64,000 nucleotides of DNA from Alphaproteobacteria bacterium (GTDB lineage Bacteria; Pseudomonadota; Alphaproteobacteria; Acetobacterales; Acetobacteraceae), in the NCBI GenBank assembly GCA_016869715.1, contig VGDM01000003.1, positions 1 through 64,000 on the forward strand, read 5' to 3'. Position 1 is the first letter of the stretch; the number at the start of each line of letters is the position of its first letter. Made by a program: the position numbers and the translations under genes. The notes below the pieces were generated by a model. It saw only the letters and a program-made list of their open reading frames with translations, was not told the origin of the DNA and ran no database searches. Below, in pieces: positions 1-64,000 of the stretch.

Positions 1-48
1 CTTTTCGGCTGGTACCCGCGTGGGCCGGCCAGCGAACTTCTGGCTCAT
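1..48 (-). CDS. Start of an unidentified protein (partial)
   Basis: An ATG at 48 on the minus strand is preceded by a good ribosome binding site (AGGAGAG about 5 bases upstream). It opens a frame of 16 codons, beginning MSQKFAGRP, that runs off the left edge. It is divergent from flgH, and the roughly 90 bases between them probably hold both promoters. Too little is visible to name a family. Confidence 0.45.
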   Translation of the reverse strand, partial: MSQKFAGRPTRVPAEK

Positions 49-138
49 CTTCACTCTCCTTGGGGTTACGATGAGATAGAAATCCTCCGTTACTCAAATC
101 GCCAATTTGGTCCCATAGGCGCTGACGGGGGACAATTG

Positions 139-876
139 ATGATGCGTCTGCCCATTCTTTTGCGTGCAGCGGTAAGCCTTTTTGCCTGTAGCACTGTCGA
201 ACGGCTTTCGCGCCTTGGTCAAGGCTCGGAATTGGCGAGCATTGAAAACCCAACATCCGATCCGCGCTGGCGCCCGGTGATAATGCCGATGCCCAAACCG
301 GGCGACCTGCCTCTTCAAAACAACAGCCTATGGCGTCAGGGTAGCCGGACCTTTTTGCGGGATCAGCGCGCTGCGTCTGTCGGTGATCTGGTCATCGTTC
401 TGGTGTCCATCCAGGATGAGGCGGATATGGAAAATTCCACCAAGCGCAATCGTGACAATAGCGAAAGCATGGGATTTCCCAATCTACTGCGCTTGGAATC
501 CTCCTTTGGCCGGCTTCTCCCTTCCGGCTTTGATCCTTCCAAGGCAGTATCAGCAAGTTCGGCCAGCGATGTGACGGGCGCGGGTACGCTCAAGCGTTCT
601 GGGCAGATCAATCTACGCGTTGCTGCCACGGTCTCGCAGGTGCTGCCCAATGGCAATCTGGTGGTGGTTGGCCGCCAGGAGGTGCGCGTCAATCAGGAAT
701 TGCGCGATCTGCATGTGGGTGGAAGCATTCGCCCGCAGGATATCGGGTCCGACAATACCGTACGCCATGATCGTCTCGCGGAAGCACGTATCGCCTATGG
801 TGGGCGGGGCACGATCAGCGATGTGCAGCGCCCGCGCTACGGGCAGGAATTCATGGATATCCTGCTGCCCTTCTGA
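139..876 (+). CDS. flgH: Flagellar L-ring protein FlgH
   Basis: FlgH is the outer-membrane lipoprotein that forms the L-ring bushing around the flagellar rod. The roughly 245-residue product has a short hydrophobic leader ending in a lipobox-like LFAC near residue 18. It then shows the family's N-terminal block (SLWR..SRTFLRDQRA..VGDLVIVLV) and C-terminal block (SGQINLRVAATVSQVLPNGNLVV, then GGRGTISDVQRPRYGQEFMDIL). Length is normal. TTG 136, ATG 139 and ATG 142 are alternative starts; an ATG was preferred. Its usual partners flgA and flgI are not beside it inside the window, though the left edge cuts the view. Confidence 0.9.
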   Translation: MMRLPILLRAAVSLFACSTVERLSRLGQGSELASIENPTSDPRWRPVIMPMPKPGDLPLQNNSLWRQGSRTFLRDQRAASVGDLVIVLVSIQDEADMENSTKRNRDNSESMGFPNLLRLESSFGRLLPSGFDPSKAVSASSASDVTGAGTLKRSGQINLRVAATVSQVLPNGNLVVVGRQEVRVNQELRDLHVGGSIRPQDIGSDNTVRHDRLAEARIAYGGRGTISDVQRPRYGQEFMDILLPF

Positions 877-919
877 TCTTGTGATGGCGTGATTCTTTTG
901 GCGGGATTATGCCTCATGC

Positions 920-1750
920 TCACCGATCGGCGTGCTTGCGTTCGTAATGCTTGCGGTATTTCTGCGTGACAAGATCGGTCTTCACCACCACTGAAACATC
1001 GGTCGTGTTGAACTGTTCATCCAACACGGCGCCATCGCCGACAAAACCCCCAAGCCGCAGATAGCCCTTCACCAAGGGTGGCAAGACCGCGAGCGTGGTA
1101 CGCTTGTCAATGCTCGCCGGGTCCTTGCGCCGCATGTCCACAAAGCGTTGCGGCAATGCGCGAGGGCGTAAATCTTCTGGCGCCAGATGGAAGGCGTGCA
1201 GATAGGTCAATTGATCGGCCAACGCATCCAGCTCGATGCCGGGCAGCGAAGCGCAGCCAAACATCAGCGCAATATCATGGCGGAAGACATAGGCCGCGAT
1301 GCCATCCCACAGCAATTGCAGCGTGCCGCGGCTGCGATAGGCGCCGTCCACGCAGGACCGGCCCAATTCCAGCACCGGCGCCGGATAGGCGACGAGGCGA
1401 GAGACATCATATTCGCTTTCTGAATACCAACGCCCGAGCTGCGCCGCGCCCTCCCGCCGGATCAGGCGATAGGTGCCAACGACTGATTCCGGCCCCTCGC
1501 CCCGATTATGATCCACCACCAGCAAGTGATCCGCCACGGCGTCAAAATCATCACGGTCACGATGGCTGACTGCGGTGGCAGCATCGGCGCGGGCGCCCAT
1601 TTCCCGATAGAAAACCCGATAGCGCAGCGCTTGCACGGCATCCAATTCATCAGCCGTCCTCGCAAGGCGCACGCCCAGATTGCCGGCGCGCAATTCTTTA
1701 AAGCCCGCTTCGGGAGGGGCAGGCTCATCCTGTTTGATCGGCATCAGCAA
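920..1750 (-). CDS. olsB: L-ornithine N-alpha-acyltransferase (OlsB-like)
   Basis: OlsB transfers a 3-hydroxyacyl chain from acyl-ACP to ornithine, the first step of ornithine-lipid synthesis at the inner membrane. The 276-residue product has the OlsB/hemolysin-like GNAT fold: an N-terminal LGVRLARTADELDAVQALRYRVFY block, then DHLLVVD, a VVGTYRLIRR strand, LELGRSCVDGAYR and a MFGCASLPG segment. An alternative start lies two codons in (1744). No olsA acyltransferase is adjacent; in many alphaproteobacteria the two are linked. The family is secure. Ornithine as the substrate rests on family membership. Confidence 0.85.
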   Translation of the reverse strand: MLMPIKQDEPAPPEAGFKELRAGNLGVRLARTADELDAVQALRYRVFYREMGARADAATAVSHRDRDDFDAVADHLLVVDHNRGEGPESVVGTYRLIRREGAAQLGRWYSESEYDVSRLVAYPAPVLELGRSCVDGAYRSRGTLQLLWDGIAAYVFRHDIALMFGCASLPGIELDALADQLTYLHAFHLAPEDLRPRALPQRFVDMRRKDPASIDKRTTLAVLPPLVKGYLRLGGFVGDGAVLDEQFNTTDVSVVVKTDLVTQKYRKHYERKHADR

Positions 1751-1845
1751 TCCCGTTTCAGGGCGGCCCCATTCCTGGAATGCCCCAGGGTCACAAACCC
1801 CAGTTCAAGTTATAGGATAAAACGCCTGATCGCGAAATCGGGCGG

Positions 1846-2271
1846 TCAGGCCGCAACGCCACGGCGTTTCCGAGGCTTTATGCCAAGGCCGATCTTCTTG
1901 GCAAGGGAGGAACGCTGCTTGGCGTATCGGGGCGCTACCATTGGGTAATCCAACGGTCATCCCCAGCGTTCGCGATATTGTTCCGGCGTCATATTGAACG
2001 AGGTTTTCAGATGGCGCTTCAGCATTTTCATCTTCTTGCCATCTTCCAGACAAATGATGAATTCCGGTGTCACTGATTTGGCGATTGACAGCGCCGGCTC
2101 CGGGCGTTGCGATGCCGGTGCCGGTACGCTTTCAATTGTAGACAATGTCTGGGGGACTTCCTTGATCAAGCCAGGTAGCGCAGAAGCCGCAACAGCATTA
2201 TGCGCCACATGCGCAGAGACAATTTGCGCGGTAAGCGCCAGGATGTTGGAGGCAGACTTGATTTCGGACAT
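1846..2271 (-). pseudogene. mucR: MucR/Ros-family regulator interrupted by an in-frame TGA
   Basis: MucR proteins are zinc-finger H-NS-like regulators of exopolysaccharide, motility and cell-cycle genes in alphaproteobacteria. The product reads through the MucR core (FIICLEDGKKMKMLKRHLK, then MTPEQYRERWG) and meets TGA at codon 105 (1957-1959). With no frame change it continues PLDYPMVAPRYAKQRS and SLAKKIGLG, the family's C-terminal block, to a stop at 1846. The full frame is 141 codons, normal for the family. Leucine usually stands at the stop position. The ATG at 2271 has AAGGA 7 bases upstream, better than the ATG at 2289. A nonsense mutation, a base-call error or a functional truncated product are all possible. 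Confidence 0.75.
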
Positions 2272-2393
2272 CGGATTTTCCTTGAACATTTTTGGATTTC
2301 TTTGTTTTCTCTGGCCAAAAAAGCCAGTAATGATTTATAAATTCATAGTGGGGGTGGCGGGTGGGCCGACATCTCTCAAAAGAGAAATGATCG

Positions 2394-2660
2394 ATGCGAA
2401 CCACAACCACTACTATGTGTGACAAATGGCCCAAGCCGGATCACCAGATTGATATCTCATTGGAAACATGTCCGATGACCTTTGTTCTCGTGCGTCTGGC
2501 ATTGGACCAAATGAGACCCGGACAGATTTTGGAGATCAGGCTGCGTGGGGCGGAACCGCGCCGCAACGTGCCACTGACGGCTGAGGAGCAGGGGCATGAG
2601 GTGGTCGGCATCACTGATCAGGAAAATGGTCAATCCGTTATTCTGCTGCGCCACGGTTGA
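2394..2660 (+). CDS. TusA/SirA-family sulfur-carrier protein
   Basis: TusA-like proteins carry persulfide sulfur on one cysteine for tRNA thiolation, molybdenum cofactor or other sulfur relays. The 88-residue product has the family core: a beta strand (IDISLETCPMTFVLVRLAL) with the sulfur-binding cysteine in CPMT, where classical TusA has CPxP, then a helix, MRPGQILEIRL and EEQGHEVVGI. An alternative ATG lies at 2415. The 3' end overlaps the convergent rimI gene by 31 bases. The precise sulfur pathway cannot be told from here. Confidence 0.75.
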   Translation: MRTTTTTMCDKWPKPDHQIDISLETCPMTFVLVRLALDQMRPGQILEIRLRGAEPRRNVPLTAEEQGHEVVGITDQENGQSVILLRHG

Positions 2661-3106
2661 TCAACCAGGGCTTTGCGCAAGACCAATGCAGCCGCGTCAT
2701 CGGCATAGTAGCGCGGACGGCGACCAACCAGTCGCGCCCCAACACGATCATAAAGCGCCCGCGCTGCGGCATTGTGTTCCGCAACCTCCAGAAAGAGTTC
2801 TGCTGCCCCGCGCCGCGCGGCTTCAGACATTAGCGCTTGCAGCAACAGACCCCCAAGCCCTTGCCCCCGCGCCTCAGGCCGGACGGCAATGGTCAGGATT
2901 TCAGCCTGATCTGTCTGCACGCGGCCAAGCGCGAAGCCAAGTGGTTGAATCTGCCGCGTGGCCAGCAGGCCGAAATGCCCAGGCAGGCCGAGCATGAGCG
3001 TGATGGCAGATACCCCCCAAGCCTGATTGGCCGCGAAGCTTTCCGCGTGCATTTCGGCCATCAGCGCCGCCGCTTCAGCGCCCGCCGCCTTGATCAGGAC
3101 GGCCAT
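2630..3106 (-). CDS. rimI: Ribosomal protein alanine N-acetyltransferase RimI
   Basis: A GNAT enzyme expected to acetylate the N-terminal alanine of ribosomal protein S18. The 158-residue product has the acetyl-CoA loop (VRPEARGQGLGGLLLQALM), followed by a helix and AAELFLEVAEHNAAARALYDRVGARLVGRRPRYY, a characteristic RimI run. It starts five bases after the tsaB stop, and the tsaB-rimI order is common in proteobacteria. The C-terminus runs slightly past the usual family end, into the convergent TusA-like gene. Confidence 0.88.
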   Translation of the reverse strand: MAVLIKAAGAEAAALMAEMHAESFAANQAWGVSAITLMLGLPGHFGLLATRQIQPLGFALGRVQTDQAEILTIAVRPEARGQGLGGLLLQALMSEAARRGAAELFLEVAEHNAAARALYDRVGARLVGRRPRYYADDAAALVLRKALVDQPWRSRITD

Positions 3107-3111
3107 GCGCG

Positions 3112-3771
3112 TCAGCCAGGCCGCGTGGTGGCGGGCGCTTCGGCATAAAGCGGGGCCGCGCTGCGCTGGGGCAGTTTACCTGCCAGTATTCGTCCGGCCA
3201 CGCGGCCCACCGCTTCGGCCAAAGGAAATTCGGGTAACATGGCGCTGGCGGCAAAACCCCGCGCGGTCAGTGCCGTCGCCACCGGTGCCGCCGCATCTCC
3301 AACCAGCAAAACGGGTCCGGCGGGGTCGGGCAGGTCGGCCAGCTGCAGGATCATGGGTGCTTCGGGCCAAGCCGCGCCTGGGGGGAAGATTTCCAGCACC
3401 ACGCGGCCCTGGCGCTTATCCAGCACCGACCAAAGCGCCTGACCCGCCCGCGCGGAGGGCGGGACTGCAGACGCCAACGCCTCCCCCGTGGTCACGCCCA
3501 TCACGGGCTTGCCAAGCGCCTGCGCCAAGCCCTCGGCCAACGCAATGGCGGTGCGGAGGCCGGTGAAACCGCCTGGGCCAACACCCACGGCAATGGCATC
3601 CAGGCTGGCGGGCGCTGCGCCTGCTTCCGCCAAAACCTGCTCGGCCATCGGGGGCAGGGCAGAGGGATGGCCGCGCGGTGCCTCATGCAGCGCGGCTGAC
3701 AGTAGCGCATCATCGCGAAGCAGCGCCACAGAACAGCGCGCCAAGGCCCCTTCGAGGGCAAGGATCAACAT
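3112..3771 (-). CDS. tsaB: tRNA threonylcarbamoyladenosine synthesis protein TsaB
   Basis: TsaB partners TsaD and TsaE in making t6A at position 37 of ANN-decoding tRNAs. The 219-residue product begins MLILALEGALARCSVALL and contains the ASKHA-fold signatures HPSALPPMAEQVL and GVGPGGFTGLRTAIALAEGLAQ. It then shows GVTTGEALA and a variable C-terminal half. An upstream ATG in the same frame (3852) would add 27 residues that do not belong to the family, so 3771 was chosen. It is the first gene of a two-gene unit with rimI. Confidence 0.88.
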   Translation of the reverse strand: MLILALEGALARCSVALLRDDALLSAALHEAPRGHPSALPPMAEQVLAEAGAAPASLDAIAVGVGPGGFTGLRTAIALAEGLAQALGKPVMGVTTGEALASAVPPSARAGQALWSVLDKRQGRVVLEIFPPGAAWPEAPMILQLADLPDPAGPVLLVGDAAAPVATALTARGFAASAMLPEFPLAEAVGRVAGRILAGKLPQRSAAPLYAEAPATTRPG

Positions 3772-3891
3772 GGCGTAAAATCTTGTCGCGGCATCGTCGG
3801 AGTGTTTACGCCAAATCGCCGGCGCAGAGAAACCCTGGCGCAATCCGCGCATTCATGCAGACTTCCCAAAACATCCAAAGGGAGAAACGCC

Positions 3892-4848
3892 ATGAAGCTT
3901 ACCCGCCGCGCCGCCTTGGCCGCGCCCGCCTTATTGCTTGCTGCCCGCACCAAAGCGCAGGGCGGCTTTCCCAATCGCGCCGTGCGCATGATTGTGCCCT
4001 ATACGCCGGGGGGCGTTTCCGACATCACCGCGCGACTGATCGCCGAGCCCTTGGCCGCCACCTGGGGCCAGCCCGTGCCGGTGGAAAATCGCGCCGGGGC
4101 GGATGGTGTTATCGGGACAGAGGTTGTCGCGCGCAGCGCGCCGGATGGGCACACACTTGGCCTGGTATCGGTCGCGCATCCGATCAATGCCGCGTTTTAT
4201 CGGCTGCCCTTCGATACCATGCGCGATTTCACCTTCATCACTCAGACCACGGCGACACCTTTGGTGCTATGTGCGCCGAAAGCCTTCGCGCCAAATACGC
4301 CCGCCGAATTGGTGGACTATGCCAAGCGTAACCCCGGCGTGACCTTTGCCGGAACGGGCGGCGTGGTGCGCCTGGCGCCGGTGCTTTTTGCCGAGCGTAC
4401 TGGCATCAAGCTCGAAAACGTGCCCTATCGCGGCAGCACCCAGGCGCATCCGGACCTCATCGCCAATCGCGTGAACATCATGTTTGACACGGTGCCGGCA
4501 GCGCTGCCGCATATCCAGGCCGGTACGCTCAAAGCCCTTGCCACGACCGGCGCACGACGCAGCCCGCAATTGCTCGATGTGCCAACCTTTGGCGAAGCCT
4601 TCCTGCCAGGATTTGAGGCTTCAACCTGGGGCATGGTGATTGGCCCGGCCGGCATTCCGGCGCCGGTTCTGGCCAAGCTGAATGCCGATATCCGCGCCGC
4701 GCTGCAGGTGTTAAGCGTGGTGGAACGCCACAAGACGCTCGGCGCTGAGATTGTCTCCAATACGCCTGAGGAAATGCGCGCCTTCACGGAAGCGGAGATG
4801 AAGAAATGGGGCGATGCGGCGCGCGTGGCGGGCATTCAGCCACAATAA
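3892..4848 (+). CDS. Bug-family (tripartite tricarboxylate) solute-binding protein
   Basis: An exported periplasmic receptor of the TctC/Bug family, which binds carboxylated small molecules. The 318-residue product starts with a signal peptide holding a twin arginine (LTRRAALAAPALLLAA), cleaved near AQGG. The Bug core follows: PNRAVRMIVPYTPGGVSDI, then a GQPVPVENRAGADG loop and the C-terminal PGFEASTWGMV and PAGIPAPVL blocks. The ribosome site GGGAG is 7 bases before ATG 3892. No tctA or tctB membrane genes are nearby, as is usual for these orphan receptors, so the ligand is unknown. Confidence 0.88.
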   Translation: MKLTRRAALAAPALLLAARTKAQGGFPNRAVRMIVPYTPGGVSDITARLIAEPLAATWGQPVPVENRAGADGVIGTEVVARSAPDGHTLGLVSVAHPINAAFYRLPFDTMRDFTFITQTTATPLVLCAPKAFAPNTPAELVDYAKRNPGVTFAGTGGVVRLAPVLFAERTGIKLENVPYRGSTQAHPDLIANRVNIMFDTVPAALPHIQAGTLKALATTGARRSPQLLDVPTFGEAFLPGFEASTWGMVIGPAGIPAPVLAKLNADIRAALQVLSVVERHKTLGAEIVSNTPEEMRAFTEAEMKKWGDAARVAGIQPQ

Positions 4849-4864
4849 ACGTTGCGCTCATCAA

Positions 4865-4889
4865 GGGGATCGCGTGCTGGCGCGACCCC
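4865..4889. terminator. Possible terminator hairpin between convergent genes
   Basis: A GC-rich inverted repeat (GGGG, bulged A, TCGCG / loop TGCTGG / CGCGACCCC) lies 17 bases after the Bug stop codon and 10 bases before the convergent rhodanese ends. There is no T tract, so an intrinsic terminator is only a suggestion. Confidence 0.35.
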
Positions 4890-4899
4890 CGTTCTGGCA

Positions 4900-5280
4900 T
4901 CAGGCCATTTCAATCTCGCCGCCGACATCCACCCAATTCTTGAAGCCGCCCAGATTGCGCACATTGGCATAGCCCATGTCATGCAGCGTCTTCAGCACCA
5001 GAGCAGATCGCCCGCCCGAGGCGCAATAGGCGACAATCGTCTTGGCACGATCAAAATTCGCATCACGCAAAGCGGAATTAGGATCAGCACGGAATTCCAT
5101 CACACCGCGCGGAATGGTCAAGGCGCCCGGCACCTTGACTGAGGCCGCGACTTTGCTTGGCTCACGGACATCCAGGAACACAACATCAGCGCGGCCGACC
5201 AGGCCCTTGGCTTCATCGGCGCTGATGCACGGCACCACGGCTTCCGCGGCGGCGAGCATTTGTTGGACGGTTAGGGTCAT
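4900..5280 (-). CDS. Rhodanese-domain protein
   Basis: A single-domain sulfurtransferase of 126 residues. The rhodanese fold is visible as VVFLDVREPSKVAA, PGALTIPRGVMEFR, the active-site loop AYCASGGRSALVLKTL with the catalytic cysteine, and GYANVRNLGGFKNWV. The start at 5280 has a strong ribosome site (GGAGGAATGGGCC-ATG). It lies 76 bases after the broken VOC gene on the same strand. The sulfur donor and acceptor are unknown. Confidence 0.85.
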   Translation of the reverse strand: MTLTVQQMLAAAEAVVPCISADEAKGLVGRADVVFLDVREPSKVAASVKVPGALTIPRGVMEFRADPNSALRDANFDRAKTIVAYCASGGRSALVLKTLHDMGYANVRNLGGFKNWVDVGGEIEMA

Positions 5281-5356
5281 GGCCCATTCCTCCCAGAATG
5301 GAGGCGCATCATAGGTAGTATTCACACTTACTACACAAGCGTTCGGCCACACATGA

Positions 5357-5833
5357 TCACGCCCGAAGCGCTGCCGAAGGCAAATATCGCAGGTCCTGAA
5401 TTCGAGCGCCGTTGCCGATCCTCTCGGAGAAGCGCAACAGGTAGCCGTCAGGATCCTGCACCAGGAATTGTCGCACCGTCATCGAACCTTCGCCGACGCG
5501 GTAGGCCTTCTCCTCAGTGTCGAGAAACAGTGGCCAACCCACCGCGGCCAAGGCCGCCAGGATTGGCGCAATATCCTCGACCGCGATCTCAAGATTGATG
5601 CCCCGTCCCAGCGGCGGCTCAAGCGGGCCCGTCACCCAGTCCCGATCCGTACCGAGCTGGTCCAGCGTCACCCGCGCCGAGCCGCACTGAAGGCAGGCGA
5701 AGCCGTACTCTGGCCGGTCGTAGATCACGGCGAAGCCACAGGGCCCGCATCAGAAGGCAAGGCTTCTGGCAAGGTCACGCACCGAAAGCTCGGGGACGAG
5801 GTCGGCAGGGCGGGGTGCGAGGGGTGGGGTCAT
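5357..5833 (-). pseudogene. VOC (glyoxalase/bleomycin-resistance fold) protein with in-frame TGA
   Basis: The gene starts at ATG 5833 after GGGAGGAATTAGCC and reads LVPELSVRDLARSLAF, then meets TGA at codon 28 (5750-5752). In the same frame it continues CGPCGFAVIYDRPEYGFACL and the rest of a typical VOC domain, including LEPPLGRGINLEI and QFLVQDPDGYLLRF. VOC relatives carry tryptophan at the stop position (SLAFW), so a TGG-to-TGA change explains it. Reinitiation at an internal ATT or GTG codon would give only the C-terminal 120 or so residues. Without the stop, the length (158 codons) is normal for a two-module VOC protein. Confidence 0.75.
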
Positions 5834-5895
5834 GGCTAATTCCTCCCCGGATGAGGCGGCATCATGGGGCACAATTGGTCAAATCGCCGAAGCAG

Positions 5896-6282
5896 TCATG
5901 CGCGCATCAGCGCCCCCCGCAAGGCCAGGGCTGCCGCGATGCCCAAAACGCTGAAGGTTCCCGCCATGCCGAAGACACGAAAGCGATAATCCTCAGGGTC
6001 CTGCACCATGCCCATGCCATGGGAAGGGCGTGCAAGAACCAGCAGCGCCCCAAGCGCGTGCAGCAGCCATGGCCAGGCGCCGCCCCATTCCGCCAGGATC
6101 AGCAGCACCACCGCAAAGGGCACGAATTCCCCAAAATTGGCATGAGCCCGGATGGCGCGTTCCAAGGCGGCATTGCCCCCTGACCCGAGCGGAATCCGCT
6201 CGGCCCGCCGATAGCGAATGACGCGAAAGCTGAGCCAGAGGAAGATCAGCGTCGAAGGCAGGGTCCAGAAGGCGATGAGCAT
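5896..6282 (-). CDS. MAPEG-family membrane protein
   Basis: A small integral membrane protein of 128 residues with about four hydrophobic helices (LIAFWTLPSTLIFLWLSF, FVPFAVVLLILAEWGG, ALGALLVLARPSHG, GTFSVLGIAAALAL). It has the MAPEG pattern ALERAIRAHANFGEFVPFA, where the RAxANxxE segment matches the glutathione-binding region of eicosanoid/glutathione transferases. The start at 6282 has AAGGAGGG about 8 bases upstream. The substrate is unknown. Confidence 0.85.
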   Translation of the reverse strand: MLIAFWTLPSTLIFLWLSFRVIRYRRAERIPLGSGGNAALERAIRAHANFGEFVPFAVVLLILAEWGGAWPWLLHALGALLVLARPSHGMGMVQDPEDYRFRVFGMAGTFSVLGIAAALALRGALMRA

Positions 6283-6394
6283 GGGGGAATGCCCTCCTTT
6301 TTGCCCTGGGTGGGCCAGGCGAGGCGTTTTGCGCTTCGGGCGTTGCGAAAACAAGCATTCCCATTCCCCGCCCAAACCGGCATAGGTTCACGCC

Positions 6395-7555
6395 ATGGTA
6401 AGTCAGAAAACCGCCCTCATCCTCGGCGCCGGCATCATGGGCCTTTGTACTGCCTGGGCGCTGGCGCGCGCCGGTTGGCAGGTGCGCGTGGTCGAACAGG
6501 CGCCCATCCCCAATCCCCGCGGTGCCTCGGTTGATCAGCACCGGCTGATCCGCCACGCCTACGGCGCGCAGGCCGGCTATATGCGCCTGGTTGATCCTGC
6601 CTATGCGGCCTGGGAGATGATCTGGGTCGCCATCGGCGCGCGGCATTATGTCGAAACCGGCGTGCTGGCACTCGCCAGTCATCAGGGCGGCTGGCTTGCC
6701 GAAAGCAGCATTGCCTTGCGCGGGGATGGCCATGCTTGCGCCGACCTGCCGCCAGATCAGATCACCGCGCGCTTTCCCATGCTGTCTGATACCGGCATCG
6801 CCGCGGCCTTTACCCTGCCGCGCGGCGGCGTTTTGCTCGCGGAACGCATCGTTGCCGGGCTTGCCGCGCATCTCGTGACAAAGAGTGTGGTGTTCGAAGC
6901 GGCCGAGGTCGTCGCCGCCCAACCGGCGCGCAAAACCCTGCGCTTCGCCAATGGCACTGAGCGCAGCGCTGATCTGCTGGTGCTGGCGGCCGGCCCCTGG
7001 GGGCCGAGGCTGCTCGGCACTGGGCTCGATGGGCGCGTGGTGCCGTCCCGCCAGATCCTCGTCAGGCTTGAACCCCCTCCTGGCTTCCGCGCCGCCTGGG
7101 AAGCCGCGCCCATGCTGCTTGATCTGGCCGAGGATGGCGGGTTTTACGCTGTGCCGTCGGTTGCGGGCACCGCACTCAAGATCGGGGATCACCGCTTTTC
7201 GCGCCAGGGCGATACCGGGGCCGATTCGCGCGTGGCCTCGCCCGCGGAAATTGAGGAAATCCTGGCCCTGGCCCGCCCGCGCCTGATCAACGCGGCGGGC
7301 TATCGCGTGCTAGGCGCCCAGGCTTGTTATTACGATGTGGAAGGCCGGGAGGAATTCATCCTGGAAGCCCCCACCCCCGGTTGCTTCGTCATGTCCGGCT
7401 TTTCCGGCCATGGCTTCAAATTCGCCCCGGTTTTGGGTCTGGCCCTGGCCGCAGCGGCAGAGGATAATAACCTTGCCCGCGCGCTGCCGGGCTGGGCCGC
7501 GGGGCGGGATGCCCCGGTACCCGGCCTGCTGGCCGGATTGGAGAGCACAAGATGA
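6395..7555 (+). CDS. FAD-dependent amine/amino-acid oxidase (DAO family)
   Basis: A flavoprotein of 386 residues in the DAO family (sarcosine oxidase, glycine oxidase, DadA group). It opens with the dinucleotide-binding motif ALILGAGIMGLCTAWALARAG and the glutamate-ending second strand VRVVEQAP. VDQHRLIRHAYG follows near residue 48, a region like that before the FAD-linking segment in sarcosine oxidases. The C-terminal motif FVMSGFSGHGFKFAPVLG is the usual DAO closing block. It overlaps the next gene by ATGA, so the two are probably translated together. The substrate is unknown. Confidence 0.82.
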   Translation: MVSQKTALILGAGIMGLCTAWALARAGWQVRVVEQAPIPNPRGASVDQHRLIRHAYGAQAGYMRLVDPAYAAWEMIWVAIGARHYVETGVLALASHQGGWLAESSIALRGDGHACADLPPDQITARFPMLSDTGIAAAFTLPRGGVLLAERIVAGLAAHLVTKSVVFEAAEVVAAQPARKTLRFANGTERSADLLVLAAGPWGPRLLGTGLDGRVVPSRQILVRLEPPPGFRAAWEAAPMLLDLAEDGGFYAVPSVAGTALKIGDHRFSRQGDTGADSRVASPAEIEEILALARPRLINAAGYRVLGAQACYYDVEGREEFILEAPTPGCFVMSGFSGHGFKFAPVLGLALAAAAEDNNLARALPGWAAGRDAPVPGLLAGLESTR

Positions 7556-9168
7556 CCATGACTGCCGCTGATGATCTGGTTTTCGGCCTGACGCGCCTGG
7601 TTGATCTGCCGGGGTTGACCAATGCCGCCGGCGCGCCTTTGTCAGCCGATGACATTGCGCAAATCGTGACGGAGGCGAACCGCTTCTGCACCGAAGCGCT
7701 GCAACCGAAGGCGCAGGAAGCGGATAAGCAGGGCGCGCGCTACGCCAATGGCACGGTGACAACACCGGCGCATTACCCCGCGCTTTATGACCAATGGCGC
7801 GAAGGTGGCTGGCAGGGGCTGGCGGCACCGGCGGAGCATGGTGGTCAGGGGCTGCCGCTCAGTCTTTGGACGGCCATGGTGGAATTGGGGATGGCGGCGG
7901 ATACCTCCTTCATGCTGGGCCCGTTGCTCTCCGCCGGCGCGATTGACCTGCTGCGCCATTACGCCACACCGGATCAGGCGGCGCGCTGGTTGCCGCCAAT
8001 GATCGCCGGCGAATGGACCGGCGCCATGTGCCTCACGGAACCGCAGGCTGGCAGTGATTTGGGCGTGCTGAGGACGCGTGCGGAACCGCTGGGCAATGGG
8101 CGCTACGCGCTGCATGGGCAAAAGATTTTCATCACCTGGGGCGAGCATGATTGCGCCGGCAATATCCTCCATCTGGTGCTGGCGCGGCTGCCGGATGCGC
8201 CGCCGGGCTCGCGCGGGATTTCGCTGTTTGCAGCACTGAAAATCATGCCTGGTGGTGCGCGCAATGCCTTCCGCTGCGGTGGCATCGAACGCAAGATGGG
8301 CATTCATGGCAGCCCCACCTGCATCATGCTGTATGAGGGTGCGGAGGCCGAGATGGTCGGTGAACCCAATCGCGGCCTGCAAGCCATGTTCGCCATGATG
8401 AATAATGCCAGGCTTGGCGTTGGCACCCAGGGTGTGGCGCATGGGGCGGCGGCGCTCCGGCTCGCGGAAGCCTATGCCGCGCAGCGTGTGCAAGGCGGGC
8501 GGACTATTGCGGAACACCCCGATGTCGCGCGCATGCTGATGGAAATGCGCGCCACCACGCTCGCGGCGCGGCTGATCATGCTGGAAGCGGCGGTGTCAGC
8601 GGATAAGGCGGAACTATTGGGTGATGCCGCAGCCGGCGCACGCTTGGCGCTGCTGATCCCGGTGCTGAAAGCCTGGGCGACGGATCGGGGGGTGGAAACC
8701 GCATCGCTTGGCGTGCAGGTGCATGGCGGCATGGGCTTCATCGAGGATACCGGCGCGGCGCAGGTGCTGCGCGATGCGCGCATTGCCCCGATTTATGAGG
8801 GCACCAACGGCATCCAGGCGATTGACCTGCTGACCCGCAAGCTCGCCCGCGATGGCGGGGCTGAGATGCGCGCCCTGATCGCTGAGGTCGCGGCCCTCCC
8901 CGATGCCAGGCTGCGCGCGGCAGCGGAAGGGCTGGCCCGGACCACGGAAGCGGTGCTCGCTGAACAAGGCCGCGAAGCAGAGGCTGGTCAAGCGCTGGCG
9001 AGCGCCTATCTGGATGCAGTGGGTTGGGTGCTGGGCGGTGCTCTTCTCGCGCGGGCGGCTGCGGCGGATGGCGCGGCTTATGGGGCAGTGGCGGATTTCT
9101 ATCTGCGGCGGCTTTTGCCACGCGCCGGGGCGCGGTTTGCGGAAATTGAGGGGGCCATGGCGGCTTGA
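7552..9168 (+). CDS. Acyl-CoA dehydrogenase, large (DmdC-like) type
   Basis: A 538-residue flavoenzyme that makes an alpha,beta double bond in an acyl-CoA. Visible motifs are AMCLTEPQAGSDLGVLRTRA (flavin and substrate contact), HGQKIFITWGEHD, ERKMGIHGSPTC and GGMGFIEDTGAAQVLRDARIAPIYEGTNGIQAIDLL. The extra C-terminal helical domain is typical of the roughly 580-residue subgroup that includes 3-methylthiopropanoyl-CoA dehydrogenase DmdC. No DMSP genes are near, so a specific substrate should not be assigned. It is coupled to the preceding oxidase by an ATGA overlap. Confidence 0.88.
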   Translation: MTMTAADDLVFGLTRLVDLPGLTNAAGAPLSADDIAQIVTEANRFCTEALQPKAQEADKQGARYANGTVTTPAHYPALYDQWREGGWQGLAAPAEHGGQGLPLSLWTAMVELGMAADTSFMLGPLLSAGAIDLLRHYATPDQAARWLPPMIAGEWTGAMCLTEPQAGSDLGVLRTRAEPLGNGRYALHGQKIFITWGEHDCAGNILHLVLARLPDAPPGSRGISLFAALKIMPGGARNAFRCGGIERKMGIHGSPTCIMLYEGAEAEMVGEPNRGLQAMFAMMNNARLGVGTQGVAHGAAALRLAEAYAAQRVQGGRTIAEHPDVARMLMEMRATTLAARLIMLEAAVSADKAELLGDAAAGARLALLIPVLKAWATDRGVETASLGVQVHGGMGFIEDTGAAQVLRDARIAPIYEGTNGIQAIDLLTRKLARDGGAEMRALIAEVAALPDARLRAAAEGLARTTEAVLAEQGREAEAGQALASAYLDAVGWVLGGALLARAAAADGAAYGAVADFYLRRLLPRAGARFAEIEGAMAA

Positions 9169-9251
9169 TGCCGCTTGGCGCCCTTGTCCGGCCTGGGTTG
9201 CAGTTGCCTTTGAACCTTTCCTACCGATAGAAGTTAAAGATAGAACGTTGA

Positions 9252-10823
9252 ATGAACGCATCACCTCCCTCCCTTTCGCAAACCCGCCCCCATGTCGCCG
9301 TGATCGGCGCTGGACCTGGGGGGCTGGCGGCGGCCATGCTGCTCGCTTCCTCCGGCGTAAGGGTCACAGTCTATGAAAAGGATAGCGTAGTCGGCGGGCG
9401 CACACGCGCCGTGACCGCGCCCGGCGGCTTTCGCTTCGATATCGGGCCGACCTTTTTCCTGTATCCGCGCATCCTGGCGGAAATCTTCGGAGCTTGTGGC
9501 GCGCGGCTTGAGGATGAAGTGGATCTGATCCGTCTTGATCCGCAATACCGACTGATCTTTGAAGGCGCTAACCCGGTCTCGATTGACGCAACCCCCGATC
9601 TGGCGCGCATGGAAGCGGAAGTGGCTAAGATCAACCCCGCCGATGCCCCTGGCGTGCGGAGCTTCATGGCGGAAAACCGCGTGAAGCTGGAAGCCTTCCG
9701 CCCGGTGCTGCAACGGCCCTTCCATGGTGTGATGACCTACCTGGCGCCGGAAGTGATGAATGGGCTCAAGCACTTGCGGCCCTGGCTTTCGCTGGATCAG
9801 GAATTGCAAAGACACTTCTCCGATCCGCGCACGCGCTTGGCGTTTTCCTTTCAGTCCAAATACCTGGGCATGAGTCCCTTCCGCTGCCCGAGCATGTTCT
9901 CCATCCTGTCCTTCCTGGAATATGAACATGGCGTGTTTCATCCGCGGGGCGGTTGCGGCGTGGTGTCTGAAGCCATGGCGCGCGTTGCTGAAAGCGTGGG
10001 CGTGGATATTCGCCTGAACACCACGGTTGATCGCATTGTCTTTGAAGGCCGCCGCGCGGTCGGTGTGGAAGCAGGCGGGCGGCTGCATGCGGCAGATGCG
10101 GTGGTGGTGAATGCCGATTTCGCCCATGCCATTCCGGGGCTGATGGAAGAAGAACAGCGCCCGCAATGGCCCGACAAGAAAATTGCCGAAGCGCGGTATT
10201 CCTGTTCTACCTTCATGCTTTACCTTGGCATTGAAGGGAAACTTGATCTGGCGCATCACTCGGTGCTGCTGGCCGAGGACTATGAGAATAATCTGGCACA
10301 AATCGAAGCCGGCACCATTCCGCAAAACCCCTCGCTTTATGTGCAGGCAGCGGCTGGCACTGATCCGTCACTCGCCCCGCCTGGGCATTCCACGCTTTAC
10401 ATGCTGGTGCCGGTGCCGAATTTGTTGGGCGGGGCGGATTGGGCCGCTGAGGCACCGCATTATCGGCGGCTGGCACTAGATCGGCTGAAGGCGCTTGGCC
10501 TGCATGATATCGAAAACCGCATCCGGTATGAAAAAATCCTCTCGCCGCAAGGCTGGCAGGATGACTATGCGGTGGGCTATGGCGCCACCTTCAACCTTGC
10601 GCATAATGTGCGTCAGATGATGCATTTCCGCCCGCGCAATCGCTTCGGCCGCGCGAAGGGTGTTTATCTGGTGGGCGGCGGCACGCATCCGGGCAGTGGC
10701 TTGCCGGTGATTTACGAAGGTGCGCGCATCAGCACCGATTTATTATTGCAGGATCTGGGCCTCGCGCGGAGCGAGCGTGGCCCGCGCCATATGCGGGCCA
10801 ATCTGTCCGTTTCTGGCGACTGA
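9252..10823 (+). CDS. CrtN/CrtP-family C30 carotenoid desaturase or oxidase (first copy)
   Basis: First gene of the carotenoid operon. The 523-residue product belongs to the CrtI/CrtN/CrtP flavoprotein family: FAD motif VAVIGAGPGGLAAAMLLASSG, GGRTRAVTAPGGFRFDIGPTF, then a C-terminal THPGSGLPVIYEGARIS block. In C30 pathways one such enzyme desaturates squalene or diapophytoene stepwise, and another oxidises the terminal methyl to an aldehyde. This copy and the next presumably divide those jobs, but sequence reading does not show which does which. It ends 15 bases before the next gene, which has its own AAGGAGAGGG ribosome site. Confidence 0.85.
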   Translation: MNASPPSLSQTRPHVAVIGAGPGGLAAAMLLASSGVRVTVYEKDSVVGGRTRAVTAPGGFRFDIGPTFFLYPRILAEIFGACGARLEDEVDLIRLDPQYRLIFEGANPVSIDATPDLARMEAEVAKINPADAPGVRSFMAENRVKLEAFRPVLQRPFHGVMTYLAPEVMNGLKHLRPWLSLDQELQRHFSDPRTRLAFSFQSKYLGMSPFRCPSMFSILSFLEYEHGVFHPRGGCGVVSEAMARVAESVGVDIRLNTTVDRIVFEGRRAVGVEAGGRLHAADAVVVNADFAHAIPGLMEEEQRPQWPDKKIAEARYSCSTFMLYLGIEGKLDLAHHSVLLAEDYENNLAQIEAGTIPQNPSLYVQAAAGTDPSLAPPGHSTLYMLVPVPNLLGGADWAAEAPHYRRLALDRLKALGLHDIENRIRYEKILSPQGWQDDYAVGYGATFNLAHNVRQMMHFRPRNRFGRAKGVYLVGGGTHPGSGLPVIYEGARISTDLLLQDLGLARSERGPRHMRANLSVSGD

Positions 10824-10838
10824 GAAGGAGAGGGCGCG

Positions 10839-12422
10839 ATGGGTGCCACGGTAGTTGTCATTGGCAGTGGTTTGGGTGGGCTTGCAGCCGCCGCGACCGC
10901 GCAGGCGCGTGGGCATCAGGTCACGGTCCTTGAGCGTAATGCCTGGCTGGGCGGCAAGGCAGCGGTGCTGAACCTGCCATCACCGGATGGGCGCGGAAAT
11001 TTCCGTTTCGATATGGGCCCGACCATCCTGACCATGCCGCGCGTGCTGCGCCGCATTTTCGCGGAAGCAGGGCGCAATCAACAGCAGGCAATTCCGCTCA
11101 TTCGGCTTGATCCGCAATGGCGCTGCTTTTTTGATGGCAGCAAGCAGATTGATCTGATCGAAAACGTTCAGGACATGGCGCGGCTGATGGATGACTTCGC
11201 GCCCGGCGGCAACATTGGCGCAGGGTATGAACGCTTTCAGCGCGTTGCGCGCCATTTGCACAAGGTGTCCGAGAAATTCTTCTTCTGGAAGCCCGTGGAA
11301 GGCATCGGCGATACGCTGAACCTTGGCGATAATTTCAAGCCGGATGTATTGCGTGATGTCATAGCGTTGCGCATGGGCCAGACGGTGGCGAAAGTCATTC
11401 GCGGTCATGTGCCAAATGATCAATTGGCACAGATGCTGGATCACTTCACGCAATATGTCGGATCAAGCCCCTATTTGGCGCCTGCCGTGCTGTGCAGCAT
11501 TGGCGATATGCAGGCATCCGAAGGTGTGTGGTATCCGGTGGGTGGCACGCGCGCGACGGCGGAAGGGCTTGCCAATCTGGCGGCCTCGCTCGGCGCTGAT
11601 CTCCGCACCAATGCCGAGGTCACGGATATTGAGATTGTGGGCGGCGCGGTGCGCAGCGTGACCGCGAACGGTGAACGCATTGCCTGTGATGCGCTGATTT
11701 CGAACATGGATGCCATCCGCACCTATACGGAATTGGTGAAGCGCAATGCTTCGCAGCGCTATGCCAAGAAGTATGAGCCCGCCTGTTCCGGCGTGGTGCT
11801 CTATCTCGGGCTCAATCGCCGCTACGAACATTTGGCGCATCATGACTTTGTTTTCTCCCGCGATGCGGAAGAAGAATTCGATGCGATCTACTGCAAGGGT
11901 GAACCGGCGCCAGACCCGACAGCTTATCTGGCCGCGCCATCAGGCACGGATCCTTCGGTCGCGCCGGAGGGTGGGGAAGCGCTATATGTGCTGGTGCACA
12001 CGCCCTATCTCCGCCCGCATCATGATTGGACGAAGATGTTCCCGGCCTATCGCCAGAAAATTCTGGACAAGCTGAAGCGCACGGCGGGCATGGAAGATAT
12101 CGAAAACCGCATTGTCTGCGAAAGCCAATTGACACCGGTGGATATCCATAACCGCTACAAGGTTCTTAATGGCGCGATTTATGGCATCGCTTCACATGGT
12201 TCCTTCACCGGCGCCTTCAAGCCAAGCAATCGCAGCAAGGCCATCAAGGGGCTCTATTTGGCGGGCGGCGCGGCGCATCCCGGCCCCGGCATGCCGATGG
12301 TCATGATGTCCGGCTGGATCGCTGCCGATGCGCTGGACCGTGACCATGGCGGGCGCGGCATGTCGCTCGAAGCGGAATTGGCCGGCCGGCGAGAGGCCGA
12401 ATTGCCAGCCGCGGCGGAATGA
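10839..12422 (+). CDS. CrtN/CrtP-family C30 carotenoid desaturase or oxidase (second copy)
   Basis: A 527-residue relative of the preceding protein. It has the FAD motif VVVIGSGLGGLAAAATAQARG, GGKAAVLNLPSPDGRGNFRF followed by DMGPTILTMPRVLRRIFAEAG, and a C-terminal AAHPGPGMPMVMMSGWIAAD block. The two copies share layout but differ widely, consistent with distinct steps rather than recent duplication. The stop overlaps the next start (ATGA), so translation is probably coupled. The role as desaturase or terminal oxidase is inferred from family and operon, not read from a diagnostic residue. Confidence 0.85.
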   Translation: MGATVVVIGSGLGGLAAAATAQARGHQVTVLERNAWLGGKAAVLNLPSPDGRGNFRFDMGPTILTMPRVLRRIFAEAGRNQQQAIPLIRLDPQWRCFFDGSKQIDLIENVQDMARLMDDFAPGGNIGAGYERFQRVARHLHKVSEKFFFWKPVEGIGDTLNLGDNFKPDVLRDVIALRMGQTVAKVIRGHVPNDQLAQMLDHFTQYVGSSPYLAPAVLCSIGDMQASEGVWYPVGGTRATAEGLANLAASLGADLRTNAEVTDIEIVGGAVRSVTANGERIACDALISNMDAIRTYTELVKRNASQRYAKKYEPACSGVVLYLGLNRRYEHLAHHDFVFSRDAEEEFDAIYCKGEPAPDPTAYLAAPSGTDPSVAPEGGEALYVLVHTPYLRPHHDWTKMFPAYRQKILDKLKRTAGMEDIENRIVCESQLTPVDIHNRYKVLNGAIYGIASHGSFTGAFKPSNRSKAIKGLYLAGGAAHPGPGMPMVMMSGWIAADALDRDHGGRGMSLEAELAGRREAELPAAAE

Positions 12423-13237
12423 CCAAGACGCCGGGACAACAAATGCTTGATCCAGTGGCGCTGCGATCGCTACGCCATTTGGATTTTTTTGATTTCATAT
12501 TCATGCGTTTCTTCGCGAAACACATGCGCGCCTTGCGCGTGGCGCGCTGGGGCCTGCCGGAATTGCCGGCGGGCAAACCGGCCGTGATATTCGCCAACCA
12601 CCCATCCTGGTGGGATGGCGTGGCCTTCATGCTGCTCTATCGCCGGCTATTGCCAGAACGCCCCTTGTTCACACCGATGGCTGCCGCGGCACTCGAAAAA
12701 TATCGTTTCATGAAGCGACTTGGCGTTTTCGGGATCGAGACCGGGTCGGCGCGCGGGTCGGTCGCGTTTTTGCGCGTGGTGGAAAAGGTGCTGGCCGATC
12801 CCGCGCATATTCTGTGGATCAATGCGCCCGGGCGTTTCAGCGATCCGCGCGAAAGGCCGGTGCCGATTGCGCCTGGCATGATCCGCCTGCCAGAAATGGC
12901 GCCGGAGGCAGTGTTTGTGCCACTCGCGCTGGATTACCCGTTCTGGAGTGAGCGCAAGGCCGAAATGCTCGCCGCTTTCGGCGCGCCCATCCCGGCTGCG
13001 ACGCTGCTGGAAGCGCCGCGTGAAGCGCGCAACGCCATGCTGTCCACTGCTTTGGCTGAGGTGATGGAAAAACTCAGCGCCGATGCGATTGCGCGCGATC
13101 CCGCTGCCTTCCAGACCCTGGTGCAGGGGCGCGAAGGTATGGGCGGCATTTATCAAAGCTGGCGCCGCGCCAAGGCCCTGCTGCGCGGTGAACGCTTCGA
13201 CCCCCGACACGAGCAACGCGCGGAGACAACGCCATGA
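12419..13237 (+). CDS. PlsC-type acyltransferase of the carotenoid operon
   Basis: A 272-residue lysophospholipid-acyltransferase-fold protein. It shows the catalytic HX4D motif in FANHPSWWDG near residue 60, then a PLFTPMAAAALEKYRFMKRLGVFGI block and GSARGSVAFLRVVEKVL. The position between the desaturases and the glycosyltransferase suggests it esterifies a fatty acid to the sugar of a glycosyl-C30 carotenoate, the job of CrtO in staphyloxanthin synthesis. The fold is PlsC-like. Function is inferred from the operon. It overlaps both neighbours by four bases. Confidence 0.8.
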   Translation: MTKTPGQQMLDPVALRSLRHLDFFDFIFMRFFAKHMRALRVARWGLPELPAGKPAVIFANHPSWWDGVAFMLLYRRLLPERPLFTPMAAAALEKYRFMKRLGVFGIETGSARGSVAFLRVVEKVLADPAHILWINAPGRFSDPRERPVPIAPGMIRLPEMAPEAVFVPLALDYPFWSERKAEMLAAFGAPIPAATLLEAPREARNAMLSTALAEVMEKLSADAIARDPAAFQTLVQGREGMGGIYQSWRRAKALLRGERFDPRHEQRAETTP

Positions 13238-14337
13238 CAGATTTCCTGCCCTGGATTGCGCTGGCATTGGCGCTGATGCCGGTCGGTTTCGCGCTGGATA
13301 ACCTCCGCCGCATGGCGAAGGCAGCGGGGCCGGCACCCAAGGATGCGCTGGTATCCATCCTGATCCCAGCGCGTAATGAGGAAGCGCATATCAGCGCCTG
13401 CCTAGATACCGCACTTGCGCAGCTAGGTGTCGCGATTGAATTGCTGGTGATGGATGATGGGTCGAGTGATCGCACGGCAGCGATTGTTAGCGCCTATGCC
13501 GCGCGGGATGCGCGGGTGCGGCTTTTGGCGTGCCCGCCACTGCCGCAAGGCTGGACCGGCAAGGTGCATGCCTGTGCGCGGCTGGCAGAGGCAGCACGGG
13601 GGACGCATTTCCTGTTCATTGATGCTGATGTGCGGCTTGCGCGTGATTCAGCAGCCCGCATGGCTGGCCATGCCACGCGGCAGAGGCTTGCGATGGTGAC
13701 TGGCGTGCCGCGCCAGATCATCGGCAGTTTGGGTGAGGCGCTGACCGTGCCCATGATCAACCTGCTGCTGATCGGCTATCTGCCAGGTGGTGGGCGGGCC
13801 GAGACTGAACGCGCGGAGCTTGGCGCGGCTTGCGGCCAGTTGATTCTGTTTGAGCGTGGCGCTTACGAATCCATCGGTGGCCATGGCGCCATTCGTACAC
13901 TGTTGCATGATGGCCTACAGCTTTCGCGCAAGCTGCGCAGTGCCGGTTTCCGCACCGAAATAGTGGAAGGCGTCAAGCTTGCCGAATGCCGCATGTATGA
14001 TGGGCTGCGTTCAAGCTGGAATGGCTTCATCAAGAATGCGCATGAAGGCATGGCGACACCCATTGGCCTGCCAATCTGGACGACGCTTTTAGCGGGCGCG
14101 CATATTTGGCCGTTCTTTCTGTTGCCGGAATGGCAGGCGGCGCTCGCCACTCTACTGGTCTTTGGCTTGCGCGCTGCCATCACATACAGGACCCGTGAAG
14201 CCTGGTGGACCGTGCCGCTGCATCCCTTCGCCGTACTGGTTGGGCTTGCCATTCAATGGACCGCGCTGGTGCGGGTGCTGATCGGGCGCCCCGCCGGTTG
14301 GAAGGGCCGCGCCTATTCCGCCAGCGGCACGGCATGA
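13234..14337 (+). CDS. Family 2 glycosyltransferase of the carotenoid operon (CrtQ-like)
   Basis: A 367-residue membrane-associated glycosyltransferase. An N-terminal membrane segment (FLPWIALALALMPVGFAL) is followed by the GT-A core: VSILIPARNEEAHISACLD, LLVMDDGSSDRTAAIV, GWTGKVHACARLAEAA and the metal-binding FLFIDADVRL. Two or three membrane helices close the protein (near IGLPIWTTLLAGAHIWPFFLL, then to the end). CrtQ of the staphyloxanthin pathway and hopanoid-associated HpnB share this architecture. The operon favours glucosylation of a C30 carotenoic acid. ATGA overlaps occur at both ends. Confidence 0.82.
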   Translation: MTDFLPWIALALALMPVGFALDNLRRMAKAAGPAPKDALVSILIPARNEEAHISACLDTALAQLGVAIELLVMDDGSSDRTAAIVSAYAARDARVRLLACPPLPQGWTGKVHACARLAEAARGTHFLFIDADVRLARDSAARMAGHATRQRLAMVTGVPRQIIGSLGEALTVPMINLLLIGYLPGGGRAETERAELGAACGQLILFERGAYESIGGHGAIRTLLHDGLQLSRKLRSAGFRTEIVEGVKLAECRMYDGLRSSWNGFIKNAHEGMATPIGLPIWTTLLAGAHIWPFFLLPEWQAALATLLVFGLRAAITYRTREAWWTVPLHPFAVLVGLAIQWTALVRVLIGRPAGWKGRAYSASGTA

Positions 14338-15995
14338 TTGCTGATAGCGCTGCTTCCCGCGCGCCGACGCGCGACTCGGGGTCTGAGAATTTTCCGGTGG
14401 CGTCCCGGCTGTTGGCGCCGGAAATACGCCCGAAGGTGCTGGGCTTCTACCGCTTCGTGCGCGCCGCTGATGATATTGCCGATGATCCGGCCCTAACCGC
14501 CGAGGAAAAGCTGCGCCGTCTGGCGGCGCTCGAAGCCGCGCTTGATGATCTCGCCACGGAGGAACCCGCTGCCACCGCATTGCATCGCGCTGTGAGTGGT
14601 ACGGATGAGGCGCGGCTGATGCTCTCCGCCTTTCGGCAGGATGCGGTGCAAGCGCGCTATGCCGATTGGGCCGGCTTGGAAGATTACTGCGCGCGGTCAG
14701 CCAATCCTGTCGGGCGCATGTTGCTCCGTCTCCATCATGAAACAAAACCCGAGGCGATTGCCGCCGCCGATGCGCTTTGCACCGCTTTGCAAATCCTCAA
14801 TCACCTGCAGGATCTCGTGCCGGATCGGCGTGATATCGGGCGCGTCTATCTGCCCGAAGCCTGGATGGATTTGGCCGGCGGTGAGGCGCGGTTTTTTGAT
14901 GCTGCCAATACCAAGGCTCGGCGCGCCGTGTTGGATGCCGCGCTCCATCAGGTTGAGGAAAGGCTGGATGCCGCCGCCGCAGTGCCGCGCCTGATCGCGG
15001 CGAAGCGCCTGGCGCGCGAATGCAGTGTCACCATCGCACTCGCACGGCGGCTCCTGGCAAAGCTGCGCGCGGCTGATCCGGTAGTGGAGCGGGTTGCGCT
15101 ATCGCGGCTTGATATTCTGCACGGGTTTCGTGCGGCACTCGGCACCGGGCCAAGCGATGCGGCGCTGGTCAGTGTGCGGGTTGGGCGCGCGGGGTCTTCC
15201 TTCGCGCGTGGCATGTCAGCGCTAAAGGGCGAAAGGCGCCGTGCGCTTTGGGCGGTTTATGCCTTTTGCCGCGCGGTGGATGACATTGCCGATGGCGCAA
15301 TGCCGGAAGCGGAAAAGCGCCGGTTCCTGGCTGATTGGCGCGGCAAGCTCCGCGCACCGGATTGTGCGCTCTCGCGCGAATTGACGCGGGCACGGGGCGC
15401 CTTCTCACTCCCGATTGAAGAATGTGAAGCGATGATTGCGGGCATGGAAACGGATGCCACACCAAGGCTCCGCATCGCCGATAGCGAAGCGCTCAACCTT
15501 TATTGTCGCCGCGTCGCTGGCAGCGTCGGTGTCATGGCAGTACGGATTTTCGGCGCGTCGGAAGCGGCTGATTTCGGCCTTGGGCTTGGGCGCACGCTGC
15601 AATTGGTGAATATCCTGCGCGACATGGATGAGGATGCAACGCGCGACCGCGTCTATCTGCCGCTTGATTTTCTGATTGCCGAAGGTGTTGCAGATGCGCC
15701 TGCTGCCACGCTGATCGCAAGCCCGGGCTTTGCCCGCGCCGCAGCGCATTTGGCACAGCAAGCGAAAGCCGGCTTTGCGCAAGCAGCGGCAGAGCTACCC
15801 CATTTGGATCAGCGCGCCCTTTTGCCGGCGCGCATCATGATGTGGGGCTATCAGCGGCTGTTTGAACGGCTCATGGCGCGCGGCTTTGGCTTACCGCGGC
15901 CACGCCCATGCCTGACGCGGGGCGAGAAACTGCAAATGGCAGCCTTTGCCATGGGAATCATACCCATGCCGCAAGCCAGCACCAGCCGCGCATGA
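14334..15995 (+). CDS. Bifunctional presqualene/hydroxysqualene enzyme: HpnC-HpnD fusion
   Basis: A single 553-residue chain holding two complete squalene/phytoene-synthase folds. Residues about 15-265 read as HpnC (ENFPVASRLL, FYRFVRAADDIADDP with the first aspartate motif at 46-51, NHLQDLVPD at 156-164, RVYLPEAW). Residues about 285-553 read as HpnD (SSFARGMSALKGERRRALW, FCRAVDDIADG at 316-320, LVNILRDMDEDATRDRVYLP with D430 and D434). HpnD makes presqualene diphosphate from two farnesyl diphosphates and HpnC converts it to hydroxysqualene. Normally these are separate proteins of roughly 280 residues. No stop or frame change occurs at the join. ATGA/ATGAG overlaps couple it to its neighbours. 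Confidence 0.88.
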   Translation: MIADSAASRAPTRDSGSENFPVASRLLAPEIRPKVLGFYRFVRAADDIADDPALTAEEKLRRLAALEAALDDLATEEPAATALHRAVSGTDEARLMLSAFRQDAVQARYADWAGLEDYCARSANPVGRMLLRLHHETKPEAIAAADALCTALQILNHLQDLVPDRRDIGRVYLPEAWMDLAGGEARFFDAANTKARRAVLDAALHQVEERLDAAAAVPRLIAAKRLARECSVTIALARRLLAKLRAADPVVERVALSRLDILHGFRAALGTGPSDAALVSVRVGRAGSSFARGMSALKGERRRALWAVYAFCRAVDDIADGAMPEAEKRRFLADWRGKLRAPDCALSRELTRARGAFSLPIEECEAMIAGMETDATPRLRIADSEALNLYCRRVAGSVGVMAVRIFGASEAADFGLGLGRTLQLVNILRDMDEDATRDRVYLPLDFLIAEGVADAPAATLIASPGFARAAAHLAQQAKAGFAQAAAELPHLDQRALLPARIMMWGYQRLFERLMARGFGLPRPRPCLTRGEKLQMAAFAMGIIPMPQASTSRA

Positions 15996-17218
15996 GCAGT
16001 AGCGCCACATGCCATGTCATTGGCGCCGGAGTCGCGGGCTTGGTGGTGGCACTACGGCTCGCAGAGCGTGGCCGCGCCGTGATGTTGCATGAGGCAACAC
16101 CTGTGGCGGGCGGGCGCTGTCGTGCTTTGCCCGATGGTACGGATAATGGCACCCACGCGCTGATGGGCGCCAATCGCGCCGCGCTGCGTTTCCTGACCGA
16201 TATCGGTGCGCGAGAGGGCTGGGTGGAAGCCGAACCGGAAGGCCTGCCGGTTTTTGACCTGGCCGATGGCAGCGCGCGGCGCATTGCCGCAAGCCCGCTT
16301 GATTGGCGCGATCCCGCCAAGCGCCCGCCGGGGCTGAGTGCTGCTGCCTTCACCACATTGCTGCGCCTTGCTTTGCCGATTGGGGATCGCCCGGTCGCGG
16401 AAGTGATGGCGGCGCATCCTGCGCTGTATCGTGCGTTGATCGAACCGCTCACGGTCGCGGCACTGAATACGCCGGGGCATGAGGCATCATCGGCACGGCT
16501 TGGCGTGGTGTTGCGCCGGCTAGGGTGGCCAAGGGCGGGCGCGGTGCTGGTGGCGCGTAAAGGGCTCGGGCCGGATTTGATTGCGCCTGCGCTCCACACC
16601 TTACAGCAAGCGGGGGTGAGCACACGTTTCGGGGCGCGGTTGCGCGCTATGACGGAAGCGGAAGGGCGCATCATTGCGCTGCATTTCGGTGATGACAGCA
16701 TCGCGCTGGAAGCCCGGGATCAGGTGGTACTGGCGCTGCCGCCCTGGGAAGTTGCGCGCATGATCCCAAAGCTGCGCGTGCCGGAACGCCATGCGCCGAT
16801 TCTCAATCTGCATTTCGCGCATGGCGGTACGGGGCCGGTGCGCTTCATCGGTGTGCTGGGCGGGCTGACGCAATGGGTCCTGGTGCGCCCGAGCGGCGTG
16901 AGTGTCACCGTGAGTGCGGCAGATGCTGAAGTGGAAGAACAGGCGCCGGATTTGGCGCCGCGAGCCTGGGCGGAAATTCGTGCTGCCGCCCAGGGTTTTG
17001 GCTTGCCTGGCGATTGGCCGGAAGCGCCGCCGGCGATCCGCGCGGTGAAGGAACGCCGCGCCACACCGCGCCATGCGGTTGGCATGCCGCCGCAACCGCC
17101 AAGGCAGGTGCATCGCAACCTGGTACTCGCTGGCGATTGGACCTGGCCGGGCCTGCCTGCCACCATTGAAGCTGCGGTGCTTTCGGGCGAGGCCGCCGAG
17201 AAAGCCGTGCCGCGATGA
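15992..17218 (+). CDS. hpnE: Hydroxysqualene dehydroxylase HpnE
   Basis: HpnE is the flavoprotein that reduces hydroxysqualene to squalene, completing the three-enzyme bacterial route. The 408-residue product has the FAD motif CHVIGAGVAGLVVALRLAERG, EATPVAGGRCRALPDG and NGTHALMGANRAALRFL, followed by LIEPLTVAALNTPGHEASS. The C-terminal LVLAGDWTWPGLPATIEAAV closes the FAD site. These are hallmarks of squalene-associated FAD proteins. It starts inside the end of the HpnC-HpnD gene (ATGAG), which supports joint function. Confidence 0.88.
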   Translation: MSSSATCHVIGAGVAGLVVALRLAERGRAVMLHEATPVAGGRCRALPDGTDNGTHALMGANRAALRFLTDIGAREGWVEAEPEGLPVFDLADGSARRIAASPLDWRDPAKRPPGLSAAAFTTLLRLALPIGDRPVAEVMAAHPALYRALIEPLTVAALNTPGHEASSARLGVVLRRLGWPRAGAVLVARKGLGPDLIAPALHTLQQAGVSTRFGARLRAMTEAEGRIIALHFGDDSIALEARDQVVLALPPWEVARMIPKLRVPERHAPILNLHFAHGGTGPVRFIGVLGGLTQWVLVRPSGVSVTVSAADAEVEEQAPDLAPRAWAEIRAAAQGFGLPGDWPEAPPAIRAVKERRATPRHAVGMPPQPPRQVHRNLVLAGDWTWPGLPATIEAAVLSGEAAEKAVPR

Positions 17219-18555
17219 CCCCTGCCGAAGCCCTTGGCGCCTTGCGCGCTGCGGAAGCGCGGGATGGCGCGCCCAATCTCAAGCAACGTCGCGCGTTATT
17301 GGCGGCACTCGCGCGCGCGGTGATGGCGCGCTCACATGACATCATGGCGGTGGTCGATGCCGAATACGAAGGCCGCGCGCCGATTGAAACCTTGCTCGCG
17401 GATGTGCTGCTGGTGGCCGATGCGGCGCGCTACGTGCGGCGCAATTTGTGGCATTGGATGCGCCCGCGGCGTGTGAGTGTGCCCTATCCCTTCTGGCCGG
17501 CGCGCGCGCGGGAGGAATTCGTCCCCAAGGGCGTGGTTGGCATCATGGCGCCCTGGAATTACCCGGTGCAATTGGCGCTGCTGCCGGCGATTGATGCCAT
17601 TGCCGCCGGCAATCGTGTTTGCGTAAAACCATCGGAAGCTCTGCCGCGCACCGCGGGACTGATTGCCGATATCCTACGCGATGCCTGGGGCGATGACGTA
17701 GCACTTTGCGTGCAAGGCGGCGCGGAAGTTGGCGCCGATTTCGCGGCGCAAGCCTGGGATCATCTGGTCTTTACCGGGAGCACCGCGACCGGGCGCAAGA
17801 TCATGGCCGCTGCCGCGCCGAACCTCACGCCTCTCACGCTGGAACTGGGCGGCAAATGTCCGGTGCTCGTGCTGCCGGGCGCGGATCTCAAGCGCGCCGC
17901 GCGCGATATTCTGGCGGGCAAGGCCTTCAATGCCGGGCAGACCTGCGTGGCGCCGGATACGGTGCTGCTGGTTGGGCATGGCATGCAGGCTTTCATTGAT
18001 GCCTGTCGGGAAGCCGGCATCGGCCTGCCGGAAACTGGCGTCATCAATTCAACGCGAGTTACCCAGCTTCGCCGCCTGATGGTGGGCGCCAGCCTGACCC
18101 CCTTGGCCGAGGGCGGGCCGGGCCGCCGCATGGCGCTGACACTGGCGGAGGCACCGCCCGAAGCCGCCATCTGCCATGAGGAAATCTTCGGCCCGATACT
18201 ACTTATGCGCGAAGAAACTTCACTTCAGCTAGCACTTGCCTGGGTTGCAGAGCGCCCCGCGCCCTTGGCCATCTATCTGTTTGGTGCAACGCCTGAGGAA
18301 GAAAATCAGGCCGCGCGCATCGCCCGCGGCAGCGCCATCATCACCGGGCGCACTGTGGAGTTTGCGGGTTTTCAAGCCTTGAGCTTCGGTGGATCGGGGG
18401 ATTCCGGCTTTGGGCGGCGCAATGGGCTGGCAGGTTTTCAAGAATTTTCCCATCGCCGCGCCCGCGTGAATCACGGGAAATTTTCCCTGTCGCGGTTATT
18501 CGATCAACCTCGTGGGAAAGCTATAGAAAGGCTTAAAAATTTTCTAGCCAAATAG
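17215..18555 (+). CDS. Aldehyde dehydrogenase of the carotenoid operon (CrtNc/AldH-like)
   Basis: Last gene of the operon. The 446-residue NAD(P)-dependent aldehyde dehydrogenase has PKGVVGIMAPWNYPVQLALL, the cofactor loop VFTGSTATGRKIM, the general base glutamate in LELGGKCPVL, the catalytic cysteine in FNAGQTCVAPD and EEIFGPILL. In C30 pathways such an enzyme oxidises the terminal carotenoid aldehyde to the acid before glycosylation. Resemblance to coniferyl-aldehyde-type dehydrogenases leaves other aldehydes possible, but the operon argues for the carotenoid. Its last 30 codons are noticeably AT-richer than the rest. Confidence 0.83.
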   Translation: MTPAEALGALRAAEARDGAPNLKQRRALLAALARAVMARSHDIMAVVDAEYEGRAPIETLLADVLLVADAARYVRRNLWHWMRPRRVSVPYPFWPARAREEFVPKGVVGIMAPWNYPVQLALLPAIDAIAAGNRVCVKPSEALPRTAGLIADILRDAWGDDVALCVQGGAEVGADFAAQAWDHLVFTGSTATGRKIMAAAAPNLTPLTLELGGKCPVLVLPGADLKRAARDILAGKAFNAGQTCVAPDTVLLVGHGMQAFIDACREAGIGLPETGVINSTRVTQLRRLMVGASLTPLAEGGPGRRMALTLAEAPPEAAICHEEIFGPILLMREETSLQLALAWVAERPAPLAIYLFGATPEEENQAARIARGSAIITGRTVEFAGFQALSFGGSGDSGFGRRNGLAGFQEFSHRRARVNHGKFSLSRLFDQPRGKAIERLKNFLAK

Positions 18556-18579
18556 ATTTTTCCCACCTATGCACATCTT

Positions 18580-19192
18580 ATGGTTGTTTTTCTCCCAACT
18601 GCTCCCGTAGCAGAAACACCTCGCCTTCGCATGCGATGCGTCGAAGACCGCGACGCCCCGGCCATTGCGGAAATGCTGACCGAAGCGATCAGCAAGCGCC
18701 TTGCCTCCTGGCCCATACCATTCTCCCCCCCCCGTGGCGGAGGAGAAGATCAGTTCAGCCCGCGCCGCGGCGGCGGAAAGGCGGTCCCTGCCGCTGGTGC
18801 TGGAGCGGAAATCCGATGGTGCGATTTGTGGCTGGGTCAGCCTGATCTGCGCAACAGGCAATGATCGCGTAGCGCTGACTACCTATTGGCTCGGTGAGCA
18901 GTATCAGGGCGAGGGGCTGATGCGTGAAGCGGGGCCGGTCGCGGTGGAATTGGCCTTCAAGCATATGGATATTGATTGCCTGCGTGCGGCGGTGCAGCCG
19001 GATAATGTGGCCTCACCCGCGGTCACTCGCCTCCTGGGCTTTGGCTCGCTTGGGGAAGGGCGTATTTGGTGCCCATCCCGCGGCATTGAAGAAACCTGCC
19101 TTTGTTTCGAAAAGCCGCGCCCCGTAGTGCCGGTCTGGGCGGCTGGGGCAGCGCTCGCCAAGCCGGATCTGGTGCGGCAGATTTCCGCCTGA
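18580..19192 (+). pseudogene. GNAT acetyltransferase frameshifted at a C9 tract
   Basis: The first frame (from ATG 18580) gives RLRMRCVEDRDAPAIAEML and reaches SWPIPFSPP. The coding sequence then continues one base out of frame as VAEEKISSARAAAAERRSLP and on through a GNAT core (AICGWVSL, LTTYWLGEQYQGEGLMREA, VQPDNVASPAVTRLLGFGSLG) to 19192. The shift coincides with nine consecutive C at 18725-18733, and eight would restore one frame of about 204 codons. As sequenced the protein is truncated near residue 94. This may be slippage, phase variation or a base-call error. The acetylation target is unknown. Confidence 0.75.
18725..18733 (+). repeat. C9 homopolymer at a frameshift
   Basis: Nine C in a row, exactly where the GNAT frame breaks. 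Homopolymers of this length slip during replication and are also frequent sites of sequencing error. Confidence 0.9.
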
Positions 19193-19313
19193 AGCCAGAC
19201 CATCATTGTAGTTGAGATGCGCATGGACGGCAGCGCCGCCCCTGCGGTATTCTTCCGTTGAAACGCTGGTGGCCCATCTGCCAGCGCGACCAAAACAAAC
19301 GGGAGAGGTTTTC

Positions 19314-20297
19314 ATGGCAGCATCGCTTTCGCGGCGCCGGGTCTTGCTAGGCAGCGCCGGGCTCATTGGCATCAGCGGCTCGAGCGGCGCTTTTGCACAA
19401 ACCAATTGGCCGGACCGGCCGGTGCGCCTGGTTGTCGGCTTCACCGCTGGCAGCGCCACAGATGTGACGGGGCGCATTTTCGCGCAGAGGTTTTCCGAAG
19501 CCTGGGGCCAACCGGTGGTCGTTGAAAACGTCGCCGGTAATTCAGGGGCAATTGGCGTTGATCGTGTCGCAAAATCGGCGCCTGATGGCTATACACTGAT
19601 GTGGGCGGCCAGTGCGGCGCTGACGATCCTGCCCAACCTACAACGCCTGCCCTTTGATCCCATGAAGGATCTGGCGCCGATTGGCATTGCCTTTGCCATG
19701 CCATCGCTTTTTGTTTCAAACCGAGACTTTCCGCCGCGCAATATCCAGGAACTGGTCGCCTATGCGCGCGCCAACCCGGGTAAGGTATCCTATGGCACGC
19801 CAGGTGTTGGCACGCCGCAGCATATTGCCGGTGAGCTGTTCTGCTATCAGGCCGGTATCAAGATGGAACATATCCCCTATCGCGGGGCAAATATGACGGA
19901 TGTTCTGAATGGCAGCGTGCAAATCGGCATTCAGAATATCGGCGCCGTGTTGCCCATGGTGCGCGATGGGCAATTGCGCGGCCTCAGTATCACCACCCTG
20001 CAACGTTCGACCAATGCGCCGGATATGCCGACCATGGTTGAGCAAGGCTTCCCGGGTTTTGAGGCAAGTTCCTGGTTCGGCACCATGGCGCCGGCCGGCA
20101 CGCCGCAGCCGATCCTGGATAGGGTGCACGCGACATCCCAGGCCATTCTGGTCGATCCCGCGATGCGGCAGCGCTTCAACGGGCTTGGGCTTGATATCAT
20201 CGCCGGCAATGGTGAACAGATGCGCGCCACCATCGCGAGCAATATCGAAAGATGGGCGAAGGTGATCCGGGATTCAGGGATCAAGGTGCAGAGCTGA
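19314..20297 (+). CDS. Bug-family (tripartite tricarboxylate) solute-binding protein
   Basis: A second TctC/Bug receptor, 327 residues. It has a Tat-type leader (SLSRRRVLLGSAGLIGISG, cleavage near FAQ), then NWPDRPVRLVVGFTAGSATDV, GQPVVVENVAGNSGAIGVD, SYGTPGVGTPQHIAGELF and FPGFEASSWFGTMAPAGTP. The ATG at 19314 follows GGGAGAGG; an earlier in-frame ATG-type start (19212) would put extra residues before the signal peptide. It is not a close copy of the protein at 3892. There are no transporter membrane genes beside it, so the ligand is unknown. Confidence 0.88.
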   Translation: MAASLSRRRVLLGSAGLIGISGSSGAFAQTNWPDRPVRLVVGFTAGSATDVTGRIFAQRFSEAWGQPVVVENVAGNSGAIGVDRVAKSAPDGYTLMWAASAALTILPNLQRLPFDPMKDLAPIGIAFAMPSLFVSNRDFPPRNIQELVAYARANPGKVSYGTPGVGTPQHIAGELFCYQAGIKMEHIPYRGANMTDVLNGSVQIGIQNIGAVLPMVRDGQLRGLSITTLQRSTNAPDMPTMVEQGFPGFEASSWFGTMAPAGTPQPILDRVHATSQAILVDPAMRQRFNGLGLDIIAGNGEQMRATIASNIERWAKVIRDSGIKVQS

Positions 20298-20304
20298 GGC
20301 AGGA

Positions 20305-20658
20305 TCAACGCGCCCAGACTTGCAGTCGGGGGCGGAAGCGCAGGAAGGCGCGGTAGGCGCCTTCCATCACCCAGAGCAAGGGCGGAAACCGCGCGGCCAA
20401 ACCCAAGGGGCGCAGCAAAGGTATCGCGCGCCACATGGCAGCGAAGGCCGCAGCGCCATGCAGCAATGGCCCATCACCTTCCCGGGCATGAAAACGCTGC
20501 AACAGTAGGGCCTGATCAATCGGGCAGGAAGCAACATCTGATGTTGCATCAATGAAGGCAATGGCGCCGCTTTTATCCAACCGACGCATGAGCGCGATTT
20601 CCTGCAAGCAAAGCGGGCAAGCGCCGTCGAACCAGATTGTCACGCGCGGGGGTTTCAT
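20305..20658 (-). CDS. DCC-family (DUF393) thiol-disulfide oxidoreductase-like protein
   Basis: A 117-residue protein with the defining DxxCxxC motif near its start (TIWFDGACPLCLQEIALMRR). It also has IDATSDVASCPI, LHGAAAFAAMWRAIP and the hydrophobic LGLAARFPPLLWVMEGAYRAF. The family is predicted to be thioredoxin-like, with uncertain partners. It converges on the Bug gene, 7 bases apart, and lies just downstream of tRNA-Leu on the same strand. Confidence 0.82.
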   Translation of the reverse strand: MKPPRVTIWFDGACPLCLQEIALMRRLDKSGAIAFIDATSDVASCPIDQALLLQRFHAREGDGPLLHGAAAFAAMWRAIPLLRPLGLAARFPPLLWVMEGAYRAFLRFRPRLQVWAR

Positions 20659-20703
20659 GGGGAGTAAGTCATGCTTGGCAGGATAATTTGCAAGTCCAAA
20701 GCC

Positions 20704-20786
20704 TGCCCACCGGGGGACTCGAACCCCCACACCCTTGCGGGCTGCGGATTTTAAGTCCGCTGCGTCTACCATTCCGCCAGGCGGGC
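20704..20786 (-). tRNA. tRNA-Leu (anticodon UAA)
   Basis: The minus strand folds as a class II tRNA. The acceptor stem GCCCGCC pairs with GGTGGGC (one G-U), followed by a D-loop with TGGTAGACGC. The anticodon arm CGGACTTAAAATCCG places UAA in the loop. A variable arm (CCCGCAAGGGT) and a T-arm GGGGGTTCGAGTCCCCC follow. CCA is not encoded. The frame of the decayed GT41-like gene upstream runs 21 bases into its 5' end. Confidence 0.95.
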
Positions 20787-22699
20787 CAGACCAGCGCTTA
20801 CTAGACCTTTTCCGCGCCGCGTTAAATCGCCCCTCATCCGTCCCCTTTGGCCCGCGCACCAATAGCGCCATGTTTGCCTCCACGCGGCCTCAAGCGCTCG
20901 GGCACGGGCATAGGTGGCGGCATCGCCCAAAGGCCCCAGCGATAGCCGGGCACGGATCGCGGCCAGCCCACCCGCATCCCGCGCAAAGGCCACCGCCTTT
21001 TCGATATAATCTGCGGTATCGGCGGCAATCCAGTCTAGTAGACCAACGGCACTCAGCAGCGTTTCGCCATTGCGTCTGATCATGCCCCCGCGCCCGCGTC
21101 GCGTCAGGGTGGGAACGCCGGAATGGACTGCCTCGGCCGTTGTGGTGCCGCCCGGAAAGGGGACGGGGTCCAGCATGAAATCCACTTTTGCATAGCGCGC
21201 AAAATAATCCGCGCGCGGGCTAGGCCCTTCCAGATCAAGCCGCGCGACATCGCCCCCCGCTGCCGCAAAACACGTGCGGAGTTTTTGCCTCGACGTATCC
21301 TCTCGCAATACTGCCGTTTTCAGCAAAAGCCACGCATCGCGCAGGCGGTTCAGAATTGCAGCCCAGGTGGCCAGAACCTCCTCATTGATTTTGGCGAGGT
21401 TGTTGAAGCAGCCAAAAGTCACATAACCCTTGTGCAATATTGGCGACGGGCTTGGCGCCACTGCTTCGCGCGGTGGTATCTAGCAGAGGTAACAGCCCGG
21501 CAGCCGCAGAGGTTTTTCGATATACAGCGCCTCATCTTCCGGTGGCAGCACCACAGCATCCGCGATCATCCAATCCATGGCCGCGATGCCATTGGTATTG
21601 GCGTAACCAATCCAACTTACTTGCACCGGTGCTGGGTGATATTCTATCACGCTGATGCGGCTCGCCTCCGTATGGCCTGTCAGATCAACAAGAATATCAA
21701 TGCCATCGGCACGGATTTGCGCGACAATCGCCTCATCGTCCAGCGTGCCCATAGACGCCAGGCATCGAAAACCCCGCGCAGCCTGGCCGTGGTGGCATCG
21801 GCGCGCTTGCCGAGATCATAGGCCGTCAGATCAAATCCCACGCGCTGATGCGCGGTGATCGCTGCTTCCAGAAAATACCCGACTTGATGCTAGCGAAAAT
21901 CACCGGAAAGCATGCCAATGCGCAGGCGCCGTTCTGTGTCCAGCACATTGGCAAAGGGTGCCGGGGCAGGGCGCGCGAAACGTTCGGCATAGGCACGATG
22001 CGCCGCCGCCACATCTGCCGCAGTAATACCCGGCAGGTAATTCAGCCCCAGCAACAAATTCTGCCAAGCAGGACGGCACAGCGGGTCTTCAGCAATCGCA
22101 CAGCGTTGCACTGCCATGGCCGCATCAATATCGCCTGATTGCTGAAAGGCAAGACCATAATTCACCTTGGCATCCGCGCGATCCGGCAGTTCTTCCGCAA
22201 CACGCGCCAGATGCGCAAGCGCGGCACTTGGCTGGCCGATACCCACTAACGTGGTGCGCAATTCACTCCGCATCAGCGCATCGCCCGGCGCGGTTTCCAG
22301 CAGCGCCTGCAAATGAAACATGGCGCAATCAGGCCGCCCGGCATCCCGCCACAGCCCAGCAACGGCGCGGTGCAACTCCTCCCCAGCGCCGGCGGCAAGC
22401 GCCGTCGCAATCACCGCTTGCGCGGCATCAGCCTGCGCGGGCAGCAACATTCCCACCAGATTGGCAGCGGCGCGAATATAGGCCGGGCGCTGGCGGAGCG
22501 CTTCACGATAGGCAGCCTCGGCCCCTGCACGGTCACCCGCAAATCGCAAGGCTTGACCTGGGTTGTTGCGAATTTCCGGCGCATCCAAACCAAGCGCGAT
22601 GGCGCGGTTGAACAGCGCCGCAGCGGCACCGAAATCCCGCGCATTCAGCCGTGCCATGGCCTGAACAAGCAGCGCCCCGCTATCTGTTGCAGCGCTCAT
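20766..22699 (-). pseudogene. Decayed TPR / GT41 (OGT/SPINDLY-like) glycosyltransferase gene
   Basis: Intact GT41-like proteins join tetratricopeptide repeats to an O-GlcNAc-transferase-type catalytic domain. Here about 260 residues of TPR (ALFNRAIALGLDAPEIRNNP, AEAAYREALRQRPAYIRAAA) reach LRIGMLSGDFR, then TAG at 21890. The same frame continues HQVGYFLEAAI and FDAWR, then loses one base near 21755. A third stretch has DGIDILVDLTGHTEASR, APVQVSWIGYANTNGIAAMD and LPGCYLC, followed by TAG at 21480. The rest (VTFGCFNNLAKINEEVL, DPVPFPGGTTTAEAVHSGVP) runs to 20766. Two stops and one frameshift make a functional product unlikely. The start overlaps the GGT stop by ATGA. Confidence 0.82.
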
Positions 22700-24396
22700 C
22701 CCGCAATTGCATAGGCCGGGCGCCGCGGATCGGCACCGGCGCGCACCAACCCTGATGCGGGGTCGGACATCACCGCCTCCACACTGCCGGCAAGCCAGGT
22801 GATATCAGGCCACTCCTTGATGTCATGCCCGCGCCCCGCCAGCGCATTGCGTGTGGCTTCGGGAATGCGCGTTTCCACCGCAAGCCGGCGTGGGAAATAA
22901 TCAAACGGCGCGAAGGATGACGGGAAGGCATAGGAGGAGACGCGCGGCGCTTCGATCGCTTCCTGCAATTCCATGCCGAAATGCAGCACATTCAACATCA
23001 CCTGCAACATGGCCTGAATCTGCACATCTCCGCCCGGTGTGCCGAAGGGCATCACGGCACCGGCGCGCGTCACTACCATGGCGGGATTCGGCGTCAGGCG
23101 CGGGCGCTTGCCGGGGGCCACACCGGCAGGATGCGCGGGGTCAGGCCGGCTTTGGCTGCCGCGATTGGACGGGATCAGGCCAAGCCCCGGCACCACGGGC
23201 GAATTCCAGGACCCATCGGAAGGTGTTGCGCTGAAGGCATTGCCCCAACGATCCACCACCGCAACATAGCTGGTATCCGCTTCAATCTTCGGCAGATCAC
23301 GCCTGACCGGCCCATCCGCCGCGCGGCCCGTACCCAGCAACGGCGGATACATCGCAGGATGCGCGCGCACCGGGTCCATTTCCACCACACGCGCTGCCAA
23401 ATGTGTATCCGACAGTAGCTGATCCAGCGGCACATCAATGAAGTCAGGATCACCGAAATGATATTCGCGATCCGCCATGGCCGCCTTCACGCATTCCGTG
23501 AACAGATGCAGATATTCCGCCGAGTTGTGTTCCAGCCCATCCAGCCCAGCGCGTTCCATGAGCAATAGCGCTTCCAGTAATGTCGGCCCCTGGCACCAAG
23601 GGCCGCAGGTAATCACCTCATGCCCACGCCAGCGGCGCGTGATGGCAGGTTCCAGCCGAGACCGAAAGCCGGCCATATCTTCCATGGACAGAAAGCCACC
23701 TTCGCGGTGCTGAAAGGCCACGATCTCTCGCGCGATGTCGCCGCGATAAAACGCCGCATGTGCCGCTGCCAACCCCGCAAGCCTGCCCTTGGATGCGGCG
23801 CGCTTTTCTTCCTCCACCATATAAGTCAGGCTGCGCGCCAGATCGCTTTGCACAAAACGCTCGCCCAGCTTTGGCGGCGCGCCGCCGGGCAGGAAGATCG
23901 CTGCATTGGATGGCCAGCGCGCATATTCCGCCAAATGCGCCGAAACACTTTCCGCGAGCAGCGGATAGACTGCAAAGCCTTCCGCCGCGTAGCGCATGGC
24001 GTATTGCGCGACATCGCCAAAACCCATGCTGCCATGGCGTTCCAAGGCCGTGATCCAGGCATCCGGCGCTGCGGGCACCACGGTGCGGCGTACCCCTTGC
24101 GGAATCTTGCCGCCATGTTCGCGCATGAAGATATCGGGCGGCAGAGACGCCGGCCAATGGCCCAACCCCGCGATGGTTTCCACCTGCCCGCTCGCCAGCC
24201 GGATCATGATGGGCGCAACCCCCGCCACATTCACCAAATCCGGCAGCAGCACGCCAAGCGCAATGCCGGCCGCACACCCGGCATCCACCGCATTGCCGCC
24301 GGCTTCCAGCACAGCATAGCCGGCAGAGGCCGCCAGATAATGCCCCGCCGAAATCGCATGGCGCGGGCCACTGAGCGTGGGACGGGAAGCGGACAT
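22696..24396 (-). CDS. Gamma-glutamyltransferase family protein
   Basis: An N-terminal-nucleophile hydrolase of 566 residues. The family pattern is clear: ISAGHYLAASAGYAVLEAGG, NAVDAGCAAGIALGVL, then after autocleavage the nucleophile threonine (Thr375) in DTSYVAVVDRWGNAFSATPS, and GTPGGDVQIQAMLQVMLNVL. Classical periplasmic GGTs have a signal peptide; none is visible here, so the enzyme is probably cytoplasmic and may belong to an acylase-like GGT subgroup. The start has GGAG upstream. It is the first gene of a unit with the decayed GT41-like gene. Confidence 0.85.
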   Translation of the reverse strand: MSASRPTLSGPRHAISAGHYLAASAGYAVLEAGGNAVDAGCAAGIALGVLLPDLVNVAGVAPIMIRLASGQVETIAGLGHWPASLPPDIFMREHGGKIPQGVRRTVVPAAPDAWITALERHGSMGFGDVAQYAMRYAAEGFAVYPLLAESVSAHLAEYARWPSNAAIFLPGGAPPKLGERFVQSDLARSLTYMVEEEKRAASKGRLAGLAAAHAAFYRGDIAREIVAFQHREGGFLSMEDMAGFRSRLEPAITRRWRGHEVITCGPWCQGPTLLEALLLMERAGLDGLEHNSAEYLHLFTECVKAAMADREYHFGDPDFIDVPLDQLLSDTHLAARVVEMDPVRAHPAMYPPLLGTGRAADGPVRRDLPKIEADTSYVAVVDRWGNAFSATPSDGSWNSPVVPGLGLIPSNRGSQSRPDPAHPAGVAPGKRPRLTPNPAMVVTRAGAVMPFGTPGGDVQIQAMLQVMLNVLHFGMELQEAIEAPRVSSYAFPSSFAPFDYFPRRLAVETRIPEATRNALAGRGHDIKEWPDITWLAGSVEAVMSDPASGLVRAGADPRRPAYAIAG

Positions 24397-24496
24397 GGCT
24401 GAACTCCGCAGATAAGGCGGTAACCCTCAGCCCGCGCGGGACTGGCGTCAACGCCCGCATCAGGGGAGAATGGCGCCACCCAAAGGAAGCCGCACT

Positions 24497-25291
24497 ATGA
24501 CCGAAACAGCCCCACCCGTCCTACTGGCCATTGATGCGCGCGGCATCGCGACCGCCACGCTCAATCGCCCACATAAGGGCAATGCTTATAACGCCGCCAT
24601 GCTGGAAGGGCTGATTGCCGGGCTTGATCAACTCCGCCCCGATGCCGCCATTCGTGGCCTGGTGATCCGCGGCGCCGGGGCGCATTTCCAGGCCGGGGCG
24701 GATATTGATTGGCTGGCGGAAGTGGCGGCCTATGCGCCCGAACCCGCCTTCGCGGCCTCGCTCGCGACCACTGAAGCCATGCGCAAGCTCAATGAATTCC
24801 CCAAACCCACCTTCGCCGTGATCCAGGGTGCCTGTTTCGGCGGCGGTGTCGGCATTGCCTGCTGCGTTGATGTGGCACTGGCCAACTCGGCGGCGCAATT
24901 CGGCATTACCGAGGTCCGCGTCGGCGTCGCCCCCACGCCAATCAGCACGCATATGGTCCATGCGCTCGGCCTCAGGCAAACCCGCCGCTACGCCATTACC
25001 GGCGAGCGTTTTGACGCCGCCGAGGCGCTGCGAATCGGCCTGGTGCATGAGGTGGTGGCCGCAGACGCCATTGAAGCGCGGCTCGCGCATATCATCGACC
25101 AGATGATGCTTTCCGCGCCCTCTGCCATTGCGGTCACCAAAACTTCCTTCCTGGAGGCCAATGGGCTGGTGCTTACCCCGCGAGAGGTCGCGCAATTGGC
25201 ACAGGAAGGCTGGATGCAGCGCGCTGCGCCCGAGGGCCGGGCGGGTCTGGCCGCGTTTCAGGCGAAGCGGCGGCCGGGCTGGTATCGATAG
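24497..25291 (+). CDS. Enoyl-CoA hydratase/isomerase family protein
   Basis: A 264-residue crotonase-fold protein. It has TATLNRPHKGNAYNAAMLEGL, the oxyanion loop GAGAHFQAGADIDWL, GACFGGGVGIACCVDVALAN followed by AQFGITEVRVGVAPTPIS. The second oxyanion segment has FGGGVG and the catalytic-glutamate region ITEVRVG. It most resembles hydratases of branched-chain acyl-CoA breakdown (methylglutaconyl-CoA or geranyl-CoA type), but no such operon is adjacent. The ATG at 24497 has AAGGA upstream. Confidence 0.85.
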   Translation: MTETAPPVLLAIDARGIATATLNRPHKGNAYNAAMLEGLIAGLDQLRPDAAIRGLVIRGAGAHFQAGADIDWLAEVAAYAPEPAFAASLATTEAMRKLNEFPKPTFAVIQGACFGGGVGIACCVDVALANSAAQFGITEVRVGVAPTPISTHMVHALGLRQTRRYAITGERFDAAEALRIGLVHEVVAADAIEARLAHIIDQMMLSAPSAIAVTKTSFLEANGLVLTPREVAQLAQEGWMQRAAPEGRAGLAAFQAKRRPGWYR

Positions 25292-25324
25292 CCCTGTGGA
25301 TAAATCCAAAACTTGTCCAGGTGC

Positions 25325-25342
25325 TTGTCATAAAAGATTCAT
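25325..25342 (+). promoter_or_regulatory. Candidate Pho box upstream of pstS
   Basis: TTGTCAT and GATTCAT lie 11 bases apart, matching the CTGTCAT direct-repeat pattern of PhoB sites at 6 of 7 and 4 of 7 positions. The site is about 90 bases before the pstS start and ahead of an operon that itself encodes PhoB. PhoB control is inferred. Confidence 0.5.
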
Positions 25343-25432
25343 CAAACTGAAATCGAAGCGTCGCAGGGCCTTTTTAGAAGCGTCAAGCCGCCCAGCCAGA
25401 GCGGTTTGGTTCAGCAAAAACGGAGTATTCCC

Positions 25433-26452
25433 GTGAACAGGCGATCCCTTCTTTTTGGCGCCAGCGCCGCCCTTTCCCTTCCCATATTTGGGGCAGAGGC
25501 TCAGACGGCCCAAATTACAGGCGCGGGCGCGTCCTTCCCCAACCCGATTTATCAAAAATGGGCGGAAGCGGTCCGTAATGCGATTGGCATTCAAATGAAT
25601 TACCAATCCGTGGGCTCAGGCGCGGGCATCAACCAGATCCGCAACCGCACGGTAGATTTTGGTGGCACTGATGCGCCGCTGAACGCCCAGCAATTAACCG
25701 AAGGCAATCTGCTGCAATTCCCGACCGTGATGGGCTCTCTGGTCGCCATTGTGAATATTCCGGGCGTTGGTGATGACCAGCTGCGCCTGACCGGCACGAT
25801 CCTGGCCGATATCTATCTCGGCAAGATCACGCGCTGGAATGACCCGCAGATCGTGGCTCTCAACCCCGGCCTGTCATTGCCTAACCTCACTATTGCCCCT
25901 GCCTATCGTGCGGATGGTTCGGGCACGACTTTTGTTTGGGTGTCCTATCTTTCTGCCATGTCGCAAGAATGGAAGGATCGTGTTGGCGTGGGCACGTCGG
26001 TGCGCTTCCCCGCGGGCACCGGCGCCCGCGGCAATGAGGGCGTGGCCGGCACGGTGCGCAATGTGCGCGGCGCCATTGGCTATGTGGAGAACGCCTATGC
26101 CATCACGAATAAGCTGGTTTCCACGCAGCTTCAGAACAAGGCCGGCAATTTCGTGAAGCCCGAACACAAAAGCTTCATGGCGGCTGCTTCTGCCGCCGAT
26201 TGGAACGTGCCCGGCTTCGCCGCCAATGTGATTGACCAGGCCGGCCCGGATTCCTGGCCGATTGTGGCGCCCACCTTCATCCTGATCCCGACCAACCCGA
26301 CCGATGCGACGCGCGGCGCCAATGTGCGCCGCTTCTTCGATTGGGCCTTCACCAATGGCAGCAAATTGGCGGAGGAGCTTGAATATGTCCCGCTGCCCGA
26401 ATCTGTGCATAACGCAGTTCGCGCTGCCTGGCGGCAAAGCTTCGGCGCCTGA
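25433..26452 (+). CDS. pstS: Phosphate-binding protein PstS
   Basis: The periplasmic receptor of the high-affinity phosphate ABC transporter, 339 residues. It has a leader (NRRSLLFGASAALSLPIFG, cleaved near AEAQ), then TGAGASFPNPIYQKWAEAV, the phosphate-binding blocks YQSVGSGAGINQI and FGGTDAPLN, and RADGSGTTFVWVSYLS. The GTG at 25433 follows GGAG at the right distance; the earlier TTG would put extra residues before the leader. It is the first gene of pstSCAB-phoU-phoB. Confidence 0.93.
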   Translation: MNRRSLLFGASAALSLPIFGAEAQTAQITGAGASFPNPIYQKWAEAVRNAIGIQMNYQSVGSGAGINQIRNRTVDFGGTDAPLNAQQLTEGNLLQFPTVMGSLVAIVNIPGVGDDQLRLTGTILADIYLGKITRWNDPQIVALNPGLSLPNLTIAPAYRADGSGTTFVWVSYLSAMSQEWKDRVGVGTSVRFPAGTGARGNEGVAGTVRNVRGAIGYVENAYAITNKLVSTQLQNKAGNFVKPEHKSFMAAASAADWNVPGFAANVIDQAGPDSWPIVAPTFILIPTNPTDATRGANVRRFFDWAFTNGSKLAEELEYVPLPESVHNAVRAAWRQSFGA

Positions 26453-26523
26453 CGCGCTTTTCCCCCGCAGGCAGTGCTCGCCAGTAGGGGCTTTCCTCCC
26501 ATCCTAAACCCTCGGGGTGACCC

Positions 26524-27486
26524 TTGGCTTCCGCATCCGCCGCCCTCCCCCAAGCCGCCAGCCGTCGCAGCAGCATCTTCGGGGATAAGGTCTTTGCCCT
26601 GGTCTGTCAGGCCGCCGGCATTTTCGTGCTGATCCTGCTCGGCGCCCTGATTATCGAGCTTTTCATCGCCGGCCTGCCGGCCTTTCGCGCCTTTGGCATC
26701 GCCTTCGTCACCTCTACGGATTGGGATCCGGTTCGGGAGTTATTCGGTGCAGGCGTGTCCATTTATGGCACCATCGTCACCGCCATCTTGGCCATTATCA
26801 TGGCAGTGCCCTTGGCTTTTGGTGTCGCCTTCTTCCTTACGGAATTGGCACCACCCTGGATGCGCCGCCCGGTTGGCACGGCGGTGGAGCTTTTGGCGGC
26901 CGTGCCTTCCATCATTTATGGCATGTGGGGTTTCTTTGTGATTGCGCCGGCCTTTGCGCAGTATGTGCAGCCTTTCATTATTGATACGGTCGGGGAATTG
27001 CCTTTGATCAGTTTTCTGTTTCAGGGGCCGCCCTTCGGCACGGGCTTGTTCACCGCTGCCTTCATCCTGGCCGTCATGGTGCTGCCCTTCATTGCCGCCA
27101 CGATGCGCGATGTCTTCGAACAAGTGCCGCAAGTCTATAAGGAAAGCGCCTATGGGCTTGGCGCGACCACCTGGGAAGTGATGAAGGGCGTGGTCATTCC
27201 CTATACGCGGATTTCCGTGGTGGGGGGCATCATGCTCGGCCTTGGGCGCGCCTTGGGTGAGACCATGGCGGTGACTTTTGTGATCGGCAATGCTAACCGC
27301 ATTTCAACCTCACTCTTTGGACCAGGCAATACGATTGCATCGCTGGTCGCTTTGGAATTTGGCGAAAGCGAGATCGGTAGCCTAAAACTGGCATCGCTTC
27401 TGGCGCTGGGCTTCATTCTTTTCGTGCTGTCCTTTGCGGTATTGGCCACATCGCGTTATCTGCTGCGGTCGCGGCTGAAGGTCTGA
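26524..27486 (+). CDS. pstC: Phosphate ABC transporter permease PstC
   Basis: A membrane subunit of 320 residues with about six hydrophobic helices. The EAA-loop region has VPQVYKESAYGLGATTWEVM and VVGGIMLGLGRALGETMAV, typical of PstC. The TTG at 26524 is the only sensible start upstream of the first helix. It lies 4 bases ahead of pstA. Confidence 0.92.
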   Translation: MASASAALPQAASRRSSIFGDKVFALVCQAAGIFVLILLGALIIELFIAGLPAFRAFGIAFVTSTDWDPVRELFGAGVSIYGTIVTAILAIIMAVPLAFGVAFFLTELAPPWMRRPVGTAVELLAAVPSIIYGMWGFFVIAPAFAQYVQPFIIDTVGELPLISFLFQGPPFGTGLFTAAFILAVMVLPFIAATMRDVFEQVPQVYKESAYGLGATTWEVMKGVVIPYTRISVVGGIMLGLGRALGETMAVTFVIGNANRISTSLFGPGNTIASLVALEFGESEIGSLKLASLLALGFILFVLSFAVLATSRYLLRSRLKV

Positions 27487-27489
27487 ACC

Positions 27490-28383
27490 ATGTCGCTCGC
27501 TTTTTCCTCCGTGTCTCATCCCGGCCCACGCAGGGATGCCGCCACGGCTGCGCGGCTCGGTGCCTCCCGCAAGCGTACGGATCGGATCATTCGCAGCCTT
27601 TGCCTCGCCGCCACCGTAATTGGCCTGGTGCTTTTGGCCTCCATCCTGATCACGCTGTTCTATCGTGGCTTTGAGGCGATGTCGCTGCGGGTCTTTACCC
27701 ATATCACCGCGCCGCCGGGTTCCGAGGGCGGGCTGCTGAATGCCATTGTGGGCAGCCTGGTCCAATCCCTGATCGGCACCGCCATCGGCACGCCGATTGG
27801 CATGCTGGTGGGCACCTATTTGGCCGAATACGCCGAGGATTCTTGGCTGGGAAATGCAGTTCGCTTTGTCTCCGACATTCTGCTTTCAGCACCTTCCATC
27901 CTGATCGGCTTGTTTGTCTATCAGATTTTGGTGCTGCCCTTTGGTGGGTTTTCTGGCTGGGCGGGCATTGCTGCGCTTGCCATCATCGTCATCCCGATTG
28001 TGGTGCGCACCACGGAGGACATGCTGCAATTGATTCCGAATACGCTGCGTGAAGCGGTGGTAGGACTTGGCGCGCCCAAGTGGAAAATGATTGTGCTGAT
28101 CTGCTGGCGTGCGGCACTTGCCGGCATCATCACTGGCATCCTGCTCGCCGTGGCACGCGTGGCGGGTGAAACCGCACCGCTGCTCTTTACCTCGCTCGGC
28201 AATAACGCCTGGTCCACGGATCTTTCAAAGCCGATGTCGAGCCTGCCGGTGACCATCTATGCCTTCGCCGGCTCACCATTTGAGGATTGGATCTCGCTTG
28301 CCTGGGCCGGCGCGCTTCTGATCACGCTGGGCGTGCTTGGCCTCAATATCCTGGCGCGCACGCTACTGCGCAGCCGCATCTGA
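27490..28383 (+). CDS. pstA: Phosphate ABC transporter permease PstA
   Basis: The second membrane subunit, 297 residues. It has the PstA blocks [57 protein letters not shown] followed by LGAPKWKM, and [19 protein letters not shown]. It pairs with PstC to form the phosphate channel. The next gene follows 17 bases downstream. Confidence 0.92.
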
Positions 28384-28400
28384 CCGGAAGGACGGAGAAA

Positions 28401-29240
28401 ATGAGCCTCCCCACGGAAACACCAAGCCAGACCGCCGCGACAAAAAGCTTCGGCGGCATGCAGGCACGGTCAGAAGCCGCGCTGAACAATGCGCGGGTGG
28501 CCATCCGCAATCTTGATTTCTTCTACGGCGATAATCGTGCGCTGAAGGGCATCAATCTTATTCTGCCGGACCGGCAGGTCACTGGCATGATCGGGCCTTC
28601 GGGATGCGGCAAATCCACGCTGCTGCGTGTGCTGAACCGCATGTATAGCCTCTACCCCGGCCAGCGCGCGACTGGTGAAGTGATGATGGATGGCGAAAAT
28701 ATCATCGCCTCTTCCACTGATCTGAATTCCTTGCGTGCGAAAGTCGGTATGGTGTTCCAGAAGCCGACCCCCTTTCCGATGACGATTTATGAAAACATCG
28801 CCTTCGGCGTTCGCCTGCATGAGAAGCTTTCCAAGGCCGAACTGGGGGAGCGCATCGAATGGGCGCTGACCCGCGCCGCCATTTGGAATGAGGTGAAGGA
28901 CCGGATGGACCGTTCCGCCCTTGGCCTTTCCGGCGGTCAGCAGCAGCGGCTTTGCATTGCGCGCACCATCGCCGTGCGGCCTGAAGTGATCCTGTTTGAC
29001 GAACCCACCTCCGCGCTCGATCCGATCAGCACCCTGAAGATTGAGGAGCTGATTGACGAATTGAAGCGCGATTTCACCATCGCCATTGTCACGCACAACA
29101 TGCAGCAGGCGGCACGCTGCGCTGATCAGGTGGCGTTTTTCTATCTGGGCGAATTAATCGAGGTTGCGCCGGCAGCGCAGCTATTCACCGCGCCCAAGCA
29201 CCCAAAGACACAAGAATACATAACCGGCCGGTTTGGCTGA
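28401..29240 (+). CDS. pstB: Phosphate ABC transporter ATPase PstB
   Basis: The ATPase that drives phosphate import, 279 residues. Walker A is [17 protein letters not shown], the Q-loop [16 protein letters not shown], the ABC signature [15 protein letters not shown] and Walker [17 protein letters not shown]. The start at 28401 has a GGAG site; an overlapping earlier frame start would extend into pstA. An N-terminal tail of about 30 residues precedes the ABC domain. Confidence 0.94.
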
Positions 29241-29260
29241 GCCAGGCAGGAGAAGCACAA

Positions 29261-29977
29261 ATGCCCACGGAACATATCGTCCGCAGCTATGATGAGGATT
29301 TGCGCAGGCTGCGGGACATGATCGCGCGCATGGGGGGCCTCGTGGAACGCCAGGTCGCCGACTCCACCCGCGCCTTGGTGCGCCGGGACAGTGACCTGGC
29401 TGGCGAGGTTGTGCAGCGAGATGTGCAGATTGACCAGCTTGAAAGAGAAATCGAGGCGTTTTGCGTGCGCCTGCTGGCGCTGCGCCAACCTATGGCTTCG
29501 GATTTGCGGATCATCATCGCCGGCATGAAGGTTTCCAACGATCTGGAACGCATCGGCGATTACGCGGCCAATGCCGCCAAGCGGTCCATTGTACTGGCCT
29601 CACTCCCCGGGCTTGGCAGCATGAATGGGTTTGAGCGCATGGCCCATCTGGTGCAGGAAAACCTGAAGGCCGCCATGGATGCGCTGGTGCAAGCTGATGC
29701 GGAAGCGGCCGAGCGAGTCTGGGCCGCCGATGAGCCGGTGGATGTCATCTACAATGGTATTTTTCGCGAAATGCTGACGCATATGATGGAAGACCCGCGC
29801 AATATCACCGCAGCGACCCATTTGCTGTTCATCGCCAAGAATCTGGAACGTATCGGCGATCATACAACCAATATCGCGGAGCGCATTCATTTTGCCGTCC
29901 GTGGCGAAAACCTGCCAGAGGATCGGCCGAAGGGCGATACCTCGGCCTTCGCCGTGGTCCGCGCGCCGGGCGAATAG
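29261..29977 (+). CDS. phoU: Phosphate signalling protein PhoU
   Basis: A 238-residue protein of two three-helix PhoU repeats. Each repeat carries the metal-binding signature: MKVSNDLERIGDYAANAAK and IAKNLERIGDHTTNIAERI. It relays transporter state to the PhoR-PhoB system and restrains phosphate uptake. It has the usual place after pstB. Confidence 0.94.
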   Translation: MPTEHIVRSYDEDLRRLRDMIARMGGLVERQVADSTRALVRRDSDLAGEVVQRDVQIDQLEREIEAFCVRLLALRQPMASDLRIIIAGMKVSNDLERIGDYAANAAKRSIVLASLPGLGSMNGFERMAHLVQENLKAAMDALVQADAEAAERVWAADEPVDVIYNGIFREMLTHMMEDPRNITAATHLLFIAKNLERIGDHTTNIAERIHFAVRGENLPEDRPKGDTSAFAVVRAPGE

Positions 29978-29985
29978 GTGCAGCT

Positions 29986-30714
29986 ATGATGGCAGAGAAT
30001 TATAGCAGCCTCGCCAAACCGACCGTCCTGATCGTGGAGGATGAGGCGCCGCTTTTAACCCTGCTGCGCTACAACCTCGAAAAACAGGGGTTTCGCGTGG
30101 ATGAGGCGGCGGATGGCCAGGAAGCGCTGCTCCGTGTCGCGGAAGCGCGGCCGGATGTCATGCTACTTGATTGGATGCTGCCATCGCTCTCAGGCATCGA
30201 GGTCTGCCGCCAGCTACGCCGCCGTACCGAAACCCGCGACCTACCGATCATCATGGTGACGGCGCGGACGGAAGATCAGGATGCGGTGCGTGCGCTTGAT
30301 ATCGGCGCGGATGATTACATCGCCAAACCCTTCGCGATGGAACATGTGATTGCGCGCATCCGCGCCCTGCTGCGCCGGTCCGGGCGCGTGGCTCCCAAGG
30401 GGTCGCTTGCCTATGCCGACCTTGCTATGGATCAGGATGCGCATCGCGTCACGCGCGCCGGGCGGCCCCTGCGTCTGGGGCCGACGGAATACCGCTTGCT
30501 GGAATTCTTCCTGCAGCACCCAGGCCGGGTTTTCGCGCGCGAACAATTGCTGGATGCCGTGTGGGGCCGCGATATCCATGTGGAACCACGCACCGTGGAT
30601 GTACATATCCGCAGGCTGCGCAAGGCGATCAACCAGGGTGATGAGATTGACCTGATCCGCACCGTGCGTTCCGCCGGTTATGCGCTGGATTCGGACCCAG
30701 ACAGTCTTGGCTGA
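29986..30714 (+). CDS. phoB: Phosphate regulon response regulator PhoB
   Basis: An OmpR-type regulator of 242 residues. The receiver has the acidic pocket IVEDEAPLL, phosphoacceptor Asp62 in VMLLDWMLPSLSG, TARTEDQDAVRAL and the lysine in YIAKPF. The winged-helix output domain has LRLGPTEYRLLEFFLQHPGR and RTVDVHIRRLRKAI. The kinase phoR is not beside it, so PhoB must be phosphorylated by a kinase encoded elsewhere. It probably controls its own operon through the upstream Pho box. Confidence 0.9.
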   Translation: MMAENYSSLAKPTVLIVEDEAPLLTLLRYNLEKQGFRVDEAADGQEALLRVAEARPDVMLLDWMLPSLSGIEVCRQLRRRTETRDLPIIMVTARTEDQDAVRALDIGADDYIAKPFAMEHVIARIRALLRRSGRVAPKGSLAYADLAMDQDAHRVTRAGRPLRLGPTEYRLLEFFLQHPGRVFAREQLLDAVWGRDIHVEPRTVDVHIRRLRKAINQGDEIDLIRTVRSAGYALDSDPDSLG

Positions 30715-30782
30715 CCAACATCTTGGCCTCGCGCAGCGCAAGGCGTAATCAACGCCCGGCGAATTGATCAACGAGGGGTGCG

Positions 30783-32054
30783 ATGCGCGTTCTGGTGGTG
30801 GGCGGCGGTGGCCGCGAACATGCGCTCTGCTGGGCCTTGGCGGCATCGCCTTTACTGACCAAGTTGTTTTGCGCGCCCGGCAATGCCGGCATTGCTGAAG
30901 TCGCGGAATGTATCGCTATCGGCGCCGAGGATATCTCTGCCCTTGTCGCCTTTGCCAAGGACAAATCCATTGATTTGGTTGTGGTGGGGCCAGAAGCGCC
31001 GTTGACCCTTGGCTTGGCCGATGCCTGCGCCGCCGCTGGCTTGAAATGCTTCGGGCCTTCTGCCGCCGCTGCGCGATTGGAAGGCAGCAAAACCTTCACC
31101 AAGGAAGTGGCGGATGCCGCTGGCGCACCGACAGCCGCCTGGGCGCGCTTTACCGATGCTGCCGCCGCGCGCGCCCATATCCGCGAAAAAGGCGCGCCGA
31201 TTGTGGTGAAGGCGGATGGCCTCGCTGCCGGCAAAGGCGTGGTGGTGGCTGCGACCATCGCCGAAGCTGAAGCTGCCATCAGCGATATCATGGAAGACCG
31301 CGTCCATGGCGCAGCGGGCGCTTGCGTGGTGATCGAAGAATGCCTGGTGGGTGAGGAAATCAGCTTTTTCGCGCTCTGTAGTGGCACCGCCGCTTTGCCG
31401 TTGGGTGCCGCGCAGGATCATAAGCGCGTGGGCGATGGCGATACCGGCCCCAATACCGGCGGCATGGGCGCCTATTCCCTGCCGCCGATTTTCACTACGG
31501 CGCTGCAGGAAGATGTCATGGCGCGCATCATCCACCCGGTGCTGTCGGAAATGGCACTGCGCGGTGCACCCTTCAAGGGCGTGCTTTTCGCCGGGCTCAT
31601 GATCACCGCACAAGGCCCGAAGCTGATCGAATTCAATGTGCGTTTCGGCGATCCGGAATGCCAGGTGCTGATGCTTCGCCTGAAATCTGATTTACTGCCT
31701 GCCTTGCTCGCGGCCTGTGATGGCGAATTGGCGCGGTTTGATGTGCGCTGGGAAGCCTTGCATGCCATGGTGGTGGTGATGGCGGCACGGGGCTATCCGG
31801 GCGGCTACGCGAAGGGCAGCGAAATCCGCGGTCTTGAAGCGGCGGGTCAGGTGCCAGGTGTGCAGGTATTTCACGCCGGAACGGCGCGGCGCGAAGATGG
31901 CACGCTGATCGCAACCGGTGGTCGCGTGCTGGGGATATCAGCGACCGGCAAAACGCTGCGTGAGGCGTGCGATGCAGCCTATGCCGCGGTAGACCGGCTT
32001 GATTGGCCAGGTGGGTTTTGCCGGCGGGATATTGGCTGGCGGGTTTTAAAATAA
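30783..32054 (+). CDS. purD: Phosphoribosylamine-glycine ligase PurD
   Basis: The second enzyme of purine synthesis, 423 residues, ATP-grasp. It shows [20 protein letters not shown], then [13 protein letters not shown], the ATP site [19 protein letters not shown] and [20 protein letters not shown], and [18 protein letters not shown]. The start ATG 30783 has a GAGGGG site. It lies 68 bases after phoB and is probably transcribed separately. Confidence 0.94.
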
Positions 32055-32097
32055 GGCCCCCTTGCCGACTCGGGGCAGTTCCAGCCATGGAAGCCCT

Positions 32098-32523
32098 ATG
32101 TTAAACCTTATTAAACTCTCCGTCGGCCCCAAGGATGTTGCGGCGCTGGCGGCCCTGCAGGCGCTGCGCGTCAAGGAAGACCCGCCGCTCCGCGCCTGGA
32201 CGCGTATGTTCCCGAAGCGCGTCGAAGAACTCTGCAATGGCGGGTCCATCTATTGGGTGATTGGTGGCTTTGTGCGGGTGCGCCAGCGCATCCTGGAAAT
32301 CCGTGAAGAGGAATGGGACGACCAGACACCCTGCGCAGCATTGGTGCTGGATCCGAATTTGGTGATGGTGGAAGCCCGCCCGGTGAAGCCCTTCCAGGGC
32401 TGGCGTTATCTGAAGCCAGAAGAAGCACCGGCGGATGTGAACCAGGTGCGCCCGCCGACATGCGGCTTGGATGCGCTGCCGCCCAAGCTAAGGCGCGATT
32501 TGGCCGAGCTTTGCCTGATCTGA
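32098..32523 (+). CDS. DUF1489 family protein
   Basis: A 141-residue cytoplasmic protein of unknown function, found mainly in alphaproteobacteria. The DUF1489 pattern is visible: LIKLSVGPKDVAALAALQ, GSIYWVIGGFVRVRQRIL, VMVEARPVKPFQGWRYL and a PPKLRRDLAELCLI end. It lies 43 bases after purD and ahead of a strong terminator. Confidence 0.82.
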   Translation: MLNLIKLSVGPKDVAALAALQALRVKEDPPLRAWTRMFPKRVEELCNGGSIYWVIGGFVRVRQRILEIREEEWDDQTPCAALVLDPNLVMVEARPVKPFQGWRYLKPEEAPADVNQVRPPTCGLDALPPKLRRDLAELCLI

Positions 32524-32659
32524 ATTCGCTCCGCCATTCTTGATAAAAATTAGGCTTTTGCTCACGGCGGCGAGAGGTGGGGGATGTCATCTTGCAATCG
32601 TCGCGCGGCTCACTCCCAGCATGCCGCGCCGCCACTGGTCCGTCTTCGGATGGGTCCTT

Positions 32660-32696
32660 GGGCTGGCTGGTTTGATCCGGCCAGCCCTATTTTTTT
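32660..32696 (+). terminator. Strong intrinsic terminator after purD-DUF1489
   Basis: An 11-bp stem GGGCTGGCTGG / CCGGCCAGCCC (one G-U pair) with loop TTTGAT is followed by TATTTTTTT. The T tract doubles as the last codons (two lysines) of the convergent hydrogenase-like small-subunit gene. Confidence 0.85.
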
Positions 32697-33217
32697 GCCG
32701 ATTCCGCTTCCAGCAGGGAAAGCAGTCCTTCCAGCAATTGCGCGGGCGAAGGCGGGCAGCCAGGGATCAGTAAATCCACGGGCAGCACTGCGGCGATGCC
32801 GTTTTCCACCGCATAGGAACCCTTAAAGACGCCGCCATCGACAGCGCAATCACCCACCGCCACCACCCAGCGCGGTTCTGGCGTGCTCGCCAGCGCACGT
32901 TCCAAGGCTTCGCGCATATTGAGGCAAGCTGGGCCTGTCACCAGCAGCACATCAGCATGTTTTGGGGAAGCAACAAAGCGCAGCCCGAAGCGTTCCAGAT
33001 CATAGGCGATATTCTCCAGCGCATTCACTTCCAATTCGCAGCCATTGCAGGAACCGCTATCCACCTCACGGATCGCGAGGCTGCGGCCAAGCCGCGCGCG
33101 GCTGGTCACCGCCATTCTTTCACCAAGCGCCTGGACGGTCTCCTGCGGCACCAGCGGTGCTTGATCTGTCAGCGGTTTCGCGAAAAGCGCGCGGGCGAGC
33201 TTTGGCCACAGCATCAC
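32687..33217 (-). CDS. Hydrogenase-4/complex I-like small subunit (HyfI/NuoB-like)
   Basis: The electron-transfer small subunit of the hydrogenase-related complex, 176 residues. The four ligands of the proximal 4Fe-4S cluster are present: Cys57 and Cys60 in SGSCNGCELEV, Cys98 in GPACLNM and Cys154 in PGCPPSP. It differs from NuoB (paired CC) and follows the HyfI/HycG pattern CxxC. It is the last gene of the operon and overlaps the large subunit by four bases. Confidence 0.87.
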   Translation of the reverse strand: MMLWPKLARALFAKPLTDQAPLVPQETVQALGERMAVTSRARLGRSLAIREVDSGSCNGCELEVNALENIAYDLERFGLRFVASPKHADVLLVTGPACLNMREALERALASTPEPRWVVAVGDCAVDGGVFKGSYAVENGIAAVLPVDLLIPGCPPSPAQLLEGLLSLLEAESAKK

Positions 33218-34728
33218 AAATCCACCCCGCTATAGGAACAATTGAAGGACTTATTACAGAGCGGAAAATCCGCGACGATATTGTCTTCGATCGCTGCTTC
33301 CAAAAGCGGCCATTGCAGCCAGGAAGGATCACGCGGGAAAAGCGCGCCGATCAGCCCGCCATCATCAAGCGCAACCCAATGCAGGCATTCGCCGCGGAAG
33401 CCCTCGATCATCGCGGCGCCTTCGCCGGCGCGCGCGGGCATTGGCGCCATCAATTCGCCTGCCGGCAGGCTGGCCAGGATTTCCCGGACCAGGGCGATGG
33501 ATTGGCCGAGTTCGAGTACGCGAATCCGCACCCGCGCATCCACATCACCGGCTTCCAGCATTGGCACATCGAAATGTAGATTTGCATGGGGCAAATGCTG
33601 CGGCAAACGACGCGCATCGAAGGCGCGGCCAGATGCGCGGCCCACATGCCCGCCGGCGGCAAAGGCACGTGCCAGATCGGGGCGCAAATATCCTGTGGTC
33701 ACCACGCGATCCTGTAAGCTGGCATGCGCCTCATAAATCTGCATCAGCACGGGGATTTCCGCTTCCACCGCTGCCAGCGCGGCCAGAATGGCCTCGGTGC
33801 CGCGCGGCGCGATATCGGGCGCGACACCGCCTGGCAAAACGCGGTCCATCATCAGTCGATGGCCGAAAGCGGCGGCAATGGCGCGCAGCACGCCTTCGCG
33901 CAGCAAGCCGCAACGCGCATGGGGGTATGCGAAGGCCACATCATTGCAGACAAAGCCCCAATCATTGAGATGATTATGGACGCGTTCCAATTCCAGCATC
34001 AATGCGCGGAGGTGAAGCGCGCGTGGCGGCGGCGTGACACCAAGCGCTGCCTCCACCGCCGCAGAGAAGGCCCAGGAATGCGCCACCGTGGAATCGCCAG
34101 AGAGCCGCGCCGCATAACGCACGGCGGCCCGGGGCGAGGTGCCCAACATCAGCGAGAGCGTACCCTTATGCTTGTAGCCAAGCCGCTGTTCCAGGCGCAC
34201 AATTGCTTCTCCCTGCACGGAAAAGCGGAAATGTCCGGATTCGATCACGCCGGCATGAATGGGGCCGACCGGAATTTGGTGAATGCCATCACCGACCGTT
34301 GGCAGGAATTCCGGCTGCGGTGCTTCTCCTGCAAAGGGAATGGGCTTGGCGGCAAGCGGATGACGCAAATTCCAGCGCCCGTGATCCAACCAAGGGCGTA
34401 GATCAACCGCGCCTTCCGCGTGATGGCCCCATAATTCCAGAATCATGCGTTCAAATCGCATGGCGCCAGGGCGTGCGGGGGAAAGTGCCGCGTAGTTCCA
34501 TCCGGCGGCTGGGGTTGAAGCCAGCAAGGCCTCATTGCCTGGTTCATGCAGGAAGCAGGCATGTACCTGCGTTGCATCCGCCCAAAGCCCGAGCAGCGCC
34601 AATGCCGTTTCCTGCTGCAAGGCGGCCGGCAATTGCCCCCAGGCAGTGGGGGACAGCAAAAATCGCTCATAAGGTTTGGCGCCTTGCGGATTGCCACCAC
34701 GGATCAGTCTGGACGCCGGCCCCATCAT
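33214..34728 (-). CDS. Hydrogenase-like large subunit lacking Ni ligands (HyfG/NuoCD-like)
   Basis: A 504-residue protein joining an N-terminal NuoC-like domain (about 1-130) to a NuoD/HycE-like domain. The core is clear: VGPIHAGVIESGHFRFSV, RLEQRLGYKHKGT, then AHSWAFSAAVEAALG, LMLELERVHNHL and GECLHWVALDD. Where hydrogenases have the first Ni-binding CxxC pair, this protein has SGDST (210-214). At the C-terminus, DPCxxC is replaced by CNKSFNC (491-497) followed by SYSGVDL. It therefore cannot hold a normal NiFe centre. It resembles the hydrogenase-related (Ehr-like) complexes, whose reaction is not settled. Confidence 0.85.
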   Translation of the reverse strand: MMGPASRLIRGGNPQGAKPYERFLLSPTAWGQLPAALQQETALALLGLWADATQVHACFLHEPGNEALLASTPAAGWNYAALSPARPGAMRFERMILELWGHHAEGAVDLRPWLDHGRWNLRHPLAAKPIPFAGEAPQPEFLPTVGDGIHQIPVGPIHAGVIESGHFRFSVQGEAIVRLEQRLGYKHKGTLSLMLGTSPRAAVRYAARLSGDSTVAHSWAFSAAVEAALGVTPPPRALHLRALMLELERVHNHLNDWGFVCNDVAFAYPHARCGLLREGVLRAIAAAFGHRLMMDRVLPGGVAPDIAPRGTEAILAALAAVEAEIPVLMQIYEAHASLQDRVVTTGYLRPDLARAFAAGGHVGRASGRAFDARRLPQHLPHANLHFDVPMLEAGDVDARVRIRVLELGQSIALVREILASLPAGELMAPMPARAGEGAAMIEGFRGECLHWVALDDGGLIGALFPRDPSWLQWPLLEAAIEDNIVADFPLCNKSFNCSYSGVDL

Positions 34729-36155
34729 CCGATCATCCCCGCCGCCGCCTTGAGGAAACTGCTGAAAAGTGCCGGCATGGCAAGCCCCAGCAGCAGCGCC
34801 ACCGCAAGATGCAGCCAGAGCGGGACCAACACCGCAAGCGTGCTGCCGCCCGGTGCGACATCAGGTGTTGCTTCACCAAAACAAAGCGCTTGCAGCGTGT
34901 GAATCAGCGCTGTCATCGCCACCACCAGCCCAAGCGCCAGCACCACGGCAAGCCAGGGCTGCGCGGCCATGGCGGCATTCAACACGGCATATTCAGACGC
35001 GAACAAAAGGAAGGGCGGTAGCCCGGCAATGGCGCCAATCGCCAAGGCCAGCCCCCAACCAAGCGAGGGATCACTCGCCACCAGCCCCGAAATATCCGCG
35101 AGTTTCTGGCTGCCCTTTTGCTGCGCCGCGCGGCCAATGCCGAAAAAGATCGCGCTTTTTACCAAGGAATGGCCGATCATATGCAGCAAACCCGCGAGCG
35201 TCGCCGCCGCGCCGCCAATCCCGAAGGCAAGGGCGGCGATGCCCATATGTTCAATCGAACTCCACCCAAAAAAACGCCTGGCATCACGCCGCCGCCAGAG
35301 CGCGAGTGCTGCCAGCAGCACAGAAGCCAGCCCAAGCGCCATCAGCAAAGGCCCAACCGATAGCGTATCCGGATGCGCGCCGACAATCGCCTTGGCGCGC
35401 AATATGGCGAGCATCGCGGCATTCAACAAAAGCCCTGATAGCACGGCGGAAATCGTAACCGGTCCTTCAGCGTGCGCATCGGGCAGCCATGAATGCAACG
35501 GCACCAGCCCCGCCTTGGTGCCAAAGCCCACCAGCAAGAAAACGAAAGCGAGGTTTAGCGTATCCGCATCACACTGCGCTGCCACGCGCTTCAGCGCCAC
35601 CCAGGACAACCCGGTTTCGGCATCCAGCAAGGTTTGCGCAGCGGAATAGAGGAGGATGGTGCCGAACAAGGCCAGCGCAATACCAAAGCCGCACAGTATG
35701 AAGAATTTCCACGCCGCTTCCATCGCCGCCGGCGTGCGATGCACCGCCACCATCAGCACACTCGCGAGGGTTGCGATTTCAATTGCCACCCACAAGACGC
35801 CAAGATTATCTGACAGCAGGGCAAGGTATTGCGCGCCGAGAAACACCTGAAAGGCGCCGTGATAGGCGCGGATGCGCCAATGGTCGAACCCCTCTGCCGC
35901 CAGCGTGGCCGCCGAGAAAATCGAGGTGGTCAAAGCGACAAAGGAGGCCAGCAAGACAAAGGGCAGGTTCAGCGCATCAATCCGCGTCCAACCTTGTTCG
36001 CCATGCGGCAGGGTGAACAGCCCCAGCGCCAATCCAAAGGAAACAGCCGCACAGCCGATATTGACGGCCGCCGCGACGCGGAGCCTTGGCAAGGCCAGCA
36101 GAACCAGCGAACCCACCCAAGGGAAAAACACCATGATCCAGGGTAGCGGCATCAT
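34725..36155 (-). CDS. Antiporter-like membrane subunit (HyfF/NuoN-like)
   Basis: A proton- or sodium-pumping subunit of the Mrp/Nuo family, 476 residues, about 14 membrane helices. It shows GFGTKAGLVPLHSWLPDAHAEGP, with the conserved lysine and histidine of the channel, and LLHMIGHSLVKSAIFFGIG, a second conserved channel lysine. ATGA overlaps link it to both neighbours. It is HyfF-like by position between HyfE and HyfG. Confidence 0.86.
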   Translation of the reverse strand: MMPLPWIMVFFPWVGSLVLLALPRLRVAAAVNIGCAAVSFGLALGLFTLPHGEQGWTRIDALNLPFVLLASFVALTTSIFSAATLAAEGFDHWRIRAYHGAFQVFLGAQYLALLSDNLGVLWVAIEIATLASVLMVAVHRTPAAMEAAWKFFILCGFGIALALFGTILLYSAAQTLLDAETGLSWVALKRVAAQCDADTLNLAFVFLLVGFGTKAGLVPLHSWLPDAHAEGPVTISAVLSGLLLNAAMLAILRAKAIVGAHPDTLSVGPLLMALGLASVLLAALALWRRRDARRFFGWSSIEHMGIAALAFGIGGAAATLAGLLHMIGHSLVKSAIFFGIGRAAQQKGSQKLADISGLVASDPSLGWGLALAIGAIAGLPPFLLFASEYAVLNAAMAAQPWLAVVLALGLVVAMTALIHTLQALCFGEATPDVAPGGSTLAVLVPLWLHLAVALLLGLAMPALFSSFLKAAAGMIG

Positions 36156-36820
36156 TCGCCTTCCCCCCTGTGCGTATCGAGGCTTTCCGTATCCAGACTT
36201 TGGAAGCTCTCGCCCATTTGCAGCGCGAAAACGCCAGCAATCACCGCCAACATCAGCACCAAAGCCGCGGTGGAGAGTTCCATCACCAGCGGCATGCCAG
36301 CGACACCTACCGCTGCCAGGATCAGGCCGTTTTCCAGGCTGAGCAGCCCGATCACCTGGCTGATCAGATTGCGCCGCGTGATCATCATCAAGCCGCCAAG
36401 CAACACCACGGAAAGCGCCAGCGCCAAATCCTCTCGCGCCAAGGCGCGTTGTCCGGCGGTGGCCGGCAGCACCACCAAAAGCGCAAAGCCTGCAAAGGCG
36501 ACACCCGCAATCATGGAAGCGCCAATGCCAAGCGCGGGATCAACGCCGCGCTGCAGATTGAAGCGCCGCACCAGCCGATGCAGCGCGAGAGGGATCAGCA
36601 CGGCTTTGGCGCCAAAGGCAATCGCCGCCGTCACGTAAAGCCCCATGGCACCCTGCACATAACCCTGCCACGCAGCAGCCAGCGCCAGTAGCGCGCCTTG
36701 TGTGGCAAAGGCATTGATCACCGCCGAGATGCGCCGTTGATAGAGCAGCACAAAGGACAGCAGCAGCACGGCCCCACCGAAAAGATGCGCCAGATCGTAG
36801 GGGAGCTGCCCGAAACTCAT
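36152..36820 (-). CDS. Small membrane subunit (HyfE-like)
   Basis: A 222-residue membrane protein with about seven hydrophobic segments. These include LAHLFGGAVLLLSFVLLY, GLYVTAAIAFGAKAVLIPLA and the conserved LISQVIGLLSLENGLILAAVG, which matches HyfE and is NuoK-like in its glutamate-bearing helix. It overlaps hyfF-like and hyfC-like genes by four bases each. Confidence 0.83.
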   Translation of the reverse strand: MSFGQLPYDLAHLFGGAVLLLSFVLLYQRRISAVINAFATQGALLALAAAWQGYVQGAMGLYVTAAIAFGAKAVLIPLALHRLVRRFNLQRGVDPALGIGASMIAGVAFAGFALLVVLPATAGQRALAREDLALALSVVLLGGLMMITRRNLISQVIGLLSLENGLILAAVGVAGMPLVMELSTAALVLMLAVIAGVFALQMGESFQSLDTESLDTHRGEGE

Positions 36821-37776
36821 GATAGCCCCGTCGAGACAAAAAGGAACACCGCGCCAAGCAAGCCCAGCAGCAGCGCCGCACCCAAAAACTCCGGCACGCG
36901 GAAGAGGCGCATTTTGGCGATGGCGGATTCAAATACCGCGAGCGCAAAAGCAAGCGCCGCCATTTTCGCGATAAAGACGCCTAGCCCCAAGACCCAGGCG
37001 ACCGGCCCCGCACCAGGCGCCGCCATGCCGAAGGGCAGAAACACTGCTGCCAGCAAGGCTAGCCAAAGCGTGAGGCGGAACGATGCCTGAAAATCCCACA
37101 ACGCCAAATGTCGGCCGGATGCTTCTAGGATCATCGCCTCATGCACCATGGTCAGTTCCAGATGCGTTGCAGGATTGTCCACCGGGATGCGCGCATTCTC
37201 CGCCACCGCCACCGCGAGCAACGCGACAGCAGCGAAGCCGAGCGAGACACGCAGCCCAAGCGCGCCTTCCTGAAAAATGCCGATAATCACATCCAGATGT
37301 GTCGTGCCGGCCAGAATGGCGAAGATCAGCGCGGCCAAAACCAGGGCCGGTTCCGCTAGCGCGGCAAAGGCCATTTCGCGTGTTGCCCCCAAACCACCGA
37401 AGGACGTACCAACATCCATGCCCGCGAGCGCCATGGCGAAGCGCCCCAGCGCCAAAAGCCCTGCAATCAGCAGCAAATCTGCGAACGGAGCGAGCAGCAT
37501 GCCGCGCGCAAAACTTGGCACCAGCGCGGCTGCAAGCAATGCAACGCCGACCGCGACATAAGGCGCAGCGCGCGAAATGATGGAGGCGTTTTCTGCCAGC
37601 ACCGGGCGCTTCTTCACAAGTTTCAGCAGATCGCGCCAAGGCTGCAAGGGATGCGGCCCGCGCCTGCCCATCAGCCGCGCCTTCAACCAGCGCACGCATC
37701 CTGTCAGCACTGGCGCCAGCGCCAGAATCAGCGCCAGATGCAAAAGCTGCGTGACGAGGCCGGTGAGGATACTCAT
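36817..37776 (-). CDS. Quinone/ion-channel membrane subunit (HyfC/NuoH-like)
   Basis: A 319-residue NuoH/HyfC/HycD homologue with about eight helices. It has LKARLMGRRGPHPLQPWRDLLKL, the loop shared by the family, then SFGGLGATREMAFAALAEPAL and ENARIPVDNPATHLELTMVHEAM, the highly conserved acidic loop at the quinone/proton interface. The start at 37776 overlaps the HyfB-like stop by ATGA; an earlier frame start would add residues not seen in the family. Confidence 0.87.
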   Translation of the reverse strand: MSILTGLVTQLLHLALILALAPVLTGCVRWLKARLMGRRGPHPLQPWRDLLKLVKKRPVLAENASIISRAAPYVAVGVALLAAALVPSFARGMLLAPFADLLLIAGLLALGRFAMALAGMDVGTSFGGLGATREMAFAALAEPALVLAALIFAILAGTTHLDVIIGIFQEGALGLRVSLGFAAVALLAVAVAENARIPVDNPATHLELTMVHEAMILEASGRHLALWDFQASFRLTLWLALLAAVFLPFGMAAPGAGPVAWVLGLGVFIAKMAALAFALAVFESAIAKMRLFRVPEFLGAALLLGLLGAVFLFVSTGLS

Positions 37777-39794
37777 GGCCGTTCCAGCAAAATCAGCAGC
37801 GCCATCAGCGCGAGCAGCACTGTAAACCCAAGCCCGAGACATTGCCTGAGCGAGAAATCACGCAAGCGTTCCGCAAGCACTGTCAACCGATCTCGAGCGC
37901 GCGGCAATGGCCCGGCAATCAGCGCCAGCACAGGGTCATGAAACCCGGCCTGCAAGCGTGCCGGTTCGGTATCGCCCGGCGGTGGCACTTCCACTTTCTC
38001 GCGCGCGGCCAATAGTGTTTTGCCCAGCATGCGGCGCAATGGCTGCGCCATGCCGGCGGCCGAGACTTGCGTCGCCGGATCACCAAACGGCAAATGATGC
38101 GGTGGCGCAATAAAACCGCAATCCCAGGCCGGGCCGCGCACAATGCCCGGCGCCTGTCGCCGCGCGAACCACGCAACGCCACCACCCAATAGCAGCAAGA
38201 GGCCAAAGACGATCATTGGCGCATAGCCCGCGCCACCTTCGGAAACCGTCATTGTCACGCCACCAAGTGCGGAAAGCCCCGCGCCTGCCCCGGTCAATAG
38301 CCGCAGCGCCGGCGCGGCGAGTTCCAGCAGGAAGCCTGGCGTCAGGCCAAACATCACCGTCAGCGCGGCGGGCAGTATCAGCGCGCCGCGCGCGACGCCG
38401 GAGATCTCGGTCGCACCCGCGGCACGTGGGCTGCGCGGTCTGCCCAGAAACACCAGGCCGTAAAAGCGCAGCATCGCCGTAGCGGCCAGCGCCACGGCTA
38501 GTGCCGCGAGGGCAGTTGCCGCCGCGGCGCCAATCTGAAAAGCCAAATCCCCAACGCGCCAGGCGGCAATCAGGGCCTGCAACAGCAACCATTCGGAGGC
38601 AAAGCCCGAAAGCGGCGGCAGCGCCGCAGCGGCAGCAGCGCCCAACAATACCAAGCCGGCGGTCCAAGGCATGGCTTTGATCAACCCCCCCAGCCGATCC
38701 ATGCGCCGCGATGCCGTGCCATAGAGCACCTCTCCCGCGCCCAAAAACAGCAGCGTCTTGAACATGGCATGGTTCAGCGCGTGCAGCAGCGCTGCCCCCG
38801 CCGCCACCGCCGCCAGCGCACCCAAATCCGCCGCGCGAAACGCAAGCGCCAGACCAAGCCCCAAGGTGATCAGCCCGATGTTTTCAATGGTGGAACAGGC
38901 GAGCAGCGTTTTGGTGTCTTCCTCCAACGCCGCACGCAACGCCCCCATGATGGCGGAAGCCAAACCAAGCACCATCAGCACCGCGCCCCAGAACAAGGGC
39001 TGCGCAGGGCCAGCCAGATCGAAGATCACGCGCGCCAATACATAAAGCGCCGCCTTGGTCATGGCGGCTGACATCAGCGCTCCTACATGGCTCGGCGCCG
39101 CTGGATGCGCCAAGGGCAGCCAGACATGCAACGGCACCAGGCCGGCCTTGGACCCAGCGCCAATCACCACCAAAAGCAATATCGCCAAGGCACGCAACCC
39201 ATCCGGCGGTGCGGCGCGCAGTGCTGCGAAACCCGCCCCTGCGTATACGCCCGCCGCGAGCAAGCCAAAGCATAGGATCAGCGCCGCACCACCCAAGGCC
39301 GCGAAGCCCAGATAAAGCCGCGCGGCGCGGCGATTCTCCGCGTTCTCATGCTCATGCGCCACCAAGACCCATGACGCGAAGGACATGAGTTCAAAACCCA
39401 ACACCAGGGTAAAGCCATCGGCGGCAAGCAAGGTCAGCGCCATGCCGGCGAGAAACAGCGGATAGGGGACCAAAAGGCGCGGCGCTTCTGTCCCCGCCAC
39501 ATGGCCGAAGGCGAAGGCGGAAGCAGCTATACCTGAAAGCCCCAGGATCAGCAGGAACCAGGCAGAAAGCGGATCAAGCGCAAGGCGCATCGCTCCCCAG
39601 GGCGGGCCGAAGGGCAGCGCCAAGGCTTCAGCGGCGGAAACCAGCCCCGCAATCCCGCCCGCCGCAAACACCAGGGAAACACAAGCCGTACCCGCATAAA
39701 CCACACGGACGCCAAGCGCCGCCCGCGCCAGCAAGGGCGCGGCGAGTGACAGCATCGCCAGCACCACCAAAGTGAGGGCGAGGGCGATTAGCAC
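37773..39794 (-). CDS. Antiporter-like membrane subunit (HyfB/NuoL-like)
   Basis: First gene of the operon: a 673-residue Mrp/Nuo-type ion-pumping subunit with about 16 helices. It shows GFELMSFASWVLVAHEHENA, GAGSKAGLVPLHVWLPLAHP (conserved lysine and histidines) and LHALNHAMFKTLLFLGAGEV. The C-terminal extension of about 100 residues, with PHHLPFGDP, matches HyfB. The operon has no HyfA/HyfH ferredoxin-like subunit, no formate dehydrogenase and no hydrogenase maturation genes. Confidence 0.87.
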   Translation of the reverse strand: MLIALALTLVVLAMLSLAAPLLARAALGVRVVYAGTACVSLVFAAGGIAGLVSAAEALALPFGPPWGAMRLALDPLSAWFLLILGLSGIAASAFAFGHVAGTEAPRLLVPYPLFLAGMALTLLAADGFTLVLGFELMSFASWVLVAHEHENAENRRAARLYLGFAALGGAALILCFGLLAAGVYAGAGFAALRAAPPDGLRALAILLLVVIGAGSKAGLVPLHVWLPLAHPAAPSHVGALMSAAMTKAALYVLARVIFDLAGPAQPLFWGAVLMVLGLASAIMGALRAALEEDTKTLLACSTIENIGLITLGLGLALAFRAADLGALAAVAAGAALLHALNHAMFKTLLFLGAGEVLYGTASRRMDRLGGLIKAMPWTAGLVLLGAAAAAALPPLSGFASEWLLLQALIAAWRVGDLAFQIGAAAATALAALAVALAATAMLRFYGLVFLGRPRSPRAAGATEISGVARGALILPAALTVMFGLTPGFLLELAAPALRLLTGAGAGLSALGGVTMTVSEGGAGYAPMIVFGLLLLLGGGVAWFARRQAPGIVRGPAWDCGFIAPPHHLPFGDPATQVSAAGMAQPLRRMLGKTLLAAREKVEVPPPGDTEPARLQAGFHDPVLALIAGPLPRARDRLTVLAERLRDFSLRQCLGLGFTVLLALMALLILLERP

Positions 39795-39872
39795 GGTTCG
39801 GAATCGCTGGCTTGCATAATGGAAGGCTAGTGCAGTTTACCCATCGGGGAAATCACCAGGGCTGCAAGTATT

Positions 39873-40730
39873 TCACAACATCGCCAAGGGGCGCTTGCGC
39901 CGTGGTCGGGGAAAGGCTGCATCCAGTGCGGTCAGGTCTTCGGCGCTCAACACAATGTCACGCGCGGCAGCGTTTTCCCGCACGTGCAGAAGCTTGGCGG
40001 CCTTCGGAATGCTCACCACGCCAGCCTGGCGCAGTGTCCAGGCAATGGCGATTTGCGCCGGGCTTTTGCCATGCCGCGCCGCAACGCCCCTCAGAGCAGG
40101 GTTGCGCAGCATCCGCCCGCCCTGCCCTACCGGCGAATAGGCCATCACCGGCATGCTGCGCCCGGCGCAAAAGGGCAGCAAATCAAACTCCACGCCGCGA
40201 TGTTCCAGGCTGTACAGCACCTGATCCGTTGCGCAATCCGCCAGCGCCGCGCCCAATTCTTCCAGATCATCCTGATCCAGATTGGAAACACCCCAGCGCC
40301 TGATCTTGCCTGCCGCCCGCAGCGCTTCAAAACCCGCGACGGTTTCCGCGAGTGGCACCGAACCGCGCCAATGCAGCAGATAGACATCAATGGTTTCAAT
40401 CCTGACGCGCCTCAGGCTGCGCTCACAGGCCGCGACCACACCGCGACGCGACGCATTATGCGGATAGACCTTGGAGACGATGAAAACCTCAGCCCGTCGC
40501 CCGGCGATGGCATCGCCCACCACTTCCTCAGCGCCGCCTTCTCCATACATCTCGGCCGTGTCAATCAGGGACATACCAAGATCGAGCCCCGCCCGCAGCG
40601 CATCAGCTTCTGCCGCGCGCTTGGTGCGATCTTCCCCCATGCCCCAGGTTCCTTGCCCGAGGCGTGGCATGGCGAAATTGGCCGTCACATCAGGGAATGG
40701 TGTAGCCGCGCGCCTTGCCGACGCTGTCAT
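39873..40730 (-). CDS. Aldo/keto reductase
   Basis: An NADPH-dependent (beta/alpha)8 oxidoreductase of 285 residues. Catalytic residues are visible: Asp and Tyr in LIDTAEMYGEG, Lys in VFIVSKVYPHN and His in YLLHWRGSVPL. The cofactor end has SIPKAAKLLHVRENAAA. The ATG at 40730 makes it overlap the upstream dctP by 41 bases; a GTG at 40688 would remove the overlap and fits the family N-terminus as well. The substrate is unknown. Confidence 0.87.
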   Translation of the reverse strand: MTASARRAATPFPDVTANFAMPRLGQGTWGMGEDRTKRAAEADALRAGLDLGMSLIDTAEMYGEGGAEEVVGDAIAGRRAEVFIVSKVYPHNASRRGVVAACERSLRRVRIETIDVYLLHWRGSVPLAETVAGFEALRAAGKIRRWGVSNLDQDDLEELGAALADCATDQVLYSLEHRGVEFDLLPFCAGRSMPVMAYSPVGQGGRMLRNPALRGVAARHGKSPAQIAIAWTLRQAGVVSIPKAAKLLHVRENAAARDIVLSAEDLTALDAAFPRPRRKRPLAML

Positions 40731-41739
40731 TCCAAACCCGCGCGCAATCCGCCCAGACGCGGTTGCAGCTATCGCGGAAGCTTGGCAGCACCACCGCAGT
40801 CACTGCTTCACGCACGCGCCGTTCATCGTCCGCCGGCGGTGTTACCACCTGCACATTGAATTTGCGCGTGGTGCAGGCATCCTGGCCCTGGAAGCAGGCA
40901 AAGGCCTCATCACTTGCGCGGCGGGCCAAATCCCACATCTGCCTTTCCAGATCAGCAAAAGCGCGCGTCAGTGCGGCCTGCTGTTCCGGGCTGAAGCGCC
41001 GCCAGGCAGCAAGCGAGATGAAATGCCCCTGCACGCCCGAGGCCAAGGACACCGGCAGGATGGTGCGGATAACTTCGCCCCAATTCGCGGTATAGGCCGA
41101 AGTGGCGGAGGTAATGCCGCATTCCACGGTGCCGCGCTGCAGCGCCTGATAGGTTTCAGAAAGCTGCAAGGTCACGGGTGTGGCGCCCAGCGATTGCAGC
41201 AGCGTCGACATGGTCGGCGTATAGGAACGCACCTTCAAGCCACGCAGATCGCCCATGGAAGCCACCGGGCGATTGCAGAAAAACATCTGCGCGCCAAAGG
41301 GCCAGAGCGTCATGACCTTGGCATTGAACCGCTCCTGCAGGCGCCGATCGAGCGCTTCACGCCCACCGGCAATGGCTTGCTGCGTTTCTTCGAGCGTGGT
41401 CGAAACCCCCATCAGATCGAGCGAGTCGATGAAGGGCTCATCACGCGCGGTCTGGCCGATCAGCACGCTCATGACATCGAAAGTGCCATTACGGAGATGC
41501 CGCAGTGCATCCGGCGCGGCCGCGCCCACCTGGTCCATCGGGTTGAAGGTGATGGCCAGATTGATGCTTGTTGCTTGGCCAAGGCCGGTGAAGAAGGGTC
41601 GTTCAATCCCCTCCGTATGGCGGGAATTGGAGGTGAAATGCCCCGCTACGCGCAGTTGGATTGGGCTTTGCGCGAAAGCGGGGGCAGCCGCAAGCAAGGC
41701 GCCAAGGACACCGCCAAGCAGGGTTGGGCGTAAGGGCAT
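40690..41739 (-). CDS. TRAP transporter solute-binding protein DctP
   Basis: The periplasmic receptor of a TRAP carboxylate transporter, 349 residues. It has a signal peptide (LGGVLGALLAAAPAFAQ), then ALRHLRNGTFDVMSVLIG, MGDLRGLKVRSYTPTMSTLLQ and the carboxylate-arginine region, LQRGTVECGITSATSAY. The ATG at 41739 has GGGAG about 9 bases upstream. It is divergent from its membrane partners, which start 164 bases away. Confidence 0.88.
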   Translation of the reverse strand: MPLRPTLLGGVLGALLAAAPAFAQSPIQLRVAGHFTSNSRHTEGIERPFFTGLGQATSINLAITFNPMDQVGAAAPDALRHLRNGTFDVMSVLIGQTARDEPFIDSLDLMGVSTTLEETQQAIAGGREALDRRLQERFNAKVMTLWPFGAQMFFCNRPVASMGDLRGLKVRSYTPTMSTLLQSLGATPVTLQLSETYQALQRGTVECGITSATSAYTANWGEVIRTILPVSLASGVQGHFISLAAWRRFSPEQQAALTRAFADLERQMWDLARRASDEAFACFQGQDACTTRKFNVQVVTPPADDERRVREAVTAVVLPSFRDSCNRVWADCARVWNDSVGKARGYTIP

Positions 41740-41902
41740 AGGTCTGACTCCCAGGGCATGAGGCATGATTATTGCGATCTCATTTTTGATAGCGCTTCAT
41801 TGGATCACGGCTTTGCCACGCCCGAGGCTTTGTGCAACACCGCGCCGCAGACACACCATCAAACCTCGATAAGCCCCAATTGCAGCCAAAGACAAGGCCC
41901 CC

Positions 41903-42511
41903 ATGCCCAATACCCCCAAGGACCCAAACCCGGTCAGCCGCTTTTTTGGTCCGCCTGCCCGGTTTCTCGCCATTCTGTCGGGCTGGTGGCTGCTTGCGCT
42001 GTCCTTTCTGACGGTGGCAGAAATCCTGCTGCGCAAATTCTTTTCCATCTCCCTGCAAGGGGTGGATGAAATCGGCGGCTATACCACGGCCATTGTCTCG
42101 GCCTTTGGGTTCGCCTGCGCGCTGACCGTGAAGGCGCATACTCGGGTGGATTTTCTGCTGGGGCGCATGCCAGCGGCTTCGCGCGCGGTCTTGAATGCGC
42201 TGTCCTATGGCTTGCTCGCGGCCATGGCGATTTATGGCGCCTGGCGCGGCTGGTCGGTCCTGGAAGAAAGCATTGAATTCCAGGCGCATGCCAATTCGCC
42301 GCTGCAAACGCCGCTTTGGCTGCCGCAGGGCGCCTGGATGATTGGACTTGCGCTATTTGCGCTTTGCGCCGGCGCCATGGCCGCCCACGCCTTTTGGCTG
42401 CTGCTGTCTGACCGGGCGAAGCTCAATCTATTTTACGGGCCGCTGACGCTTGATGAGGAGATCGAGGCCGAAATGGGCACCATCTTGGAACGTGAGGGCA
42501 AGCAGCCATGA
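41903..42511 (+). CDS. TRAP transporter small permease DctQ
   Basis: A 202-residue membrane protein with four helices (near FLAILSGWWLLALSFLTVAEI, GGYTTAIVSAFGFACALTV, VLNALSYGLLAAMAIYGAW, MIGLALFALCAGAMAAHAF). It has the DctQ-like AHTRVDFLLGRMP segment. It overlaps dctM by ATGA and is divergent from dctP. Confidence 0.87.
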   Translation: MPNTPKDPNPVSRFFGPPARFLAILSGWWLLALSFLTVAEILLRKFFSISLQGVDEIGGYTTAIVSAFGFACALTVKAHTRVDFLLGRMPAASRAVLNALSYGLLAAMAIYGAWRGWSVLEESIEFQAHANSPLQTPLWLPQGAWMIGLALFALCAGAMAAHAFWLLLSDRAKLNLFYGPLTLDEEIEAEMGTILEREGKQP

Positions 42512-43815
42512 TCGGCGTGACCGAAGCAAGCATCGGCTTTCTGCTGCTGATCGCCGCTCTGTTTTTGGGGCTGCATGTGGCCGTCGCGCTGTTCCTGATC
42601 GCGATGCTGGGGGCCGCGCTTTATCTTGGCTCGCCCCTGGTTGCGGCCTTTGGCACGCAGCTTTGGGGTGCCATGGAAGATTATGTGCTGCTCTCCATCC
42701 CACTTTATATTTTACTTGGCGAGATTCTGGTGCGGTCGGGTTCGACTGACAGATTGTATCGTTCACTCGCGGATTGGCTGAATATCCTGCCGGGCGGATT
42801 GCTGCACACGAATATAGGCGCATCTGCCGTATTCTCAGCCGTTTCCGGTTCTTCCGTTGCCACGGCTGCGACGATTTCAACCGTGGCACTGCCATCCTTC
42901 CACAAGCGCCGCTATGATACGCGCCTGGTATTGGGGTCCATCGCCGCCGGTGCGTCACTTGGCAATCTGATCCCACCTGGCATTGCGCTGATTGTCTATG
43001 GCGCCATGACCAATACCTCGGTCGGGCAGCTTTACGCCGCTGCGGTCGTACCGGGGATTGTGATGACGGCGCTGTTCATCGGCACCATTATTCTGATCGC
43101 ACTGGTGAAGCCAGATCTGGTGCGCCAGAAGGAAGTGGCCGATCCCTTGCGCGAAAGGCTGAGGCGGCTGGTGGATCTGACGCCGCCCTTGGTGATTTTC
43201 GGCATCATCATGGGGTCGATCTACACTGGCTGGGCGACGGTGACGGAAAGTGCGGCGCTTGCTGTGGTGGTGGCTTTGCCCATCGCCGCACTTTACGGCC
43301 GGCTTTCCATTCGCATGCTGCACGAATGTTTTATCGCGACCGCCAATCTGACCGCGATGAGCCTGCTGATCCTGGCCGTTGCCTTCTATCTGAACTTCGT
43401 CATGGGGCTGCTTGGCGTGACGCCTGCACTTGGCGCCTTTGCGACAAGTATTGGCGCAAGCCCGCTCGAGTTGATGATTGTGCTCGCGGTCTTCTATTTG
43501 CTGCTGGGCATTTTCTTTGAAACCCTGCCGATGCTGGTGGGCACTGTGCCGATAGTCTTTCCGGTGATTGTCGCTGCCGGCATTGATCCGGTCTGGTTCG
43601 GCGTTTTTATCGTGCTGATGTGCGAAATCTCCCTGATCTCACCACCTGTTGGCATGACGCTTTACGTCATTCAGGCAGTGCGGCGGGAAGGCACGATTGC
43701 CGAGGTGTTCCAAGGCACCGTGCCCTTCTTCATCGCCATGGTGGTGATGACTGCGCTGCTGATCGCCTTTCCGGAAATGGCGCTGTGGCTGCCGCGGATC
43801 AGCTTTGGGCTGTAG
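42508..43815 (+). CDS. TRAP transporter large permease DctM
   Basis: The 435-residue ion-coupled transport subunit of the TRAP system, about 12 helices. It shows the family blocks VSGSSVATAATISTVALPSF, GASLGNLIPPGIALIVYGAM, WATVTESAALAVVVALPIAA and CEISLISPPVGMTLYVIQAV. With DctQ and DctP it forms a complete sodium-driven carboxylate importer; the ligand is unknown. Confidence 0.92.
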   Translation: MIGVTEASIGFLLLIAALFLGLHVAVALFLIAMLGAALYLGSPLVAAFGTQLWGAMEDYVLLSIPLYILLGEILVRSGSTDRLYRSLADWLNILPGGLLHTNIGASAVFSAVSGSSVATAATISTVALPSFHKRRYDTRLVLGSIAAGASLGNLIPPGIALIVYGAMTNTSVGQLYAAAVVPGIVMTALFIGTIILIALVKPDLVRQKEVADPLRERLRRLVDLTPPLVIFGIIMGSIYTGWATVTESAALAVVVALPIAALYGRLSIRMLHECFIATANLTAMSLLILAVAFYLNFVMGLLGVTPALGAFATSIGASPLELMIVLAVFYLLLGIFFETLPMLVGTVPIVFPVIVAAGIDPVWFGVFIVLMCEISLISPPVGMTLYVIQAVRREGTIAEVFQGTVPFFIAMVVMTALLIAFPEMALWLPRISFGL

Positions 43816-43922
43816 TGCGCGTCCCATTCACATTCGTTCACAAGGCGCCCACTGAGTTCTATTTGGTCGCATTTTCCGGAGAGTCAATTGAAGTCACTTG
43901 GCTTAAAAATGCTCCGGCCCGA

Positions 43923-44633
43923 TCAGGTATGCGCCAGTTCCACCATCACCAATTCGGCGTCTTCGCTGGCGGTGATGGTGATGGCATCCTCCGCACGAAT
44001 GGCAAGGCCATCACGCACGCGTGCTTCCACGCCATTCACCTGCGCTGCGCCACGCGCCAGCACCAGATAGGCCGCGCGGCCCTCCGCCAGTGGTTGCGTC
44101 AGGCTTTGCCCCTTGGCGAGCGTCGCCGCCATCACCGCGCCATCCACATTGATGGCAAGCGCCCCCAAATCCACATCCGCTGGCCGGCCTGATGCCAAAA
44201 CCGTAAACGCTGCCTCGCGCTTTTCCTTGGGGAATTTCTTGGCGCCCCAGAAAGGCGGCAGGCCGGTGCGGTCCGGCATGATCCAAATCTGAAACAGCGT
44301 GGTGACACCTGGTTCCAGATTATATTCCGAATGGACAACGCCAGTCCCGGCACTCATGACCTGCACATCGCCGGCTTCGGTGCGGCCTTCATTGCCCATG
44401 CTGTCCTTATGGGTAATGGCGCCCTGCCGGACATAGGTGATGATTTCCATATCCCGATGCGGGTGCGGGTCAAACCCCGTGCCGGGCGCGATTTCATCAT
44501 CATTCCAAACCCGGAGCCGCCCCCAATTCATGCGCGCAGCATCGCGGTAATGCCCGAAGGAGAAATGGTGATTGGCATTGAGCCAACCGAAATTCGCCTT
44601 GCCCAGGCTATCAAAGGAACGGAGTTCGATCAT
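43923..44633 (-). CDS. Pirin family protein
   Basis: A bicupin iron protein of 236 residues. The N-terminal cupin has the metal ligands in GTGFDPHPHRDMEIITYVRQG and AGTGVVHSEYN, with QIWIMPDRTGLPPFW following, as in bacterial pirins such as YhhW. The start at 44633 (MIELRSFDSLG) fits the family; the frame open upstream adds 22 unlikely residues. Some members are quercetinases. The role here is unknown. Confidence 0.87.
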   Translation of the reverse strand: MIELRSFDSLGKANFGWLNANHHFSFGHYRDAARMNWGRLRVWNDDEIAPGTGFDPHPHRDMEIITYVRQGAITHKDSMGNEGRTEAGDVQVMSAGTGVVHSEYNLEPGVTTLFQIWIMPDRTGLPPFWGAKKFPKEKREAAFTVLASGRPADVDLGALAINVDGAVMAATLAKGQSLTQPLAEGRAAYLVLARGAAQVNGVEARVRDGLAIRAEDAITITASEDAELVMVELAHT

Positions 44634-44734
44634 GGTGATCCCATCTGGCCGCTTGTGACCCTTGCGGTGCAAATAGGGGCGCGCGGCGGGCGGCGCCATA
44701 CCGCCCGCGCAAGACTGTTATGCGCCCCCAAAAC

Positions 44735-45619
44735 TCATCTGCACATCAGCACGGGAATTTCTGCATTCTCCAGCACATGGCGCGTCACGCCGCCCAGGAT
44801 CAATTGCCGCAGGCGGGAATGGCTATAAGCGCCCATGGAAAGCATATCGGCGCCGAAATCGCGCACCGCACCCAAAAGCCCAGCGCCCACATCGCGGGTT
44901 TGCGGCTTGAAGGGCGCGAGTTCTGCCTCAATGCCATGCCAGCGGAGATAGGCCTGAATGCCCTCGGCCTTCGGGCCACGGCGCTGATATTCATCGGCGC
45001 AGAGAATACGCACTGCCTTGGCCTGATGCAGCCAAGGGAGCGCCGCCGCCACCGCCGCCGCACTTTCCGCCGTGCCGTTCCAGGCGATGCAAATGCGTGT
45101 GCCAATCGCCGCCGGCGGTGTGCGGGGCGCAATCAATACGGGACGGCCGGAATCGAACAGGATGGCGTGCAGCGCATCGCTGCTCGATACATCCTCTCCC
45201 GCTTCGGGGTGCGGCACCACGGCCAGATCGTAAAGCCGTGATTGCTGTGCGACGACATCTTCCTCCCGCCCCACCATGGCTTCGAAGGAAAGCGTGGGGC
45301 CAATGGTTTTTGCCGCCGTGTCGGGATTATCGGCGAGTGTCACATCGCCCAAATTGGCGGTGAATTTCTGGAACAGGTTTTTGACGCGATCCGCCCTCTC
45401 CCCGCTTTCGCGCTCAGTGGCGGCCATCATTTCTTCGATCATCGCGCCGGAAAGCCCTTCCCCGGCGAGCGGCGCAACATCGCGCGCATCCACGCGCACA
45501 TGCAGGCAATGCACGTGTGAGCCCCAAATGCGCGCGGCAATCAAAGCGGCGCCGAGGGCGGATTCCCCCGCGGCGGTGCCGGTCAGCGGCAGCAAAAGAC
45601 GGCGATAGGCCATGGCCAT
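44735..45619 (-). CDS. Universal stress protein with two Usp domains
   Basis: A 294-residue tandem UspA protein. The first half begins YRRLLLPLTGTAAGESAL and ends PVLIAP. The second has RICIAWNGTAESAAAVAAAL, ILCADEYQRRGPKAEGIQAYL, GADMLSMGAYSHSRLRQLIL and GGVTRHVLENAEIPVLMCR. The ATP-binding G-2x-G-9x-G pattern is only partly kept (GAYSHSRLRQLILGG). It is on its own on the minus strand. Confidence 0.87.
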   Translation of the reverse strand: MAMAYRRLLLPLTGTAAGESALGAALIAARIWGSHVHCLHVRVDARDVAPLAGEGLSGAMIEEMMAATERESGERADRVKNLFQKFTANLGDVTLADNPDTAAKTIGPTLSFEAMVGREEDVVAQQSRLYDLAVVPHPEAGEDVSSSDALHAILFDSGRPVLIAPRTPPAAIGTRICIAWNGTAESAAAVAAALPWLHQAKAVRILCADEYQRRGPKAEGIQAYLRWHGIEAELAPFKPQTRDVGAGLLGAVRDFGADMLSMGAYSHSRLRQLILGGVTRHVLENAEIPVLMCR

Positions 45620-45682
45620 GCCTCCTCATTACTTTGGTTTTGTTCTACGTCGTCCTAGATATGGAACGGATTAGCGCATATT

Positions 45683-47164
45683 TCAGCCCACGAGGCCAAG
45701 GGCCTGACGCACGGCACCCAGCGCATCGCCGGCCGCATCCAGCCGGTGCCAATCAATTGCGCTGGGGTCAGCCTGGGCTGAGCATTCCAGCACGGCAATG
45801 GTCGCATCAGAGGCATCGCCGCGCCGCGCCAGGATGCGCGATTTCAGAATTTCCATTGGCGCTTCAAGCTAAAAGCCCTGAAAAGCCACGCCGACACGCG
45901 CCGCGATTTCTGCCGCCTGCCGACGATGCCCCGCGTCCAGAAACATCGCATCCAATGCAACCGCATGGCCCTGGCGCAGCGCGGCCTCGGCAATCATGAA
46001 TAATTCTTCATGTATGGCGGTGCTGATGGCCTCGGTATAGGCCTGGGCCGGCAGAGGCGCTTCCGGTGCCATGCCGAAGCGCCGTTTGCGCAGCTCATCT
46101 GACCGCAAAAGCAGGGCGCCCGGTGCGGCGCCAAGCGAAGGGGCCAAGCCGCGCGCCAAGGTGGATTTGCCCAAGTCTTGCAGCCCGCCCACCGCAATCA
46201 GGCTGGGCAGCGGCGGCGCCAGATACTCCTTGGCGGCGCCCAGCAGTAACACGCCATCTCGCCCAAGTGCGGCTTCAACATGCGCGCGCACCAGGGCGCA
46301 GAGCGCAAGCCAGAGCGGTAGAAGCCCAAGTGCCCCATAATCGCCCGACCGCGCCAAAGCGCGGTTCAGCACGCGATTCGCCGCCGCCCGCCCCGCCAGC
46401 TGGTCCAAATCCAACAACAGGAAGGCGAGATCATAGCCGGTATCAATCCGCGCCAAAGCCTCATCGAATTCCAAAGCGTCAAAGGGGGTGGGCTTGCCCT
46501 GCCAAAGGCACAGATTCCCGAAATGCAGATCGCCATGGCAGCGCCGGATGCGGCCTTATGCCGCGCGGGCGGTAAGCAAGAGCGCAGCGGCTTGCAGCGC
46601 TGTCTGAAAGCGTGCGGCCAAAGGCGCAATCGTGGCCTCCGGCTACCCCGCCGCGCGGGCGGCGCGCAGATTGTTAGATAGCACGGCCTCCATGGCGCCA
46701 GGCGCATCCGGCACCTCCGCCTTGGGCGCTGACTGATGGAGCGCAAAAACCGCGTCGCCCAGGGCATCCAGCAAGGCCGGCGTCAGCCCGCCCCGCGCCG
46801 CCACCGCATCCAGGAACTCGTCGGCCCGGATCGGCGCCATGCGGAGCACCCATTCCACCGCCTCCCCCGCCCCGCCTTCCTGCAAGCGGCCATCAAGGGC
46901 GCGGGTGATGGCCACCACATCTCAGTAAATCCCGGGGGCGGCCGGCTGGTTCAGCTCCAATTCCCGGCGGCAGAAATGCGTCCGCGCAGCCAGGGTGCTG
47001 AAATCAAGAAACCCCAGCGCGACGGCCTTCTTTACCTTCCAGGCAGTCTCCCGCCCGACAAAAATTGCTGAGCTATGGGTCTGAATGGGCGCGGCGCCGG
47101 CAAGCTGCTCTAGAAAGGCGGCCACTTTCGCCTGGTTCTGGGGTATGCCGGCGGCGAGCGTCAC
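45683..47164 (-). pseudogene. Bifunctional APH-like kinase / AAA ATPase gene with four in-frame stops
   Basis: The frame runs without any shift from a GTG at 47164 (overlapping the pdxH stop) to TGA at 45683, but carries TGA (46922), TAG (46643), TAA (46556) and TAG (45869). Between them lie an N-terminal aminoglycoside-phosphotransferase-like domain (FVGRETAWKVKKAVALGFLD, the catalytic CHGDLHFGN and FDEALARIDTGYD) and a C-terminal P-loop kinase domain (GGLQDLGKSTLARGL, AVALDAMFLDAGHR). Each stop is one substitution from a plausible sense codon. The substrate of intact relatives is unknown. Confidence 0.83.
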
Positions 47165-47757
47165 GGATAGAGGGCTTCCAACCGCCAGCCCGCGCTATGA
47201 CGGTGAAACACCCGGCGTTCATGCAGCCGGAAAGGCATGTCGCGCCAGAATTCAATCCGTGCCGGCAGTACGCGAAAGCCGGACCAGAAGGGAGGGCGCG
47301 GGATCTCGCCCACCGCATATTTTAGCCCGTATTCGGCCACCGCCTTTTCCAGGGCAAAGCGGCTTTCCAGCGGGCGCGATTGCTTGGACGCCCAAGCCCC
47401 AAGGCGCGAGGTGCGCGCGCGCGACGCATAATAGGCATCCGCCTCGGCATCCGAGACCTGCTCCACCTGGCCTTCCACGCGAATGCTGCGCTGGAGTGTC
47501 TTCCAGTGAAAGCATAGCGCGGCAAAGGGATTGGCGGCCAATTCGCCGCCCTTGCGGCTATCGAGGTTGGTATAGAAAACAAAACCCCGCACATCCACGC
47601 CCTTCAGCAGCACCATGCGCGCCGATGGCCTGCCATCCGGCGTGGCGGTGGCCAGGCAGACTGCATTCGGGTCATTGATCTCTCCCTTGGTGGCTTCCGC
47701 CATCCAATCCTGAAACAGGGCATAGGGGTCTTCAGTAGTGGTTGCGGTGCCGTCCAT
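47161..47757 (-). CDS. pdxH: Pyridoxamine 5'-phosphate oxidase PdxH
   Basis: The FMN enzyme that makes pyridoxal phosphate, 198 residues. It shows [39 protein letters not shown], the FMN-contact stretch [20 protein letters not shown] and the C-terminal HERRVFHR and GWRLEALYP block. The start at 47757 ([15 protein letters not shown]) has AAGGAGAATCCC upstream. It overlaps the broken kinase/ATPase gene by four bases. Confidence 0.93.
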
Positions 47758-47874
47758 GGGATTCTCCTTCTCAAGCCCTGTATCGGGAGGCTTTGCGAAA
47801 GGACAAGGCCCTTGCCCGGCATCCGGCGCCATGGCAGATCGCCAAATGCGCAAATCCGGATGGTCCCGCTACCA

Positions 47875-48711
47875 ATGAACGACGCTGATCCCGCCCCCAG
47901 CATCCCCAAAGGCACCCTGATGGCCGGCAAGCGCGGCCTGATCATGGGGGTGGCGAATGACCGGTCCATCGCCTGGGGCATTGCGCAGGCCATTGCCGCC
48001 CAAGGCGGGCAGGTTGGCTTCACCTATCAGGGGGAAGCGCTGGAAAAGCGCGTACGCCCGCTGGCGGGAAGCCTGGGCTCAAGCCTCGTGGTACCCTGCG
48101 ATGTAGCCGATGATGCCGATATGGATGCTGCCTTTGGCGCGGTCGAGCAGGCCTGGGGCGGGTTGGATTTTCTGGTCCATGCCATTGGCTTTGCTGATAA
48201 GCAGTATCTGCGCGGGCGCTACCTGGACACGCCGCGGGACGCCTTTCTGCAGGCGATGGATATTTCCTGCTATTCCTTCGTGGCCGTTGGCCGCCGCGCC
48301 GCCGCGCTGATGAAGCGGGGGGGCGCACAACTCACCCTTTCCTATCTGGGTGCTGAGCGCGTGACACCGCATTACAATGTCATGGGGGTGGCGAAGGCCG
48401 CCTTGGAAGCCAGCGTGCGCTATATGGCAACCGATTTGGGTCAGGCCGGCATTCGCGTGAACGCCATTAGCGCCGGCCCGATCAAGACCCTGGCCGCGAG
48501 TGGCATTGGCGATTTCCGCTATATTCTGAAATGGAACCAGTATAATTCACCGCTGCGCCGCAATGTGACGATTGAAGAAGTGGGTGGTGCGGGTTTGTAT
48601 TTGCTGTCCGATCTTTCTGGTGGCGTGACGGGTGAAGTGCATCACGTGGATAGCGGCTATCATGTTGTCGGCATGAAGAACCCCGACGCTCCAGATATTT
48701 CCACGGTCTGA
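47875..48711 (+). CDS. fabI: Enoyl-ACP reductase FabI
   Basis: The NADH-dependent last step of each fatty-acid elongation cycle, 278 residues. It has the FabI-type cofactor motif LIMGVANDRSIAWGIA, FLVHAIGFADKQ and the active-site tyrosine and lysine in SYLGAERVTPHYNVMGVAK (Tyr-x6-Lys), followed by ISAGPIKTLAASGI. ATG 47920 (MAGKRGLIMG) is an alternative start. It is divergent from pdxH. Confidence 0.93.
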   Translation: MNDADPAPSIPKGTLMAGKRGLIMGVANDRSIAWGIAQAIAAQGGQVGFTYQGEALEKRVRPLAGSLGSSLVVPCDVADDADMDAAFGAVEQAWGGLDFLVHAIGFADKQYLRGRYLDTPRDAFLQAMDISCYSFVAVGRRAAALMKRGGAQLTLSYLGAERVTPHYNVMGVAKAALEASVRYMATDLGQAGIRVNAISAGPIKTLAASGIGDFRYILKWNQYNSPLRRNVTIEEVGGAGLYLLSDLSGGVTGEVHHVDSGYHVVGMKNPDAPDISTV

Positions 48712-48722
48712 ATGCGCGAGCT

Positions 48723-48744
48723 GCGCAGGCGCCATGGCCTGCGC
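48723..48744. terminator. Hairpin between convergent fabI and acyl-CoA ligase
   Basis: A perfect 8-bp stem GCGCAGGC / GCCTGCGC with loop GCCATG, 11 bases after the fabI stop and 15 before the convergent ligase ends. No T tract follows, so termination is only suggested. Confidence 0.4.
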
Positions 48745-48758
48745 GGCATGGGGTCCGC

Positions 48759-50390
48759 TTATCGGCTGGCGGGGCGGTGATCCTTGAAGGCCTCGCGCAG
48801 CTTTGTTTTTAATATCTTGCCAGTTGCCGTGTGGGGAATTTCATTCACCACCACGAGATCATCCGGCAGCCACCATTTCGCGACCTTATCAGTCAGGAAG
48901 CCATTCATGGCGGCCAGATCAGGCGCGGCGGCGCCGGGCTTCATGACCAGGATCATCAGCGGGCGTTCATCCCATTTCGGATCATGCATGGCAACAACAG
49001 CCGCTTCCGCGACACCAGGATAACCAACCGCGGCGTTTTCCAGCGCGATGGAAGATATCCATTCGCCACCGGATTTGATCACATCCTTGGATCGGTCGGT
49101 CACTTCCATAAAGCCGTGTGCATCAATGGTCGCGACATCCCCGGTATCGAAAAAGCCATCCGCATCCAGAACGGCGTCATTCTCACGCCGGAAGTAATTG
49201 CGCGTAATGGCGGGGCCGCGCACCTTGAGGCGGCCGAAAACCTCGCCATTCCAGGGCAAATCCTGGCCGGCATCATTGGTGATTTTCATCTCTACCGTGA
49301 AGGGCGGACAGCCCTGCTTGGCCTGCAGCGCCAATGCCGCTTCGGGATCAAGCCCGCCGATTTCGGGTTTGCGTTGATAGGTGGTGCCAACCGGCGACAT
49401 CTCCGTCATACCCCAGGCGTGGATGACGCGCACACCGTGTTTTTCCTGATAGGTTTTCGTGATCGCAGCAGGGCAGGCGGAACCGCCAATCACCACGCGC
49501 TTCAAGGTATCAATCCGCGCCCCAGTCGCTTCCATATGTTGCAGCAGCATCATCCAAACTGTCGGCACGGCGGCAGAGAAATTCACCTGCGTTTCGGTGA
49601 TGATTTCATGCACGGAAGCGCCATCCAGCTTGGCGCCAGGCAGCACCAGCGTAGCGCCGGCCAAAGGTGCAGCAATCGGCAAGGACCAGCCATTGGCGTG
49701 GAACATCGGCACCACGGGCATGACGCGGTCGGCGACACCAAGCCCCAGGCAATCCACCTGATTGCAGGCCAGCGCATGCAGCACATTGGACCGGTGTGAA
49801 TAAAGCACGCCCTTGGGATCACCCGTGGTGCCTGAGGTGTAGCAAAGCCCGGCAGCGGTTCTTTCGTCAAAGCTCGCCCAGGCGAAATCGCCATCCGCTT
49901 CCGCCAGCCAATCCTCATAGGCCACGGCATTGCAGAGCCCTGTTTCGGGCAAATGCGCGCCATCGGTCAGGATGATGAAGCGTTCGATATGCTCAAGCTT
50001 CGGCGCCAATTGTTGAATGAGTGGGATGAAGGTGAGGTCCAGCATCAGCACGCGCGATCCGGCATGGTTTAGGATCCAGACGATCTGATCCGGGAAAAGT
50101 CGCGGATTGACCGTGTGGTAAATGGCGCCAATGCCGGTGATTCCATACCATGCTTCCAAATGCCGCCATGTATTCCAGGCAAGGGTCGCCACCCGATCGC
50201 CAAGTTGGACGCCATCGCGCTGCAGGCGCTGCGCAACACGAAGCGCACGCGCCCGAACGTCGCGGTAATTCGTGCGATGAAAGGGGCCTTCGACAGAACG
50301 GCTGATGATCTCTCGCCCCGGATGCTGGATGGCGGCGTGGTCCAGCACCTTATGCATCAGCAAGGGCCAATCCTGCATCAATCCCAACAT
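48759..50390 (-). CDS. Fatty-acyl-CoA ligase (AlkK/FadD-like)
   Basis: A 543-residue adenylate-forming enzyme that activates fatty acids to CoA thioesters. It starts [20 protein letters not shown], as in the AlkK-type medium-chain group. The ATP motif is [20 protein letters not shown], then [45 protein letters not shown] and the catalytic lysine in [13 protein letters not shown]. It stands alone between convergent fabI and a divergent rhodanese. Confidence 0.9.
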
Positions 50391-50503
50391 AGCTTCCCCC
50401 TTTGGCTGGCTGGGTGTGACCTAGGCTCTACAAGGAAACCCTACACGCAAAGCCCCAGCCTGTGGCAAGATGCCGGCCGAACCTAGGAACAGGAGTCCCC
50501 GCC

Positions 50504-50920
50504 ATGCCCCCCGTGCCCGATATCAGCCCCAAGGACACCTGGGATGCCTTGGCCGCCGATCAGGATGCCGTGCTGATTGATGTGCGCACCGATGCGGAAT
50601 GGAACTTTGTTGGCTTGCCGGACCTCACGGCACTCGGCAAGCAAGTCGTGCTGATTCCCTGGCAAATGTATCCCTCCATGCAGGTGAATGGCGGCTTTGC
50701 CGAGGATTTGCAGTCGGCGGGGCTGACGCCTGGGCAGAAGCTTTATCTCATCTGCCGATCCGGTGCGCGGTCTCAATCCGCGGGGCAGGCAGCGCAGGCA
50801 GCGGGCTTCGCCCACGCCTTCAATGTTGCGGATGGCTTCGAAGGCCCGGTGGATGGCGCGGGGCATCGGGGAAGTGCAGCCGGGTGGAAGGCTTCCGGCC
50901 TGCCTTGGCGGCAACGCTGA
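50504..50920 (+). CDS. Rhodanese-domain protein
   Basis: A 138-residue single-domain rhodanese, distinct from the one at 4900. It has AVLIDVRTDAEWNFVGLP, a longer insertion than usual (WQMYPSMQVNGGF), the active-site loop YLICRSGARSQSAGQAA with the catalytic cysteine, and AFNVADGFEGPVD. The AGGAG site is 8 bases before the ATG. It lies 35 bases ahead of the DUF3237 gene, probably in one unit. Confidence 0.87.
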   Translation: MPPVPDISPKDTWDALAADQDAVLIDVRTDAEWNFVGLPDLTALGKQVVLIPWQMYPSMQVNGGFAEDLQSAGLTPGQKLYLICRSGARSQSAGQAAQAAGFAHAFNVADGFEGPVDGAGHRGSAAGWKASGLPWRQR

Positions 50921-50955
50921 GCCGGGCCATGCTGGGCCGGTAAGGAGAAACGCCC

Positions 50956-51423
50956 ATGACCCCATTGCCCCTGCAATCCGAATATTTGTTCCGCATGGCG
51001 CTTGGTGTCGGCACGCCGCAAATGATTGGCCCAACCCGCAATGGGGAGCTTCGCATTGTGCCGGTGACGGGTGGCACGGTGGTTGGGCCGAAGCTCACTG
51101 GGGAAATCATGCCGGGATCGGCGGCGGATTGGCTCCGCGTTGACCCGGATGGCTCGGCGCAGATTGATGTGCGGCTGACCATTCGCACTGCCTCCGGCAG
51201 CATGGTCTATACCGCCTATAATGGCATTCGCCATGGCTCACCGGCGGCGCTTACGAGGCTCGCGGCGGGTGAAACCCTTGACCCATCCGAGATTTATTTC
51301 CGCACGCTGATCCGCTTTGAAACCGGCGCGACTGATCTGGCTTGGATGAACAAGATCGTGGCTGTCGGTGTGGGCCAGCGCCCACCAAGCGGGCCTTGCT
51401 ATGATGTCTATGCGGTGAAATAG
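50956..51423 (+). CDS. DUF3237 family protein
   Basis: A 155-residue protein of unknown function. The DUF3237 beta-barrel pattern is visible: YLFRMALGVGTPQMIGPTRN, RIVPVTGGTVVGPKLTGEIM, GSAADWLRVDPDGSAQIDVR and the C-terminal FETGATDLAWMNKIVAVG. AAGGAG precedes the start. It probably shares a transcript with the rhodanese. Confidence 0.82.
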   Translation: MTPLPLQSEYLFRMALGVGTPQMIGPTRNGELRIVPVTGGTVVGPKLTGEIMPGSAADWLRVDPDGSAQIDVRLTIRTASGSMVYTAYNGIRHGSPAALTRLAAGETLDPSEIYFRTLIRFETGATDLAWMNKIVAVGVGQRPPSGPCYDVYAVK

Positions 51424-51434
51424 GCGGCGGGGTG

Positions 51435-52115
51435 TCAGCGCCGCGCTGCCAATTGCTTATTCTCAAGTCGGCTGAGCAACCGCACCACCGGCCAAAGCAG
51501 GATGAAGTAAATGATCGCCGCCGCAACAATCGGCGATGCGTTATAGGTGACACTTTGCGCCTGCCGCGCCTGGAACAGCAATTCGGGCAGCGCGACGACG
51601 GACGCGATGGAGGTAAGCTTCACCACCTCCAGCGTGTTGGAAATCAGATCAGGCAGCACATTGCGTACCGCCTGGGGTAGGACAATGAAGCGCATGGTTT
51701 GTGCCGAAGTCAGCCCCGTGCTGCGCGCGGCTTCCACCTGGCCGTGGGGGACGCTTTCAATGCCGGCGCGCAGAATCTCGCCGTAATAGGCGCCAGTGTT
51801 CAGGAAAAACCCGATCGCCACCGCGCTCCAAGCGCTGATTTCCAGGCCCAGAAAGGGCAAGCCGGCGAAGATGAAAATCAGCAGCACTAAAGGCGGCAGG
51901 GCGCGAAACGTATCCACCCAAACCCTAAGCGGCCAGCGCACCCAGGCATGGGGCAGGGTGGACAGCACCGCCAGAATAATCCCGCCCAGAAGCCCGAGTG
52001 GCACCACCAGGAGCGACAGCAATAGCGTTGCACGTAGCCCCTGCCAGAGGATGGGGGAGGCTTCGCGCATGATCTCCCAATTCAGGAAGGCTTCAAGGAA
52101 ACCCTGCATGCTCAA
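51435..52115 (-). CDS. Polar amino-acid ABC transporter permease (second)
   Basis: A 226-residue HisM/GltK-type permease with about five helices. It has the EAA loop SVPHGQVEAARSTGLTSAQ followed by MRFIVLPQAVRNVLPDLISN. Earlier, FRALPPLVLLIFIFAGLPFL is typical of the family. The start overlaps the first permease gene by ATGA. It is the last gene of a four-gene transporter operon. Confidence 0.9.
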   Translation of the reverse strand: MSMQGFLEAFLNWEIMREASPILWQGLRATLLLSLLVVPLGLLGGIILAVLSTLPHAWVRWPLRVWVDTFRALPPLVLLIFIFAGLPFLGLEISAWSAVAIGFFLNTGAYYGEILRAGIESVPHGQVEAARSTGLTSAQTMRFIVLPQAVRNVLPDLISNTLEVVKLTSIASVVALPELLFQARQAQSVTYNASPIVAAAIIYFILLWPVVRLLSRLENKQLAARR

Positions 52116-52792
52116 CGCTTCCAGGCAAAGCGCGTTTCAATCCAGCGGCCCAGCAGGACCACGGGAAAGAACAGCACCAGATAGGCCAGCGCGCCGAGTG
52201 TCAGCGGCGATGGGTTGAAGGAATGGGAAAGCCCGGAACTCGCTGCGCCCAGAATATCCGGCACCGCCACCACGGAAGCGAGCGCCGTGCCCTTGGTAAT
52301 CGCAATGGTGCGGTTCGTCAGCGGCGGGATGGTCAGGCGCAGCGCCTGCGGCAGCACCACATAGCCCAGTGCTTGCAGGAAATTCAGCCCCGTTGAGCGC
52401 GCCGCTTCCCATTGCCCCTTGGGTACGCTGGTAATGCCGGCCCAGAAAATCTCCTCCGAAAACGCCATCAGTACCAGCGTGAGTGCAAGCCAGGCAGAGG
52501 CAAAGCCGGAAAGCTCCATCCCCATGCTGGGCAGGCCGAAGAATAGCAGCACGATGATGACCAGCGGCGGCAGGGCGCGGAACAAATCCACCAGAAAAAT
52601 GATCAGCCAATTGAGCGGGCGCAGCTCTAGCGCCCGCAGGACTGCCAGAGCAAGTCCCGCTATCAGCCCGGCGGCGATGATGCACAGGGCGAGCAGAATC
52701 GTCAGCCCAAAGCCTTCAATGATCTTCGGCAGATACTGCGCCATGACGCGCGCATTGAAGAAGCTGTCGGTAAAGCGTTCCCAGCCGGTCAT
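52112..52792 (-). CDS. Polar amino-acid ABC transporter permease (first)
   Basis: A 226-residue HisQ/GltJ-type permease. It has FRALPPLVIIVLLFFGLPSM, then SVPKGQWEAARSTGLNFLQ and YVVLPQALRLTIPPLTNRT, the EAA-loop block. It pairs with the second permease as a heterodimer. It starts six bases after the ATPase gene ends. Confidence 0.9.
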   Translation of the reverse strand: MTGWERFTDSFFNARVMAQYLPKIIEGFGLTILLALCIIAAGLIAGLALAVLRALELRPLNWLIIFLVDLFRALPPLVIIVLLFFGLPSMGMELSGFASAWLALTLVLMAFSEEIFWAGITSVPKGQWEAARSTGLNFLQALGYVVLPQALRLTIPPLTNRTIAITKGTALASVVAVPDILGAASSGLSHSFNPSPLTLGALAYLVLFFPVVLLGRWIETRFAWKR

Positions 52793-52798
52793 GGCGGG

Positions 52799-53545
52799 TC
52801 AGTGCCGCTCGATCTGGCTGATGAAGGCGCGGAGCCTCTCATGGCGCGGTGCGCTGAACAGTTCGGCTGGCGGGCCTTGTTGCAGAATCTCGCCATCGGC
52901 CATAAAGACCACGCGATCCGCGGCGGCGCGGGCGAAGCTCATTTCATGGCTGACCACCACCATGGTCATGCCGTCTCCGCGCAATTCGCGCATCACGGCC
53001 AAAACGCCGCCTACCAATTCCGGATCAAGCGCGCTGGTTGGCTCATCAAACAGCATGACGCGCGGTTCAAGCGCGATGGACCGCGCAATGGCCACGCGCT
53101 GCTGCTGCCCACCAGAAAGCTGATTGGGGTAGTGATCCGCACGATCCGCCAAATGCACGCGATCCAAGGCGCGCTGCGCCCGTGCTTCGGCTTCTGCCTT
53201 TTCCAGCCCCTGCACCTTGCGCAGCGCCAGCATAACATTCCCAAGAGCTGTCATATGCGGATAGAGGTTGAAGGATTGGAACACCATGCCAATTCTTTGC
53301 CGCGCCTTGTTGATGTCCGTGCGCGCATCCAGCATGTCTACGCCATCCACGATAATGGAACCGCTGGAAGGTTCCTCCAATCGATTGAGGCAGCGCAGCA
53401 GGGTGGATTTGCCGGACCCGGATGGCCCAATCACAAAGACAAGCTGGCGTTCTTCCACCGTGAAATCCACGCCCCGCAGCACATGCAGGGCGCCGAAATG
53501 CTTGTGGATGGCGCGCGCTTCAACAATGGGCCGGGCGGGGGTCAT
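52799..53545 (-). CDS. Polar amino-acid ABC transporter ATPase
   Basis: A 248-residue GlnQ/GltL-type ATPase. Walker A GPSGSGKSTLLRCLNRLEEP, Q-loop VFQSFNLYPHMTALGNVML, signature [15 protein letters not shown], Walker [18 protein letters not shown] and the switch histidine in MVVVSHEMSFARA are all present. It sits between the binding-protein gene (28 bases upstream) and the permeases. Confidence 0.92.
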   Translation of the reverse strand: MTPARPIVEARAIHKHFGALHVLRGVDFTVEERQLVFVIGPSGSGKSTLLRCLNRLEEPSSGSIIVDGVDMLDARTDINKARQRIGMVFQSFNLYPHMTALGNVMLALRKVQGLEKAEAEARAQRALDRVHLADRADHYPNQLSGGQQQRVAIARSIALEPRVMLFDEPTSALDPELVGGVLAVMRELRGDGMTMVVVSHEMSFARAAADRVVFMADGEILQQGPPAELFSAPRHERLRAFISQIERH

Positions 53546-53573
53546 GCCCGCCGCGCCCTATCGTTCAACGCCA

Positions 53574-54410
53574 TCAGCAGCGCGGATTCTGCGGCGTGGG
53601 GTCATGGCCTGGCAGACCCGGCGGACCATAACCCGGGAATTCCATCACCTCTGCCTGGTCGGGGCCGGGGCGATTCCCGAACCATTTTTCGGAAAGCGTC
53701 GCGATGGTGCCATCGCGCTTCATGCAGGTTAGCACATCTTCCACCTCGTTGCGCATGGTAGCGCTGTCCTTGCGAAAGGGTGTGCCCCAATGCATGCGCG
53801 AACCCGGCAGCACGAAATCCGCAATATATTGCGGGGTGCGAGACGCCGAATACCGGACCACCGTATTGCCGGACAGGTTGGCATAGGCACGGCCCTGGAT
53901 CACGGCCTGCACCGCATCGGGCTGCGTATCAAAGGCAAGCAGCGTCAGGTTCAGGCGCTGCGCATTGGCCGTGACCCAGTTTTCATAGGGCGTACCCTTG
54001 TTCACGCTGATGGTCTTGCCGCGAAGATCTTCCTCGGACTTGATCGGCGGCGTGCCACGGCGGATGCCGAATTGCAATTCGGTCCAGATATAGCCCTCGG
54101 TGAACAGCAGCGCTTCGGCGCGCGCCGGCGTTACCGTGGTGGGGGCACAAAGGAAATCATAGCGCCCCGCATTCATGGCCGGAATAAGGCCGGAGAAGGA
54201 CGCGCTTTCGATCACAATCTCCCGCCCCATCCGCTTGGCGACTTCGCGGAACAGGTCAATCTGGAACCCCTGCACGCCACCCTGGAGCGAGGGGAAGGCA
54301 TGGGGTGCGAAAGTGCCATCAACGCCGCAGCGAAGCGGCGGTTGCCCCTGGGCCAAGGCAGGGCCGGCAAGGGCAGCGGAAAGCAAGGCAGCGACCAGAA
54401 ACCGGCGCAT
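53574..54410 (-). CDS. Polar amino-acid ABC transporter binding protein
   Basis: A 278-residue exported receptor of the family 3 solute-binding proteins. It has a signal peptide (RRFLVAALLSAALAGPALAQG), then LRCGVDGTFAPHAFPSLQGG, GFQIDLFREVAKRMGREIVI, YDFLCAPTTVTPARAEALLF and LRGKTISVNKGTPYENWV. The ligand cannot be named: glutamate/aspartate, glutamine and others share this set-up. It is the first gene of the operon; the start has GGAGG upstream. Confidence 0.88.
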   Translation of the reverse strand: MRRFLVAALLSAALAGPALAQGQPPLRCGVDGTFAPHAFPSLQGGVQGFQIDLFREVAKRMGREIVIESASFSGLIPAMNAGRYDFLCAPTTVTPARAEALLFTEGYIWTELQFGIRRGTPPIKSEEDLRGKTISVNKGTPYENWVTANAQRLNLTLLAFDTQPDAVQAVIQGRAYANLSGNTVVRYSASRTPQYIADFVLPGSRMHWGTPFRKDSATMRNEVEDVLTCMKRDGTIATLSEKWFGNRPGPDQAEVMEFPGYGPPGLPGHDPTPQNPRC

Positions 54411-54565
54411 GGGAACCTCCTTGTTTATACAATCGAGCGATCCGACACTCTCAGATGTGGGGGCGTCTGTCCATGGCAGCTTGCCACGAAACTGCCTTGC
54501 TCTGGTCGCGCTGCTGCCCCGCTGGGCAGATTTAAGGAAAGCCTGATCGATGCGTGAGCAGGTAA

Positions 54566-54751
54566 ATGTTTACCCTTGGATTGATTGGTGCGGGTGTTCT
54601 GTGTGATCTGGTGCTGGTGGCGCTTGTGCTGGGCGATGCCACAGCGCCAGCGCGTTTTTCACATGCTGCGGTGGCGCTGCTGGCGCTGTGCGGTGGCGGG
54701 CTGAAGCTTGGTGGGATGATGCTATCGGAACCACGTCGTCGGGCGGGGTGA
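54566..54751 (+). CDS. Small predicted membrane protein
   Basis: A 61-residue frame with two hydrophobic helices (LGLIGAGVLCDLVLVALVLG and HAAVALLALCGGGLKLGG) and a basic C-terminus (EPRRRAG), as in small inner-membrane proteins. A weak GAGCAGG site precedes the ATG. No family was recognised. It lies between two convergently or divergently placed units, and the composition supports coding, but the evidence is modest. Confidence 0.5.
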   Translation: MFTLGLIGAGVLCDLVLVALVLGDATAPARFSHAAVALLALCGGGLKLGGMMLSEPRRRAG

Positions 54752-54762
54752 GGGGTGTCACC

Positions 54763-57287
54763 CTATAATTTGGCAAATTGATCCTTGAGGAACCCGTCCA
54801 AGGCCACGATCAGGCTTTTATCCGCCTAAAACGCTTCCTTCCGCTGCCCCAATTCTTCGCGCATGGCTTGGCGGCGATCCGACTCCTGCCCAAGGGCGAC
54901 AGGTTGCGCACCATCTCATCCGTATCGCGCGCGATGGCGGACGGCATGTCCATCATCCGGAACATGGCAAAGCTGTGCCGCCCCCGCATGAAGGCGCCCG
55001 GACAGGTAATGAGCGGCACGCCCGCTTCGATGGCGCCTAGCGTGGTATTGCTGCTTCTCCAACCCAGTGAATCCACCAGGATATCCATGCGCCGCGTGAG
55101 GGCATCGAATTCTTCGCCATCCATCCGCGGCAGAAACACCACATGCTCGGCAGCTGAAAGCCCCGCCTTGACGAAGGCGGCATCAGGCTGGGTGCGGGTG
55201 ATGCCCGTCATATGTGGCGACATGCCTTCAATAAAGACGAACAGCGCCTGCGGCACCTCGGCCACGATGCGCGGCAAGATATCATCGTGGCGCGGCAGGT
55301 ATTTGAACAGCGATTGCAGACGGCCATCATAAAGTACGCGTCCTTCTTGCAGCGGAAAATCGTTGACTGGCGGCGTATTGTTTGCCGGTTCCAGATAAAG
55401 CGCCAGATTGGTCAGGCGGATCAGTGTTTCCGAATAATGCGAAGTGGTATCATCCGGTTCCATCAGATCGCTCGACAGATAGAAATCCATCGCCGGCGAA
55501 TTGCCAGTGACGGGGTGCCCCCAGGCGTTGAATTGAATGGGTGCGATGCGATGCAAGGACAGAATGCGGCTCGAAGGTGTCATGCCGATATCGGGCAGCA
55601 TGAGGAAATCCAGATCATCGGCGCGCATGGTGGCAATGGTCTTGGCAATGCTGCCCCTATCAAAGGCAAGCCGCCGATGTGTCCCTTACTCAGCAAAACC
55701 ATGGGAAACATCATCATGCAGGCCGTGAAAGGCGTAAGAAAAAAACTGATAATCGGGCGGCAGATGCTTGAGCCAGGGCAGTGCCCAGCTTGAACCGTTA
55801 TGGTGATAGAGCTTTTCGGAAGCGATCCAAAAGCGCATGGGGCCTGGCTTGCGTGGCGCCTCTCGCGCCGGGTGCGCCGGGATGACCCACATGCGGCTGA
55901 TGCAATCGGATAGTAGCGTATTCGGCGCCACATCATTTTCCTGCTGATAGGCGACATAAAAGCCGTTCGTACCAAGGGCGGTGGTGGTAAAGGGGTTTTC
56001 ATCATCTTGCTGTGCACAGCGGTCGCTTGCAAAAGATCCTGTGCATGGTGAAGTGCGCGAAGGAATTCCTCGCGCCGCGCTACGAGCTCCGCTTCATCGC
56101 GATAGGCTGCTGGTAGCAGACTTACCCTATTCACTGCAGCGTAAATGGCTTCAATGTGCTCGGCGTTCTCATCATTGCCGGCAATCAAGGCGACAGCCTG
56201 CCGCAAGGCCAGATCCGCTTCATCGCCCTGATTGAGCGCGTTCAGCGTTTGGTCGATCAGGGATTGGACATGCGCATCATCGGGCTGGCGCCTGCCCAAG
56301 CTCTGGTAGATTTCAAGCGCTTCCTGCGTCCGATAGGCCGCCGTAAGAATGGATCCCTTGCAGAGACGGGCATCGCGGTCATCAGCTTTGGCCTTGATGG
56401 CGCGTTCCACCTGGACCAAGGCCTTGTAATGCAGCCCGAGATCCTTTTGGATGTAGGCACTGCTGACATCGGCTTAGACATAATCTGGCTTCAGCGCCAG
56501 GGCTTCTTCAAAGCAGGCCATCGCCGCCCTGTTGCGGTTGATGGAAAGAAAAGCGAGGCCAGAAGCATAAAGGGAGGTTGGCTTCCTGGGCGCCAATTCA
56601 ATGGCGCAGCGATGGCTGGTAAGCCCTTCCTCATGCCGCTCCATGGCCATCGGGGCCTTGCCGCGGCCAATTAGAAACTCCCCATCATCCGGGCGCAGCC
56701 TCACTGCGTGATCAAAGGCGGCAAGCGCTACCGCGGGCTTGTCCAATTCCAGCAGGATTTCGCCCTTGCGGAAATGCGCTGTCGGATATTCCAGGCGCGG
56801 CGCCAGCGCCTTCGCCAGGGCTTCAAGCGCGGCTTCATGCTCATCCAAATCATTAAGCACCAAAGCATGATTGGCATGAATAAGGTAATTGTCCGGTTGC
56901 GGCGTGATGGCGCGATGATAGCTTTCTCGTGCTTCCTTTTAAGCGCTTTGCCTCTCGCAGCACATTCGCGCGATTATGGTGCGCGCTGGCGAAATCCGGC
57001 TTGGAAGCGATGGCCTTGTCGAAACATTCCAAGGCATCGGCAGTTTGACCCAATTTCTGATGGGCGATGCCGAAATTTGTCAGCACCGGTGCGTCATTGC
57101 TGCGCAGCGCCAAGGCGCGCCGAAGCAGCTGGACCGCATCGCGATAGGCTTCCTGCTGGATGGCCTCCACGCCACAAAGTTCCAGCGCGTTGAAGTTGCG
57201 CGGGTCACGCGCGATGATGCTTTCATATTTGCGGCGCGCTTCCTTGAAATCGCCCCACTGTTGCAAGGCAAGTGCGGCTTGCAGCAT
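54763..57287 (-). pseudogene. Second decayed TPR / GT41-like glycosyltransferase gene
   Basis: The gene starts with TPR repeats (EARRKYESIIARDPRNFNAL, DAPVLTNFGIAHQKLGQTAD) at 57287. It shifts frame near 56945, continues through more repeats to TAA at 56474, then DVSSAYIQKDLGLHYKALV. It shifts again near 56,000-56,030, runs through FWIASEKLYHHNGSSWALPW to TAA at 55686, and then through a GT41-like catalytic end (RIAPIQFNAWGHPVTGNSPA, MDILVDSLGWRSSNTTLGAI, EAGVPLITCPGAFMRGRHS). A third shift occurs near 54905 and a TAG soon after. It is more degraded than the copy at 20766. Exact indel positions are approximate. Confidence 0.78.
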
Positions 57288-57311
57288 GGCAGTATGCGCG
57301 TCAGCGGCAAT

Positions 57312-58010
57312 TTAACGTTCCACCCGCCTGTCATCCATGCCGCGAAACACGATCAACTCGCGTTTGGCACGCGCCGCTTCGGGCAGCGCCAGCCAGGCCA
57401 AAAACTCCCCCATCACCCGCGCCGTGATGGTCGCGACATTATGGGCATGCGCCGCTTCCGGACTGTACCAGCCGAGCTTTTCCAATTCGCCCGAACCTTT
57501 TATCTCCCCATGCACCGCATCCGCGGGTGCCACCAGAAACCGCGCATGGAAGCGAATGGGCCTGCCCGTTGGCGTGATGGCGCGGCACAAATAATCCAAG
57601 ACGCCGAGCGCCGCCGCCACACCATCACCGCGCTTTTCACCTAAAAAGAGACCTGTTTCCTCAAACAATTCCCGCGCTGCCGCGATGCCAAGCGCCCGCG
57701 CCCGCGCTGGCGTCGCACGCCGTTCCAGCAAGCGCCGGGCGTCCTCATGCAATTCACTGATGGCAGGGCCGCGATGATCATCAGGGTCAACGCGCCCACC
57801 GGGAAAGACCATCACATCAGGCATGAAGCGATGCCCGGCATGGCGCTTGCCCATAAGCAATTCTGGCCCTTTGCGGCTTCGGCGCCAAACAATCAGGCTG
57901 GAAGCATCACGCGGGCGCGCGGTGCGGGCGCGCGGGCTCCGCTTGCCTTCAGCATCGGCGCCACCGGGATTATCGGCGGTCGGGTCTTCACGACGCGGGC
58001 GGTCAGTCAA
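57312..58010 (-). CDS. NUDIX hydrolase
   Basis: A roughly 232-residue pyrophosphohydrolase. The NUDIX box is split by an insertion: MVFPGGRVDPDD, then after about 30 residues GIAAARELFEETGLFLGE, which carries the REx2EE metal ligands. This arrangement occurs in the larger CoA-type/NudL-like hydrolases. A TTG at 58010, overlapping the nitroreductase end, is the best start; the frame is open further upstream but inside that gene. The substrate is unknown. Confidence 0.8.
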   Translation of the reverse strand: MTDRPRREDPTADNPGGADAEGKRSPRARTARPRDASSLIVWRRSRKGPELLMGKRHAGHRFMPDVMVFPGGRVDPDDHRGPAISELHEDARRLLERRATPARARALGIAAARELFEETGLFLGEKRGDGVAAALGVLDYLCRAITPTGRPIRFHARFLVAPADAVHGEIKGSGELEKLGWYSPEAAHAHNVATITARVMGEFLAWLALPEAARAKRELIVFRGMDDRRVER

Positions 58011-58815
58011 GGTCAAACCCCCGGCTTCGCAGCCAGGCGCGGAAGCCAAAGCGCTCCGGCACCGATAATTGCCGCGCGGCGTTCTCGGACCAGGAACAGC
58101 CTTCGGGCGCCGGCCCATGGATTTCTGGATAGCGCGGCTTTTGCTTGGGCCGCAGCGCATCATAAGCCGCAATCGCTTCCACTTCCGCCGCGCTGGAATA
58201 GGCTTCGCGATGGATCACGACAGATGGCGGCAGGCGCGGCGTGATGTCATTGCGCGCGGCAGGCCAGCCTAGCGAAAGCCCCGCCACCGGATAAACCCTT
58301 TTCGGCAGCGCAAACAAAGGTGCCACTTTTTCGATATGGCTGCGCACATAGGAAATGGGGCAAGTGCCAAGCCCCGCTGCCTCAGCCGCCGCAATGGTTG
58401 CACCAAGCGCCAATGCCGCATCAACCGCCGTATTCAGGAAGGTATCCAAGTTGTTGTTGGCGTGTTCGCGCCCTTGAAGGGCACAAGCGGCCTGGCCGCG
58501 CCGCATATCGCCGCAGAAAATCAGCAGCACCGGCGCATCCTTGATCCAGGGCATGGTGCCGATCCAATCGGCAACCTTGGCGATCTTCACCGGATCACGC
58601 GTCACGATGATCGAATATTGCTGCAAATCGGATTTCGACGGCGCGGATTGTGCCGCCGCCAATACCGTATCCAATAGCGCGTCAGTCACCGCATCAGCGG
58701 CATAGCGGCGCGTGACGCGCCGATCCAATAACGCCGCAAGCGCGGGCGGAATCGCCTCGGGTGGGGTGAAGGGCAGGGCGCCGTAGCGGGCGCGGATCAG
58801 GTCTTCGGGCTTCAT
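58003..58815 (-). CDS. Nitroreductase family protein
   Basis: A 270-residue FMN-dependent reductase of the NfsA/oxygen-insensitive type. It has LDRRVTRRYAADAVTDALLD, AAQSAPSKSDLQQYSIIVTR, then DAALALGATIAAAEAAGLGT and the FMN-binding VAGLSLGWPA. The start at 58815 (MKPEDLIRARYG) fits the family. It lies 25 bases after the acyl-CoA synthetase and overlaps NUDIX. Confidence 0.85.
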   Translation of the reverse strand: MKPEDLIRARYGALPFTPPEAIPPALAALLDRRVTRRYAADAVTDALLDTVLAAAQSAPSKSDLQQYSIIVTRDPVKIAKVADWIGTMPWIKDAPVLLIFCGDMRRGQAACALQGREHANNNLDTFLNTAVDAALALGATIAAAEAAGLGTCPISYVRSHIEKVAPLFALPKRVYPVAGLSLGWPAARNDITPRLPPSVVIHREAYSSAAEVEAIAAYDALRPKQKPRYPEIHGPAPEGCSWSENAARQLSVPERFGFRAWLRSRGFDLD

Positions 58816-58840
58816 GACGCCAAACTGGCACCGCGCGCCA

Positions 58841-60898
58841 TCAAGGGGAAGCGGGCACCACCCAGGCATCCGCCACTGTCACGCCCTGGCCTTTGGCATG
58901 AATGATCAGCGGGTTGATTTCTGCCTCGGCCACGCCCGGATGGGTCGCGAGGCGCGACGCGGCCACCACCGCGCAGGCCAGCGCATCCAAATCGCCGAGC
59001 GGCAGCTCGCGCCAGCCGGCGATTGGCTTCAGCCCCTTCACATCCGCGATCATGGCCCGCGCTTCTGCCTCATCCACCGGGGCGAGGCGGAGCGCCGTAT
59101 CGCGGTGCAATTCCGCCATGATGCCGCCGGCGCCGACCAGGATGATGGGGCCTGCCTCCGGGTCTCGCCGGAAGCCGATGATCGCCTCAGCCAGGCCCTT
59201 CACCATGGGCTGCACCAAAAACCCGGTGATGCGCGCCGCCGGGGCGCGTGCCCTGACGCGTGTCAGCATCGCAGCGGCCTCGGCCTCCAGCGCCACGGGA
59301 TCGGGGATATTGAGCGCCACGCCACCCACTTCCGTCTTATGCGCCAGATCGGGCGAGAGGATCTTGATCGCGACGGGATAGCGCAGCCCCACTGGCACCG
59401 CATCAGGTGCAGCCATCACAGCAAAGGGGCTATCCAGGCCGAAAGCCGCGAAAAGTCGGCGTGCATCAGCCTCATCCGGTTGGGCAGGGATGGCGTGGCT
59501 GATGGAGGGCGCTGGGGCCTCGGCCCGCGGGGCGCGCCAATCGAAAAAGGCGCGGATCACATCGGCGCAGGACTCCGGCGTGCGGAAGGCGGGGATGCCG
59601 GCCTCCCCTAGCAGCCGGAGCGACGCATCCGCCTGCGGCACCAGAAAGGCCGCGATGGGCTTGCCAAGCCCGGCCGTCACCGCGCCGGTAATCCCCGCCA
59701 CCGCATCATGCGGGCGGAATTGCGCGGAAGAGCCCACCACGGAGAGCACCATATCCGTGCCCGCATCGGCGGCGAGGGCCGAAAGCGCCGCTTTCACCTT
59801 ATCGGCCCGTGTGCCTGCCAGCGTCACATCAATCATCCGCCCGTGATGCGGCAGGCCCGCCGCTTCCAGCCCGGCCACGGCCGCGGCATCGGGCGGGCAG
59901 GTTTCAATACCGACAACGCCCAAGGCATCCACCGCCATGGCACCACCCCCCCCCGTGGTCGTCATGACCGAAATGGTGCGTCGCGGCTTGGCCAAGGGCT
60001 TCCGCCCAATGAACAAGGCGGGCGCTTCCAGCAGCGCTTCAATCATCTTCACACGCGAAATCCCATTGGCACGGAAGAAGGCATCCGCCGCCGCATCAGA
60101 CCCCGTCAGCGCGCCGGTATGGCTGCCCGCCAGCTCCGCGCCGAAGCTTGATCGGCCTAGCTTGAGGGCAATGATCGGTTTGCCGAGCTCATGGGCGCGG
60201 CGCGCTGCGGCAGCGAGTTTTTCCGGCGCGCGAATCGCTTCCAGAAACAGCAGCACGGCATCAACGTCCGGGTCTTCCACCAGCATGCCGGCGATTTCAC
60301 TCGCGGTCAGATCGGCTTCGTTGCCGGTGCCGATCAGATGCGAAAAGCCGATCCCGCGCGGCGCACCACGCGCCATTATGGCACCCATCATGGAACCGGA
60401 TTGCGAAACGAGCGCGATGCGCCCGGCGGGCAGGCTATCGGCTTCCAGCGCCGCATTGACCGAACAGGCGGTGCGCGCGTTCAAATTGATAAGGCCCATG
60501 GAATTCGGGCCAAGCAGCCGCACACCTGCCGCTTTCGCTGTTGCCAAAAGCCTTTCCTGCAAGGCGCGGCCTTCCGGCCCGGCTTCGGCAAAACCATCGG
60601 CCAGGATCGCCGCGACCAAAATGCGCTTTTCGGCAACCGCTGCGATCTGGCCTTCCACATGCTGTGTACCCAGCAGCAGATAAGCGAGATCAATCTCCCC
60701 CGGCACATCGGCAAGCCGCGGATAGGCGCCTTCGCCAAGGATGGTCTCGGCACTTGGATTGATCGGGAAAAGCTCTCCAGTAAAGCCATGCTTGCGCAGA
60801 TAGACCTGCGCGCGCGCCGTCAGGCGCTTCGGGTCCGATGATCCGCCAATCAGCGCAATGCGGCGCGGGTTTAGCAGGGCAGAGGCAAGGCGATCCAT
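58841..60898 (-). CDS. ADP-forming acyl-CoA synthetase (Acs/Pat-like), single chain
   Basis: A 685-residue protein with the CoA-binding domain first (RIALIGGSSDPKRLTARAQV), then two ligase CoA domains (GRIALVSQSGSMMGAIMARG with the phosphohistidine region downstream). A C-terminal ATP-grasp domain follows (RYPVAIKILSPDLAHKTEVGG and AEINPLIIHAKGQG). This is the one-chain NDP-forming arrangement. It converts an acyl-CoA with ADP and phosphate to acid and ATP, or the reverse. A run of nine G (59946-59954) lies in the coding frame without breaking it. The substrate is unknown. Confidence 0.87.
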   Translation of the reverse strand: MDRLASALLNPRRIALIGGSSDPKRLTARAQVYLRKHGFTGELFPINPSAETILGEGAYPRLADVPGEIDLAYLLLGTQHVEGQIAAVAEKRILVAAILADGFAEAGPEGRALQERLLATAKAAGVRLLGPNSMGLINLNARTACSVNAALEADSLPAGRIALVSQSGSMMGAIMARGAPRGIGFSHLIGTGNEADLTASEIAGMLVEDPDVDAVLLFLEAIRAPEKLAAAARRAHELGKPIIALKLGRSSFGAELAGSHTGALTGSDAAADAFFRANGISRVKMIEALLEAPALFIGRKPLAKPRRTISVMTTTGGGGAMAVDALGVVGIETCPPDAAAVAGLEAAGLPHHGRMIDVTLAGTRADKVKAALSALAADAGTDMVLSVVGSSAQFRPHDAVAGITGAVTAGLGKPIAAFLVPQADASLRLLGEAGIPAFRTPESCADVIRAFFDWRAPRAEAPAPSISHAIPAQPDEADARRLFAAFGLDSPFAVMAAPDAVPVGLRYPVAIKILSPDLAHKTEVGGVALNIPDPVALEAEAAAMLTRVRARAPAARITGFLVQPMVKGLAEAIIGFRRDPEAGPIILVGAGGIMAELHRDTALRLAPVDEAEARAMIADVKGLKPIAGWRELPLGDLDALACAVVAASRLATHPGVAEAEINPLIIHAKGQGVTVADAWVVPASP
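59946..59954. repeat. C9 homopolymer inside the acyl-CoA synthetase gene
   Basis: Nine C on the plus strand (nine G in the coding direction, encoding TTTGGGGAM) keep the frame open. It is the same length as the tract that breaks the GNAT gene at 18725. Confidence 0.9.
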
Positions 60899-60910
60899 GA
60901 GCTCAATCCA

Positions 60911-61189
60911 TCAATTCAAGGCGAGGGCGACACAGCCCTCAGGTGGTTCGTCAGGTGGCGCGACATGCAGCGCCAGGAAAGCGATTTCCTGCGCGGTCTC
61001 CAGCAGGGTGTTCAAGCCGTGATCATGCAGCGAAACGCGCCCGGCCTGGATGCGTTCACGCACCGCATGGCGCGCCAGCAATTCCCGCGTGGGGCGGATC
61101 AGTACGGCGCGATCGGCTTCCGGCACGCCATCCAGCCCGGCAAAGATCACGACCGCCGCCGGCCTAGGCCTGGCAAGCCGCGCCGGCAA
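60911..61189 (-). CDS. Unidentified protein, possibly exported
   Basis: A 92-residue frame from a TTG at 61189, ending 12 bases before the acyl-CoA synthetase start. No family was recognised (AAVVIFAGLDGVPEADRAVL, RHAVRERIQAGRVSLHDHGL). The same frame stays open upstream to 61366, where it would begin LKPFLSAALALLVPGTGRAAA, a plausible signal peptide, right at the SDR stop. That extension has no ATG, GTG or TTG, only CTG, so the true start is uncertain. Confidence 0.45.
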   Translation of the reverse strand: MPARLARPRPAAVVIFAGLDGVPEADRAVLIRPTRELLARHAVRERIQAGRVSLHDHGLNTLLETAQEIAFLALHVAPPDEPPEGCVALALN

Positions 61190-61362
61190 TGGCCCAAGAT
61201 GGCGCGCATTGGGCGCGAAGCCGCAGGCTGCCGCCGCATCAATCGCTTCCAGGGCGCCGCTTGGCGGCAGGCGCTGCGCCGCCGCCAGAATCTCCGGCGC
61301 CGTGGCGGCTGCGCGCCCTGTTCCCGGGACGAGCAGCGCCAGCGCAGCGGAAAGGAACGGCT

Positions 61363-62277
61363 TCAGACCGGGTCCCAGCAGAAGACATCGCCGGAACGCT
61401 CAAGCGCCGAGAAAGCGGGCTTCAGCGCGGGCAGCGCATATTCTTCGATCATTTCCGGGGTCCAGCCTTCACTGCGGTGAATGCCGCGGATCGGGCGGGA
61501 TTGGCTGTAGACGAAGACCTCATTCATGCGGGGCGAGAAGATCTGCCCCGTCACATCCTTCGCTGCATCGGAAGCAAGAAATACCGCGAGCGGCGCGTTC
61601 TTATCCGGCGTCATGCGCATGATGCGTTCCACGCGGCGCTTTTGTTCCGGCGTTTCAGCGGGGATCGAGCCTGTCATCCGGCTCCAGGCGAAGGGGGCGA
61701 TGCAATTGGACCGCACATTGAACCGCGCCATATCCAGCGCGATGGATTTGGACAGCGCCGCAATGCCAAGCTTGGCCGCCGAGTAATTCGCCTGGCCGAA
61801 ATTGCCAATCAGGCCCGAGGTGGACGACATATGCACATAAGCGCCCGATTGCTGGGCGCGGAAATGCGTCGCTGCCGCGCGGGAGACATAAAATGACCCG
61901 GAAAGATGCACGGCAATCACCGCATCCCATTCTTCCGGCGTCATGCGATGGAAAATCTGGTCGCGCAGAATGCCGGCATTATTCACAACAATATCAATGC
62001 GGCCAAAGTGATCCATGGCCGATTGGACGATCTTTTGCGCGCTCACCCAGGTGGCGACGCTATCGGTGCAGATTTCGGATGTGCCGCCGTTTTGGGCAAT
62101 GATTGCCTTGGTTTGCTGCGCCGGCGTCGCATCCTGCCCTTCGCCGGAGAGCGATGCGCCTACATCATTGATGATCACCTTGGCCCCTTGGCCCGTCATC
62201 ATAATGGCGATTTCCCGGCCAATCCCGTTCCCGGCGCCGGTGACAATGGCAACCTTTCCTTCAAGCATATTCGGCAT
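61363..62277 (-). CDS. SDR-family dehydrogenase (3-hydroxyacyl-CoA dehydrogenase-like)
   Basis: A 304-residue short-chain dehydrogenase. It has the cofactor motif AIVTGAGNGIGREIAIMM, NNAGILRDQIFHRM, the catalytic Ser and Tyr-x3-Lys (MSSTSGLIGNFGQANYSAAK) and a C-terminal extension of about 50 residues. The NVGASLSGEG-like insertion after the second strand (INDVGASLSGEGQD) matches dehydrogenase domains of peroxisomal multifunctional enzymes. ATG 62268 is an alternative start. It is divergent from the ABC transporter. Confidence 0.87.
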   Translation of the reverse strand: MPNMLEGKVAIVTGAGNGIGREIAIMMTGQGAKVIINDVGASLSGEGQDATPAQQTKAIIAQNGGTSEICTDSVATWVSAQKIVQSAMDHFGRIDIVVNNAGILRDQIFHRMTPEEWDAVIAVHLSGSFYVSRAAATHFRAQQSGAYVHMSSTSGLIGNFGQANYSAAKLGIAALSKSIALDMARFNVRSNCIAPFAWSRMTGSIPAETPEQKRRVERIMRMTPDKNAPLAVFLASDAAKDVTGQIFSPRMNEVFVYSQSRPIRGIHRSEGWTPEMIEEYALPALKPAFSALERSGDVFCWDPV

Positions 62278-62396
62278 GTAGCATTCCTCCTGCTTCTACA
62301 CGGGCGGAGACTAGACCCGGCATGCCGGGTCGTGAAGCCGGGTTGCCGGTTTGGGCGCCCGCGCCTAAATGAGGATGGTAACAAACGAGGACAAAG

Positions 62397-63164
62397 GTGG
62401 CGCTGGTATCGCTACAGGGTGTCGGCAAGGTGTTTTCGGGCCGCACCGGCGCCTGGGAAGCTGTGTGCGATTTCTCCCTTGATTTGGCCGAGGGCGAGTT
62501 CTTCTGCCTGCTCGGCACTTCAGGCTGCGGTAAGACCACGGTACTGAACATGGTGGCCGGGTTTGAAGCGCCGACCGCCGGCAGCATCCTGCTGGATGGC
62601 GCGCTGGTAGAAGGGCCTGGTGCTGATCGCGGTGTGGTGTTTCAGGGCCATGACAGCCTTTATGATTGGCTGACGGCGCTGGACAATATCGGCTTCGGCC
62701 TCCGGTTGCGTGGCATGGGCAAGGCCGAACGCCGCACCAAGGCGGAACATTTTCTGCGTATGGTGGGCCTGATCGGGCAGGGGGCAAAGCACCCTTCGGA
62801 ACTTTCGGGCGGCATGAAGCAGCGCATCCAGATTGCGCGTGCGCTGGCGAATGATCCGCGCATGCTGTTGATGGATGAACCCTTCGGCGCGCTGGATGCC
62901 ATGACACGCGCGGTGCTGCAGGGCGAACTCAGCCGGATTTGGGCCGAGACGAAAAAGACCGTGCTTTTCATCACGCATGACATTGAAGAGGCCTGCGCGC
63001 TGGCGACCCGAATCGGCGTCATGCGGCGCGGGCCAGGGGGCACGCTGAAGGCTATTGTGCCGGTTGATCTGCCCTTCCCGCGGGAACGCACATCGGATGA
63101 TTTCATGCGGGTCTTCCGCAATGTGCATGGCCTTATCCATGATGAGATTCACGGTGCGCACTGA
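62397..63164 (+). CDS. ABC transporter ATPase (SsuB/TauB/NrtD-like)
   Basis: A 255-residue ATPase. Walker A GTSGCGKTTVLNMVAGFEAP, Q-loop VVFQGHDSLYDWLTALDNIG, signature LSGGMKQRIQIARAL and Walker B MLLMDEPFGALDAMTRAVL are present. The FGALDA form is typical of nitrate/sulfonate/taurine importers. A GTG start at 62397 follows GAGGACAAAG. The C-terminal tail overlaps the permease gene. Confidence 0.87.
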   Translation: MALVSLQGVGKVFSGRTGAWEAVCDFSLDLAEGEFFCLLGTSGCGKTTVLNMVAGFEAPTAGSILLDGALVEGPGADRGVVFQGHDSLYDWLTALDNIGFGLRLRGMGKAERRTKAEHFLRMVGLIGQGAKHPSELSGGMKQRIQIARALANDPRMLLMDEPFGALDAMTRAVLQGELSRIWAETKKTVLFITHDIEEACALATRIGVMRRGPGGTLKAIVPVDLPFPRERTSDDFMRVFRNVHGLIHDEIHGAH

Positions 63165-63918
63165 ACGCCTGACCACCATTGCCGGGTATATCGCGGGCTT
63201 TGGCCTGCTATTCCTGATTTGGCATCTGGCCGCCGCCCATTTGGTGAAATCCACCCTGTTCCCGCCGCCAGGGCCAGTGCTGGCACGCGGTTGGATGTTG
63301 ATTGAAGATGGCATTCTGCAGGAACAGATCGTCGCGTCTCTGAAGCGCATCGCGCAGGGGTTTCTGCTGGGATCGGCGATTGGCATCCCGGTTGGGCTCG
63401 CGATTGGGTCCTTCAAGCCAGTGCGCTGGCTGCTGGAACCCTGGACTGAATTTTTCCGCTTCATCCCGGCTGTCGCGATGATCACTGTTTCGGTGATCTG
63501 GTTTGGCATTGGCGAGGAAAGCAAGGTCTTCCTGATTGCCTATACCACCATCTTCGTTGTCATCATCTCAACCGCTGCCGGCGTGGGGGCGGTGGGGCGG
63601 GACAAGATACGCGCGGCGCAATGCCTCGGTGCCAATCGCTGGCAGGTGTTTGGTCTGGTCGCGCTGCCGGCGACCGTGCCCTATATCCTGACGGGCATGC
63701 GGCTTGCGATGTCCAATGCCTTCGTCACCATTGTGGCGGCTGAGCTGATCGCTTCCAATGATGGGCTTGGCAAAATGCTCTGGGATGCCAGGCTCTTCAT
63801 GCAGATTGAGGATATTTTTGTGGCGCTGGTGGCCCTTGGGCTGTTGGGCTTTGCGACCGATCGCAGTTTTCGCTTTCTGATCCGCGCCTTTGCGGGGCGC
63901 TTCAACGCAACCGTGTAA
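63139..63918 (+). CDS. ABC transporter permease (SsuC/TauC-like)
   Basis: A roughly 259-residue permease with about six helices (TIAGYIAGFGLLFLIWHLA, FLLGSAIGIPVGLAIGSF, FIPAVAMITVSVIWFGIG). The EAA loop has VGRDKIRAAQCLGANRWQVF and LPATVPYILTGMRLAMSNAF. Several starts are possible (ATG 63139 or 63142, GTG 63154), all overlapping the ATPase gene. Confidence 0.86.
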   Translation: MMRFTVRTERLTTIAGYIAGFGLLFLIWHLAAAHLVKSTLFPPPGPVLARGWMLIEDGILQEQIVASLKRIAQGFLLGSAIGIPVGLAIGSFKPVRWLLEPWTEFFRFIPAVAMITVSVIWFGIGEESKVFLIAYTTIFVVIISTAAGVGAVGRDKIRAAQCLGANRWQVFGLVALPATVPYILTGMRLAMSNAFVTIVAAELIASNDGLGKMLWDARLFMQIEDIFVALVALGLLGFATDRSFRFLIRAFAGRFNATV

Positions 63919-63932
63919 AGGGAGATTTCACC

Positions 63933-64000
63933 ATGCTTCGTCGTTCACTTCTGGCGCTGCCGGCCGCCGCTGCCGGCGCCTATATCCTGCCCGCTTCGGC
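63933..64000 (+). CDS. ABC transporter binding protein, start only
   Basis: An ATG at 63933 after AGGGAG opens a frame beginning MLRRSLLALPAAAAGAYILP, a signal peptide with a twin-arginine flavour. It runs off the right edge. Position directly after the ATPase and permease genes suggests the periplasmic receptor of the same importer. Confidence 0.6.
   Translation, partial: MLRRSLLALPAAAAGAYILPAS

Follow-up and report, generated by a model that had tools for sequence, protein, structure and literature searches.

A fused HpnC-HpnD gene in a carotenoid-type operon of an Acetobacteraceae genus with no squalene-hopene cyclase match

Genes of the HpnC and HpnD families are easily taken as signs of hopanoid synthesis, yet in the window (the whole stretch of 64,000 nucleotides analyzed here) they form one gene that most likely serves pigment. 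This raises the questions of whether the fusion is real, what its two halves are and which pathway it supplies. The gene lies on the forward strand at 14334–15995 and is predicted to join a hydroxysqualene-forming and a presqualene diphosphate-forming half in one chain of 553 amino acids. It begins with ATG and runs as a single frame of 553 codons plus a stop, with zero internal stops, in agreement with the uninterrupted frame reported in the initial annotation. A mechanical ORF list gives an earlier start, a GTG at 14205 (596 amino acids), but the ATG at 14334 is preferred because it shares four bases with the stop of the upstream gene, and overlaps of four bases occur in six of the eight gene pairs between 6395 and 18555, including those of the fusion with the glycosyltransferase gene before it and the HpnE-like gene after it (the other gaps are of 83 and 15 bases). 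NCBIfam matches place the HpnC half at residues 15–268 (14376–15137, forward strand) and the HpnD half at residues 284–537 (15183–15944, forward strand), in the same positions in a second search, with a junction of 15 residues (269–283; 15138–15182, forward strand) separating the two.

Such a gene could be an artefact of assembly, or its halves could be produced separately by internal initiation. The search for the same fusion in related genomes covered 146 genomes, of which 35 belong to the genus (that of the window included), 54 are others of the family and 57 are others of the class. A match spanning both halves was found in 31 of the 35 genomes of the genus (the window's own and 30 of 34 others, with partial rows for G006 and G009), in at least 12 of the 54 other family genomes (10 of a carotenoid-type group, together with G035 and G063) and in at least two of the 57 other genomes of the class (G102 and G120). 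All 20 regions taken as fused (L039–L058) are single frames; one TGA appears in the rows of G030, G049 and G069, and the fetched regions of G049 and G069 are single frames. Three apparent fusions suggested by equal open-frame lengths (G080, G048 and G138) proved to be separate genes in their regions, and two further loci (L074 and L075) are not fused, as one gene had matched both queries.

Across codons 259–285, the 17 same-genus genomes compared (L006–L022) have neither gaps nor stops, so that no stop or frameshift divides the halves. Divergence from the window over the junction in these genomes is 0.087, 0.044 and 0.259 at codon positions 1, 2 and 3, respectively, the third position being about six times the second. 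Both domains show a similar pattern, and this pattern across the junction points to selection on a continuous coding sequence. An assembly artefact or frameshift is thereby ruled out through the spread over the genus and the open junction in 17 of 17 genomes. Internal initiation could draw on an in-frame GTG within the junction at 15174 (residue 281) or an in-frame ATG at 15213 (residue 294). However, residue 281 is V here but A in 17 of 17 relatives, so the GTG is no conserved start, and the ATG falls within the HpnD match. That the fusion is an artefact, or that its halves are made apart, is therefore hardly credible.

When each half was scored alone, each preferred its own family, with 225.1 bits for HpnC (TIGR03464) against 101.8 for HpnD in the N-terminal half, and 231.6 bits for HpnD (TIGR03465) against 117.4 for HpnC in the C-terminal half. 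Both scores are nevertheless under the curated NCBIfam cut-offs of 250.45 (HpnC) and 278.6 bits (HpnD), and it is the summing of two stretches alone that lifts the whole protein above these, to 333.6 and 321.3 bits. A tree built jointly from 65 sequences (32 HpnC, 32 HpnD and one CrtB, with no CrtM) has all 32 HpnC sequences on one side of a branch with support 99 (starred) and all 32 HpnD sequences on one side of a branch with support 81 (unstarred). The two halves are included, the HpnC half grouping with 31 further HpnC sequences and the HpnD half with 31 further HpnD sequences. As the halves fall in two families, this tree also rules out an origin by duplicating a single enzyme in tandem.

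Both halves keep both aspartate motifs, as had been claimed at the outset, and neither lacks a catalytic residue of these motifs. The motif aspartates D46, D47, D50, D160, D164, D316, D317, D320, D430 and D434 are invariant among 10 fused proteins; D51, named originally with these, is present here and is not invariant among fused proteins. Among 17 fused proteins of greater diversity, eight of the ten are invariant, D46 is nearly so and D47 is replaced by N in L097, whilst the five of the HpnD half (D316, D317, D320, D430 and D434) are invariant in 17 of 17. The solved relatives include HpnC 4hd1, which matches the first half, and CrtM 8is6, which matches the second, and an AlphaFold2 model built with 17 sequences has a mean pLDDT of 91.0 and a pTM of 0.86, with a helix at residues 275–286 of the junction region and a pLDDT of 79–83 over residues 261–300. 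Foldseek gave CrtM-like enzymes as best matches, with HpnC 4hd1 at rank 5. These model-based results confirm the domain fold and do not tell the subfamily.

The halves might directly make dehydrosqualene, as CrtM does, or another C30 product, bypassing squalene. The CrtM-like enzymes at the top of the Foldseek PDB matches would fit this, as would the scores of both halves under the HpnC and HpnD cut-offs; with the HpnE-like protein also below its cut-off, the substrate or product could have shifted. Fold matches, however, cannot separate these subfamilies, whereas the tree places the halves with HpnC and HpnD (CrtB being represented in it once and CrtM absent). Moreover, the HpnE gene shares four bases with the fusion, and three genomes without HpnE at the fusion locus have a canonical HpnE elsewhere. 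Direct synthesis of dehydrosqualene or a similar product is thus very improbable, and the fusion, an enzyme of two domains, very probably forms squalene for the synthesis of C30 carotenoids.

The surrounding genes, all on the forward strand, agree with a carotenoid role. Upstream are an acyl-CoA dehydrogenase-like gene (FadE, 7552–9168), two genes of CrtI-family desaturases/oxidases, namely CrtNa (9252–10823; TIGR02734, 500.6 bits) and CrtNb (10839–12422; 391.8 bits; cut-off 238.1 for both), an acyltransferase gene (AcylT, 12419–13237; PF01553, 28.4 bits, cut-off 23), which is a candidate carotenoid glycoside acylase, and a gene for a family 2 glycosyltransferase (GT2, 13234–14337; PF00535, 76.4 bits), which is CruG/HpnB-like at scores below those cut-offs and is a candidate carotenoid glycosylase. 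Downstream follow a gene for an HpnE-like FAD oxidoreductase, a predicted hydroxysqualene dehydroxylase (15992–17218; TIGR03467 is the best family, with 236.1 bits against a cut-off of 283.05), and an aldehyde dehydrogenase gene (17215–18555; PF00171, 205.1 bits), whose product is a candidate for forming the terminal carboxyl group. The naming of the CrtI-family genes as CrtN/CrtP type is by context only, with no CrtN/CrtP model matched. A gene set for a squalene-route C30 carotenoid, comprising HpnCDE, CrtI-family oxidases, a glycosyltransferase and an acyltransferase, is therefore present at 9252–18555. This setting had been missed by the initial annotation: the operon is of the C30 carotenoid type, and no squalene-hopene cyclase was found in the genus. 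Scans of 7000–19500 gave one promoter match against 2.8 in shuffled sequences, and 11 terminator matches against 12.3, with no excess in either case.

Besides the genome of the window, 40 family genomes carry a carotenoid-type fusion, and regions were fetched from 16 of these (six of the genus and 10 of other genera). The order FadE-CrtNa-CrtNb-AcylT-GT2-HpnCD-HpnE is kept in 13 of the 16, and FadE travels with the cluster in 14. The remaining three are G039 and G081, in which HpnCD-HpnE stands alone, and G032, which has FadE-HpnCD-HpnE with no CrtN, AcylT or GT2 matches beside it and no cyclase match in the genome; this gene content suggests another use of squalene in G032, or that the genes are relics. 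Among the 35 genomes of the genus, 30 have the fusion together with CrtNb (counted above 700 bits), three have neither (G001, G003 and G016) and two are discordant (G017 and G032). In G017, whose assembly is in 770 contigs, CrtNb is present and the fusion was not detected.

The names HpnC and HpnD would nevertheless suggest that the fusion works in hopanoid synthesis; free copies adjoin the squalene-hopene cyclase (SHC) in many relatives, and fusions adjoin it in G035, G063 and Acetobacter sacchari. Here, however, the operon content is of the carotenoid type, and a TIGR01507 search (E up to 0.001) found SHC in none of the 35 genomes of the genus, that of the window included, against 46 of the 54 other family genomes and 12 of the 57 of the class. 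HpnH above its cut-off was found in none of the 17 genus members searched and in nine of the 11 other family members searched; only matches over the cut-off were counted, since weak ones occur in all 28 genomes searched and in all 14 controls. The hopanoid role was thus rejected for this genus on the SHC and HpnH counts, and is extremely unlikely. With no SHC found, squalene most likely feeds pigment rather than hopanoids, and the genus most likely employs the fusion for pigment only, which means that HpnC/HpnD annotations of this kind need to be checked for the presence of the cyclase.

Beyond the genus, both pathways may share one enzyme. Eight other genomes (G037, G049, G055, G058, G069, G070, G078 and G081) have SHC and HpnH, and in these, in a search made with the HpnD model, the fused copy is the only match above 200 bits. 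The remaining matches reach at most 194.7 bits, and their CrtB-like status was assigned by scoring in the genome of the window and by score and CrtI neighbours in some of the others. This suggests that in these eight genomes the one fused enzyme should feed hopanoid as well as carotenoid synthesis. In Roseomonas nepalensis and Roseococcus pinisoli, which similarly have SHC, no HpnD match other than the fusion exceeds 200 bits, and the one enzyme should serve both pathways there too. In Pseudoroseomonas coralli and Roseomonas sp. E05 the fusion is accompanied by a free HpnD of 330 bits, which adjoins HpnE and SHC, whereas the carotenoid operon of G050 lacks the fusion and this genome has free HpnC and HpnD close to SHC. 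The free HpnD proteins of G050, P. coralli and Roseomonas sp. E05 score 325–331 bits, against 206–264 for the carotenoid-type fused copies scored.

For the squalene-forming fusion in its carotenoid setting, we infer the catalysis, products and pathway order of the HpnCD route as follows. Presqualene diphosphate would be formed from two farnesyl diphosphates by the C-terminal HpnD half and converted to hydroxysqualene by the N-terminal HpnC half, after which HpnE, encoded by the next gene, would carry out the reduction that gives squalene. From squalene, the two CrtI-family oxidases could then, together with the glycosyltransferase, acyltransferase and aldehyde dehydrogenase, produce a C30 carotenoid acid in the form of an acylated glycosyl ester.

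This predicted route is similar to those of Methylobacterium extorquens AM1 and Azospirillum brasilense Sp7, which share HpnCDE squalene synthesis, CrtN/CrtP-type oxidases, a glycosyltransferase and an acyltransferase. M. extorquens AM1 makes an acylated, glycosylated C30 carotenoid with squalene as precursor, as evidenced by overexpressing hpnC/hpnD and by deleting the genes of the glycosyltransferase and acyltransferase (PMC10448405), and carotenoids of A. brasilense Sp7 are abolished by deletion of hpnCDE or crtNPOQ (PMC13274349). Two aldehyde dehydrogenase candidates were dispensable in M. extorquens (PMC10448405), and the role of the gene at 17215–18555 is therefore unsure. In those reports, hpnC, hpnD and hpnE are named apart, at a locus other than that of the carotenoid genes, whereas in the window hpnC and hpnD make up one gene inside the carotenoid operon.

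The initial interpretation held with regard to the identity, order and intactness of the halves (NCBIfam matches, motifs, junction and tree), but its idea that such a fusion is undescribed was wrong. Fused hpnCD genes were described in 2017 from subdivision 2 Acidobacteria, Actinobacteria (Actinopolyspora and Blastococcus) and Rhodospirillum centenum (PMC5462960). Like the gene in this study, these are described as single genes of about double length with the HpnC part first and the HpnD part second. The Acidobacteria fusion is placed in a hopanoid gene cluster, in contrast to the C30 carotenoid-type operon of a genus without SHC found here. The fusion type is therefore already known, and the carotenoid-operon setting was not seen described, a weak negative in that no hpnCD fusion tied to C30 carotenoids was found in the literature searched, with subscription journals mostly outside it.

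As to origin, a concatenated HpnC and HpnD tree, entered only by loci with both halves, has 94 rows after 13 loci were dropped (stops, short pieces and copies, G049 among them). It needs nine changes of fused state, six of them forced by starred branches. A more careful tree of 65 of the 94 rows, from which 21 near copies and eight branches that were long or unsure had been removed, needs seven changes, again with six forced, and a single change suffices in none of 200 bootstrap trees. Losses may be among these changes, and the sampling of rows is not random, the named loci being the best 80 of 586. One clade of 14 rows (96/88, starred) unites the carotenoid-type fusions, which come from Roseomonas and its kin, Microvirga, G102 and Inquilinus. 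This clade joins unfused genes that Jannaschia, Wenxinia and Salipiger of the Roseobacteraceae carry close to carotenoid genes (99/87, starred). The free, hopanoid-type HpnC and HpnD beside SHC in Acetobacteraceae belong to the same two enzyme families and fall elsewhere in the tree, in a different clade from the carotenoid-type fusions. Apart from this clade, fusions occur in G035, A. sacchari, G063, one Omnitrophota genome, one Tectomicrobia genome and Niveispirillum (weakly placed, 85/37), and on the tree these look separate from the carotenoid-type ones.

Among the best 80 of the 586 named loci, 17 are fused (three of them in genomes already in the 146-genome search), and in eight a single stop codon is all that parts hpnC from hpnD within a shared frame; L059 is a ninth of this kind. 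HpnC comes first in the 10 fused proteins aligned and in 16 of 17 checked in a further query (the remaining one was not located), which fits the loss of one stop codon between neighbouring genes. The simplest route to the fusion is such a single loss, which probably joined the neighbouring hpnC and hpnD of a carotenoid-type lineage distinct from the hopanoid hpnC and hpnD of the family. Several apparently separate fusions, together with one-stop unfused states elsewhere, offer a natural set in which to ask whether joining consecutive enzymes alters the flux of a reactive lipid intermediate.

One such effect, raised as a possibility in the initial annotation, would be the channelling of presqualene diphosphate from one active site to the other. 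Fusions recur on the tree and persist, and the pTM of the two-domain chain suggests that the domain arrangement may be fixed. Recurrence is, however, equally explained by balanced expression, or by chance and drift, and the order of HpnC then HpnD, which the NCBIfam match positions bore out, is the gene order and not the reaction order, and so is neutral on channelling. Channelling is therefore doubtful. A wider scenario, in which HpnCD is a channelling synthase and fusion in the carotenoid operon gave squalene independent of the hopanoid locus, letting one lineage drop hopanoids and others run both pathways from one enzyme, is distinctly unlikely. Finally, a CrtB-like gene is also present in this genome, and C40 carotenoids may therefore be made too.

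The C30 carotenoid operon of the window opens with an acyl-CoA dehydrogenase-like gene (FadE, 7552-9168), which was found in 14 of the 16 Acetobacteraceae regions fetched with a carotenoid-type fusion of HpnC and HpnD (HpnCD), and for which we know of no role in C30 carotenoid synthesis. The G032 locus, one of these regions, retains FadE together with HpnCD and HpnE (7368-12092 of region L053), although no match to CrtN, the acyltransferase or the glycosyltransferase was found there, and a search of the G032 genome for squalene-hopene cyclase likewise returned none.

Fused HpnCD is also present inside carotenoid operons of Microvirga (L087 and L088), in an unchanged gene order, with a gap separating the two CrtI-family oxidases CrtNa and CrtNb. 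No match to FadE or to the aldehyde dehydrogenase was found in these operons, nor did a search of both Microvirga genomes reveal a squalene-hopene cyclase. In the trees, the Microvirga fused proteins fall in the Roseomonas clade, and the presence of this operon in Microvirga is likely to be the result of gene transfer.

At three further loci (L084, L085 and L086) no HpnE match was found alongside the fused gene, and each genome carries a canonical HpnE at another site (387-400 bits). In nine unfused loci (L059, L090, L092, L093, L095, L099, L100, L105 and L113), a single stop codon is all that separates hpnC from hpnD in the same frame, an arrangement which could possibly represent a stage preceding fusion, or one following its loss. 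Two metagenome records labelled Asaia bogorensis have strongly dissimilar hpnC and hpnD genes, these being fused in L079 (89% identity to the window) and separate in L114 (46%), and the label of at least one of the two is doubtful.

The window's own genome encodes a CrtB-like phytoene synthase (1417-2466 of region L002; 383 bits, under the model cut-off of 500), and C40 carotenoids may therefore also be produced by this organism. Roseococcus pinisoli carries two squalene-hopene cyclase genes (contig C1, 60565-62514; contig C8, 288892-290763).
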